From IMG/VR virus record IMGVR_UViG_3300044695_006882, positions 1 to 33,760 of that record: a stretch of DNA of 33,760 bases. One strand, written 5' to 3'. The position numbers and the translations under genes are program-made. Below the pieces are notes generated by a model that saw only the letters and a list, made by a program, of their open reading frames with translations, had not been told where the DNA came from and searched no databases. Below are positions 1-33,760 of the stretch, piece by piece. Every line of letters begins with the position of its first letter. The stretch's first letter is position 1. This stretch comes from a virus.

Positions 1-27
1 TTACCAATTTCACCACGTGGCCATTTA

Positions 28-255
28 TTATTGTTTATTCATCCAATCAATTACATCATGCAAACCTTCAGATTTATTACCATCTCCATAACTGCAGAAA
101 TGTTTTCCTGTTGTTGTCAAACCATGCCAAGGATGTTGATCGGTTTTGGTGTTTTGCCAAGTATAGATTTGACCATAAGGTTCATTGTCTTTAGAAACAT
201 TGATGAATGTTTTGTTGTTTGAACCTTTCAAACGCTTGCTGTAAGTGAGTCGCAT
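28..255 (-). CDS. Small conserved phage protein, function unknown
   Basis: 75 residues, polar, rich in Trp, His and Lys, with the central run PYGQIYTWQNTKTDQHPWHG and a C-terminal helix ending in DVIDWMNKQ. Short proteins with this PYGQIxTW...HPWH pattern are familiar from other large phages but have no known role. The ATG sits 6 bp after a -10 hexamer (262-267) of the A-box promoter family, which supports this start and predicts a leaderless message. No SD sequence is visible. It is the last complete gene at the left edge. Confidence 0.75.
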   Translation of the reverse strand: MRLTYSKRLKGSNNKTFINVSKDNEPYGQIYTWQNTKTDQHPWHGLTTTGKHFCSYGDGNKSEGLHDVIDWMNKQ

Positions 256-261
256 GTCAGT

Positions 262-283
262 ATGTTAATCTAGTTTCTAATTA
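262..283 (-). promoter_or_regulatory. A-box promoter for the 75-residue gene
   Basis: Minus strand: box TAATTAGAAACTA (283-271), 3 bp, hexamer TAACAT (267-262), 6 bp, ATG at 255. The tilS stop codon TAG lies inside the box. The match is weaker than in other members (A-to-T and A-to-G changes) but the spacing is exact. Confidence 0.6.
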
Positions 284-912
284 ATGCAATAGAATTTCTT
301 ATAAACAATTTTCTCTAAACCAAAGTTATTAAGATTTGGAAGTATTGAATTTCTAATAAAGTTTCTTCTGTATTTGGTATCATTGTTTGTAGGATCTTCT
401 ACAACAAATTCCCAAAGGTTATTATTATCAATGTAGTCTTTTATATTCGACTTTTTTGTTTTCAAAAAAGGACGAATCATTTTATGATTATTATTATGAA
501 ATTTAGTTGCGATTGGAATGGGTGTGTATTCTGGACAACCTTTTAATGTATTCATCAAATATGATTCAACAGCATCATTGAGATGATGACACACAATAAT
601 ATCTTTGTTTAGACTAGAAAAAAATTTAAGTCTTTCTTTTCTAAGATGATCTTCAATTCCATGTTTGACATTATCATTAAAGTTAGTTCTTTTACCCAAG
701 ACTAATTTGATATTATGTTGCGAGCAAAATCTTTCAACAACTCTCTGCATTTTTGCATTTGTTGATTGGAAGTTATGATTGAAGTGACAGGCAGATACTT
801 TATCTTTGTATAACCTTGATAGCAAGTGTAAACATGCTATAGAATCAATTCCTCCACTTACAGCAACACAAAAATCTTCTTTAGGAATTAATGATCTATC
901 AAGTCTAATCAT
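277..912 (-). CDS. tilS: tRNA(Ile)-lysidine synthetase-like PP-loop ATPase
   Basis: 211 residues. The N-terminus carries the PP-loop signature SGGIDS (residues 19-24) in the context FCVAVSGGIDSIACLHLL, then HFNHNFQS, typical of TilS. TilS uses ATP and lysine to convert C34 of tRNA-Ile(CAU) to lysidine, switching decoding from AUG to AUA. The protein is the catalytic N-terminal domain only; bacterial TilS is usually longer, with C-terminal tRNA-binding domains, so this is a minimal phage version. I chose the ATG at 912 because it follows the stop of the upstream gene by one base (TGA-t-ATG); an upstream in-frame ATG at 963 would overlap that gene by 50 bp. Other PP-loop tRNA enzymes such as TtcA are the alternative, but they carry cysteine motifs not seen here. 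Confidence 0.8.
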   Translation of the reverse strand: MIRLDRSLIPKEDFCVAVSGGIDSIACLHLLSRLYKDKVSACHFNHNFQSTNAKMQRVVERFCSQHNIKLVLGKRTNFNDNVKHGIEDHLRKERLKFFSSLNKDIIVCHHLNDAVESYLMNTLKGCPEYTPIPIATKFHNNNHKMIRPFLKTKKSNIKDYIDNNNLWEFVVEDPTNNDTKYRRNFIRNSILPNLNNFGLEKIVYKKFYCIN

Positions 913-913
913 A

Positions 914-1099
914 TCAATACATGTTTCCGCTGAACATGTTGCCTTTGGATACATATGTTCCATTAACCTTAGTCAATGTATTACTATTTCCATAAAGACT
1001 ACGAGAAACAATAACACCTCGACTTGAAGGTTTCTTAAACGATTCTGATCTCCAACTGCTTTTGATTACTTTGATAGGTGCTTTGAATTTGTTTGACAT
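914..1099 (-). CDS. Small basic phage protein upstream of tilS
   Basis: 61 residues, rich in Ser, Lys and Asn (starts MSNKFKAPIKVIKSSWRSES). No recognised domain. It is supported as a real gene by an A-box promoter with exact geometry directly upstream (ATG 6 bp after the -10 hexamer) and by the tight junction to tilS downstream (TGA-t-ATG). The pair therefore forms a two-gene operon, which may link its role to tRNA modification. Confidence 0.65.
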   Translation of the reverse strand: MSNKFKAPIKVIKSSWRSESFKKPSSRGVIVSRSLYGNSNTLTKVNGTYVSKGNMFSGNMY

Positions 1100-1105
1100 G
1101 GCTTT

Positions 1106-1127
1106 ATAATATATTAGTTTTTTATTA
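1106..1127 (-). promoter_or_regulatory. A-box promoter for the 61-residue gene and tilS
   Basis: Minus strand: perfect box TAATAAAAAACTA (1127-1115), 3 bp, hexamer TATTAT (1111-1106), 6 bp, ATG at 1099. Confidence 0.8.
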
Positions 1128-1133
1128 GTACAA

Positions 1134-1259
1134 TCACCTACCCTGGCCTTTATATTTTTTCTTGTAATTTTTTGAATTCTTCAAACGAGAAGATTTCGTT
1201 TTGGCATGAATTCCTTTTCTCTTAATTCTGTTGTCGTTTTTTGTTGTTTTAGTTTTCAT
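1134..1259 (-). CDS. Very basic 41-residue phage protein
   Basis: 41 residues, nearly half Lys/Arg, with a core RIKRKGIHAKTKSS followed by KNSKNYKKKYKGQGR. Tiny proteins with the RKGxHAKT...KNYKKxYxGQGR pattern recur in large phages and look like nucleic-acid or ribosome-binding peptides, but their function is not established. A consensus TATAAT at 1271-1266 lies exactly 6 bp before the ATG, so this gene too should be leaderless. It follows tRNA-Thr on the same strand and precedes the tilS operon. Confidence 0.75.
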   Translation of the reverse strand: MKTKTTKNDNRIKRKGIHAKTKSSRLKNSKNYKKKYKGQGR

Positions 1260-1265
1260 AAAGTT

Positions 1266-1293
1266 ATTATATCATTAAAGTTTTAATATGCAA
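1266..1293 (-). promoter_or_regulatory. Promoter with consensus -10 for the 41-residue gene
   Basis: Minus strand: TATAAT (1271-1266) 6 bp before the ATG at 1259. A weak -35 match, TTGCAT (1293-1288), sits 16 bp upstream, the spacer seen in the TTGACA promoters of this window. No good A-box. Confidence 0.5.
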
Positions 1294-1312
1294 ATGTTTT
1301 TTATTATAAAGG

Positions 1313-1387
1313 TGGAGCCGATTGTCAGATTCGAACCAACGACCTACTCATTACAAATGAGTTGCACTACCACTGTGCTAAATCGGC
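1313..1387 (-). tRNA. tRNA-Thr (anticodon TGT)
   Basis: Full cloverleaf on the minus strand: acceptor GCCGATT pairs with AATCGGC, anticodon arm ACTCA-TTTGTAA-TGAGT, T-arm with TTCGAAT loop, discriminator T and an encoded CCA (1315-1313). All invariant positions look normal. Confidence 0.95.
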
Positions 1388-1393
1388 TAAAAA

Positions 1394-1468
1394 TGGCTGT
1401 AGAGGTGGGTTACGCTCCCACATAATTTCGCTTAACAGGCGAATGCATTGCTAGTCTGCCACTCTACA
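1394..1468 (-). tRNA. tRNA-Asn (anticodon GTT) with non-canonical T- and D-loops
   Basis: Acceptor TGTAGAG pairs perfectly with CTCTACA, anticodon arm TTCGC-CTGTTAA-GCGAA reads GTT, and a CCA is encoded after discriminator G. The T-stem GTGGG/CCCAC is perfect, but the 7-nt loop is AGCGTAA instead of TTCRANN, and the D-loop (GACTAGCAA) lacks the G18-G19 pair. The normal elbow contacts therefore cannot form in the usual way, although every stem is intact. Confidence 0.8.
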
Positions 1469-1555
1469 TTGAAAATGTCTTTTATTATATATTAAAATAT
1501 ATTTTTTTTTCAACATTTAATCTAAAATCCGAACTTACAAACTAAATATTACATA

Positions 1556-2101
1556 ATGAGTAAAGAAAAAGTTAAAGAGTGGAGAAAAAATAATAAAGAT
1601 AAAATGATTAAATGTATGGGAGGATGTTGTCAGATTTGCGGATATAATAAATGTAACGCATCTTTAGAATTTCATCATCTAGATCCATTTAAAAAAGATA
1701 TAGGTTTAGGAAACATTCGTGCAAATCCAAAAAGTTGGGATTCTATCATTGTTCCAGAATTAAAAAAATGCATTTTATTATGTGCTAATTGTCATAGAGA
1801 AATTCATCATAATTACGCTCAACTACCAAAAAACTTTTATCAATTTAATGATGATTTTTTAAAAGAACAAAAATTAATAATAACTAATAAAAGAAAATGC
1901 ACTTGCGGTAATCAAAAAGATCCAAGTGCAAATTATTGTACACTTTGTTATAATAACAACAAAAGAAAATTCACAGATAAAGATCTTCTTGAATTAAAGA
2001 AACAAAATTTATCAAATATAAAAATTTCAAAAATTTTAAATGTTTCTGAAACATCTATTAGAAAAAGACTTAAATTAATAAATTTAAACACTACTGATTG
2101 A
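1556..2101 (+). CDS. Free-standing HNH homing endonuclease with zinc finger and HTH
   Basis: 181 residues on the plus strand, against the direction of nearly all other genes. HNH domain: C25xxC28, H40-H41, then C76xxC79-H80 and H84, the zinc-braced HNH fold that nicks or cuts DNA. Residues about 114-132 hold a second CxC...CxxC zinc ribbon, followed by a helix-turn-helix (about 137-175, KISKILNVSETSIRKRLK) that would recognise the target. It lies between tRNA-Asn and a large RNA-like region, and its last codons overlap a tRNA-like remnant (2089-2112), consistent with a selfish element inserted into the RNA cluster. Confidence 0.85.
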   Translation: MSKEKVKEWRKNNKDKMIKCMGGCCQICGYNKCNASLEFHHLDPFKKDIGLGNIRANPKSWDSIIVPELKKCILLCANCHREIHHNYAQLPKNFYQFNDDFLKEQKLIITNKRKCTCGNQKDPSANYCTLCYNNNKRKFTDKDLLELKKQNLSNIKISKILNVSETSIRKRLKLINLNTTD

Positions 2102-2112
2102 GCTAAATCGGA
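2089..2112 (-). pseudogene. tRNA 5'-half remnant, similar to tRNA-Thr
   Basis: Read on the minus strand this 24-mer begins CCGATTTAGC and ends TAGTG; about 18 of 24 positions match the first 24 bases of the intact tRNA-Thr at 1387 when one gap is allowed. It covers acceptor plus D-arm and then stops. It overlaps the last four sense codons and the stop of the HNH gene. Confidence 0.45.
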
Positions 2113-2115
2113 ATT

Positions 2116-2162
2116 AAAAAATGTGCAGGGTTTATCATCATTCTTTTTGGACATCCTCCTGC
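2116..2162 (-). terminator. Terminator-like hairpin at the end of the large RNA
   Basis: Minus strand: GCAGG ... CCCTGC stem with a large internal loop, then ACA and TTTTTT. The long loop makes it a weak intrinsic terminator. Confidence 0.4.
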
Positions 2163-2495
2163 TTATTCCAAATCAGTTGGGAGCTACCACAACAACATTT
2201 ACGCTTTGTTGAGTTTAACAAAACGTTTATATTTTTTATAAAAGCTTTCTATTGCTGAAGAAGCTTTGGTCTTAAAGACACCACTCGTTTATCCTTCTGT
2301 CACTTTTCTGCTAGTAGACGCTCGTCGGAGATTTCCAATCTGCTTTCCCAACATACTTCGGGCGATAAAGACCACAATAGAAAAAACATAGAAAATGATT
2401 TGCCCATAGCATTTCGGCCTACGACTCGTCAAGGGCTGTGACTATCTAGGGAACCGCTCCTAGCAACGTCATACTTTATCGCGTATGAATACGAA

Positions 2496-2567
2496 TTGCG
2501 AGGGGAAGGATTTTAACCTCCACTCTAGACTATGGGCCTAGCGATCTCCGTATGATCCCTCTCGCAA
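2496..2567 (-). ncRNA. tRNA-like cloverleaf with CAT loop inside the large RNA
   Basis: Acceptor-like TTGCGAG/CTCGCAA is perfect; D-arm GATC/GATC contains GG in its loop; anticodon-like arm CTAGG-CCCATAG-TCTAG reads CAT; T-arm GGAGG-TTAAAAT-CCTTC lacks C56. There is no encoded CCA, position 33 is C rather than T, and the variable region is only 3 nt. It may be a decayed tRNA or an internal tRNA-like module of the large RNA. Confidence 0.4.
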
Positions 2568-2887
2568 AGTGTTTTCCCCACTACCGAATAATTAACCAAG
2601 CGGAGCTTTGATCAATTTGAAGAAACACAGTGACTATTTTATAATGGTAGCTACTTCCATTATTACTTTAATGTGTGTCGGATTACATTTAGCGTCATCG
2701 GGTTGCTAACCCGCTCTTAGCCTCAATGCTCATTGTAGGATCATCGCCTACAATGGCAGGGAAAAATGGTGGGGTATTCTCATGTCATTGTTAAACCATG
2801 CGCTGTTTAGTATGCATCCATCAAGCGTAGAGGGTATGAGGAGAATAAAGTCGCTAAACTCTGCCCCATTGAAAATTATTAACTGTT

Positions 2888-3310
2888 TTATGAAAACAGC
2901 CACTGCCAATCTTCTGGCATGTCAGAAATATTTAAAACTTTAGCTTTTATTTTAGGTATTTTATTTGTAATTGCTTTTTGAAGTCTGTGATGCCCATCTA
3001 AAATTGACTGCTTTCCGTTGTTTTTATTTAAAATTAAAATTGGATAGTCAAGATTAGCTTTTTGAATATTAGCTAATGTTTCGGGATCAGTTTTAGTTTG
3101 GTGAAGAGCTAAAGGCTTGAGACTATCAACATTTATTTCTGATATATGCATATCCTTAGAAAAAGCAAACAAATCACTAATAGTGACTTTAACTAATTTA
3201 CCGTCACTTGTTGTATCTTCCCAGCTAGTCTCTTGCCAGTTATCACCATGCATGCTTTCTATAATCTTACTATATGCTTCACTAAGTAAAATTTGATCTC
3301 TGTGCTTCAT
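2888..3310 (-). CDS. ParB/Srx-fold domain protein
   Basis: 140 residues. The C-terminal half (about 75-130) has the ParB-like core: a strand DYPILILN, then the signature ILDGHHRLQKA (GxHRLxA class) and a strand KAKVLNI. The N-terminus MKHRDQILLSEAYSKI is a phage-type leader. ParB-like domains bind or cut DNA or hydrolyse CTP; phage versions of this size are often called ParB-like nucleases, without clear substrates. It lies between tRNA-Gly and the large RNA on the same strand. A hairpin CTGTTTT/AAAACAG spans its stop codon. Confidence 0.65.
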   Translation of the reverse strand: MKHRDQILLSEAYSKIIESMHGDNWQETSWEDTTSDGKLVKVTISDLFAFSKDMHISEINVDSLKPLALHQTKTDPETLANIQKANLDYPILILNKNNGKQSILDGHHRLQKAITNKIPKIKAKVLNISDMPEDWQWLFS

Positions 3311-3327
3311 TATTATATTTATTAGAT

Positions 3328-3402
3328 TGGTGCGGGATATCAGAGTCGAACTGATCTCTCAAGTTTGGAAAACTCACATATTAGCCGATATACGAATCCC
3401 GC
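3328..3402 (-). tRNA. tRNA-Gly (anticodon TCC)
   Basis: Acceptor GCGGGAT/ATCCCGC, anticodon arm TGAGT-TTTCCAA-ACTTG, T-arm ATCAG-TTCGACT-CTGAT, discriminator A and encoded CCA (3330-3328). Confidence 0.95.
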
Positions 3403-3411
3403 GAAAAATAG

Positions 3412-3511
3412 ACAATGTAGATGGAATCGAACCATCGCCACGGCATTACTGCCTATCCTATCGGATAAGAAGCCCTTTGCTTGGGGTGTGCTACCACTAC
3501 ACTATACATTG
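3412..3511 (-). tRNA. Oversized tRNA-Cys-like gene (apparent anticodon GCA)
   Basis: Acceptor CAATGTA/TACATTG, D-arm GTGT-AGTGGTA-GCAC and T-arm GATGG-TTCGATT-CCATC are all excellent. The anticodon arm ACCCC-AAGCAAA-GGGCT has one C-C mismatch and A in place of T33; it reads GCA (Cys). Between it and the T-arm are 34 nt instead of the usual 4-23, folding as two hairpins (TATCC-GATA-GGATA and GGCA-GTAA-TGCC). No CCA is encoded, unlike its neighbours. Whether it is functional is uncertain. Confidence 0.6.
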
Positions 3512-3517
3512 ATAATA

Positions 3518-3603
3518 TGGTGGGCAGAGCTGGATTCGAACCAGCGTAGGCGCAAGCCAGCAGATTTACAGTCTGCCCCCTTTAGCCACTCGGGCATCTA
3601 CCC
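3518..3603 (-). tRNA. tRNA-Tyr (anticodon GTA)
   Basis: Acceptor GGGTAGA/TCTGCCC, anticodon arm GCAGA-CTGTAAA-TCTGC, a class II variable arm, T-arm GCTGG-TTCGAAT-CCAGC and encoded CCA. The stop codon TAG of the upstream HNH gene is formed by bases 4-6 of this tRNA. Confidence 0.95.
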
Positions 3604-4179
3604 AATATTTTTTATAAAATTTATAAAATTGATCATATCGTCATGTTTCATTGTATGTTTTGCATAATTTATAGTTCTACTGACAAATTGAATATTGTCT
3701 TTAATATATCCTAGATTAGAATCTATTCTATCTACTGATGCTACTCTCCAATTTGGAACTTCAAGTTTATGATTTTTATGTGTTGGTAATATCAAAAGTG
3801 TATTGGTATATGCACATTTACCATGTTGCTTATCCCAACAATCTTTTAAATCTTCCAAGGTGATATTTGAAGATTTTCTATTTTTATTTTTTATACACTT
3901 AAAAATATATTTAAAATCTCTAAATTCTTTTGAATGTAAATCGCCACCTCTATTGAATGAGCCAATCTCTATTAATTTATATGCTCTTTTTCTAGCTAAC
4001 TCTCTAAGTTCTGGTGTATTTTTTGCACATCCGCAACTTTTAATTTTATTTCTTTTTAAATCATAAAAATCACATTCTTTTTCTTTACCGCAATCACATT
4101 TAACTTTAACTCTGCGATATGAAACGTGCTCTAAAATAGTTAATTGGTTGATTTTTTTTCCTACGAATGATATTTTCAT
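3598..4179 (-). CDS. HNH-family homing endonuclease between tmRNA and tRNA-Tyr
   Basis: 193 residues. An N-terminal zinc ribbon (C29-C31 with C49-C51, pattern CDCG...SCGC) precedes a basic linker; the nuclease half has CAYTNTLL (about residue 122) and the HNH signature VASVDRIDSNLGYIKDNIQ followed by NYAKHTM. This arrangement is typical of phage-borne HNH enzymes that spread introns or themselves. It starts 58 bp after the tmRNA 3' end and its stop codon lies within tRNA-Tyr, so it fills the gap between two RNA genes exactly. It could mobilise the ORF-less tmRNA intron in trans; that is inference. Confidence 0.8.
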   Translation of the reverse strand: MKISFVGKKINQLTILEHVSYRRVKVKCDCGKEKECDFYDLKRNKIKSCGCAKNTPELRELARKRAYKLIEIGSFNRGGDLHSKEFRDFKYIFKCIKNKNRKSSNITLEDLKDCWDKQHGKCAYTNTLLILPTHKNHKLEVPNWRVASVDRIDSNLGYIKDNIQFVSRTINYAKHTMKHDDMINFINFIKNIG

Positions 4180-4257
4180 ATAGTTATTTAATCATATCCA
4201 CTATTTTTTAGCATATCCACTGTTATTTTTTTGAAATTGGTGGACGCGAGGAGCATC

Positions 4258-4467
4258 ACACTATGGTTTTCACCACCAGATTTCTCTGTTTGTGCGCTGG
4301 ACTATGCCTTTACCTTAGTATTTTTACTTTAGGTAGGTGATTATAGTCTCTACACCTTCTCATTATCTGAGCTTGGCTCGGCATTGGGACGGATATTATT
4401 CCAGACCGTTCACCGAATTTACACCTTACTAACTATTCGTTTCCAAATAGCAGACCCTCATTAAGTT
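4258..4467 (-). other. Group I intron (about 210 nt, no ORF) in the tmRNA T-loop
   Basis: Between the T-stem halves the minus strand shows a group I core: AATTCGGTGAACGG, TGCCGAGCCAAGCTC, GAAGGTGTAGAGACTATA and AAGGCATAGTCC. P7 forms as GACTAT (4348-4343) with ATAGTC (4305-4300). Two GAAA-tetraloop hairpins follow (CAGA-GAAA-TCTG, 4288-4277; TGGT-GAAA-ACCA, 4275-4264). Removing 4467-4258 restores the T-loop TTC+GATG. Shifting the boundary by one base (4468-4259) gives a canonical U-ended exon and G-ended intron but a loop TTTGATG, so the exact junction is open. Confidence 0.88.
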
Positions 4468-4658
4468 GAACTCCTGTCCTCTATCAACTTACATTAACCT
4501 TCAAACATGCTTATATTGTCTCGTTAAGGTGAGACTTTCCTGTTAGGGACGACCGATTTCTCTGCCATCCTCCACCAATGCATTAGGCAGAATACATACT
4601 GTTTTATTACCTGTTTTGTATCCAAGAGCAGAGCAGGTTTATCTCTTGGCGTATTTGC

Positions 4659-4739
4659 TTAGGCAGCTAAAGCAAGTTCGCCTTGTGGGGCGAAAACGCG
4701 ATTAGCAATACCACGCACAGCGTTAACAATTCTGTTGCC
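4659..4739 (-). other. tmRNA tag reading frame
   Basis: Frame following PK1: GGC AAC AGA ATT GTT ... GCT TTA GCT GCC TAA. The encoded tag is 26 residues, starting GNRIVNAVRG and ending PQGELALAA, a C-terminus recognised by ClpXP-type proteases. GGC as resume codon is inferred from position; a neighbouring frame is also open but lacks the LAA end. Confidence 0.75.
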
Positions 4740-4844
4740 GTTTATGTTTTTTTGATCAGCTTTTTAAGAGGCCAACTGATCAACCTCTACATGCTAGTTG
4801 AATGCTTATCAATACAGTCGAAACCAGAACGCGCCCGATAAAAT

Positions 4845-4924
4845 TGGTTGCGGGGGTGAGAGTCGAACCCACACCGAAGCCTAGCTTATGAGACTAGTTC
4901 AGCACCACTACTGACTGCCCCGCG
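4845..4924 (-). tRNA. Initiator-like tRNA-Met (anticodon CAT)
   Basis: Acceptor CGCGGGG against CCCCGCA leaves a C1-A72 mismatch, the formylation mark of initiator tRNAs; CCA is encoded. Anticodon arm CTAGT-CTCATAA-GCTAG, T-arm GTGGG-TTCGACT-CTCAC. It lacks the three G-C pairs normally found in the initiator anticodon stem. It begins 9 bp upstream of the tmRNA, so both are probably processed from one transcript. Confidence 0.88.
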
Positions 4925-4951
4925 ATTGAAATTATGCCGACTAGAAAGGCG

Positions 4952-5012
4952 ACTATAATATATTCCCTTACTCACCCGCATACGCAGTTCTGCAAGTCAT
5001 TTATATTATAGT
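4952..5012. repeat. Perfect 11-bp inverted repeat in the tRNA spacer
   Basis: ACTATAATATA (4952-4962) and TATATTATAGT (5002-5012) are exact inverses 39 bp apart, in the spacer between tRNA-Glu and the initiator tRNA. A GGGC-ATGAA-GCCC hairpin follows to the right. Either a processing stem or two facing -10-like elements. Confidence 0.5.
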
Positions 5013-5050
5013 ACAGGGCATGAAGCCCTTTAACCTTAATAGCGGCAAAT

Positions 5051-5125
5051 TGGTACTTGCATGGAGAATCGAACTCCAATTGTACGGATGAAAACCGTAA
5101 GTCCTAACCGTTAGACGATGCAAGC
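5051..5125 (-). tRNA. tRNA-Glu (anticodon TTC)
   Basis: Acceptor GCTTGCA/TGCAAGT (G1-U72 wobble), D-arm GTCT/GGAC, anticodon arm TACGG-TTTTCAT-CCGTA, T-arm TGGAG-TTCGATT-CTCCA, discriminator A and encoded CCA. Confidence 0.93.
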
Positions 5126-5164
5126 TATAAAACTTAAATTTTTTCTGTCAAAGAACTTTGATTA

Positions 5165-5208
5165 TTGATTCGCTTTCGAATCAACCATCAAGACAATCGA
5201 TTCGATTG
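5165..5208 (-). terminator. Two strong hairpins between the deaminase operon and the RNA cluster
   Basis: TTGATTCG-CTTT-CGAATCAA (5165-5184, 8 bp, tetraloop) and CAATCG-ATT-CGATTG (5194-5208, 6 bp). No T-run follows, so termination or RNA processing are both possible. Confidence 0.4.
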
Positions 5209-5221
5209 AAGTGATGCAAGA

Positions 5222-5249
5222 ATCATAACATATTTATCTTACATGTCAA
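5222..5249 (-). promoter_or_regulatory. Sigma70-like promoter for the tRNA/tmRNA cluster
   Basis: Minus strand: TTGACA (5249-5244), 16-bp spacer, TATGAT (5227-5222). Predicted start near 5215, about 90 bp upstream of tRNA-Glu. Confidence 0.6.
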
Positions 5250-5250
5250 A

Positions 5251-5403
5251 TTAAATTTTGTCTTTCCATAATAAATACAAAGGCCAAATTAAAAAAAAGA
5301 ATCCCCATAAAGTCTCATCCATTTTTTTATGATACAAAGAATAAAACAAACCGATTGTGTGAATGACACACATAGCTTTTAAATAAAATGTAACAGCGTC
5401 CAT
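5251..5403 (-). CDS. Small hydrophobic protein, 50 residues
   Basis: 50 residues, beginning MDAVTFYLKAMC, with two hydrophobic stretches (about 11-25 and 33-46, the latter WGFFFLIWPLYLLW) and a charged DKI end, so a likely two-helix inner-membrane protein. No known family. Its ATG follows the deaminase stop by two bases, making it the last gene of the operon that starts at 6410. The -35 of the downstream tRNA-cluster promoter abuts its stop codon. Confidence 0.7.
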   Translation of the reverse strand: MDAVTFYLKAMCVIHTIGLFYSLYHKKMDETLWGFFFLIWPLYLLWKDKI

Positions 5404-5405
5404 GG

Positions 5406-5813
5406 TTATTTTCCTTTATAGACATAAAAGTCTCCATCAAAAAACCAAACTTTTCTATTTCCAACTTGTTCAAGGATGCATTCACAATTTGCACAAGGTT
5501 TTGAAATTGCTGGTTTATCATTGTTGTCGATTCTAACATTAACAAATGTTATATCACTACAATCTTCAACTCCTAATTTAATTAAACAGGAAATTTCAGA
5601 ATGGATACCTGCTGTATAATTTGAATTAAGATCTTTTGTTGGTTCATACACACCAAATTTATGATGAGGATGAAGCTTATTGTAATTATTATATCCAATG
5701 GCAAGCATTTTATTTCCTTTAAAAGCAAACGTGGTGTGAAAACACTTACCAGTTTGTTTTGTAGGTTTTAATGCTCTTGTAATTTCTTCTAATCTTTTGA
5801 AATTAATAGCCAT
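5406..5813 (-). CDS. Cytidine/deoxycytidylate deaminase-fold protein
   Basis: 135 residues with the zinc signature of the deaminase fold: H71-S-E73 (AGIHSEISCLIKLG) and P106-C107-A-N-C110. His and the two Cys bind zinc and Glu shuttles protons during hydrolytic deamination of a pyrimidine base. The protein is smaller than T4 dCMP deaminase and has Ser where HAE is usual, so the substrate cannot be fixed; a role in nucleotide supply together with ThyX is plausible. Its start overlaps the upstream gene by 11 bp and the next gene follows after 2 bp. Confidence 0.8.
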   Translation of the reverse strand: MAINFKRLEEITRALKPTKQTGKCFHTTFAFKGNKMLAIGYNNYNKLHPHHKFGVYEPTKDLNSNYTAGIHSEISCLIKLGVEDCSDITFVNVRIDNNDKPAISKPCANCECILEQVGNRKVWFFDGDFYVYKGK

Positions 5814-6087
5814 TGGGTATTAACTTATAAACATCAAATACCGTGTTGGATGTGTTTCCAGATGTTTCTTTAATCAAATCACACTCACCATATACTTGTA
5901 CAAGATTTTTAATTCTTTCTTCAAGAATATGCGCGTTGATTTTTTTATCAGACTCTAATTTGCAATGATGAATTGACAAATAACAAGTATCATCATACTC
6001 CACCAATTCTGTCAAAGGATGCAAACATTCATAGTCTGATACAAAATCTTTGATGATGTTGTTGATTTCTTCTGGTGTGATTTTCAT
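5803..6087 (-). CDS. Hypothetical phage protein in the deaminase operon
   Basis: 94 residues, acidic (MKITPEEINNIIKDFVSDYE...), one histidine- and cysteine-containing strand CYLSIHHCKLESDK in the middle. No recognised domain. Start and stop overlap both neighbours (TAATG upstream, 11 bp downstream), showing tight translational coupling. Confidence 0.7.
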   Translation of the reverse strand: MKITPEEINNIIKDFVSDYECLHPLTELVEYDDTCYLSIHHCKLESDKKINAHILEERIKNLVQVYGECDLIKETSGNTSNTVFDVYKLIPNGY

Positions 6088-6410
6088 TATTGCGCTGTAT
6101 CTTCTTCAGTAAATTCAATTCTGACATTTTCCTTTGGAACATCTTTGAAATAATTCAAAGCTCTAGCTTCAACAGAACGAAACCTATCAAAAATCAATTC
6201 ACGAGTTGCAGGAACTTTAGGCAGAGTGAATCCTTTCTCAGACAATGCGCGATTAAGAGCGATTTTCATTGCTGTTTCTTTGTCATAATTGTCATGTGGA
6301 CTGCACAAAGAATAACCATAATAAACTTGATCGTTTTCTTTTACAGCTACCACAACACCACGTGGGTTGTACTTATCATCTCTGATATATTCTTTAATCA
6401 TTGTTTGCAT
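6087..6410 (-). CDS. Conserved phage protein, first gene of the deaminase operon
   Basis: 107 residues. The N-terminus IKEYIRDDKYNPRGVVVAVKENDQ and the strand VYYGYSLCSPHD followed by an alanine-rich helix are a pattern I recognise from other phage genomes, without known function. The ATG at 6410 lies exactly 6 bp after an A-box -10 hexamer, favouring this codon over the second Met four codons later. It shares a TAATG junction with the next gene. Confidence 0.75.
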   Translation of the reverse strand: MQTMIKEYIRDDKYNPRGVVVAVKENDQVYYGYSLCSPHDNYDKETAMKIALNRALSEKGFTLPKVPATRELIFDRFRSVEARALNYFKDVPKENVRIEFTEEDTAQ

Positions 6411-6416
6411 AAATTC

Positions 6417-6438
6417 AGTATATAATAGTTTTTTATTA
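6417..6438 (-). promoter_or_regulatory. A-box promoter for the deaminase operon
   Basis: Minus strand: perfect box TAATAAAAAACTA (6438-6426), 3 bp, TATACT (6422-6417), 6 bp, ATG at 6410. Confidence 0.8.
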
Positions 6439-6446
6439 GTTGAGTT

Positions 6447-6485
6447 AGGGAGTGAGAAGCAATAACCCGACTGTTCTCACTCCCT
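6447..6485 (-). terminator. Hairpin terminator after rIIB
   Basis: AGGGAGTGAGAA (6447-6458) pairs perfectly with TTCTCACTCCCT (6474-6485), 12 bp with a 15-nt loop, 11 bp after the rIIB stop codon. No T-run follows; the next A-box promoter begins 8 bp further on. Confidence 0.6.
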
Positions 6486-6496
6486 ATCATCATCAT

Positions 6497-7495
6497 TCAC
6501 AAAATAACAAGGGTCACGCCATCGATTTCGTCCCAGAATTCGTTGAGTTCTTGAAGAGCATCCAACACTTCTTGTTTTGATGGATATTCTGGAGAGAAAC
6601 TATTTTGAATTTGTCTGACACTAACATCATCATATCCTTCATCGCGTTTGTTGTTGAGATATTTTTCAACTCTTTCCACGAAAGCTGTGCGTTCTTTTGC
6701 AAAGTTTGGCACGAGATTATCATTACCTTCTCCATCAGTCACCGAAGATTCGATTTCATATTCATAATCAGAAACGACCTCATATGCTGATACTCGACAC
6801 TTTTGGCAATTGTAATCAGTTGGAACGCTAACAACATCTTTAGGGTTGACTTTAACTACGACTACTCTCTGTCCGAAAGAACGAGCATAATCGAGAGAAC
6901 CAACATGCAAACCGAAACTACAATGATTGTTTCTATTGTCATCTACATTGCGGCGTTTGACTTCAATCTTGGAACCAACACCGTTGAAAATCTTACCGTC
7001 TGTTGTTGTAATACCTTGAACAACGACAGTTTTAGGATTACCATGAATGCTGTAATAATGTTCTGATACACCTTTGTATGCAAGAAAGCAACCATCATCT
7101 GTAATTGGAAGTTCTTTGTATTCAAGAAACTCCATAAGCTCATCAACAGAACTTGAGGCAGGATTATCTTCAAGATTATTCCAGAATTTAGTGAAATGTT
7201 CAAGAGGAAGATCATCACGAACAATGCTTTCTACCTTTTGAGATAGTGCTGGAGGCAATGCTTCTCCGTTGTAATAAACTTGATCTTCAATGATTTCAAA
7301 TCCTTCTACTTTATCAATAGATTCAAGAGTGAAATCAATTGGATACAAAATTTCATTGATAGCATCTTCTTGCTCTTCAATTGGAAGAGTGAAAGATTTA
7401 ATGATCTTTGGATATTTACGATCTGTTTTATCGACACGAACTGATTCGTTGTTGATAAACAAGATGATTGCTGATTGGTTGATGATGTATGTCAT
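6497..7495 (-). CDS. rIIB: RIIB-like protein
   Basis: 332 residues, close to T4 RIIB (about 312). Diagnostic blocks: DGCFLAYKGV (135-143), RRNVDDNRNNHCSFGLHVGSL (181-201, start RRNVDD), and VKVNPKDVVSVPTDY followed by CQKCRV (215-235). In T4, RIIA and RIIB act together at the membrane, affect lysis timing and protect against superinfection-triggered exclusion. As in T4, it lies directly downstream of rIIA, but with its own promoters in the 57-bp gap: one A-box and one TTGACA-16-TATAAT element whose -10 is 6 bp before the ATG. Confidence 0.92.
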   Translation of the reverse strand: MTYIINQSAIILFINNESVRVDKTDRKYPKIIKSFTLPIEEQEDAINEILYPIDFTLESIDKVEGFEIIEDQVYYNGEALPPALSQKVESIVRDDLPLEHFTKFWNNLEDNPASSSVDELMEFLEYKELPITDDGCFLAYKGVSEHYYSIHGNPKTVVVQGITTTDGKIFNGVGSKIEVKRRNVDDNRNNHCSFGLHVGSLDYARSFGQRVVVVKVNPKDVVSVPTDYNCQKCRVSAYEVVSDYEYEIESSVTDGEGNDNLVPNFAKERTAFVERVEKYLNNKRDEGYDDVSVRQIQNSFSPEYPSKQEVLDALQELNEFWDEIDGVTLVIL

Positions 7496-7501
7496 AGTAT
7501 T

Positions 7502-7529
7502 ATTATAGTTTGTTTGTTTGTTTTGTCAA
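7502..7529 (-). promoter_or_regulatory. Consensus sigma70 promoter of rIIB, leaderless
   Basis: Minus strand: TTGACA (7529-7524), 16 bp, TATAAT (7507-7502), 6 bp, ATG at 7495. Both hexamers are perfect. Confidence 0.85.
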
Positions 7530-7533
7530 TGAG

Positions 7534-7555
7534 ATTATATTTTAGTTTTTTATTA
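7534..7555 (-). promoter_or_regulatory. A-box promoter of rIIB
   Basis: Minus strand: perfect box (7555-7543) containing the rIIA stop TAA, 3 bp, TATAAT (7539-7534). The ATG is 38 bp after the hexamer, so this transcript has a leader of about 32 nt. Confidence 0.75.
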
Positions 7556-9433
7556 ATCTTTTATCAGAAGGAGTTTACGAAGATCGCGTCTGTCCAACGG
7601 TGATCCATATCGAGACACACTGTTGTAAATACGACTTCTGGTAGAATTTTCTGCTCTAATGTTTGTCATGATCTTTTTGATCTTTTCAATTTTATCTGGA
7701 TACCTTTTGAGATGTTTAAGAACAGTTGGGTTGATATTAATTGCATTGCATGCACATGTCAAATCATATTCAATGCTTCTTTGTTTTTTCTGAAATTCTT
7801 CAAGATTTTTAAGTCTAGTGTGTGCGTTTTTGTATTCATCAGAATCTGGATGCAACCAACCCAAATCATGAAGTTGATCTACCATTTTTTTACTTTTGCT
7901 TGATACACAGTAAGAATCATTGTTTGTGTACTCATTATTATGATAAATTGCACGATGATAAAGGTGATCAATACAATCAATTGTTTCATGCCAATTTGAA
8001 TCAGAGATTTCTCCAAACTTATTGTCTACATATTCTTCAAACTCTTCACTGGTAAAAGAACCAAGTTTATTGTAACGACTGAATACGTTATATTTCACCA
8101 AAGTTTTATTTTTCTCAAGCTTTGGAAGCTTCATCTTTTTAACATCAATGATCTCAATGTCTGAAGTGTCAACATTACAAGAATTTGAATCGATGAGTGA
8201 TTCATCTTGAATATAAACAAAACCGTGGTAATTTGCAAAACCTGCGAGATGTTTTGCCAGACGCAACTTCCAATTTTTTAAATTTTTAATATTTGGAAGT
8301 TTATAAATTGGAAGCTTACCATTAGAGTATTCAAGATTATTTAAATATGCAACTTCATATGCTTTTATACTCATTAATGCCGCATGGGTTTCTGGAATAT
8401 ATTCAGACATGGCATAAGTAAACCAATCATCCTCGAAATACTTTGAAGTTTTGCTTTTGACATATTCACCCAGAGGTTTAGGAACAATTTTACTGATTTG
8501 TTCATTCTTAAAAGTTTCGATATGTGATACAATATCGTTGATAACTTTTTGATTGTTTGGTGTATCTTCTATGCTTTCTCTTGAAATTGGAATGCTGAGT
8601 TTTCCAATTGGAACATCGACAACATATATGTTTTCATTATTGAAAGTGCAGAATCGAACAGGAATCTTTTTATATACCACACCTCCCATACGAATATAAA
8701 TGTGATTATAATCATAATCTTGATGAGATTTTTTATATTGATGCATTCCATATTCTCCCAGTTTGACAGAATGAATCGGTGAATCTGGAACTACAGTTTC
8801 AGAGTTATCAGAAAGAAACTCAATCTTTGTATCATGGTGTAGATTTTTAACAAATTTGGAAGTTGTATTCCTAAATGAATATGAATCACTGTCTGATACT
8901 TCAAAAGAAATTTCAATTCCACTTTCGTTTGTAGGTTCTTCAGAGATCTTAAAAATCTCTCCGATTGGAACGCCTTTGTCTCCTCCACCAAGAACGCATG
9001 CATACACACTACAAACACCGTTGTAATAAGAGTTGATGTAAAATGTATCGGTATATGAATGTGCCGCTTTTGAACCAATACCAAAACCACCTACATATTC
9101 ATTGGAATGGTTTTTGGTGCTTTCGAAATACATTCCAAAAATGTTACGAACACCATGTTCATCCAAACCTTTAGCGTAATCTCTAACGCTCCAAGTTTTG
9201 GTATTTTTTACTGTTTTGATTGCAACAACAACTGGACGATCAATCTCGTACTTTTTGTGTTCATCAACAGCATTGCAAATATATTCACGAACGCATGCAA
9301 GAATTTTATCATTGTAAATCTTGTCACGCAGGAAGTATGCGGCAATGTCCATGCCTTTGGCAGACATTCCCATGGTGCTTTTTTGAAGCGAGTCTGATGC
9401 GATTGTTGGCGATGTTGTAATTCCAATTTTCAT
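7553..9433 (-). CDS. rIIA: RIIA-like GHKL-ATPase protein
   Basis: 626 residues (T4 RIIA is about 725). The N-terminal third is a GHKL ATPase fold: N-box E50YICNAVDE57, G1-like motif RDYAKGLDE (84-92) and G2-like GGFGIGSKAAH (115-125). The rest shows no motif I recognise. In T4 the protein works with RIIB in lysis inhibition and in resistance to the lambda rex system. Gene order rIIA-rIIB supports the call. Other GHKL proteins (MutL, Hsp90, gyrase B) lack this arrangement next to an RIIB partner. An A-box promoter lies upstream with a short leader. Confidence 0.88.
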   Translation of the reverse strand: MKIGITTSPTIASDSLQKSTMGMSAKGMDIAAYFLRDKIYNDKILACVREYICNAVDEHKKYEIDRPVVVAIKTVKNTKTWSVRDYAKGLDEHGVRNIFGMYFESTKNHSNEYVGGFGIGSKAAHSYTDTFYINSYYNGVCSVYACVLGGGDKGVPIGEIFKISEEPTNESGIEISFEVSDSDSYSFRNTTSKFVKNLHHDTKIEFLSDNSETVVPDSPIHSVKLGEYGMHQYKKSHQDYDYNHIYIRMGGVVYKKIPVRFCTFNNENIYVVDVPIGKLSIPISRESIEDTPNNQKVINDIVSHIETFKNEQISKIVPKPLGEYVKSKTSKYFEDDWFTYAMSEYIPETHAALMSIKAYEVAYLNNLEYSNGKLPIYKLPNIKNLKNWKLRLAKHLAGFANYHGFVYIQDESLIDSNSCNVDTSDIEIIDVKKMKLPKLEKNKTLVKYNVFSRYNKLGSFTSEEFEEYVDNKFGEISDSNWHETIDCIDHLYHRAIYHNNEYTNNDSYCVSSKSKKMVDQLHDLGWLHPDSDEYKNAHTRLKNLEEFQKKQRSIEYDLTCACNAININPTVLKHLKRYPDKIEKIKKIMTNIRAENSTRSRIYNSVSRYGSPLDRRDLRKLLLIKD

Positions 9434-9456
9434 AGTTTGTGTTTGATGATGGCACT

Positions 9457-9478
9457 AGTTTAATCTAGTTTCTTATTA
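9457..9478 (-). promoter_or_regulatory. A-box promoter of rIIA
   Basis: Minus strand: TAATAAGAAACTA (9478-9466), 3 bp, TAAACT (9462-9457). The ATG at 9433 is 23 bp after the hexamer, so the leader is about 17 nt. The stop of the upstream gene is inside the box. Confidence 0.7.
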
Positions 9479-10402
9479 ATATGATTTGAAATTTTCAGAT
9501 AATATTTTGACGATAGATTTGTCTTTTGCTTTAAGTTCAACTTCCCAAATACAATCAAGGTTATTTGAAACCACGTTTGGAATGTGAGAAGCATAATCAG
9601 TGTGTGATTTGGTGTTGTTGATACCTTCACTCCAATGCATTACAGGAGTATATGATTTCCATGTGTTTTTAAAATCATTCATATAACAACGATTAGATGG
9701 GTTTATTGCATCATGGAGATTGTCAAACACGCAAGGCAACAAGCTACCAAACACATTGAAAACATTTTCTGAATTCCAATAACCATTGTCTTCATTCTCA
9801 ACAACTAATCGTTTTTGAACACCAACGTCACAACGAGAAAGATTACTCATGAATCTCTGACAGTATTGTTCAATTGTTTCAACTTCTAAGTTTGGATTTT
9901 TACTCACATGCAAACACATGGGAGTGTTGTGATCTTGAGAACACCCCATCAAATCAAGAACATAAGATTGGTGATTAAGTTCACAAATAGATTTATCAAC
10001 AACAGCATCAGTATATGATGATAGCACATTAAATTGATCTGGATGAGAAGATATAGTAATGCCGATTTTTCTAGCGTGATCACCAGCAAGCAATAGCATA
10101 TTTTTAATTTGCTCAAAATCTGGTAGATCATTGTAATTTAAATCGAGAGTGCTGTCTGTAATTAAAGGAAATAGATTGGATGATACACGATAATGTGATA
10201 TACCAACAGAAGCACAATGAACAATAATTTGCGCTGTGATTTTAGAATTATGAAGGATGCGAGATGATAATTCTTTGATAGCAATGTGTCTTTGCATACT
10301 GACAAATTGCTTTCGTGTCATAGTCTTGAATGCGGTTTTTTTATTTTTATCTTTCAGCAATTCGCTGATGCATACAAGTCCAAGTTTTGGTGTTGCTGTC
10401 AT
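9476..10402 (-). CDS. UV damage endonuclease (UvdE/UvsE family)
   Basis: 308 residues, the usual length of the family. Hallmarks in a TIM-barrel order: LGLVCIS near the N-terminus, HCASVGISHYRVSSNLFPL (start HCASVG, about 63), ITISSHPDQFNVLSS (start ITISSHP, about 115), LCLHVSKN, VENEDNGYW and VMHWSEG. The enzyme is metal-dependent and nicks 5' of UV photoproducts and other lesions, giving a repair route independent of photolyase. It has a leaderless A-box promoter and lies just upstream of rIIA. Together with the EndoIII-like glycosylase it gives the phage its own base-damage repair. Confidence 0.9.
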   Translation of the reverse strand: MTATPKLGLVCISELLKDKNKKTAFKTMTRKQFVSMQRHIAIKELSSRILHNSKITAQIIVHCASVGISHYRVSSNLFPLITDSTLDLNYNDLPDFEQIKNMLLLAGDHARKIGITISSHPDQFNVLSSYTDAVVDKSICELNHQSYVLDLMGCSQDHNTPMCLHVSKNPNLEVETIEQYCQRFMSNLSRCDVGVQKRLVVENEDNGYWNSENVFNVFGSLLPCVFDNLHDAINPSNRCYMNDFKNTWKSYTPVMHWSEGINNTKSHTDYASHIPNVVSNNLDCIWEVELKAKDKSIVKILSENFKSY

Positions 10403-10408
10403 GCAACT

Positions 10409-10430
10409 ATGGTAATTTAGTTTTTTATAA
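10409..10430 (-). promoter_or_regulatory. A-box promoter of the UvdE gene
   Basis: Minus strand: TTATAAAAAACTA (10430-10418), 3 bp, TACCAT (10414-10409), 6 bp, ATG at 10402. The box begins right after the T-run of the upstream terminator. Confidence 0.8.
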
Positions 10431-10432
10431 AT

Positions 10433-10468
10433 AAAAAAAGCGGGTGTCTAGTTAATAGACACCCGCTT
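10433..10468 (-). terminator. Intrinsic terminator
   Basis: Perfect 13-bp stem AAGCGGGTGTCTA/TAGACACCCGCTT with a 5-nt loop, followed on the minus strand by a run of seven T. It ends the transcript of the gene at 10480-10722. Confidence 0.92.
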
Positions 10469-10479
10469 ATTAATAACTA

Positions 10480-10722
10480 TCAGAGAGCAATCAGACGATT
10501 GTTTCTGAGTTCGCAAGCAAAGTCACGAGTATCAACATTGACCCAGCTGTGGGTGTGTTGATTCTTGCGTTCAAGAACCAATGTTTCTCCTCCAAGCATC
10601 ATAAAAGATCCATCTGGATTTTGAATGAACTTAGCTGAAAAAATCTTAGGATTCTTTCGTTGGTTGCGATTACGGAGCCATTGCTTGTTTTTTCTTGTCA
10701 TGTTTGTGTCGGTATTACTCAT
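10480..10722 (-). CDS. Small basic phage protein
   Basis: 80 residues from the ATG at 10722 (MSNTDTNMTRKNKQWLRNRN...). The front half is strongly basic (QWLRNRNQRKNPK), followed by a beta-rich part with IQNPDGSFMMLGGETLVLERK. No known family. An in-frame ATG at 10782 would add 20 Asn/Gln-rich residues and overlap the upstream gene by 29 bp, so I prefer the later start. A strong terminator follows. Confidence 0.6.
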   Translation of the reverse strand: MSNTDTNMTRKNKQWLRNRNQRKNPKIFSAKFIQNPDGSFMMLGGETLVLERKNQHTHSWVNVDTRDFACELRNNRLIAL

Positions 10723-10753
10723 ATTATTATGTCGGTTGTTTGTTGTTTGTTGT

Positions 10754-10960
10754 TTATTCTGGATCTTGTCCATTTGGTCCATTTTCTAGGAAGTGTTCAA
10801 CTTCAAGAACACACACCAAAGAGTCTATCTGTTTTTTCAAATTTGTCAATAGCTTTTGTTTTTTTACAACTGATTCGTAGCAAGCTACTTCCATATTCAT
10901 CACATCATTAAATTGCTGTTCTGTAATTTTTATTTGCTCGTCGATTTCTTCTTCGGTCAT
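10754..10960 (-). CDS. Small acidic coiled-coil protein
   Basis: 68 residues from the ATG at 10960 (MTEEEIDEQIKITEQQ...), mostly helical heptads. An in-frame ATG at 10972 overlaps the -10 hexamer of the A-box promoter and lies upstream of the predicted transcription start, so it is not used by that transcript. The chosen start leaves a leader of only about 4 nt. No function can be assigned. Confidence 0.6.
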   Translation of the reverse strand: MTEEEIDEQIKITEQQFNDVMNMEVACYESVVKKQKLLTNLKKQIDSLVCVLEVEHFLENGPNGQDPE

Positions 10961-10970
10961 GTCGTACTTC

Positions 10971-10992
10971 ATTGTATGTTAGTTTTTTATTA
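10971..10992 (-). promoter_or_regulatory. A-box promoter of the coiled-coil gene
   Basis: Minus strand: perfect box (10992-10980), 3 bp, TACAAT (10976-10971). Predicted +1 at about 10964, four bases before the ATG at 10960. Confidence 0.75.
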
Positions 10993-11007
10993 ATTTATTT
11001 TAACAAC

Positions 11008-11241
11008 TTAATTATTATTTTTTGCTTTTTTTATTATATCATCAATGCCTTGAATGATTTCAACAACATTGGAATTCTCAAATACCAAAAGTTTCGGAAC
11101 TCCTTTGATTTGATGTTTTTTAAAGAACTCAAAGTCTTCTTCAAATTCTACAGTTTCCAATTCGATGTTATCTTTTTTTAATTTACTTTTCAACATGTGA
11201 CATGGGCCACATGTTTTTGATGTTGCTAAAACAAGTTTCAT
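11008..11241 (-). CDS. Thioredoxin/glutaredoxin-like protein
   Basis: 77 residues, a minimal thioredoxin fold. Active site C11-G-P-C14 close to the N-terminus after the first strand, and the cis-proline loop GVPKLLVF (P49). Such small phage redoxins serve as electron donors, for example to ribonucleotide reductase, or keep proteins reduced. It resembles the second thioredoxin at 25596-25937, which has a related C-terminus (QGxxxIIKK). It has its own TTGACA promoter, with the ATG 7 bp after the -10. Confidence 0.88.
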   Translation of the reverse strand: MKLVLATSKTCGPCHMLKSKLKKDNIELETVEFEEDFEFFKKHQIKGVPKLLVFENSNVVEIIQGIDDIIKKAKNNN

Positions 11242-11248
11242 TTAATCT

Positions 11249-11276
11249 ATGATATTAAAAATAAATGATATGTCAA
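11249..11276 (-). promoter_or_regulatory. Sigma70-like promoter of the thioredoxin gene
   Basis: Minus strand: TTGACA (11276-11271, containing the upstream stop TGA), 16 bp, TATCAT (11254-11249), 7 bp, ATG at 11241. Confidence 0.75.
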
Positions 11277-11722
11277 TCTTTTTTCCAAGTATAAAAAATC
11301 TGCCAATCTTCACTCACTGCAAAATGAACTTCATCATCCCAATCCCATTCATGATCATAAATTCCAGTGTCCTTATCGTATTCATCTTTCACACACTCTG
11401 GTAGATTTAAAAATGGGGTATCTTCATCGTAATAACAATATTTTGCGATATACTCGTTCAATTGTTGATAATCATCATAGTATTCTGTATCTTCTGGATC
11501 ACCGATATGTCTTTCAAGAATAGATTCTACAGATTCTTGATATTCATCGAGTTGTAAAACAGCATAATAGTCTGAATAGCACCCGCCACCTTCATAACCA
11601 TAAGCGGCAATAATGACTTTATCGTCATCTAAAACTTTTTTTGCCATTGCGAGACGGAGAGTATTATCACCCTCATCAAAATTGCGGGTTTTTTCTCTTA
11701 CTGCTAAAAATTGTATGTTCAT
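11273..11722 (-). CDS. Acidic hypothetical protein
   Basis: 149 residues, very acidic in the C-terminal half, with many Tyr and Asp (GYEGGGCYSDYYAVLQL, EYYDDYQQLNEYIAKY). No signal peptide, no recognised fold; the overall charge would suit a DNA-mimic or chaperone-binding protein, but that is only a possibility. Leaderless A-box promoter with exact spacing fixes the start. Confidence 0.75.
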   Translation of the reverse strand: MNIQFLAVREKTRNFDEGDNTLRLAMAKKVLDDDKVIIAAYGYEGGGCYSDYYAVLQLDEYQESVESILERHIGDPEDTEYYDDYQQLNEYIAKYCYYDEDTPFLNLPECVKDEYDKDTGIYDHEWDWDDEVHFAVSEDWQIFYTWKKD

Positions 11723-11728
11723 ATATTG

Positions 11729-11750
11729 ATTGTATGTTAGTTTTTAATTA
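11729..11750 (-). promoter_or_regulatory. A-box promoter of the acidic gene
   Basis: Minus strand: TAATTAAAAACTA (11750-11738, starts with the upstream stop codon), 3 bp, TACAAT (11734-11729), 6 bp, ATG at 11722. Confidence 0.75.
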
Positions 11751-12089
11751 GTTAAATCTCAACACATCACGTTGCATCATTATAGCATTTGCCTCTAAAC
11801 GATACCTTTCAGCAGTCTCTCTCGCTTCATCGCGTTCACGTAATGCTTCTACTCTTTCTACCTTGGCTTGTATCCATGCTTCTTGAGTAATTTTCAAATC
11901 GCTTAATGCTTCATCGCGTTGCTCCTGCATACGATGTTCACGTAGCACGGCAGTTTCATAGTTGTCAACTGCTTCGTTGCGCTGTTGTTCAAGCTTACGA
12001 GAAAATTCTGCTGGTACAAAATAGTCACCTTCGTCAGGATTAAATCCTAAGAAGATTTGATTTGCATCTGTTTCTGGTGTTTTACTCAT
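11748..12089 (-). CDS. Coiled-coil phage protein with TPETDA motif
   Basis: 113 residues from the ATG at 12089 (MSKTPETDANQIFLG). The N-terminal TPETDA, then FVPAEFSRKLEQQRNEA and long charged heptads up to residue 105 match a family of phage coiled-coil proteins of unknown function. The start overlaps the stop of the upstream gene by 8 bp and has GGAAGGAGAG just upstream, one of the few SD-like strings in the window, although it is also coding sequence of the neighbour. Confidence 0.7.
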   Translation of the reverse strand: MSKTPETDANQIFLGFNPDEGDYFVPAEFSRKLEQQRNEAVDNYETAVLREHRMQEQRDEALSDLKITQEAWIQAKVERVEALRERDEARETAERYRLEANAIMMQRDVLRFN

Positions 12090-12336
12090 CACTCTCTCCT
12101 TCCCATTTTCCAATAACTTTTAGATATACTACTGCGCATGCACGGATATATTTCTTAAACTGATTGTCAGTTAAATTATCTTCAGCTTCAACCAATACAT
12201 TTGCAAGATTAAACAGCAGTCCATTCTGTGGGTGTTTTATCCATCTCCCACTAGAGTCCCAATCTTTAGCTTCCTCTGGATTACAATCCCAGCCGCAATG
12301 TTCAGCAATAATTATTTTCAGTTGTTCGTCAGTCAT
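12082..12336 (-). CDS. Small protein related to phage ABA-sandwich proteins
   Basis: 84 residues starting MTDEQLKIIIAEHCGWD. This opening is nearly the same as that of the longer protein at 22802-23176 (TDEQINIAIAEACGY), which carries the full phage ABA-sandwich pattern; here the IPDYCNDLNAMHEAEK core is replaced by LLFNLANVLVEAEDNL. It is thus a shortened paralog. Role unknown. Its last codons provide an SD-like sequence for the next gene. Confidence 0.65.
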   Translation of the reverse strand: MTDEQLKIIIAEHCGWDCNPEEAKDWDSSGRWIKHPQNGLLFNLANVLVEAEDNLTDNQFKKYIRACAVVYLKVIGKWEGESDE

Positions 12337-12339
12337 AAT

Positions 12340-12609
12340 TTATGGATAGTATGAAGCTAGATCTGATTTTGGCCAGACAACTTCTGGACCTTTTCTATTA
12401 ATTTTGAGAACTTGTTCAATCTCTTGATAAACTTCTAGAGCCTCTTCAAAGGTATCCCAACTCAATCCCCTGCCATAAAACTCAGAATCGATATCATATG
12501 GTACAATATCGTGCCACCCGAATAACCATTTTCTTTGAATGTAATACTTCGCTTTAGCTAGGCGAGAGTTTCTATGACGAGATTCCTTTACGATTCTGAA
12601 TTTTGGCAT
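12340..12609 (-). CDS. Hypothetical phage protein
   Basis: 89 residues starting MPKFRIVKESRHRNSRLAKA, with a strand-turn-strand core YYIQRKWLFGWHDIVPY and an amphipathic helix TFEEALEVYQEIEQVL. The N-terminal xFRIVxxS and the later TxEEAxxx helix resemble the protein at 17073-17285, so the two may be distant paralogs. The ATG is 15 bp downstream of the preceding gene's stop. Confidence 0.65.
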   Translation of the reverse strand: MPKFRIVKESRHRNSRLAKAKYYIQRKWLFGWHDIVPYDIDSEFYGRGLSWDTFEEALEVYQEIEQVLKINRKGPEVVWPKSDLASYYP

Positions 12610-12626
12610 ATGTTTTGTTTATTGTA

Positions 12627-12899
12627 TCAAGACTCTTTTTTCTTACGAGCGGCTTTTTTCTTTGCTGGTTCTTCGGGCGTTTTAGCTTTACGAGTACGCT
12701 TAGGCTTACTTGTTTTATTTTCCATCTTCTCTTCTTTATAAGTCACATCATAGTCGATGATGCTATCAGCTTCACATCCCTCCGAGTAATCTTTAGGATT
12801 GTAAAAATAGCAAACAAATCCTCTTATTGCAACAAACAGTATTGAAAAAATAACTGATGTCCATATGCCGATTTCGATTATATTAGTTAATGTATTCAT
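12627..12899 (-). CDS. Single-pass membrane protein with basic tail
   Basis: 90 residues. One transmembrane helix at about 10-32 (IGIWTSVIFSILFVAIRGFVCYF region), a short acidic linker, then a strongly basic Ala/Lys/Arg-rich tail (KPKRTRKAKTPEEPAKKKAA). The tail resembles histone-H1-like nucleic-acid-binding segments, so the protein might tether DNA or RNA to the membrane. That role is inference; no family is recognised. Confidence 0.65.
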   Translation of the reverse strand: MNTLTNIIEIGIWTSVIFSILFVAIRGFVCYFYNPKDYSEGCEADSIIDYDVTYKEEKMENKTSKPKRTRKAKTPEEPAKKKAARKKKES

Positions 12900-12910
12900 A
12901 TTTTTTGTAA

Positions 12911-13486
12911 TTAGATTTCGTCTTTTAGTCTACCACTTTGTTTCATCCAAATCATAAGATCAATTTGCGCCACACTCATATGTGGGAAATTATGTTTTGC
13001 AAGAAACAAAAATTGTTTTTCTAGTTGTTGATAAAGTTTTTGATTTTGAGGTGTACTTTCTGGAGCGTCATCGACACCGTTATCACGCATCCAAGCAAGA
13101 ATATGAGTATCAAGTACGGCACACTCACAATTCTGTCTAGTATGCAACAAAAAGAAACGAGCAGTTTTCGGTCCAACACCACGAATTTGTAAAAGATCTT
13201 CCAAAGAGCAATTGCGCAAATCAAGATTAAGAGAATCCAAAATAGCTTTGGTGAGTCTGTTATACTGACCGATACGAGAAGCAACAAGAGCATTGTGAAT
13301 GCCGACTTCACCAAGGTTTTGTAGGTATTCAAATGGAAGGACATCTTTGTTTAAAAGTCGAGCGAGACATTTACTAGCGTAGTCGCTATTCTTTCCAGCA
13401 ACAAACATGCTGAAAAGCCAAAACGATTGCAGTTCATAATCGTTACGATTGAAGTTGGTGATTTGAGTTGGGGTTATTGCTTGCAT
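12911..13486 (-). CDS. EndoIII-like HhH-GPD DNA glycosylase without Fe-S cluster
   Basis: 191 residues. The helix-hairpin-helix IRGVGPKTARFFLL (101-114) holds Lys107, matching the catalytic lysine of endonuclease III, and VLDTHI supplies the catalytic Asp126. The enzyme should excise oxidised pyrimidines or related lesions and cut the abasic site. The C-terminal CX6CX2CX5C iron-sulfur motif of EndoIII is missing, so it is a reduced member. It has a leaderless A-box promoter. Confidence 0.82.
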   Translation of the reverse strand: MQAITPTQITNFNRNDYELQSFWLFSMFVAGKNSDYASKCLARLLNKDVLPFEYLQNLGEVGIHNALVASRIGQYNRLTKAILDSLNLDLRNCSLEDLLQIRGVGPKTARFFLLHTRQNCECAVLDTHILAWMRDNGVDDAPESTPQNQKLYQQLEKQFLFLAKHNFPHMSVAQIDLMIWMKQSGRLKDEI

Positions 13487-13492
13487 GCCCTT

Positions 13493-13514
13493 ATACTAAA
13501 TTAGTTTTTTATTA
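13493..13514 (-). promoter_or_regulatory. A-box promoter of the DNA glycosylase gene
   Basis: Minus strand: perfect box (13514-13502), 3 bp, TAGTAT (13498-13493), 6 bp, ATG at 13486. Confidence 0.8.
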
Positions 13515-13578
13515 ATTCTTTTTTAGAGTTTTTATAAACAAATATACCACAATGCAAAACAAAACCAATTTTATTATC

Positions 13579-13884
13579 TTATTGTTCTTCTGGTTGTTCT
13601 GCAGAAGATCCTTCAGAGTTTGGTTGCTCTGTAGTAAATTCTTCAACGTTTCCTTGAATTCCAAAAGATACTGTAATGTTTCCTTGTTCATCTTGATTTA
13701 CTATTTTTTGATGTTGCAAACTTAACAAATCTTTTGAAAATGTTTTATCAATTTGCCATAATTGTTTGGATGCCCAATTTAAATGTGGTGATGCCATCAA
13801 CACGACTACAGAACCAAGTTCTGATGTTGTTAAGTTTTCTTCGACTATTGATACTGGGATTTCAATTACTTTTTCTTTTTTCAT
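13579..13884 (-). CDS. Hypothetical protein coupled to the RadA-like gene
   Basis: 101 residues. The segment TTSELGSVVVLMASPHLNWASKQLWQIDK looks like a small helical domain (short start TTSELGSVVV shown), followed by a strand pair DEQGNITVSFGI and a Gln/Glu/Ser-rich tail. Its ATG overlaps the stop of the RadA-like gene (TAATG), so the two are translated together and may act in one complex. Confidence 0.65.
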   Translation of the reverse strand: MKKEKVIEIPVSIVEENLTTSELGSVVVLMASPHLNWASKQLWQIDKTFSKDLLSLQHQKIVNQDEQGNITVSFGIQGNVEEFTTEQPNSEGSSAEQPEEQ

Positions 13885-14840
13885 TATTTCGATTCTAATT
13901 GTTTGACTAATTCTTTTAGAAAAGTTTCATCTTTTATTGAATTCACTTTCCATACTGATTCTGATCCTCTGCCATATTTGCATAATTTATTTTCTGCAAC
14001 CAACTCTCTCAATATATTATTAGCAGTTTGTGTGCTAATGTCAAGTTCTTCAGATACACGCGCAACAGTAATCAAAGGTGGTTCTACCATATTAATGATA
14101 TGATTCTTCCTTGTTTGTGATATTGAAACTTTTGAGGTTTTTACTTTTTCCTCTGGTTCATACGCTCCCAAAAATGTATATCCAGATGATTCCATGATTG
14201 CTTTGTATTGTGCTGTTGGTCCGAATCTATTCTTGTAAACATTGATTATTCTATAATCTTTACCAAGTTCTTCGTCTTTGTCAATTTTCAAATTAACATC
14301 AACAGCATATGGTAAAGTGGTTCCGCCTTTCAGTTCTCCGCTTGTTGTCATTTGAACAATGAAAAGTAAAGCGCAATCGTATACTTTAGCTTTTTTAATC
14401 AATGTGTTGACAAAATATTGAACCTTTTGTCTTGAATTCAAATCATTATCGGTTGTTAAACATTGAAAGCTATCAATCACCAAGAAATCCATATTCTTCA
14501 TATGCTGTACGATTTCATCTACATTTGTGATTGTGGCAATTTTTAAATTTTTAACATTCAAACGCTTCGCATTGTATGCGATTTGTCTAATATCTTCTTC
14601 TCCAGATGTATAACCAACCTTGTATCCCTTGGTTGTTAACTTTTCTGAAAGAATTAAAGAAAATACACTTTTACCAGTTCCTGGTTTTGCTATTAAAGTC
14701 ATCGTAGATCCTGGCAATATACCATCTCCGAATATAGAATCTAATTCATCATCTCCTGTTTTAATTCTATTAAAGTAACTATTTGGAATGGATACATCTC
14801 CAATACGAGTAAATTCAACATGTTCGTGATTTAATAACAT
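13884..14840 (-). CDS. RadA/Sms-like RecA-fold ATPase with C-terminal winged helix
   Basis: 318 residues. Walker A AKPGTGKS (51-58), a sensor-like strand YTSGEEDIRQ (77-86), Walker B DFLVIDSFQ (118-125) and the RadA-specific KNRFG motif (203-207). RadA is a RecA-fold helicase that drives branch migration in recombination. The protein lacks RadA's N-terminal zinc finger and the Lon-like domain; instead residues about 250-305 form a helix-turn-helix (VARVSEELDISTQTANNILREL region). DnaB-family or KaiC-like ATPases are alternatives, but KNRFG favours RadA. Confidence 0.85.
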   Translation of the reverse strand: MLLNHEHVEFTRIGDVSIPNSYFNRIKTGDDELDSIFGDGILPGSTMTLIAKPGTGKSVFSLILSEKLTTKGYKVGYTSGEEDIRQIAYNAKRLNVKNLKIATITNVDEIVQHMKNMDFLVIDSFQCLTTDNDLNSRQKVQYFVNTLIKKAKVYDCALLFIVQMTTSGELKGGTTLPYAVDVNLKIDKDEELGKDYRIINVYKNRFGPTAQYKAIMESSGYTFLGAYEPEEKVKTSKVSISQTRKNHIINMVEPPLITVARVSEELDISTQTANNILRELVAENKLCKYGRGSESVWKVNSIKDETFLKELVKQLESK

Positions 14841-14846
14841 GACGTT

Positions 14847-14868
14847 AGATTACTCTAGTTTTTTATTA
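14847..14868 (-). promoter_or_regulatory. A-box promoter of the RadA-like gene
   Basis: Minus strand: perfect box (14868-14856), 3 bp, TAATCT (14852-14847), 6 bp, ATG at 14840. Confidence 0.8.
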
Positions 14869-14876
14869 ATGAATCT

Positions 14877-15071
14877 TTATTCGAAATTCTTAATGAACCA
14901 ATCAGAAATTTCCCAATGGAAGTCTTTTTCATTTTTGATAGATCCAGCCTTTACATAAATGTAACTTTCGGGATGTTCCCCATCGTAATCGCTCCAAACT
15001 TCAATAACATCATCATCATTCATGATGAAATAATAATTGTTGATTTCCGCTTCGTATTTACCTTTGCTCAT
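14877..15071 (-). CDS. Small acidic hypothetical protein
   Basis: 64 residues, aromatic and acidic (YYFIMNDDDVIEVWSDYDGE), ending HWEISDWFIKNFE. Alternating strands suggest a compact beta protein. It overlaps the upstream HExxH gene by 4 bp (ATGA). Confidence 0.65.
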   Translation of the reverse strand: MSKGKYEAEINNYYFIMNDDDVIEVWSDYDGEHPESYIYVKAGSIKNEKDFHWEISDWFIKNFE

Positions 15072-15952
15072 AGTCTTGTTATTACTTTTTTAACTGCATT
15101 TTTAAATTTATATGTTGCTACATTATTAGGCACATTTTTCCAATTTGTGATTATCTCTGCAAAAAATTCATCGGGATTACTTACAGAATAAGCAGATGGC
15201 CATTTCATAAGTTTGGCTATCCTTTCTCTTTGTAATTTGTAATCTTCTCTTTTAGAATCTTGCAATCTATATGTTTTTTTCTTTTTAATTCTTCTATGGT
15301 ATTCATCTAACATATCTACATACGCTTTTAATAATATTGGATATGATTGTTTTGGAATTAAATCAGCAATAAAGTGAGCATATTCATGCAACAAAAAATC
15401 TGGTCTATCGGTATAGTGTTGATCTAAATAAATCACTCCTCTGGAATAATAAGCAGGTACAATGTCGTTCGGATCATATGATATGTTTTCGTTTTTTATA
15501 TCTGTAATTACGACCTTTGGTCTTTTTAATGGCAAAATACCATAAACTCTTTTTAAAAACTCAGGAACTGTAACTTTTAATTGATTTATTACTCTTATTC
15601 TACTTGGAGTATTAAGAAATTTTTCATCTTTTTTGATATTGATTTCAATACCTTGATGACTTAATTCATCAACGCCACGTATGACAAATTTAATATAGTT
15701 TCTTTTTGATACCGTTGGTTTTAATATACGCTCTCTTAATTTTTCTTCGGTTTGTTTTAAAAATCTATCAGCAGATTCTGGATTTCTTAATTTTAATAAT
15801 TTATAAGTATCTTGAACTTTTTGCTGTTTTAATTTTTTAGAAAGTTCTCTCTTAAATATAGATTGTTTTGAAAGAGTTTTAAGATCTTTCAATTCTTGCT
15901 TTCTAAGAGGATTTTTTTCTCTTTTTTCAAAGAAAATATCGAAACTGTCCAC
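15068..15952 (-). CDS. Zinc-metallopeptidase-like protein (HEYAH)
   Basis: 294 residues. A basic, helical N-terminus (about 1-110) is followed by a zincin-like domain: LLHEYAHFIADL with the HExxH zinc motif near residue 188 and, about 70 residues on, SNPDEFFAEIITNW, whose glutamates can supply the third ligand. I expect a metallopeptidase; substrate unknown. Start codon is GTG at 15952, as no ATG fits. It overlaps the next gene by 4 bp and follows the phosphoesterase gene after 8 bp. Confidence 0.7.
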   Translation of the reverse strand: MDSFDIFFEKREKNPLRKQELKDLKTLSKQSIFKRELSKKLKQQKVQDTYKLLKLRNPESADRFLKQTEEKLRERILKPTVSKRNYIKFVIRGVDELSHQGIEINIKKDEKFLNTPSRIRVINQLKVTVPEFLKRVYGILPLKRPKVVITDIKNENISYDPNDIVPAYYSRGVIYLDQHYTDRPDFLLHEYAHFIADLIPKQSYPILLKAYVDMLDEYHRRIKKKKTYRLQDSKREDYKLQRERIAKLMKWPSAYSVSNPDEFFAEIITNWKNVPNNVATYKFKNAVKKVITRL

Positions 15953-15960
15953 TGTAATAT

Positions 15961-17076
15961 TTAACCTGCTACGATAGTTTTTCCAAGGGTGGCTACATGA
16001 GCCATTCCATTATCAACTCTGACTTGTTCAACCGAATAAGGTTGAGCGCCATTACATTCATCCAATCCAACGATACTAAAACCATTTTGCCAGTTTGGAG
16101 CAGATGCATAAATAGGTTTCAAATCACAAGCACACGCATTTTCCCAAGCATAAACTTGTGTATCTGGACGCTTACCAATGCCTGGAATTCTTTGCGCAGT
16201 AGCACCAAACCTATGGGTATGGTTATGCATCAATGAGATGTTGAACTTATCAAGCATTCCTCTTGCTGAATAACCACCATTCTTACGAACAACATCACCG
16301 TGCATAATAACAAAATCATCTGTGAGGTTAACATAATCTACCAGATTTACTGTTTCATTAAACTCGCCAAGAAATACTTCTTCATATGATAGTCTTTCTC
16401 TAATTTCTGGTAAACATCCAAGTTCACCGATTCTTTCAGATAGATAGCGCCACCAACGGCCATTAACATCATTACCGCTATGATTAGCATTAACTTCATA
16501 AATGATTGCATCATCTGGTGCTAGACTAATCAATTCTTTCAAGAACGATTGATAAGCAACTCTTTCATCAAGTAATGAATATTGATGTCTAATATCTTTA
16601 GAGTAGCGAGAGACAGCAAACAGATCGAGAGTATCACCATTAAGAACAATTGTCTTGGGTCTCAGTTCTGCTACAACTTCAAAAAAGATTTCCAATGTTT
16701 TTGGGCAATGTTTTGGGAAATGCATATCACCAATAACAACAGCATAGTCATTAGACTCTTTGACGTATGTAGAGGTCTGAGGAACGGTAACTTTGATAGG
16801 TGCTAGTTGTTCTAAGAAAGAAAATACCTCATCTTCTGTCTTTTTAAACCTTGCTGGCTTTTCTCTTTGAAGATTCTCATTTATATGTCCTTGAACTTCG
16901 TTATCACTACCTGACTCGAAATTGAAAAAGTCGGTATCATAATTTGATTGAGATTGTTTTTCATAAGCTTTGACCCAATCAAAAGCTGTTGAACGAGGAA
17001 CGCCAAAGGTTCTTTGAATTTCATTAAATGACATTCCGTCTCGTTTGGCTTGGATTACTTGTTGTTTTATATTCAT
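15961..17076 (-). CDS. Calcineurin-like phosphoesterase with N-terminal HTH
   Basis: 371 residues. Residues about 1-42 form a helix-turn-helix (FNEIQRTFGVPRSTAFDWVK), and about 112-340 a binuclear metallophosphoesterase: VVIGDMHFP, LNGDTLDLF, NANHSGND in place of GNHD, IMHGD and HNHTHR. The combination suggests a sequence-guided DNA phosphodiesterase or nuclease related to the Mre11/SbcD fold. It overlaps the next upstream gene by 4 bp. It is one of three metallophosphoesterases in the window. Confidence 0.82.
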   Translation of the reverse strand: MNIKQQVIQAKRDGMSFNEIQRTFGVPRSTAFDWVKAYEKQSQSNYDTDFFNFESGSDNEVQGHINENLQREKPARFKKTEDEVFSFLEQLAPIKVTVPQTSTYVKESNDYAVVIGDMHFPKHCPKTLEIFFEVVAELRPKTIVLNGDTLDLFAVSRYSKDIRHQYSLLDERVAYQSFLKELISLAPDDAIIYEVNANHSGNDVNGRWWRYLSERIGELGCLPEIRERLSYEEVFLGEFNETVNLVDYVNLTDDFVIMHGDVVRKNGGYSARGMLDKFNISLMHNHTHRFGATAQRIPGIGKRPDTQVYAWENACACDLKPIYASAPNWQNGFSIVGLDECNGAQPYSVEQVRVDNGMAHVATLGKTIVAG

Positions 17077-17285
17077 GCTTGTTGTTTGTTAAAAAATTCT
17101 TTAAATGATTGTTTAAATTTATTTATATCTTCTTGAGTGGCAGTTTCTAATTCTCTTTCTGCTTCTTCATATGTATCATGATTTGAAACAAAGTCAACTT
17201 TACCATTTCCAACATTATAAAGAATGTCATAGGTATTATCATCAGATCGTCTAACAATTCTAAATCTACTTTTTCGAGGAATCAT
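17073..17285 (-). CDS. Small hypothetical phage protein
   Basis: 70 residues: MIPRKSRFRIVRRSDDNTYD, then a strand and the helix TYEEAERELETATQEDINKFKQ. The FRIV...TYEEAE layout resembles the protein at 12340-12609. ATGA overlap with the phosphoesterase gene indicates coupling. Confidence 0.65.
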   Translation of the reverse strand: MIPRKSRFRIVRRSDDNTYDILYNVGNGKVDFVSNHDTYEEAERELETATQEDINKFKQSFKEFFNKQQA

Positions 17286-17478
17286 ATGAATTATTTATTG
17301 AGGTGACATCAACATACTTTAATCCAAATCCGCAATCGTCTACGAGATAGTTTATTGCTTTGTAAGCATCGGTTGGAAAAAATCCAATTTTTGGGTAGAG
17401 TACATAAAGGTCATTTGAAACATTTATGTTATGTTCCTTTAGTAAAGTTATAGCTTCTTCTCTGTTTTTGAAGTTCAC
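17266..17478 (-). CDS. Small hypothetical protein with GTG start
   Basis: 70 residues from a GTG at 17478 (NREEAITLLKEHNINVSNDL...), with an alpha-beta pattern and the aromatic block VLYPKIGFFPTDAYKAINYL. It overlaps the next gene by 20 bp. No ATG is available, so either GTG is used or the frame is not a gene; its amino-acid composition looks protein-like. Confidence 0.5.
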   Translation of the reverse strand: MNFKNREEAITLLKEHNINVSNDLYVLYPKIGFFPTDAYKAINYLVDDCGFGLKYVDVTSINNSYDSSKK

Positions 17479-17620
17479 TTATCTGACTATTTAACCAATA
17501 TAATTTGATATTAGTTAAGCCATGTGAATCTTTTTTTTTAAAATTCAGTTTTCCAATTAAGTTTAGAAGATTTGCAAGAAATATTAATATCATCACGATC
17601 TTCAAGATCACTGATGTCAT
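17429..17620 (-). CDS. Possible small membrane protein
   Basis: 63 residues with one hydrophobic helix (VILKIVMILIFLANLLNLIG, residues 4-23) and a charged coiled-coil tail (NSQISELQKQRRSYN). It overlaps both neighbours in other frames (83 bp upstream, 50 bp downstream), more than is usual here. A later in-frame ATG at 17593 would reduce the upstream overlap. Confidence 0.35.
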   Translation of the reverse strand: MTSVILKIVMILIFLANLLNLIGKLNFKKKDSHGLTNIKLYWLNSQISELQKQRRSYNFTKGT

Positions 17621-17825
17621 ATTCTATCTCATCAACCCATTCATTATATTCACGAGTTTCGAATACATCTTTTATAATAGTTTCATCAAAAGTTTGATGG
17701 AAAAGTATTGTTTTGAATGTTTCAATCCAATCTTCAATATTGGCATCTGGACCGAGTGTCAAATGAATGGTTTTATCTGGACGAAATCCACCTTCAATAG
17801 TTATTTTAATTGGTTCTGTTTTCAT
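17538..17825 (-). CDS. Hypothetical protein downstream of thyX
   Basis: 95 residues from the ATG at 17825 (MKTEPIKITIEGGFRPDKTI). Beta-rich start, then an amphipathic helix and an acidic stretch EWVDEIEYDISDLEDRDD. The start chosen follows the thyX stop by 13 bp; a further upstream ATG would overlap thyX. Function unknown. Confidence 0.65.
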   Translation of the reverse strand: MKTEPIKITIEGGFRPDKTIHLTLGPDANIEDWIETFKTILFHQTFDETIIKDVFETREYNEWVDEIEYDISDLEDRDDINISCKSSKLNWKTEF

Positions 17826-17838
17826 ATAATTCATAATA

Positions 17839-18516
17839 TTAAAATTTCCAAGCTTGTAGTGTATGTTTAAATGGTTCACCTTCAATATTTTTTACAAGTT
17901 CAAGCATCTTCTCAGCAATCTCTCTAATTTCTTTTTGTGCATGCTCAGAGTTACGAAGCTTCAAAAAGTTTGCAAAACTTCTCATATTAAATTGTACATC
18001 AGATTGAATTTGAGAATTGTAAGTTTTAAAAAATCGTGCGCTTTCTTTTGCTCGTTTGCGACCAAGAATGGGTGTAAGTTCCTCTAGACACTGATGATAA
18101 TACTTATTGCCCATTTGCGTATACTCTTCAAGAACTCCTGCCCAACTATAAACAGATATAGATTCATGTGAATTGCCAGCACAACCATCTTCATCTGCAT
18201 TGTCTAATGCAATCCAATCAGTAGGAATGTAATACTTATCATCATTCAATTCTTTGTATCGGGCTGATTCAGCATTAATACTAGCAATGCGATGCTTGAG
18301 CAGGTGAATATGAGCGCTAACATCGGTATCAACAAGAAAATGCACACTACCTTTCTCAAACGGTGTTTCGTGACCGTTAGACCAGAGCATGTCGATGAGT
18401 TTAGGAATGCGCGATTTCTTTTCATCATTTAATTCTCTTGATGTACTTGTCCATGCACTACATGCAATAATTTCGTCTGATCCATAGTGTCCAATTAGTT
18501 CTACTTTATTTATCAT
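17839..18516 (-). CDS. thyX: Flavin-dependent thymidylate synthase ThyX
   Basis: 225 residues, typical ThyX size. The family signature RHRxxSxNExSxR appears as KHRIASINAESAR (74-86), and the C-terminal FNMRSFANFLKLRN...AQKEIR block is present. ThyX makes dTMP from dUMP using methylenetetrahydrofolate and FADH2. Two signature positions differ from consensus (R to K at 74, E to A at 82), although a Glu follows at 83. The ATG at 18516 is 4 bp after the upstream stop; an earlier in-frame codon would overlap that gene. Confidence 0.92.
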   Translation of the reverse strand: MINKVELIGHYGSDEIIACSAWTSTSRELNDEKKSRIPKLIDMLWSNGHETPFEKGSVHFLVDTDVSAHIHLLKHRIASINAESARYKELNDDKYYIPTDWIALDNADEDGCAGNSHESISVYSWAGVLEEYTQMGNKYYHQCLEELTPILGRKRAKESARFFKTYNSQIQSDVQFNMRSFANFLKLRNSEHAQKEIREIAEKMLELVKNIEGEPFKHTLQAWKF

Positions 18517-18520
18517 AATA

Positions 18521-18775
18521 TTAGTAATCTTTTTTGTATTCAAGATTTTGAATTTCTGCTAAATGATCAACGAGATTTGCTAATTCTTGATCGCTGAGAA
18601 TAATCATATCGGTGTAAGGTTTTCCTCTTAAAGTCATCCACGCTTGTTTGATTCTGAAAAGAAAACCTCTAGAAATATCATATTGAAAATGAGCGAAATC
18701 TGTTCCAAAATCTGGATCATGACTTACATAAAGTCCACCATGTCCGCAATCGCATCTAAAAAATTTACCATTCAT
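18521..18775 (-). CDS. Small protein with a CxCGH motif, upstream of thyX
   Basis: 84 residues. The N-terminus GKFFRCDCGHGGLYVSHD contains a CxCxH group that could bind a metal, followed by FRIKQAWMTLRGKPYTDMI and a helical C-terminus. No known function. It is the first gene after an A-box promoter and shares its transcript with thyX. Confidence 0.7.
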   Translation of the reverse strand: MNGKFFRCDCGHGGLYVSHDPDFGTDFAHFQYDISRGFLFRIKQAWMTLRGKPYTDMIILSDQELANLVDHLAEIQNLEYKKDY

Positions 18776-18782
18776 ATGTGTT

Positions 18783-18804
18783 TTTATATTCTAGTTTTTT
18801 ATTT
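18783..18804 (-). promoter_or_regulatory. A-box promoter of the thyX operon
   Basis: Minus strand: AAATAAAAAACTA (18804-18792, includes the upstream stop TAA), 3 bp, TATAAA (18788-18783), 7 bp, ATG at 18775. It is the only member without T at the last -10 position and the spacing is one base longer. Confidence 0.65.
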
Positions 18805-18897
18805 GTCATCGTCGTATTTTTCAAAAATAATAAGAGCGGCGATTGCAAAAATAATCATTGAAACGCTGTATAAAATAATTGATATTTCATTCGTCAT
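18799..18897 (-). CDS. 32-residue single-helix membrane protein
   Basis: MTNEISIILYSVSMIIFAIA continues to FEKYDDDK. One transmembrane helix (about 5-25) and a short acidic tail. Its ATG overlaps the upstream gene by 11 bp and its stop codon is part of the next A-box. Too short for any family assignment. Confidence 0.55.
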   Translation of the reverse strand: MTNEISIILYSVSMIIFAIAALIIFEKYDDDK

Positions 18898-19078
18898 AAT
18901 CGTATCCTAATTTATGAGTTTCTATCCAACGGTAATTTCTTTTATCACCGACACGCTCAATGCTCATATGACCATTTTCATATGCTTCACGATGCGTTTC
19001 ATTAACACCCATCCAAAAACCAGCAACCATGCACAAAGCTGTATGAATAACCAATAAAATTACAACGATAATATTCAT
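18887..19078 (-). CDS. Small N-anchored membrane protein
   Basis: 63 residues with a transmembrane helix at 2-24 (IIVVILLVIHTALCMVAGFW) and a hydrophilic C-terminal half with NETHREAYENGHMSIE. Likely a cytoplasm-facing small phage membrane protein. It follows the preceding stop by 3 bp. Confidence 0.65.
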   Translation of the reverse strand: MNIIVVILLVIHTALCMVAGFWMGVNETHREAYENGHMSIERVGDKRNYRWIETHKLGYDYDE

Positions 19079-19081
19079 AAT

Positions 19082-19375
19082 TTAAGAATTCATTACCTTC
19101 AATAAATCTCTTCTGTTTTCAATATAAAATTCTTCATCACCAATCTTTACTTGCATTCCTCTTTCTCCCATATCATTGTCATAGATATACCACATAATCC
19201 AACCATCTGGATCGACAATATCTACTGTATCTTCAAATGCTTTCCAAACAGTGTTGTAAAATGAACCATTAATATCCATAAACCCTGCATCATACGCTTT
19301 ATCCATTACTTTTTTTAAAGCAATATATGAATCTAAAATTTTATTTAGTTCTTCAATAGTAAGTTGTTTGTTCAT
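19082..19375 (-). CDS. Hypothetical protein
   Basis: 97 residues from the ATG at 19375 (MNKQLTIEELNKILDSYIAL), mainly helical in front and beta in the second half (GWIMWYIYDNDMGERGMQVK). The start forms an ATGA overlap with the phosphoesterase stop; the longer upstream alternative is less likely. Function unknown. Confidence 0.65.
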   Translation of the reverse strand: MNKQLTIEELNKILDSYIALKKVMDKAYDAGFMDINGSFYNTVWKAFEDTVDIVDPDGWIMWYIYDNDMGERGMQVKIGDEEFYIENRRDLLKVMNS

Positions 19376-20043
19376 CTTATTTCTTTGATTTCTAGTTCGT
19401 CTAATATTGTACTCACACATCCATCAAAGTCAACTACAGAATACTGATGAAAATGACCGCAATAGTGACGAGACGCACCACAAAGTTTAATCAACACATC
19501 GTGATCTTTGCGTTCTTGTAAACACTCATCCCAAAGTGTTTCATCACGATCACACCAACCCGAAATTCCATCTTTGTCAAATGAACCACTCCATGTAGGT
19601 GCGCTATGTGTTACAAGTACATCACAACGCTTTATTTTAGAATAATCCAAGATGAACTTTTCATTAGTCCAATATGACACTCCTTCTTTTCGTATCTTAC
19701 GATCAATACTAACAGCGCCTCCAACAAACAAAAACTCTTTATCATTTAGAGTCATTGATGTATAGTCTGGGAGTAACTTAAAATTACTAAAATCGACACT
19801 ACCATCAAAATAAGCAGGATCATCATGATTGCCGCGAATGCCAATAAAGTCAATGCCCTTACCACCAAAAAAGCTATTGATATAGTCAAACTGACGAGCT
19901 TGTCTTTCAGTATTTAGAAATCCAACACCCAAATCTCCTACCCCAATCAGTGTGAAGTTACGAATTTCCGATGCTTTAATTTTTAAGAAAAGCTGATCCC
20001 ATTTGCCATGGATGTCTCCTACTATATAAATTGGTTTGCTCAT
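19372..20043 (-). CDS. Calcineurin-like metallophosphoesterase (Ser/Thr phosphatase-like)
   Basis: 223 residues. Metal motifs in order: YIVGDIHGKWD, IGVGDLGVGF (GD without the usual GDxxDRG), IRGNHDDP, VTHSAP and CGHFHQ. The pattern resembles phage lambda-type protein phosphatases and diadenosine tetraphosphatases; substrate not determined. ATGA junctions with the genes on both sides show translational coupling. Start at 20043 chosen for this reason. Confidence 0.82.
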   Translation of the reverse strand: MSKPIYIVGDIHGKWDQLFLKIKASEIRNFTLIGVGDLGVGFLNTERQARQFDYINSFFGGKGIDFIGIRGNHDDPAYFDGSVDFSNFKLLPDYTSMTLNDKEFLFVGGAVSIDRKIRKEGVSYWTNEKFILDYSKIKRCDVLVTHSAPTWSGSFDKDGISGWCDRDETLWDECLQERKDHDVLIKLCGASRHYCGHFHQYSVVDFDGCVSTILDELEIKEIR

Positions 20044-20645
20044 AATTGACTGCATATTTTCTCGTGTCTTTTTTTAAGTTTATCGTCATAGTTATTAGGA
20101 TCTAAGTAAAAATCTAATGAATGCAATTGTGTTGATGAAAGTTTTCTAAGAGCTGGAGAGTATGGAGATTTACTATTTTTAGTCCATGATCTTAATTTTT
20201 CAACAGTATGATAAAAGAATAGATAGCAGTTTGCGCCTCGTGTGTAGTTATCGACATCAATATCAAGTTTATATTTTTTGATAGTTTGAAGTGCAATACA
20301 CTCACAATGCCATTCCAATTCTATAGCATCCTTTACTGCCTGAGATACTATCTTTTTAGAGTATCTCTTACCATCAAGCCAGTTGAACAAAATGTCACAT
20401 CCTTTCACTTTTGAATTAAAGAATTTACGATGATGTTTCCATTGTAGATAATGAGAATATTCATGCACAAATATTTCAAATGCACAGTCGCGTTTCATTG
20501 CGACTACAAATTCTTTTTGATCTTTATTATCATCAAACCAACCACCATATTTACCATCTATAGCTCTTGTCATAATAAGCTTTATTGAAAAGCCGTCATC
20601 GAGCAATTCATTTACTGCTTTTGCTATAAAGGTATTTTTTTCCAT
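20040..20645 (-). CDS. HExxH metallopeptidase-like phage protein
   Basis: 201 residues. HEYSHYLQW (HExxH, about 79-87) preceded by a hydrophobic strand, and LEWHCECIAL about 50 residues later with a glutamate as likely third zinc ligand. Proteins with HEYxHxLQ...ExxCE occur in several large phages and are annotated as putative peptidases. It is not closely similar to the HEYAH protein at 15068-15952. Confidence 0.7.
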   Translation of the reverse strand: MEKNTFIAKAVNELLDDGFSIKLIMTRAIDGKYGGWFDDNKDQKEFVVAMKRDCAFEIFVHEYSHYLQWKHHRKFFNSKVKGCDILFNWLDGKRYSKKIVSQAVKDAIELEWHCECIALQTIKKYKLDIDVDNYTRGANCYLFFYHTVEKLRSWTKNSKSPYSPALRKLSSTQLHSLDFYLDPNNYDDKLKKRHEKICSQL

Positions 20646-20649
20646 GGCG

Positions 20650-21459
20650 TTAAATTTCTTCGTCTACTGGTTTATAACCTTCTTTCTGTGCCTCTTCATC
20701 ACACAATGTAGTATACCACGATCCACGCTTGCATAGTTGTCCACGCTTTCCAGTATATTGGCAAGTAAGTGAAGAAAGATGTTCGGCATAACGAACCATA
20801 CCTTTTACAACATCATTGCCACCATCATAATAGACACGTAGAGTGCCAAACTTTTCTTTGTATTGAGCTATCGTTACAGAAGGTGGAGAGACTCCAATAT
20901 AAAGATCTAGACGATTAAAAAGAATTTTATCAATCGTACTTACAATATTACGAATACGTGCAGCAAAAGTTTTGTTAATTTTCTCTCTCTCTTCATTGCT
21001 TGGAGAAGCAAACTTTGCACCTTTGGGCAGTCGCTTTTCAAAATCTCTATATGGATTGAACTTTCTATATATTGGATCTCTCACATACTTCCAATATAGT
21101 TGACGAAGCTTTAGACGAAGTCTTTGCTTAGGATTAATTTCAGTATGCTTATGATTAGACACATAGTCATCAATACAACCAAACAATGAATCGACAATGC
21201 TCATCCATCCAATTGGACAATCATTCCAACAACGTTGACTTTGTGGCAATAACTCCCCATTCTCATTAGTTGGAAACAAACGAGGATATTTTTTAAAGAG
21301 ATACTCTTCAAATATATCACCATCCTCTATTTCACTTAGAATATGTTCTTTTAGTTCTTCTACTGATTTATATTTCATATTTGTATGTTTATCACATGGA
21401 CCGTCATTATAGCCATGACTTGCTAAAGCATCGCACTCTAGACAACTTTGGATGTTCAT
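20650..21459 (-). CDS. Conserved phage protein with N-terminal cysteine cluster
   Basis: 269 residues. N-terminal CLECDALASHGYNDGPCDKH may bind zinc. The C-terminal part has VTIAQYKEKFGTLRVYYDGG and a CQYTGKRGQLC...TLC pair, a domain found in many phage and prophage proteins of unknown function. I chose ATG at 21459, which overlaps the upstream stop as ATGA, over a GTG two codons earlier. The next gene downstream follows its stop by 4 bp. Confidence 0.72.
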   Translation of the reverse strand: MNIQSCLECDALASHGYNDGPCDKHTNMKYKSVEELKEHILSEIEDGDIFEEYLFKKYPRLFPTNENGELLPQSQRCWNDCPIGWMSIVDSLFGCIDDYVSNHKHTEINPKQRLRLKLRQLYWKYVRDPIYRKFNPYRDFEKRLPKGAKFASPSNEEREKINKTFAARIRNIVSTIDKILFNRLDLYIGVSPPSVTIAQYKEKFGTLRVYYDGGNDVVKGMVRYAEHLSSLTCQYTGKRGQLCKRGSWYTTLCDEEAQKEGYKPVDEEI

Positions 21460-22046
21460 GTCCACATTTTTTGATAGTGTTTAACGATAGTCTTCATAGC
21501 CCACATATCTTTTTCTTCAATTAGCGCTTCAAGACGACGAACCTCAGCATATGCTTCTTTATACGGCATACCATAAAGCTCCTCACAGCTTCTCATTGTA
21601 CAGCTTCCATCTTTATTCTCAACAAAAATATCATTTATTGCTTTTGAACTTGGTGTCGGATAAGAATTCTCATGTTGTTTTTCAAGTTCGGGACGTTCAG
21701 TTTTAATATAATTATAAACTTCACGAAGTTCATTATCAGTGTTTTTAACGCTATCGACATACTCTTGCGAGATATATCCTTTTTCAAGATCTTCAGTCCA
21801 ATCAGTATGATCTTGAAGACCTTTTTCGTCTTCTACATAGTGTGTGAGACAAGTAAAAAGTAAGTGCGGAATAAGAGCAGTCTTGTCACACCATGTGTTA
21901 GGAATAGTTTTAGTTAGCCACTTTTGGCGTGGATTAAACCATGCTTCAAGCTTATATCTAAAATCCCACCAATAAAAGCTATTAAACAATAATGATGGAC
22001 GTTTAAAGACTTTCCAAAGGCTAGGTGTTTTTGTTTCTATTATCAT
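21456..22046 (-). CDS. Conserved phage protein
   Basis: 196 residues. The block FNPRQKWLTKTIPNTWCDKT followed by HLLFTCLTHYVEDEKGLQDH recurs in phage genomes; function unknown. The C-terminal third is helical (AYAEVRRLEALIEEKD). It shares TAATATG and ATGA junctions with its neighbours, so it belongs to the same operon as the cysteine-cluster protein. Confidence 0.7.
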   Translation of the reverse strand: MIIETKTPSLWKVFKRPSLLFNSFYWWDFRYKLEAWFNPRQKWLTKTIPNTWCDKTALIPHLLFTCLTHYVEDEKGLQDHTDWTEDLEKGYISQEYVDSVKNTDNELREVYNYIKTERPELEKQHENSYPTPSSKAINDIFVENKDGSCTMRSCEELYGMPYKEAYAEVRRLEALIEEKDMWAMKTIVKHYQKMWT

Positions 22047-22047
22047 A

Positions 22048-22350
22048 TTAGTATTCTTCTTTCCAAGTATCGTGTAGATTATATCTCAGCATACGATGAG
22101 ATGCAAGCAAAAAGTTAATTGGGTCTTGAACGCCAATGTCTCCATTGTTACATTCTTCAACAATATATTTTGTCACTGCTTCTTCTAATTTAAAGAGACG
22201 ATGCGCTTCATTAACATAACGAGTAATTTTATCTGGCAATGCTGAATAAGAAAGATCTTCACCAGCGATTGGCACTCGCTCATAGATATCAAACAGCAGT
22301 TGACGCACTTCTGCTTCAGTGAGGTCAGATACAAATTGAATCTCTTTCAT
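22048..22350 (-). CDS. Hypothetical helical protein
   Basis: 100 residues, predicted all-helical (EAEVRQLLFDIYERVPI, HRLFKLEEAVTKYIVEE). No recognised motif. Located 4 bp after the PQ-loop gene and 1 bp before the next gene. Confidence 0.65.
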   Translation of the reverse strand: MKEIQFVSDLTEAEVRQLLFDIYERVPIAGEDLSYSALPDKITRYVNEAHRLFKLEEAVTKYIVEECNNGDIGVQDPINFLLASHRMLRYNLHDTWKEEY

Positions 22351-22354
22351 AACA

Positions 22355-22627
22355 TCATTTATATTTTGACCAGCAAATTAATACTATAGACTGAAGTATA
22401 ATACCGCTTATACAATTAATTAACAACCACACGCCATATGGACCAGTTAGTGTGTATATGAGTCCAGAGACAGCACATAGCAATCCAATACAAATACTGT
22501 GTGGTGAAAGATCTGATGCATGTTTTGTTTTAAGCACTTTAAAAATTTGTGGTAAAGCTGCAGTCATACAGCAAATTGACATAATTGCTCCAGAACATTC
22601 TCTAACAACGTCAATTGTAGTTTTCAT
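22355..22627 (-). CDS. PQ-loop (SemiSWEET-like) small membrane protein
   Basis: 90 residues with three hydrophobic helices (about 10-26, 40-58, 61-84). Helix 1 ends in ALPQIFKVLKTKHASDLS, the proline-glutamine motif followed by the conserved Ser/Asp turn of the PQ-loop family; helix 2 has SICIGLLCAVSGLIYTL. SemiSWEETs are three-helix dimeric sugar uniporters. A phage copy is unexpected; the substrate is unknown. The ATG at 22627 overlaps the upstream gene by 17 bp and has a possible TTGACA promoter in front. Confidence 0.75.
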   Translation of the reverse strand: MKTTIDVVRECSGAIMSICCMTAALPQIFKVLKTKHASDLSPHSICIGLLCAVSGLIYTLTGPYGVWLLINCISGIILQSIVLICWSKYK

Positions 22628-22805
22628 CTCTAAATAGTCTATCAATCTTTTCTAAATTGTCAACTATAGAATCTTGTGACATTGTAATGTTTCGTGCAAT
22701 ATACATGCGATTACAAATGTCTTTAAGAATCATAAGTTGAGTCAAAGAATCATATTTGTCGATTCTTTTTAAATCTTTTTTATCGGGTACAGTTGTCATA
22801 ATCAT
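22611..22805 (-). CDS. Small helical hypothetical protein
   Basis: 64 residues, charged and helical (KKDLKRIDKYDSLTQLMILK, DNLEKIDRLFRDEN). Its first ATG forms an ATGA overlap with the upstream gene; a second ATG two codons on is equally possible. Confidence 0.6.
   Translation of the reverse strand: MIMTTVPDKKDLKRIDKYDSLTQLMILKDICNRMYIARNITMSQDSIVDNLEKIDRLFRDENYN
22636..22663 (-). promoter_or_regulatory. Possible sigma70-like promoter of the PQ-loop gene
   Basis: Minus strand: TTGACA (22663-22658), 16 bp, TAGACT (22641-22636), 8 bp, ATG at 22627. It is inside the upstream coding sequence and could be chance. Confidence 0.4.
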
Positions 22806-23176
22806 ATTTTATCAGAGTTCCATTTCTTAATTGTTTTTAGAAATGCTTCGGCGCGTTGGGCTGCGGTTGCACAAAAAAGATCAGGATACATTCCAGCTTC
22901 GGGACTCTCGATGTAACACATTTCCATACTTGTTTTAGGTAAGGTAATCCTATCGAGTTTATTTCCGTAGTTGTAAAGTTGTTCTTTTGTCAGCATCTTC
23001 TCAGCCTCATGCATGGCGTTGAGGTCATTGCAGTAGTCTGGAATTTCTTCATCAAAAGTATGGTGTTTGAATCCAGTAATCACTCTTATAGTTCCTTCTG
23101 TCATACGTATTGCTACATTTTTGTACCCACACGCTTCCGCGATTGCTATGTTGATTTGTTCATCTGTCATATTCAT
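22802..23176 (-). CDS. Phage ABA-sandwich domain protein
   Basis: 124 residues. TDEQINIAIAEACGY at the N-terminus, then IPDYCNDLNAMHEAEKML (residues 44-61), the conserved core of the phage ABA-sandwich family, then a helical C-terminus with ATAAQRAEAFLKTI. The fold is widespread in phages; no biochemical role is known. A shortened relative is at 12082-12336. Confidence 0.82.
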   Translation of the reverse strand: MNMTDEQINIAIAEACGYKNVAIRMTEGTIRVITGFKHHTFDEEIPDYCNDLNAMHEAEKMLTKEQLYNYGNKLDRITLPKTSMEMCYIESPEAGMYPDLFCATAAQRAEAFLKTIKKWNSDKI

Positions 23177-23179
23177 ATT

Positions 23180-23344
23180 TTATTGTTTTTTCCAGACCCA
23201 ACGTTTACTTTTAGGCTTTTTAGATTCCAAATATGCTTCGTAGTCTCTCTCGGCTTGGCAACCTTGTGGTCCTCTGCAAGCACTTCTCAAAACTCCGTAT
23301 TTTAAACACGAGCATTCATAAGTGACTTTAGGTTTTTTATTCAT
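23180..23344 (-). CDS. 54-residue zinc-ribbon-like protein
   Basis: MNKKPKVTYECSCLKYGVLR, then CRGPQGCQAERDYEAYLE and a basic tail KKPKSKRWVWKKQ. Four cysteines (CxC and CxxxxxC) could hold a zinc ion. ATG and stop are packed against neighbours at 3-bp spacing (TAAAATATG), supporting a real gene. Confidence 0.65.
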   Translation of the reverse strand: MNKKPKVTYECSCLKYGVLRSACRGPQGCQAERDYEAYLESKKPKSKRWVWKKQ

Positions 23345-23347
23345 ATT

Positions 23348-23527
23348 TTACTTTTGTTCCTTCCATTGCCATTCTACTGATCCGCTGTTATCGACTTTCC
23401 ATTCTGCATAGCCACGTTCTATAGCTTGTTTTTTGAGCGTGTCTCTTTGCCACAATGCAGCAAATGCTAGAATAATTGCACAAAAAAACATTACAGCTAA
23501 AAATATAAAAGGTCTTGTATCACTCAT
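23348..23527 (-). CDS. 59-residue membrane-anchored protein
   Basis: A transmembrane helix (residues 6-25, PFIFLAVMFFCAIILAFAAL), then AIERGYAEWKVDNSGSVEWQ. The C-terminal GYAxWxxDxxGxxxxxW unit is common in small phage and prophage membrane proteins; function unknown. Spacing to the neighbours is 1-3 bp. Confidence 0.65.
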   Translation of the reverse strand: MSDTRPFIFLAVMFFCAIILAFAALWQRDTLKKQAIERGYAEWKVDNSGSVEWQWKEQK

Positions 23528-23528
23528 A

Positions 23529-23684
23529 TTACCAGTGTCGTATTGTATTTGCCATAATGAAAAAGCAAGTGATCAAATTCACAATCCAAAAAATTGTTCT
23601 TACTATTGCAGCGGCATCAGACTCACGATCATTGTCGCTAATCTTTGATCCCATTGCTTTAGCCCATACTTTCCAAAGTTTCAT
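23529..23684 (-). CDS. 51-residue membrane protein
   Basis: MKLWKVWAKAMGSKISDNDR, then ESDAAAIVRT and a transmembrane helix (30-46) ending ANTIRHW. The layout (short amphipathic start, NDRESD, IRT, membrane helix, IRHW end) is a recurring small phage protein type. It overlaps the upstream gene by 26 bp and is followed by TAATATG. Confidence 0.65.
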   Translation of the reverse strand: MKLWKVWAKAMGSKISDNDRESDAAAIVRTIFWIVNLITCFFIMANTIRHW

Positions 23685-23856
23685 TTTTAATTTGTTTTAA
23701 TTCTTGCAGTAGTTGCTGTGCTTTTTTTTCTAATGCTTCGCGGCAATAATTATAAGTGCCGTCTGGTCGTTTGCCATTCGACACAAGCTCGACAAATTCA
23801 CGGAGCTTTAGAGTTTCAAGCATATGGTAAATTTCAAGTGGACTCAGTTCGTTCAT
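23659..23856 (-). CDS. Small helical hypothetical protein
   Basis: 65 residues, helical throughout (LSPLEIYHMLETLKLREFVE; EALEKKAQQLLQELKQIKNE). First gene of a cluster of four small genes; it starts 37 bp after the phosphoesterase stop. No family recognised. Confidence 0.6.
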   Translation of the reverse strand: MNELSPLEIYHMLETLKLREFVELVSNGKRPDGTYNYCREALEKKAQQLLQELKQIKNETLESMG

Positions 23857-23893
23857 AAAGACATTATATTATAGTTCCTTCAAATGTAAACAC

Positions 23894-24553
23894 TTAAATG
23901 TATTTTAATTCAAATTTTCCATCTGAATAAATCTCGACATAAGAGCATTTATGCTCACAAAATGAGCCAGAATTCACATAAACACAAAAATCAAATCTTT
24001 TTATCTCAGGATGGTGCGTGTGTCCAGCAAGAAGTACATCATGTTTTTTGCCGTGTTTCTCGACAAATTTCTTACAAACAATATCTTTTGCTTCAATCCA
24101 AGATTTACTCAATCGCTTTAAAAATCTTGAAGTTTTATGAGTCCTATCAAACTTTTGTATCCAATAGTATACACCAGTAAAAAACCAAGTCAAAAATGGT
24201 CGATGTTTTATCCAATGATCATACTTGTCACCATGCTCAAAGAAAAACCTTTTATTATTGATTGTGGTTGTATAGTTTTCTAGCAGTTCCATTCCAGTAA
24301 TTGCGCTTAAAAATTCTGCGTTGCTGTCATGATTGCCCTTAACTAAAATAACATTATGTGTTTTTGAAAGTTTGCGAATCTTTCCAAGAATTTTCCAATC
24401 ACGCTTGTCATAGCGTTTGAAAGAATAGTTATCGAACAAGTCACCGTTGATTAATAATGTATTAAAATCAAGCGAAAGAACTTCTAATACCTTTTCTTTT
24501 TGACTTACTGAAGTTCCAAGATGAATATCGCTAACTACTAAAATTTCAATCAT
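23894..24553 (-). CDS. Calcineurin-like phosphoesterase (LpxH-type pattern)
   Basis: 219 residues. Motifs in order: VVSDIHLG, INGDLFDNY, VKGNHDSN, FEHGDKYD and AGHTHHPEI, the complete metallophosphoesterase set, with an order and length like UDP-diacylglucosamine pyrophosphohydrolase (LpxH) relatives. Substrate unknown in a phage. The start at 24553 forms an ATGA overlap with the upstream gene. Confidence 0.85.
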   Translation of the reverse strand: MIEILVVSDIHLGTSVSQKEKVLEVLSLDFNTLLINGDLFDNYSFKRYDKRDWKILGKIRKLSKTHNVILVKGNHDSNAEFLSAITGMELLENYTTTINNKRFFFEHGDKYDHWIKHRPFLTWFFTGVYYWIQKFDRTHKTSRFLKRLSKSWIEAKDIVCKKFVEKHGKKHDVLLAGHTHHPEIKRFDFCVYVNSGSFCEHKCSYVEIYSDGKFELKYI

Positions 24554-24828
24554 AACTCCCAAGTTTGCGAGCTTACATTATCTCCGCACTGATCACAAGA
24601 CTCGTCGTCATAGTGCCAACTGTCTGGTTGAAAGCATTTAATTAAATCGTCGAGTTGTACCGTGCATTGTTTGCGTTCTTCTTTGAATCGCTCGCAAAGA
24701 TAATCAATAAGCTCATCAATTTCTTTTTCCGTAAAGTCGTATCGTGGATCTTCTCCACCAACAAATTTACCGTTGATTTCTGTATAGAATGCCGTGCATC
24801 CTTCGCTAATTGTAATTTTATATTTCAC
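24550..24828 (-). CDS. Hypothetical protein with CxxC end
   Basis: 92 residues: strands in front (ITISEGCTAFYTEINGKFVG), a charged helix (TEKEIDELIDYLCERFKEER), then ESCDQCGDN, a single CxxC. Coupled by ATGA overlaps to the HAD gene and the phosphoesterase gene. Confidence 0.65.
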   Translation of the reverse strand: MKYKITISEGCTAFYTEINGKFVGGEDPRYDFTEKEIDELIDYLCERFKEERKQCTVQLDDLIKCFQPDSWHYDDESCDQCGDNVSSQTWEL

Positions 24829-25343
24829 AGTCTTGCTTTGATAAACTCTACAACATCTTCAAAGAAATATTCGTCATCATCATTCAAGCCATAATACTCT
24901 CTTGTTTGATAGTAGTTTTTAGTGACGATGCCCATCATGTCCATCTTGTTGTAATTATAGCGAGGTGGAAGATTGTCAATGAGAACATTGTCTTTATCAG
25001 CGATAGGCATTGGAAGAGTGCCTTCGCCACCATAGCCATGTGAAATGCTATACTGCTGAATGTCTTCGCGTGTGTAGATGTGATCGTTATCCAAACCAAA
25101 CTCACCAAGACGATTCAAGCTTTCAGCATAGTCACGAGTTGCGCTTGTAAGAATATAAACATTTTCTTTGCCTACGACACTGTTGTAGTATTCAAAGAGG
25201 CGCTTTGCGCACGGACGAATCATCGTACGATAGGTATGCATGTCTTCACTGAGTATAAACTCAACATACTCGCTAGGCGGCATGCTGTTTGCATATGTAT
25301 GCAAGATACACTCATCTAAATCTTGAAATATTCTTTTAATCAT
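24825..25343 (-). CDS. HAD-like phosphatase
   Basis: 172 residues. Motif I FQDLDECI (D8 and D10, the nucleophile and acid/base pattern DxD), motif II VYILTSATR, and a later IADKDNVLIDNLPPRYN as motif III/IV. Phage HAD proteins of this size include 5'-nucleotidases and polynucleotide 3'-phosphatases; the substrate cannot be told from sequence. Confidence 0.78.
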   Translation of the reverse strand: MIKRIFQDLDECILHTYANSMPPSEYVEFILSEDMHTYRTMIRPCAKRLFEYYNSVVGKENVYILTSATRDYAESLNRLGEFGLDNDHIYTREDIQQYSISHGYGGEGTLPMPIADKDNVLIDNLPPRYNYNKMDMMGIVTKNYYQTREYYGLNDDDEYFFEDVVEFIKARL

Positions 25344-25365
25344 AAATTAATCATCTAAAAATAAG

Positions 25366-25596
25366 TTATAGCTCATAATCTCTAATCAAAAATGCTGGAG
25401 TTCTTTCCCCGACATAAGCACCTAATTGATTGAATTCATAATACTCAACAGCCTCTTCATAAGACATACCACCTTTTTGAAGTTTTTCAAGAACTAATTC
25501 TCTATCATATAGAATATAGGACTCTCCCCCAAATCTTTCAACAACTCCAATGATACAATCGTCGTATCCATCCATCTTGAGTAAATCTTCGTCCAT
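25366..25596 (-). CDS. Conserved small phage protein
   Basis: 76 residues. DGYDDCIIGVVERFGGESYI, then a Lys/Glu helix, MSYEEAVEYYEFNQLGAYVG and ERTPAFL: a pattern widespread in phages and some bacteria (DGxDxAIIG...SYEEAxEYxxFNxxGAxxG) with no assigned function. It shares one base with the upstream thioredoxin stop. Confidence 0.8.
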   Translation of the reverse strand: MDEDLLKMDGYDDCIIGVVERFGGESYILYDRELVLEKLQKGGMSYEEAVEYYEFNQLGAYVGERTPAFLIRDYEL

Positions 25597-25937
25597 TATT
25601 GGTCTTCTATTTTTTTGATAATAGCTTCAGTTCCTTGAATCATATCCACAACCTTATCATCTTCCATAACAAAAAGACGAGGAATTGATTTCACATTATT
25701 ATCTTTAAAAAATTTAATGTCAACATCAGCATCTTTTATTTCAACTTTATCAAATAAATTTTTAGCTTTTAATTGAGATTTGATCATTTGGCACGGTCCG
25801 CACCATCCTGCACTTGCTAATATTAATTTACTCATTTGCTTTTTCTTTCTAAAAATAAAATCATAGTTTTCTCTTCCTTCTTTTGTCAGAGATTTTGATT
25901 TAATTTCATCTCCAGTAATTGGATTGGTTGTTGCCAT
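25596..25937 (-). CDS. Thioredoxin fused to a small phage peptide
   Basis: 113 residues in two parts. Residues 1-33 (MATTNPITGDEIKSKSLTKE...) match a short phage protein usually found as its own gene (xNPITGDxIxSK...YDxIF). Residues 35-113 are a thioredoxin: W45-C46-G-P-C49, cis-proline in SIPRLFV, similar to the redoxin at 11008-11241. The junction is AAG CAA ATG; CAA is one base change from TAA and ATG is a natural thioredoxin start, so the fusion may result from a lost stop codon. Internal initiation at the ATG remains possible. Confidence 0.82.
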   Translation of the reverse strand: MATTNPITGDEIKSKSLTKEGRENYDFIFRKKKQMSKLILASAGWCGPCQMIKSQLKAKNLFDKVEIKDADVDIKFFKDNNVKSIPRLFVMEDDKVVDMIQGTEAIIKKIEDQ

Positions 25938-25939
25938 AA

Positions 25940-26143
25940 TTATTCAAAAATTTCTCTTCTTACCTTGGTTGTATATTCATCTTCAGAAGAGCAATTAAAA
26001 ATATAATCATAAAGCCAATCATTATCCCAACCAATCTCATCAGTCAAGTTAGAATAAACAATTTCTTGCGCTTCTTGAAGTTTAATTACCGCTTCTCTCG
26101 CTGCTTCTACTTTCGTCTGTTGTTCTTTGTTTAACTTCTTCAT
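25940..26143 (-). CDS. Small helical protein
   Basis: 67 residues from the ATG at 26143 (MKKLNKEQQTKVEAAREAVI), strongly helical, followed by acidic YDYIFNCSSEDEYTTK. The alternative in-frame start at 26176 would extend the overlap with the gene at 26082-26258. Two bp separate it from the thioredoxin fusion gene. Confidence 0.6.
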   Translation of the reverse strand: MKKLNKEQQTKVEAAREAVIKLQEAQEIVYSNLTDEIGWDNDWLYDYIFNCSSEDEYTTKVRREIFE

Positions 26144-26258
26144 ATCTTTCTTTTGATTGATTGTATGCAAGTGCAAGGTTTAATTTTTGTATTGTTTTTG
26201 GATTACACGGAAATGTTTTACCACGAAAGGTATATAGTTTTTCTTCTTCAGCTTTCAT
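26082..26258 (-). CDS. Small protein overlapping its neighbours
   Basis: 58 residues: MKAEEEKLYTFRGKTFPCNP, KTIQKLNLALAYNQSKERYE, then a Ser/Arg-rich tail. Its ATG lies inside the end of the upstream gene (11-bp overlap) and its tail overlaps the next gene by 62 bp in another frame. The first 40 residues look like real protein; the tail may be only what the frame allows. Confidence 0.45.
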   Translation of the reverse strand: MKAEEEKLYTFRGKTFPCNPKTIQKLNLALAYNQSKERYEEVKQRTTDESRSSERSGN

Positions 26259-26970
26259 ACCATCTATCTATTTTTTCTCTGTATTCTTTAATTAAAATTC
26301 TAATGTTGCTTAGAGCATGACCAAGATCATTTTCATCCATAATAGTCTCAGCAAGTTTACACTCACGATCAATATTGTCAATAAGCTTTTGTTCAACTGT
26401 TGGATATTTTTTACGATTCTCTCTGAACTGCACTTCCATTTCTTTGCGTTGAGCTGCGACCTTTGCTTTACTTTCTGCAAGTTCTTCATCGGTTAATTTT
26501 TGCGGCTCTTCATGTTTAACTAACTCGATATCACCAATTAACTTACCATCTTTAAAAAGTGCAGAATATTCTATCCATCCACGGACGAACCTCATCCACT
26601 CATCGCTATTTCCAGCATGATCATCGAGTTCATGATATTCTGGATGACTATAGCTTTCATAGAAGTGAATGTTTCCGCTAAAACATTCTTTCTCATACCA
26701 CTCTGCTTCGACTACAAAGTGACCCATCGCAGCTATCTTTTCACTAAACGGTGCATCGTCTGCAACCTTTTTACCCTCTTCCCAACGACCTTCAACCTGC
26801 TTAAACCATAATTGGCCATTCCCATCAATCCTATAGGTTGACATTGCTTGGTTTGGAGTGTCTTTTGTTTGAAAGGCAATATCACTTACTTTATCTCCCC
26901 AATGAGAGATAACTGCATCTGGCAACTCTGGTAGAGTTGTTCCTACTCTTATATAATCGTACATTCCCAT
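26248..26970 (-). CDS. Conserved phage protein (MYDYI type)
   Basis: 240 residues starting MGMYDYIRVGTTLPELPDAV, then IAFQTKDT and a YRIDGNGQLWF strand, a known phage-wide pattern of unknown function. The middle is rich in His/Tyr (NIHFYESYSHPEYHELDDHA) and the C-terminal third is a long coiled coil. The ATG at 26970 follows the stop of the small membrane gene by 5 bp; the longer upstream frame is not needed. Confidence 0.75.
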   Translation of the reverse strand: MGMYDYIRVGTTLPELPDAVISHWGDKVSDIAFQTKDTPNQAMSTYRIDGNGQLWFKQVEGRWEEGKKVADDAPFSEKIAAMGHFVVEAEWYEKECFSGNIHFYESYSHPEYHELDDHAGNSDEWMRFVRGWIEYSALFKDGKLIGDIELVKHEEPQKLTDEELAESKAKVAAQRKEMEVQFRENRKKYPTVEQKLIDNIDRECKLAETIMDENDLGHALSNIRILIKEYREKIDRWYES

Positions 26971-26975
26971 AATTT

Positions 26976-27140
26976 TTATTTTGTTAGTGATTGCGCTACA
27001 ATTAAGCCTAAGTTGGATATAGCATATCCTCCCCACACTACTGCCCATGCATAATTTTGTTTATATGCATGAGCAATGCATACACAAGTATATAGTATAA
27101 AAGCTAAAAAAACAACTATATTTTCAAATGTTAACTGCAT
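26976..27140 (-). CDS. 54-residue membrane protein
   Basis: MQLTFENIVVFLAFILYTCV, then a short loop AYKQNY and a second hydrophobic segment AWAVVWGGYAISNLGLIVAQ. Two membrane helices. First gene after the A-box and hairpin at 27161-27214. No family recognised. Confidence 0.65.
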   Translation of the reverse strand: MQLTFENIVVFLAFILYTCVCIAHAYKQNYAWAVVWGGYAISNLGLIVAQSLTK

Positions 27141-27160
27141 ATATGTTTAAATTGTGTGTT

Positions 27161-27185
27161 ACAGGTCAAGTTCTGCTTGACCTGT
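27161..27185 (-). terminator. 10-bp hairpin between the rfbB-like gene and the next operon
   Basis: ACAGGTCAAG-TTCTG-CTTGACCTGT, a perfect inverted repeat with no T-run. It lies downstream of an A-box promoter, so it may be a 5'-leader structure instead of, or as well as, a terminator. Confidence 0.5.
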
Positions 27186-27192
27186 TGTGCAT

Positions 27193-27214
27193 ATCTTAAT
27201 CTAGTTTTTTATTA
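27193..27214 (-). promoter_or_regulatory. A-box promoter overlapping the rfbB-like 3' end
   Basis: Minus strand: perfect 12-base core AATAAAAAACTA plus preceding T-A-C-T context (27214-27202), 3 bp, TAAGAT (27198-27193). The box encodes the last residues (NKKL) of the upstream protein. Leader to the ATG at 27140 is about 46 nt and holds the hairpin. Confidence 0.65.
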
Positions 27215-28206
27215 GTGAATTTTTTCTTATAAAACTCAACAGTTTCTTTTAAAGCATCGTCAAATTTTTTAAATTCTGATTTGTATGTCATTTTTTCTGA
27301 TGCTATTGCGTATCTAAAATCATGTCCTTTACGATCTTCGACAAATTCAATTGCATCTTCAATCTTTTTATCACCGTTGTACAATATGTCAAGAATTTTT
27401 TTAATCAAATCTAAATTTGAATATTCAAAAGCTTCTGGAGAAGATACATTGTATACTTGACCAGACTCTCCTCGTTCGGCAATTTCAAGGATACACTTGT
27501 TGTGATCTTCAACAAAAATCCACTCTCTTACATTTTCTCCTTTACCATAAACTGGTATTTTTTTATCGTTTAATAAACTTTTAAGAATTGTTGGAATGAA
27601 TTTTTCGTCATGTTGATTAGGACCAAAATTGTTACAGCATCTTGTAACAAGAATATCCATACCGAATGTTTGGTTAAATGCCAATGCTAGTAAATCAGAT
27701 GCAGCTTTTGATGCTGAATACGGACTTCTTGGATTTAATGGTGTGCTTTCTAAAAATACTCCCTCGTTTGCTGGCAATTGTCCATATACTTCATCAGTTG
27801 AAATGCAAATAATTCTAGCATCTGGATTATTATTTTTCATGAATTCTAATAATTTAGAAGTTCCCACAACATTACTAGTTATAAAACTAGTGGGATCATT
27901 TATTGATCTATCTACATGAGATTCTGCTGCAAAATGAAAAACATAATCAAATTTTGTTTTGTTTAAAATTCCATTATAAAAGAAACTTTTATTACAATCT
28001 AGCTCACATATATCCATATGGATTTCTCTGTAATTATTATATTTTGAAAGTACCGAACCTGTTAATTTTCTGTGACCAATTCCCCATTTATCAATATTAA
28101 ATATATCAACTTTTTTATAATTATCATTAATATATTCTATAAAATTGCTTCCAATAAAGCCACACCCACCTGTAATGAGAACCGATTTTCCATTTAAATC
28201 AATCAT
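27196..28206 (-). CDS. rfbB: dTDP-glucose 4,6-dehydratase
   Basis: 336 residues, full length for the family. NAD-binding TGGCGFIG (12-19), FHFAAESHVDRS, ISTDEVYG, catalytic SPYSASKAASD (YxxxK) and NNFGPNQ. It converts dTDP-glucose to dTDP-4-keto-6-deoxyglucose, the entry to rhamnose and other deoxysugars. In a phage next to tail genes it may change host surface sugar or supply a modified sugar for virion or DNA; no partner genes are visible here. It has a TTGACA promoter with the -10 exactly 6 bp before the ATG. Confidence 0.92.
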   Translation of the reverse strand: MIDLNGKSVLITGGCGFIGSNFIEYINDNYKKVDIFNIDKWGIGHRKLTGSVLSKYNNYREIHMDICELDCNKSFFYNGILNKTKFDYVFHFAAESHVDRSINDPTSFITSNVVGTSKLLEFMKNNNPDARIICISTDEVYGQLPANEGVFLESTPLNPRSPYSASKAASDLLALAFNQTFGMDILVTRCCNNFGPNQHDEKFIPTILKSLLNDKKIPVYGKGENVREWIFVEDHNKCILEIAERGESGQVYNVSSPEAFEYSNLDLIKKILDILYNGDKKIEDAIEFVEDRKGHDFRYAIASEKMTYKSEFKKFDDALKETVEFYKKKFTNKKLD

Positions 28207-28212
28207 GAGAAT

Positions 28213-28240
28213 AATTTACTACCCTATTGCAAATTGTCAA
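28213..28240 (-). promoter_or_regulatory. Sigma70-like leaderless promoter of the rfbB-like gene
   Basis: Minus strand: TTGACA (28240-28235), 16 bp, TAAATT (28218-28213), 6 bp, ATG at 28206. Confidence 0.8.
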
Positions 28241-28268
28241 TCTCGTTGTAATTAAATTAAATAATTTT

Positions 28269-28742
28269 ATGGAATATCAAGATGACAGTTTAGATGAAGT
28301 CGCTGATAGCATTATAGACCAACTTAAAAATCAGGGTCAAAATTTAAAAAATATTGAAAAAGATTATCCAGAACTTTCTCCAGAAGATGTCGATTCTTTT
28401 ATTTTAAAATATGGATCAAAGGCTGTTATTGATCTTGCTGATGTACTGAAAGAGCAAGCGGATCTTGTAAAACAAACAGGAGACGAAAAACAAGTACTGG
28501 CATTGGCTGAATTGGCAAAATCATTTCAAGGAAATTTAGAAGTATTACAAAAGAGAAGCATTGCAAATAATAAAAATGACACTGCTGTAAAAATAAAACA
28601 AATGGATATTGATAGTAAAAAAGAGTCTCAAGAACATGAAGAGATGACTCGTTTAACTATGAGCAGAGAAGAACTTTTCAAAATTATGATTCAACAAACA
28701 GCAGATGTTCAAAAAGAAAATAATAAAGTTATAGATATATAA
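28269..28742 (+). CDS. Possible terminase small subunit-like protein
   Basis: 157 residues on the plus strand from the ATG at 28269. Acidic N-terminus (SLDEVADSIIDQLKNQGQNL), then a central coiled coil with DLADVLKEQADLVKQTGDEK and LALAELAKSFQGNLEVLQKR, and a helical tail. The central pair of helices is similar in layout to T4 gp16 (small terminase), where two long helices form the DNA-binding ring. Supporting evidence is only pattern and size, and no large terminase is adjacent, so this stays tentative. It is divergent from the rfbB-like gene across a 62-bp gap. Confidence 0.4.
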   Translation: MEYQDDSLDEVADSIIDQLKNQGQNLKNIEKDYPELSPEDVDSFILKYGSKAVIDLADVLKEQADLVKQTGDEKQVLALAELAKSFQGNLEVLQKRSIANNKNDTAVKIKQMDIDSKKESQEHEEMTRLTMSREELFKIMIQQTADVQKENNKVIDI

Positions 28743-29663
28743 TTATTTTTTTATTCCCAGTTGACCAACGTTAGTACTCAATTCATACTCGACATTTTTA
28801 GTTTCGGTTTCAATTTTCAAGCTGCTTTTTCTTCTTTCAAAAGAATCATAAATATCACCCATTAAATCAGTTTCAACTTCTTCTCCGTTTATATCTACAA
28901 CAACTCTAGAGTTTGATGATTTTGATGTGTTTTTAGATGAGTCGAATGAATTGTATGTTTTCTTATCATAAAATATTCTATAATTTTCATCTTCTAAATA
29001 TGTTTTAACTTTTGAAAAAATATCAGAACTTATCTGTGTCAATACATTATAAAAAAATCTATCACGAACACAATAAGTGCCATATGCTTGACTTTGCCAA
29101 GATCCTGAATCTTCAGTGTCTATTCTATCTTGAGGTTTTTTATCTATCAACGGCAATGTATTATCAATACAAGAAGTTGGTATCATACCACTTCTAAAAA
29201 CATTTTCTGTTATTGTACTTCCTTCAATGGATATATCTTGTAAAAATTTTGGAATTTTATTATACACATCGACAGTTTGTCCAATCGGAGCTGATGAATT
29301 TGGAACTATGCTAACATTAGAATTCGTCACTTCTATATTTCCACATCTTCCCATTATATCTGGTATGTTTTTAAAATATTTTTTATTTTTTGATAATTCT
29401 CTGGTATATTGACCCAATGGTCCTCCCAACAATTGATTTACATAATAACGAACGGTGAATATATCTAATTGAGAACCTTCAGAATCTAGCTTGTTTATAA
29501 ATTTTTCAAGTTGATTAAGTCCTAATTCATAAACTTTTTTAAATTCTTCCATGAATTCTCTATCTTTGGAAGTAAACTCTGGAAATTCATTAAGATTCTT
29601 GATGTTTTCAAGATCTTCTTTTGTGAACTCTATAGCTCTTAATATTTCAACTTTATTTCGCAT
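28743..29663 (-). CDS. Hypothetical protein in the tail/baseplate operon
   Basis: 306 residues. Helical N-terminus (about 1-65), a middle with YYVNQLLGGPLGQYTREL and a Ser/Thr/Asn-rich second half. No catalytic motif. Its position 12 bp after the hub-like gene and in the same direction suggests a structural or assembly role in the tail. It meets the plus-strand gene end to end at 28742/28743. Confidence 0.65.
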   Translation of the reverse strand: MRNKVEILRAIEFTKEDLENIKNLNEFPEFTSKDREFMEEFKKVYELGLNQLEKFINKLDSEGSQLDIFTVRYYVNQLLGGPLGQYTRELSKNKKYFKNIPDIMGRCGNIEVTNSNVSIVPNSSAPIGQTVDVYNKIPKFLQDISIEGSTITENVFRSGMIPTSCIDNTLPLIDKKPQDRIDTEDSGSWQSQAYGTYCVRDRFFYNVLTQISSDIFSKVKTYLEDENYRIFYDKKTYNSFDSSKNTSKSSNSRVVVDINGEEVETDLMGDIYDSFERRKSSLKIETETKNVEYELSTNVGQLGIKK

Positions 29664-29675
29664 TGTGTTTATTTG

Positions 29676-30989
29676 TTATTCAGCATCATCGCTAACATTA
29701 CTAGTTGGACCTATATATGTTTTTGTACAAAAAAATTGATTTCTATATAAATCAGCATAAAATATATGTTGAATTTCTGTTACCAACCATCTACCAAGTA
29801 ATTTTTCATCACTTTTCCATTGTTCTTTTTTTGTTTTATATATATCTATGAATTTACCACTTTGTCTAAATGTATCTCCCAAATTGACAAATGTCGCTTG
29901 TAAATTATAAAATATCAAAGCGGCATTCATTTCAGCTTCAATTATCTTAACACTATCTTCAATTTGAAAAGGCATTCTATAATGCTTAAATTTCTCTGGT
30001 AATGTATTATTGAATACTAAACAGGGTTTTGGCTTACCACCTATTGAACTGAAAACATCAACAAACTTTTTCTTCCACTTGTCTTTTAATTTTTTAATAT
30101 CTATTTTTTTAATTTTAGTTTCTCCCAAAATAGGATCATAACCATGCACTATTCTATTTACAAAAAAATTATTTGTAATATCATGAGATGGTGTTGAATA
30201 TCCTATATTTCTACTACCCCCAATGTATGTTCCAGTCTCAGCGTCTGCAGGAGGGTTGTTTGGATTACTTGGATCAAATTCGCTGGTTAAATCTCCAATC
30301 GCAAAAGCATCCATTAAATTTTCTTTCTTTTTATTATCTTCAAACAATTTTGAAATTAATTGAAGATTGAATTTTTCTTTAGAATGATCCCATTGCAAAA
30401 ATGCCTTTACATAAATATCATCCGCCTTTGCATAAAAAACTCGCAACAAATAATATACAAGATCTATATACCTCCAATTTAAAGGTGGTATGTATGATAA
30501 TTCAAAATCTCCAGATTCCCAATCACCAATTTTATCTTCTCCTAAAAGTTCTTTAAAAATATCTTTTAAAATATCTCCAACTTTACCTGAAAATGTTTTT
30601 GCGTATGGTATTTTTTCTAAAAATGGTAATACTTTAGCATCAACTAAATTGAAAGTTTTAATATTTTCTAATCTATTGTCGGGATATCCAGCATTATCAT
30701 CGCTGGTTATACAAAATGTGTTTTCATATTTTTCTTTTTTACCATCTTTGGCTTTGAACATTATTTTAAATTTGTCTCTGCCATCTCCTCTTATAAAATA
30801 TTTATTTTCTACAAAATCATAAGGGTTGGCAATTGATATTGTACCAGATTCAAACGGTTCGAATATATTATCAACCAATGTCATTCCTCTAACAGCAGAT
30901 TTCGTGAATTTAACTTCTTGACCATCCGAATTGGTTAATTTAAATTCACACTCAAATTCAGCATCGTTGATTTTAAAAATGTCAGCCAT
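29676..30989 (-). CDS. Baseplate hub-like protein (gp27 type)
   Basis: 437 residues. The N-terminal domain begins FKINDAEFECEFKLTNSDGQ, a beta-strand layout with RGMTLVDNIFEPFESGTISI typical of phage hub proteins, then SYIPPLNWRYIDLVYYLLR. The C-terminal part ends GRWLVTEIQHIFYADLYRNQ, resembling the gp27/gpD-type closing domain. I call a gp27-like hub by fold pattern and by neighbours (gp53- and gp48-like genes); no single residue signature proves it. ATG shares one base with the previous gene's stop. Confidence 0.55.
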   Translation of the reverse strand: MADIFKINDAEFECEFKLTNSDGQEVKFTKSAVRGMTLVDNIFEPFESGTISIANPYDFVENKYFIRGDGRDKFKIMFKAKDGKKEKYENTFCITSDDNAGYPDNRLENIKTFNLVDAKVLPFLEKIPYAKTFSGKVGDILKDIFKELLGEDKIGDWESGDFELSYIPPLNWRYIDLVYYLLRVFYAKADDIYVKAFLQWDHSKEKFNLQLISKLFEDNKKKENLMDAFAIGDLTSEFDPSNPNNPPADAETGTYIGGSRNIGYSTPSHDITNNFFVNRIVHGYDPILGETKIKKIDIKKLKDKWKKKFVDVFSSIGGKPKPCLVFNNTLPEKFKHYRMPFQIEDSVKIIEAEMNAALIFYNLQATFVNLGDTFRQSGKFIDIYKTKKEQWKSDEKLLGRWLVTEIQHIFYADLYRNQFFCTKTYIGPTSNVSDDAE

Positions 30990-31387
30990 TAATAATGTCT
31001 CCCTCCGAAAATTGTAGAGTTAGTGATATCAACATATATGGAAGTTTTATATACAATTGGTATGTATGATATTTCCGTTCCTCCATTCACATAAAATGGT
31101 GCGCCATCGAATTTATCTTTATTAAGTAAATATATTATCCACCAACTTTTAATATCTCCATAAATTCTATATGATAGTGTTGTTAGTGGTGTTCTAGCTT
31201 GTACATTATAAAATTCTAAAAATTGGTTTCCTAATGTTGGAAATTCTATCTTTTTAAGAATATTATATGTATAAAATTCTTTATCATCTATAGATTGTTT
31301 GAATATTTTAAATATTCTTTCATAATCTTCGACGTTTAATGCGCTCAAAGATGTAATCTCATTTTGATATTGACCAGCGTCCACCAT
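30989..31387 (-). CDS. Baseplate wedge-like protein (gp53/LysM type)
   Basis: 132 residues. The C-terminal half has the LysM-like signature LTTLSYRIYGDIKSWWIIYL followed by NGGTEISYIP, the pattern by which gp53-type wedge subunits are recognised. In T4, gp53 clips neighbouring wedges together. The N-terminus (YERIFKIFKQSIDDKEFYTY) fits the family. Its start is 1 bp after the upstream gene. Confidence 0.75.
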   Translation of the reverse strand: MVDAGQYQNEITSLSALNVEDYERIFKIFKQSIDDKEFYTYNILKKIEFPTLGNQFLEFYNVQARTPLTTLSYRIYGDIKSWWIIYLLNKDKFDGAPFYVNGGTEISYIPIVYKTSIYVDITNSTIFGGRHY

Positions 31388-31388
31388 A

Positions 31389-32249
31389 TTATTTTACCTT
31401 TTCCATAAAGTTTGATGGTTCTGCTGTCAATGGTTGAAGTCCCATGTTTATTTCATATGCTTCTGGCATGATAACTCCGTTGACCATTCTTTTAGTTCCT
31501 AATAAACGAACGCTGAATGAACTACAGTAAGCCCACGGCATATAACGATATCCATACAATTTAGCTTTAAAAATTCTAGGAGGGTCCATTGATATGGCAT
31601 CGTTTCTTTTGGGTCTGTTAATTTCAATTAATTTTTTAACCAATTCGTAATTTTTATTAAAATCAGAATTTAAAGTATTTGATAAAATAAAAGAAATATC
31701 CATCGCTCCTTCATTTGCAGAAGAATAATCATACATTTTTGGGGTTTCTATATATGACCCAGGGCTACCACCGCCCTTAAGACCTTCCATCAACGCATCC
31801 ACCGCACCGCCTATATTTTTCTTTTCAAATTCCGCTTGGGCTTTATTTATACCTTGATCACCGACCATTGCTGTTATTTGAGTAGCACCTCCAATATATT
31901 TTTGAGCCAGGGTATCTAATGTAGATCCTATGCCACCGCTTCCTCCAAATCCATCTTGGAATGTATCTCCAAATTGATTATTGAAACTTCTAGCTTGATC
32001 ACTGAAATATGGAAAATAAAAATCGTCTTCTAATTTTGCAGATTTGTATAAGTCATTATAAAATTGTTCTGCTGATTTGTTGGCTACTTCTAAATAAGAA
32101 GTTAATCTATCTATAACTTGATTTGATACAATTCTATATGAACGCAATACCACTTTAGGAGCATCATTTCTTAAAGCAGCTCCTCTTGGTACACTCGTCC
32201 AATCATAATCTTTTACAACATTGTATTTACCCACAATATTATTTATCAA
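31389..32249 (-). CDS. Baseplate tail-tube junction-like protein (gp48/gp54 type)
   Basis: 286 residues. C-terminal block DPPRIFKAKLYGYRYMPWAY, CSSFSVRLLGTKRMVNGVIM, PEAYEINMGLQPL resembles the gp48/gp54 proteins that cap the baseplate and start the tail tube. The middle is a Gly-rich linker. It overlaps the tape-measure-like gene by 4 bp (ATGG/TAA type). Confidence 0.6.
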   Translation of the reverse strand: MINNIVGKYNVVKDYDWTSVPRGAALRNDAPKVVLRSYRIVSNQVIDRLTSYLEVANKSAEQFYNDLYKSAKLEDDFYFPYFSDQARSFNNQFGDTFQDGFGGSGGIGSTLDTLAQKYIGGATQITAMVGDQGINKAQAEFEKKNIGGAVDALMEGLKGGGSPGSYIETPKMYDYSSANEGAMDISFILSNTLNSDFNKNYELVKKLIEINRPKRNDAISMDPPRIFKAKLYGYRYMPWAYCSSFSVRLLGTKRMVNGVIMPEAYEINMGLQPLTAEPSNFMEKVK

Positions 32250-33760
32250 CCAAGAGCATATACACTCCCAGCATATCCCATTCTATTATCACTTAATGAT
32301 ATTCTATTTTTACCACCATCTGACATCATAGGGATTGGTTGAGGAATAACAGATGCGCTACCACTTGAGCCATTCATTCTTTTCATTTCTTTAAGTGTCA
32401 AATTACCGATATTGACAAGCGCTTCTAAATATTTACATTGATTTAAACTAGCATGTTCAATAATTTGAGCAACACTTATAGCTTCATTGTTTTTAAATTC
32501 TGTTTGGTCATTTTTAGAATTTAGACCTTTTTCATTATTTGTTAATGTTTCATATTTATTATTTGGAATTTCACCAGCTAAATTAATAATATCTTCAGAA
32601 AGTTTAACAAAGGCGTTAAGCATAACAGATTTAATATCGGGAATGATTCCTGAAAATATATCTTTTAAACTTTCTAAGTATGAAGAAAAAGAATCTGAAA
32701 CTATTGGTTTTGCTGCATTAAAAACATCAACTATAATTGAACCAATACCCTTTAATGATTCTGATATTGTTGGTTTTGCTGCATTAAAAACATCAACTAT
32801 AATTGAACCAACGCCTTGCAATGCTTCTGATATTTTTGGTGATATTTTATCGAATGCGCTTGATAACATATTATATAAATTATCAACTCCCACAATCATT
32901 GCTGATTCTATTTTTGGTAAAATTAAACTTATTTGGTTTGAAAATTTATCAAATATATCACTTGTGAATTTTTCAAGTTCTGGAAGTATTTCGGAAAACT
33001 TTTTAAATGCTGCATCAAATGCGTTTTTACCTAATGTTTTCAAAGAAGAAAACATATCACTTGCAAGACTTCCAAGACTTTCAAGACCAGAACCTATAGA
33101 ATCTGCCATTTTAGAAAAGAATCCTTTGCTTTCCTCTTCTGGTATATTACCATTTTTATTTTTGGATGTTGGTTTAGGTGCGGAGACCGTTGCATTATCT
33201 CCAGTTTCTGCTCCAGTTTCATCCAATATACCAAACCATTCTAGAGGTTTTCTCAAGAAAGCTGGTAATTTGTGTAATTTGCCTTTTATCCAATTCTTTA
33301 ATCTATCTTTCCAACTTCCATCAGGAGATAATGATTTTTCATCTTCAGTTTCTCCTCCAAGTAACCAACCAGCCAACATGTTAAAACCATTTACTAAAGG
33401 ACCACCTCCAACAAAAGCAAGAACACCCTCTCCTAAAAGTTTAAATCCTTCTCCAATATTTCCACTTGTGAATGCATCCCACGCCATTCCAAATCTTTTT
33501 ATGCCGCCCACAATAGGCAAGCTCATAGCATTATCAGATATGTATGTTCCAATTTGAGATATCCATCCTTTGATAGTTCCCATAACTCCACCTTCATTTA
33601 TTTGGGCTTGTTGTTCTTCTTTGCTTGCAGATAAAAATGAAGACAACCATTCATATCCTTTTATTAAAAACCCACCCCCTGGTACAATGGATATTAATCC
33701 ATAAACAGTCTGTTTTAATCCTTCGCTCCAATTACCAGATCCAAAAGCATCCCAAGCCAT
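32246..33760 (-). CDS. Tape-measure-like tail protein (C-terminal part, runs off the window)
   Basis: At least 504 residues; the frame is open at the right edge, so the N-terminus is missing. It contains repeats: MAWDAFxSGNxxEG occurs at residue 1 and about 92, each followed by a glycine-rich hydrophobic helix (GGGFLIKGYEWL, GGGPLVNGFNML). Two 22-residue units with GSIIVDVFNAAKP follow at about 310-355. Long amphipathic, repetitive, membrane-like segments next to baseplate genes fit a tape measure, which sets tail length and may reach into the host membrane. Other tail-lumen proteins are possible. Confidence 0.65.
   Translation of the reverse strand: MAWDAFGSGNWSEGLKQTVYGLISIVPGGGFLIKGYEWLSSFLSASKEEQQAQINEGGVMGTIKGWISQIGTYISDNAMSLPIVGGIKRFGMAWDAFTSGNIGEGFKLLGEGVLAFVGGGPLVNGFNMLAGWLLGGETEDEKSLSPDGSWKDRLKNWIKGKLHKLPAFLRKPLEWFGILDETGAETGDNATVSAPKPTSKNKNGNIPEEESKGFFSKMADSIGSGLESLGSLASDMFSSLKTLGKNAFDAAFKKFSEILPELEKFTSDIFDKFSNQISLILPKIESAMIVGVDNLYNMLSSAFDKISPKISEALQGVGSIIVDVFNAAKPTISESLKGIGSIIVDVFNAAKPIVSDSFSSYLESLKDIFSGIIPDIKSVMLNAFVKLSEDIINLAGEIPNNKYETLTNNEKGLNSKNDQTEFKNNEAISVAQIIEHASLNQCKYLEALVNIGNLTLKEMKRMNGSSGSASVIPQPIPMMSDGGKNRISLSDNRMGYAGSVYALG
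32704..32811. repeat. 66-bp tandem repeat in the tape-measure-like gene
   Basis: A 42-bp identical core (starting TTGGTTTTGCTGC) occurs at 32704-32745 and again at 32770-32811. The period of 66 bp keeps the frame and gives two 22-residue protein units. Confidence 0.9.

What the first reader, a model, noticed from the sequence alone, without database searches (positions are those of the whole stretch)
3412..3511. 100-nt tRNA-Cys-like gene with two hairpins in the variable region
Acceptor, D- and T-arms are excellent, but the variable region is 34 nt and folds into two stem-loops, which no standard tRNA class has. A33 and a C-C mismatch in the anticodon arm add to the oddness. It might be a non-decoding tRNA, a cleavage decoy or a substrate with an inserted element.
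Basis: partly seen in the sequence, partly recalled or inferred. Interest (0 to 1): 0.55.

Follow-up and report, generated by a model that had tools for sequence, protein, structure and literature searches.

The report
Phage tRNA mimic with two-hairpin insert
A small RNA gene in uncultured bacterial viruses folds like a transfer RNA but carries an unusual, strongly conserved anticodon arm and two extra hairpins, so it probably does something other than read codons, perhaps acting as bait for a host factor that handles tRNAs.

Summary
Window 3412-3511 (-) is a 100-nt tRNA-like gene with intact acceptor, D and T arms, anticodon loop AAGCAAA (A33), an unpaired 28-42 position and two hairpins in a 34-nt variable region. 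It is not a pseudogene: I found 26 copies in 25 uncultured phage records. In a 16-row alignment 12 of 29 pairs keep pairing through changes on both sides, including three of four in the second hairpin, and RNAalifold predicts the same fold unprompted. The Levitt pair 15-48 also covaries, so the tRNA elbow is kept. The anticodon arm is the most conserved part. Against a decoding tRNA-Cys: A33, a conserved stem mismatch, no encoded CCA in 23 of 24 copies (178 of 189 ARAGORN tRNAs in the same loci encode it), a discriminator that is U or A, and a normal tRNA-Cys in 8 of 25 carriers. It occurs in phages that share no detectable large proteins and is cleanly absent from close relatives. I read it as a non-decoding tRNA mimic, most likely presenting its anticodon arm to a host tRNA-binding factor such as an anticodon nuclease. 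Fold and conservation are shown; function is inferred.

The parts
3412..3511 (-). whole tRNA-like RNA (5' end at 3511, discriminator base U at 3412, no encoded CCA)
   Evidence: Rfam RF00005 42.6 bits; model R1 119.3 bits; 26 copies in 25 records
3505..3511 (-). acceptor stem, 5' strand
   Evidence: pairs with 3413-3419; 5 of 7 pairs change on both sides in relatives
3488..3502 (-). D arm (GTGT AGTGGTA GCAC)
   Evidence: 4 of 4 pairs kept in all rows; Levitt partner position 15 at 3497
3471..3487 (-). anticodon arm ACCCC-AAGCAAA-GGGCT; anticodon GCA at 3478-3480, A33 at 3481
   Evidence: most conserved segment, 14 of 17 columns invariant; 28-42 unpaired in 16 of 16 rows (read)
3442..3470 (-). 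29-nt insert relative to a class I tRNA, holding both hairpins
   Evidence: present in every copy found
3454..3467 (-). hairpin 1 TATCC(GATA)GGATA
   Evidence: 97.3% of cells paired, one pair varies by A-U/G-U, loop varies in length
3442..3453 (-). hairpin 2 GGCA(GTAA)TGCC
   Evidence: 3 of 4 pairs with compensatory changes, 100% of cells paired
3437..3441 (-). 5-nt linker equal to a normal variable loop 44-48; C48 at 3437
   Evidence: 15-48 pair G-C in 10 and A-U in 4 of 15 distinct rows
3420..3436 (-). T arm (GATGG TTCGATT CCATC)
   Evidence: 4 of 5 pairs with changes on both sides
3413..3419 (-). acceptor stem, 3' strand
3518..3603 (-). tRNA-Tyr(GTA) upstream neighbour, with encoded CCA
3328..3402 (-). 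tRNA-Gly(TCC) downstream neighbour, with encoded CCA; next to the gene in many carriers of the window's lineage

Best explanation
The gene encodes a conserved, non-decoding tRNA mimic of phages. Shown: it is a maintained RNA that folds into a tRNA with an intact elbow plus two extra hairpins between positions 43 and 44, found as a unit in several phage backbones. Inferred: it is transcribed with its neighbours and cut out by the host's tRNA-processing enzymes, which recognise the acceptor/T-arm half; it then presents its invariant anticodon arm (CCC-AAGCAAA-GGG, without the U33 turn) and the adjoining hairpin to a host factor that binds tRNA anticodon arms, tying that factor up. The likeliest target is an anticodon-cutting defence nuclease. 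My nested estimates: conserved folded RNA 0.97; not a decoding tRNA 0.75; acts by occupying a tRNA-binding protein 0.4; that protein is an anticodon nuclease 0.25.
For: Covariation in acceptor, T stem and hairpin 2, 0 of 500 shuffles as good, same fold predicted without a given structure, Levitt pair covaries. The anticodon arm is the most conserved segment (14 of 17 columns invariant; 0.93 mean identity among the window, L020, L032 and L145, against 0.76 acceptor and 0.73 T arm). Scans that did not specify the anticodon loop still returned only AAGCAAA or AAGCAAG members of this fold. A33 in all 26 copies against T in 137 and C in 2 of 139 distinct ARAGORN tRNAs from carrier loci. No CCA in 23 of 24 copies, while 178 of 189 ARAGORN tRNAs of the same loci have it. 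Normal tRNA-Cys(GCA) in 8 of 25 carrier records. Sits alone just after stop codons in L145, L032 and L020. Found in G001 and G002, which share no ORF product of 250 aa or more at E 1e-10. Phage tRNAs with changed anticodon loops are reported to escape anticodon nucleases (passages of PMC11455837 read).
Against: No expression data and no identified target. The largest carrier record, G001 (173,760 bases, 19 tRNAs), has no other tRNA-Cys, as a decoding role would predict. U73, a tRNA-Cys identity base (recalled), is present in 20 of 24 copies. Lack of CCA does not discriminate in lineage C, where only 1 of 3 ARAGORN tRNAs of G004 has it, and hosts can add CCA. The host is unknown, so no nuclease can be tied to it. 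ARAGORN's own preference for T33 (recalled) biases the control.
Confidence: 0.4

Rival explanations
1. An unorthodox but working tRNA-Cys: the two hairpins replace a normal variable loop and the RNA is charged with cysteine and decodes UGC/UGU, perhaps resisting host nucleases through its altered anticodon arm.
For: GCA anticodon in every copy that reaches it; U73 in 20 of 24 copies; intact elbow; G001 lacks any other tRNA-Cys among 19 tRNAs; phage tRNAs with altered anticodon loops escape nucleases.
Against: A33 in all copies against 0 A in 139 control tRNAs; 28-42 unpaired in 16 of 16 rows; A73 in 4 of 24 and no CCA in 23 of 24; 8 of 25 carriers have a normal tRNA-Cys.
Confidence: 0.2
2. A regulatory small RNA that uses the tRNA fold as a stable, processable scaffold and base-pairs through the anticodon loop and the TTCTT linker, as proposed for larger transcripts holding the B. 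cereus pseudo-tRNA.
For: The exposed, invariant AAGCAA stretch and the T-T-C linker; lone position in operons of L145, L032, L020; precedent in PMC3399842 (abstract and passages).
Against: No complement longer than chance in G001, G002 or G004: 10 nt in each, reached by 184, 171 and 153 of 200 shuffles. That test covers phage genomes only, so host targets remain open.
Confidence: 0.17
3. A non-ribosomal amino-acid carrier: charged with cysteine or another amino acid and used by a ligase rather than the ribosome.
For: Elbow and acceptor kept, decoding features lost, as in cell-wall tRNAs (recalled class; mentioned in PMC3399842).
Against: No CCA encoded in most copies and A or U at 73; acceptor sequence drifts freely; no neighbouring ligase recognised, though only selected proteins were scanned.
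Confidence: 0.08
4. A tRNA precursor whose two-hairpin insert is removed by splicing.
For: Removing positions 42-70 leaves a class I layout with a 5-nt variable loop and a 15-48 pair.
Against: The remaining anticodon arm would still lack U33 and keep the mismatch; the second hairpin is held by compensatory changes; no intron family match in Rfam at the gene; 29 nt is far below group I/II introns (recalled).
Confidence: 0.03
5. A decaying tRNA pseudogene.
For: ARAGORN does not call it.
Against: Compensatory changes throughout and a near-invariant core across unrelated phages.
Confidence: 0.02

Closest known systems
Canonical tRNA-Cys (GCA), including those of the same phages
   Same: Acceptor, D and T arms, elbow including a 15-48 pair, GCA in the anticodon loop, mostly U73
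   Different: A33 instead of U33, three-pair core of the anticodon stem with a conserved mismatch, 29-nt two-hairpin insert at 43/44, no encoded CCA
Class II tRNAs (Leu, Ser, Tyr) with a long variable arm
   Same: Long structured variable region
   Different: Two separate hairpins instead of one variable helix
Bacillus cereus pseudo-tRNA tRNA-Other (PMC3399842; abstract and passages read)
   Same: tRNA-like bacterial RNA reported as poorly charged and not on polysomes, acting outside translation
   Different: Cellular, Trp anticodon, part of a larger transcript; no sequence comparison made here
Phage tRNAs that escape anticodon nucleases (T5 tRNA-Lys versus PARIS, PMC11455837 passages read; PMC10264068 searched for six terms, no hits)
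   Same: Phage-encoded, changes in the anticodon arm
   Different: Those replace cleaved host tRNAs and decode; this RNA lacks the U-turn base and carries an insert
mascRNA/menRNA (Rfam RF01684)
   Same: tRNA-like RNA cut out by tRNA-processing enzymes without a role in decoding (recalled); weak Rfam similarity 23 bits, below its cut-off of 42.5
   Different: Animal nuclear transcripts; no relationship claimed

Membership tests
decoding tRNA-Cys | cloverleaf with acceptor, D and T arms and a 15-48 tertiary pair | tested here: met
decoding tRNA-Cys | U at position 33 | tested here: not met
   A in every copy; 137 T and 2 C of 139 control tRNAs
decoding tRNA-Cys | five-pair anticodon stem | tested here: not met
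   28-42 cannot pair in 16 of 16 rows of A3 (read)
decoding tRNA-Cys | class I variable loop of 4-5 nt | tested here: not met
   34 nt in the window; 33-36 nt in the alignment rows
decoding tRNA-Cys | discriminator U73 (identity base, recalled) | tested here: inconclusive
   U in 20 and A in 4 of 24 copies
decoding tRNA-Cys | charging with cysteine and use by the ribosome | not testable with these tools
   needs biochemistry
class II tRNA (Leu/Ser/Tyr type) | single variable-arm helix | tested here: not met
   two adjacent hairpins, second supported by covariation
tRNA pseudogene | loss of pairing and relaxed constraint in relatives | tested here: not met
   98.8% of cells paired, 50 cells with compensatory change
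tmRNA or permuted tmRNA | match to a tmRNA model | tested here: not met
   no tmRNA listed at 3380-3530 up to E 10; best of its clan is RF00005, two lower matches of one clan were left out by the tool
tRNA with spliced insert | relatives of the same gene without the insert | tested here: not met
   0 of 26 copies lacks it; but the structural scans required a long variable region
anticodon-nuclease decoy | binds or is cut by a host anticodon nuclease | not testable with these tools
   host unknown
B. cereus tRNA-Other type pseudo-tRNA | homologous sequence | not tested
   no comparison made

The most novel reading that the evidence does not exclude
A new class of viral RNA: a six-helix tRNA mimic whose anticodon arm is frozen across unrelated phages because it is bait for a host anticodon-directed defence enzyme, making it an RNA-based anti-defence factor rather than a replacement tRNA.
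Probability: 0.25. Interest if true: 0.82.

Novelty: new variant of a known kind. Interest (0 to 1): 0.6.

Why it matters
Phage tRNAs are usually explained by codon supply or by replacing host tRNAs destroyed in defence. A conserved phage tRNA mimic that has lost decoding features but keeps the tRNA elbow and freezes the anticodon arm would show a third use: handling host tRNA-binding factors directly. It also warns that a standard tRNA finder can skip such genes, here even inside a tRNA cluster, and it gives a defined covariance model with which others can be found.

Tried and rejected
Rejected: pseudogene (covariation); late mobile insertion into a tRNA (no copy without the insert; clean absence of the whole gene in L006-L009); tmRNA piece. 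Tried without result: complement of the exposed core in three phage genomes; relatives in cultured phages by blastn (18 records at E up to 10, none covering more than 29% of the query), in plasmids, and of the 49-nt core in E. coli genomes; exact core pattern in genome contigs, 56 stretches, of which one passed a T-loop filter and is not this RNA; model R1 in the nearest cultured relative found by terminase (Phage C48C1: 0 matches) and in Melnitz (one match of 25.7 bits, the level of ordinary tRNAs). T4 RNA ligase family found in 1 of 12 records and CCA-adding enzyme family in 0 of 12, so neither explains the RNA. A second odd tRNA-like RNA (L015:354-455) gave only an identical copy. Paper searches made; led to the papers cited, none of the eight listings showed this RNA, so 'not in print' means only not found by these.

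Ascertainment: the 16-row alignment was built from copies found with patterns that fixed parts of the core; fixed only CCC/GGG, part of the D arm and the T loop. L052, L064 and L232 are truncated and were left out of the alignment; identical copies were left out too, except one near-duplicate row that differs outside the gene only.

Full report
What was checked. The gene lies on the minus strand at 3412-3511 of a 33,760-base virus record that carries rIIA/rIIB-like proteins, tail proteins, a tmRNA and several tRNAs. Rfam's tRNA model matches it end to end at 42.6 bits and ARAGORN does not call it. On folding energy alone the case would be weak: z -2.07, and the minimum-energy fold ties with another middle.

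Relatives. Pattern scans of IMG/VR and model searches gave 26 copies in 25 records, the window included. One record, L010/L057, has two diverged copies. Two scans left the anticodon loop free and returned, besides chance hits and ordinary tRNAs, only members with AAGCAAA or AAGCAAG. One other long tRNA-like RNA, L066:6103-6197, came up at 34.2 bits against 94.8-121.7 for full-length members and I do not count it.

Structure. On the 16-row alignment (15 distinct rows) 98.8% of 434 cells pair; 12 of 29 pairs and 50 cells show changes on both sides; 0 of 500 shuffles reach this; slid controls pair 33-48%. Acceptor 5 of 7, T stem 4 of 5 and hairpin 2 3 of 4 pairs are compensated. Hairpin 1 and the anticodon stem are nearly invariant, so covariation says little about them; hairpin 1 has a G-U/A-U alternation, one position mismatched (U-U) in two rows, and a loop that varies in length. 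RNAalifold, given no structure, predicts the same six helices. A 7-pair version of hairpin 1 without hairpin 2 scores less well (9 pairs compensated). Positions 15 and 48 are G-C in 10 rows, A-U in 4 and unpaired in 1, so the tRNA elbow seems to be kept. Leaving out the 29 nt between positions 43 and 44 gives an ordinary class I layout.

Constraint. The anticodon arm is the most conserved segment (14 of 17 columns invariant, mean identity 0.93 among four divergent members), above the D arm (0.85), acceptor (0.76), T arm (0.73) and hairpin 2 (0.44). The 28-42 position cannot pair in any of the 16 rows (read). Part of the core's invariance is built in by the patterns used, as told under Tried and rejected.

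Against decoding. A33 stands against 137 T and 2 C in 139 distinct ARAGORN tRNAs of carrier loci (ARAGORN itself prefers T33, recalled). No CCA follows position 73 in 23 of 24 copies examined; L004 has ACCA. In the same loci 178 of 189 ARAGORN tRNAs end in CCA (near-identical contigs counted apart). In G002 2 of 3, in G005 3 of 4 and in G004 only 1 of 3 do, so this argument is weaker outside the window's lineage. N73 is U in 20 and A in 4 of 24. A normal tRNA-Cys(GCA) was found in 8 of 25 carrier records, with only part of most records held. On the other side, G001, 173,760 bases with 19 ARAGORN tRNAs, has none.

Distribution. Close relatives L006-L009 (rIIB 98% identical) lack the gene cleanly, with Tyr and Gly tRNAs five bases apart. 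In the window's lineage it often stands next to tRNA-Gly(TCC). In L145, L032 and L020 it stands alone, 6-7 bases after a stop codon. G001 (T4-type terminase, sheath, DNA polymerase) and G004 share 12 large proteins at a median 30% identity; G001 and G002 share none at E 1e-10, and G002 has an RNA polymerase beta-like protein and another DNA polymerase family. Sharing one RNA core over such distance suggests strong constraint or transfer between phages; I cannot tell which. The nearest named phage by terminase, C48C1, 60% identical, has no match to the model.

Reading. A maintained, folded, tRNA-shaped RNA with decoding features removed and its anticodon arm frozen is best explained by binding to something that reads anticodon arms. 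Host anticodon nucleases are the best-known such phage-facing factors; phage tRNAs with altered anticodon arms that resist them are published. That the RNA is bait for one is my inference, with no direct test here. Rivals are an odd working tRNA-Cys and a base-pairing regulator on a tRNA scaffold, for which a bacterial pseudo-tRNA gives a precedent.

Novelty. Nothing like it was found in Rfam beyond the general tRNA model, in cultured phages, or in eight paper searches. I file it as a new variant of the known kind 'tRNA-like RNA acting outside translation', since its function is not shown.

Noticed in passing
window 4462-4828 (-): tmRNA (Rfam 78.8 bits) that ARAGORN does not call; its T-arm and 3' acceptor side align poorly to the model, unlike L010 12517-12897, which ARAGORN calls. 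It may be degenerate or have its 3' part elsewhere.
   Followed up: partly
window 1397-1468 (-): Rfam tRNA match of 48.5 bits that ARAGORN misses.
   Followed up: no
window 3598-4179 (-): HNH endonuclease ORF whose end overlaps the start of tRNA-Tyr by six bases, inside the tRNA cluster.
   Followed up: no
L015:354-455 (+): Another 102-nt tRNA-like gene missed by ARAGORN (Rfam 41.4 bits), with what looks like an 8-nt anticodon loop, a ~36-nt variable region and no CCA; only an identical copy (L273) was found.
   Followed up: partly
L066:6103-6272 (-): Two tandem tRNA-like genes, 95 and 64 nt, sharing acceptor, D and T arms but differing in the middle; the longer has an extended variable region.
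   Followed up: partly
L043:702-777 (+): ARAGORN gives an undetermined tRNA with a four-base anticodon; 79% identical relative in L037/L200.
   Followed up: no
L237:678-929 (Stenotrophomonas phage Ps15): A permuted tmRNA (RF04321, 119 bits) overlapping a gene annotated as a pseudo tRNA-OTHER; sister phages annotate tmRNA or nothing at this place.
   Followed up: partly
G012:42761-43276 (+): T4 RNA ligase 1 family domain in one carrier (1 of 12 records searched).
   Followed up: no
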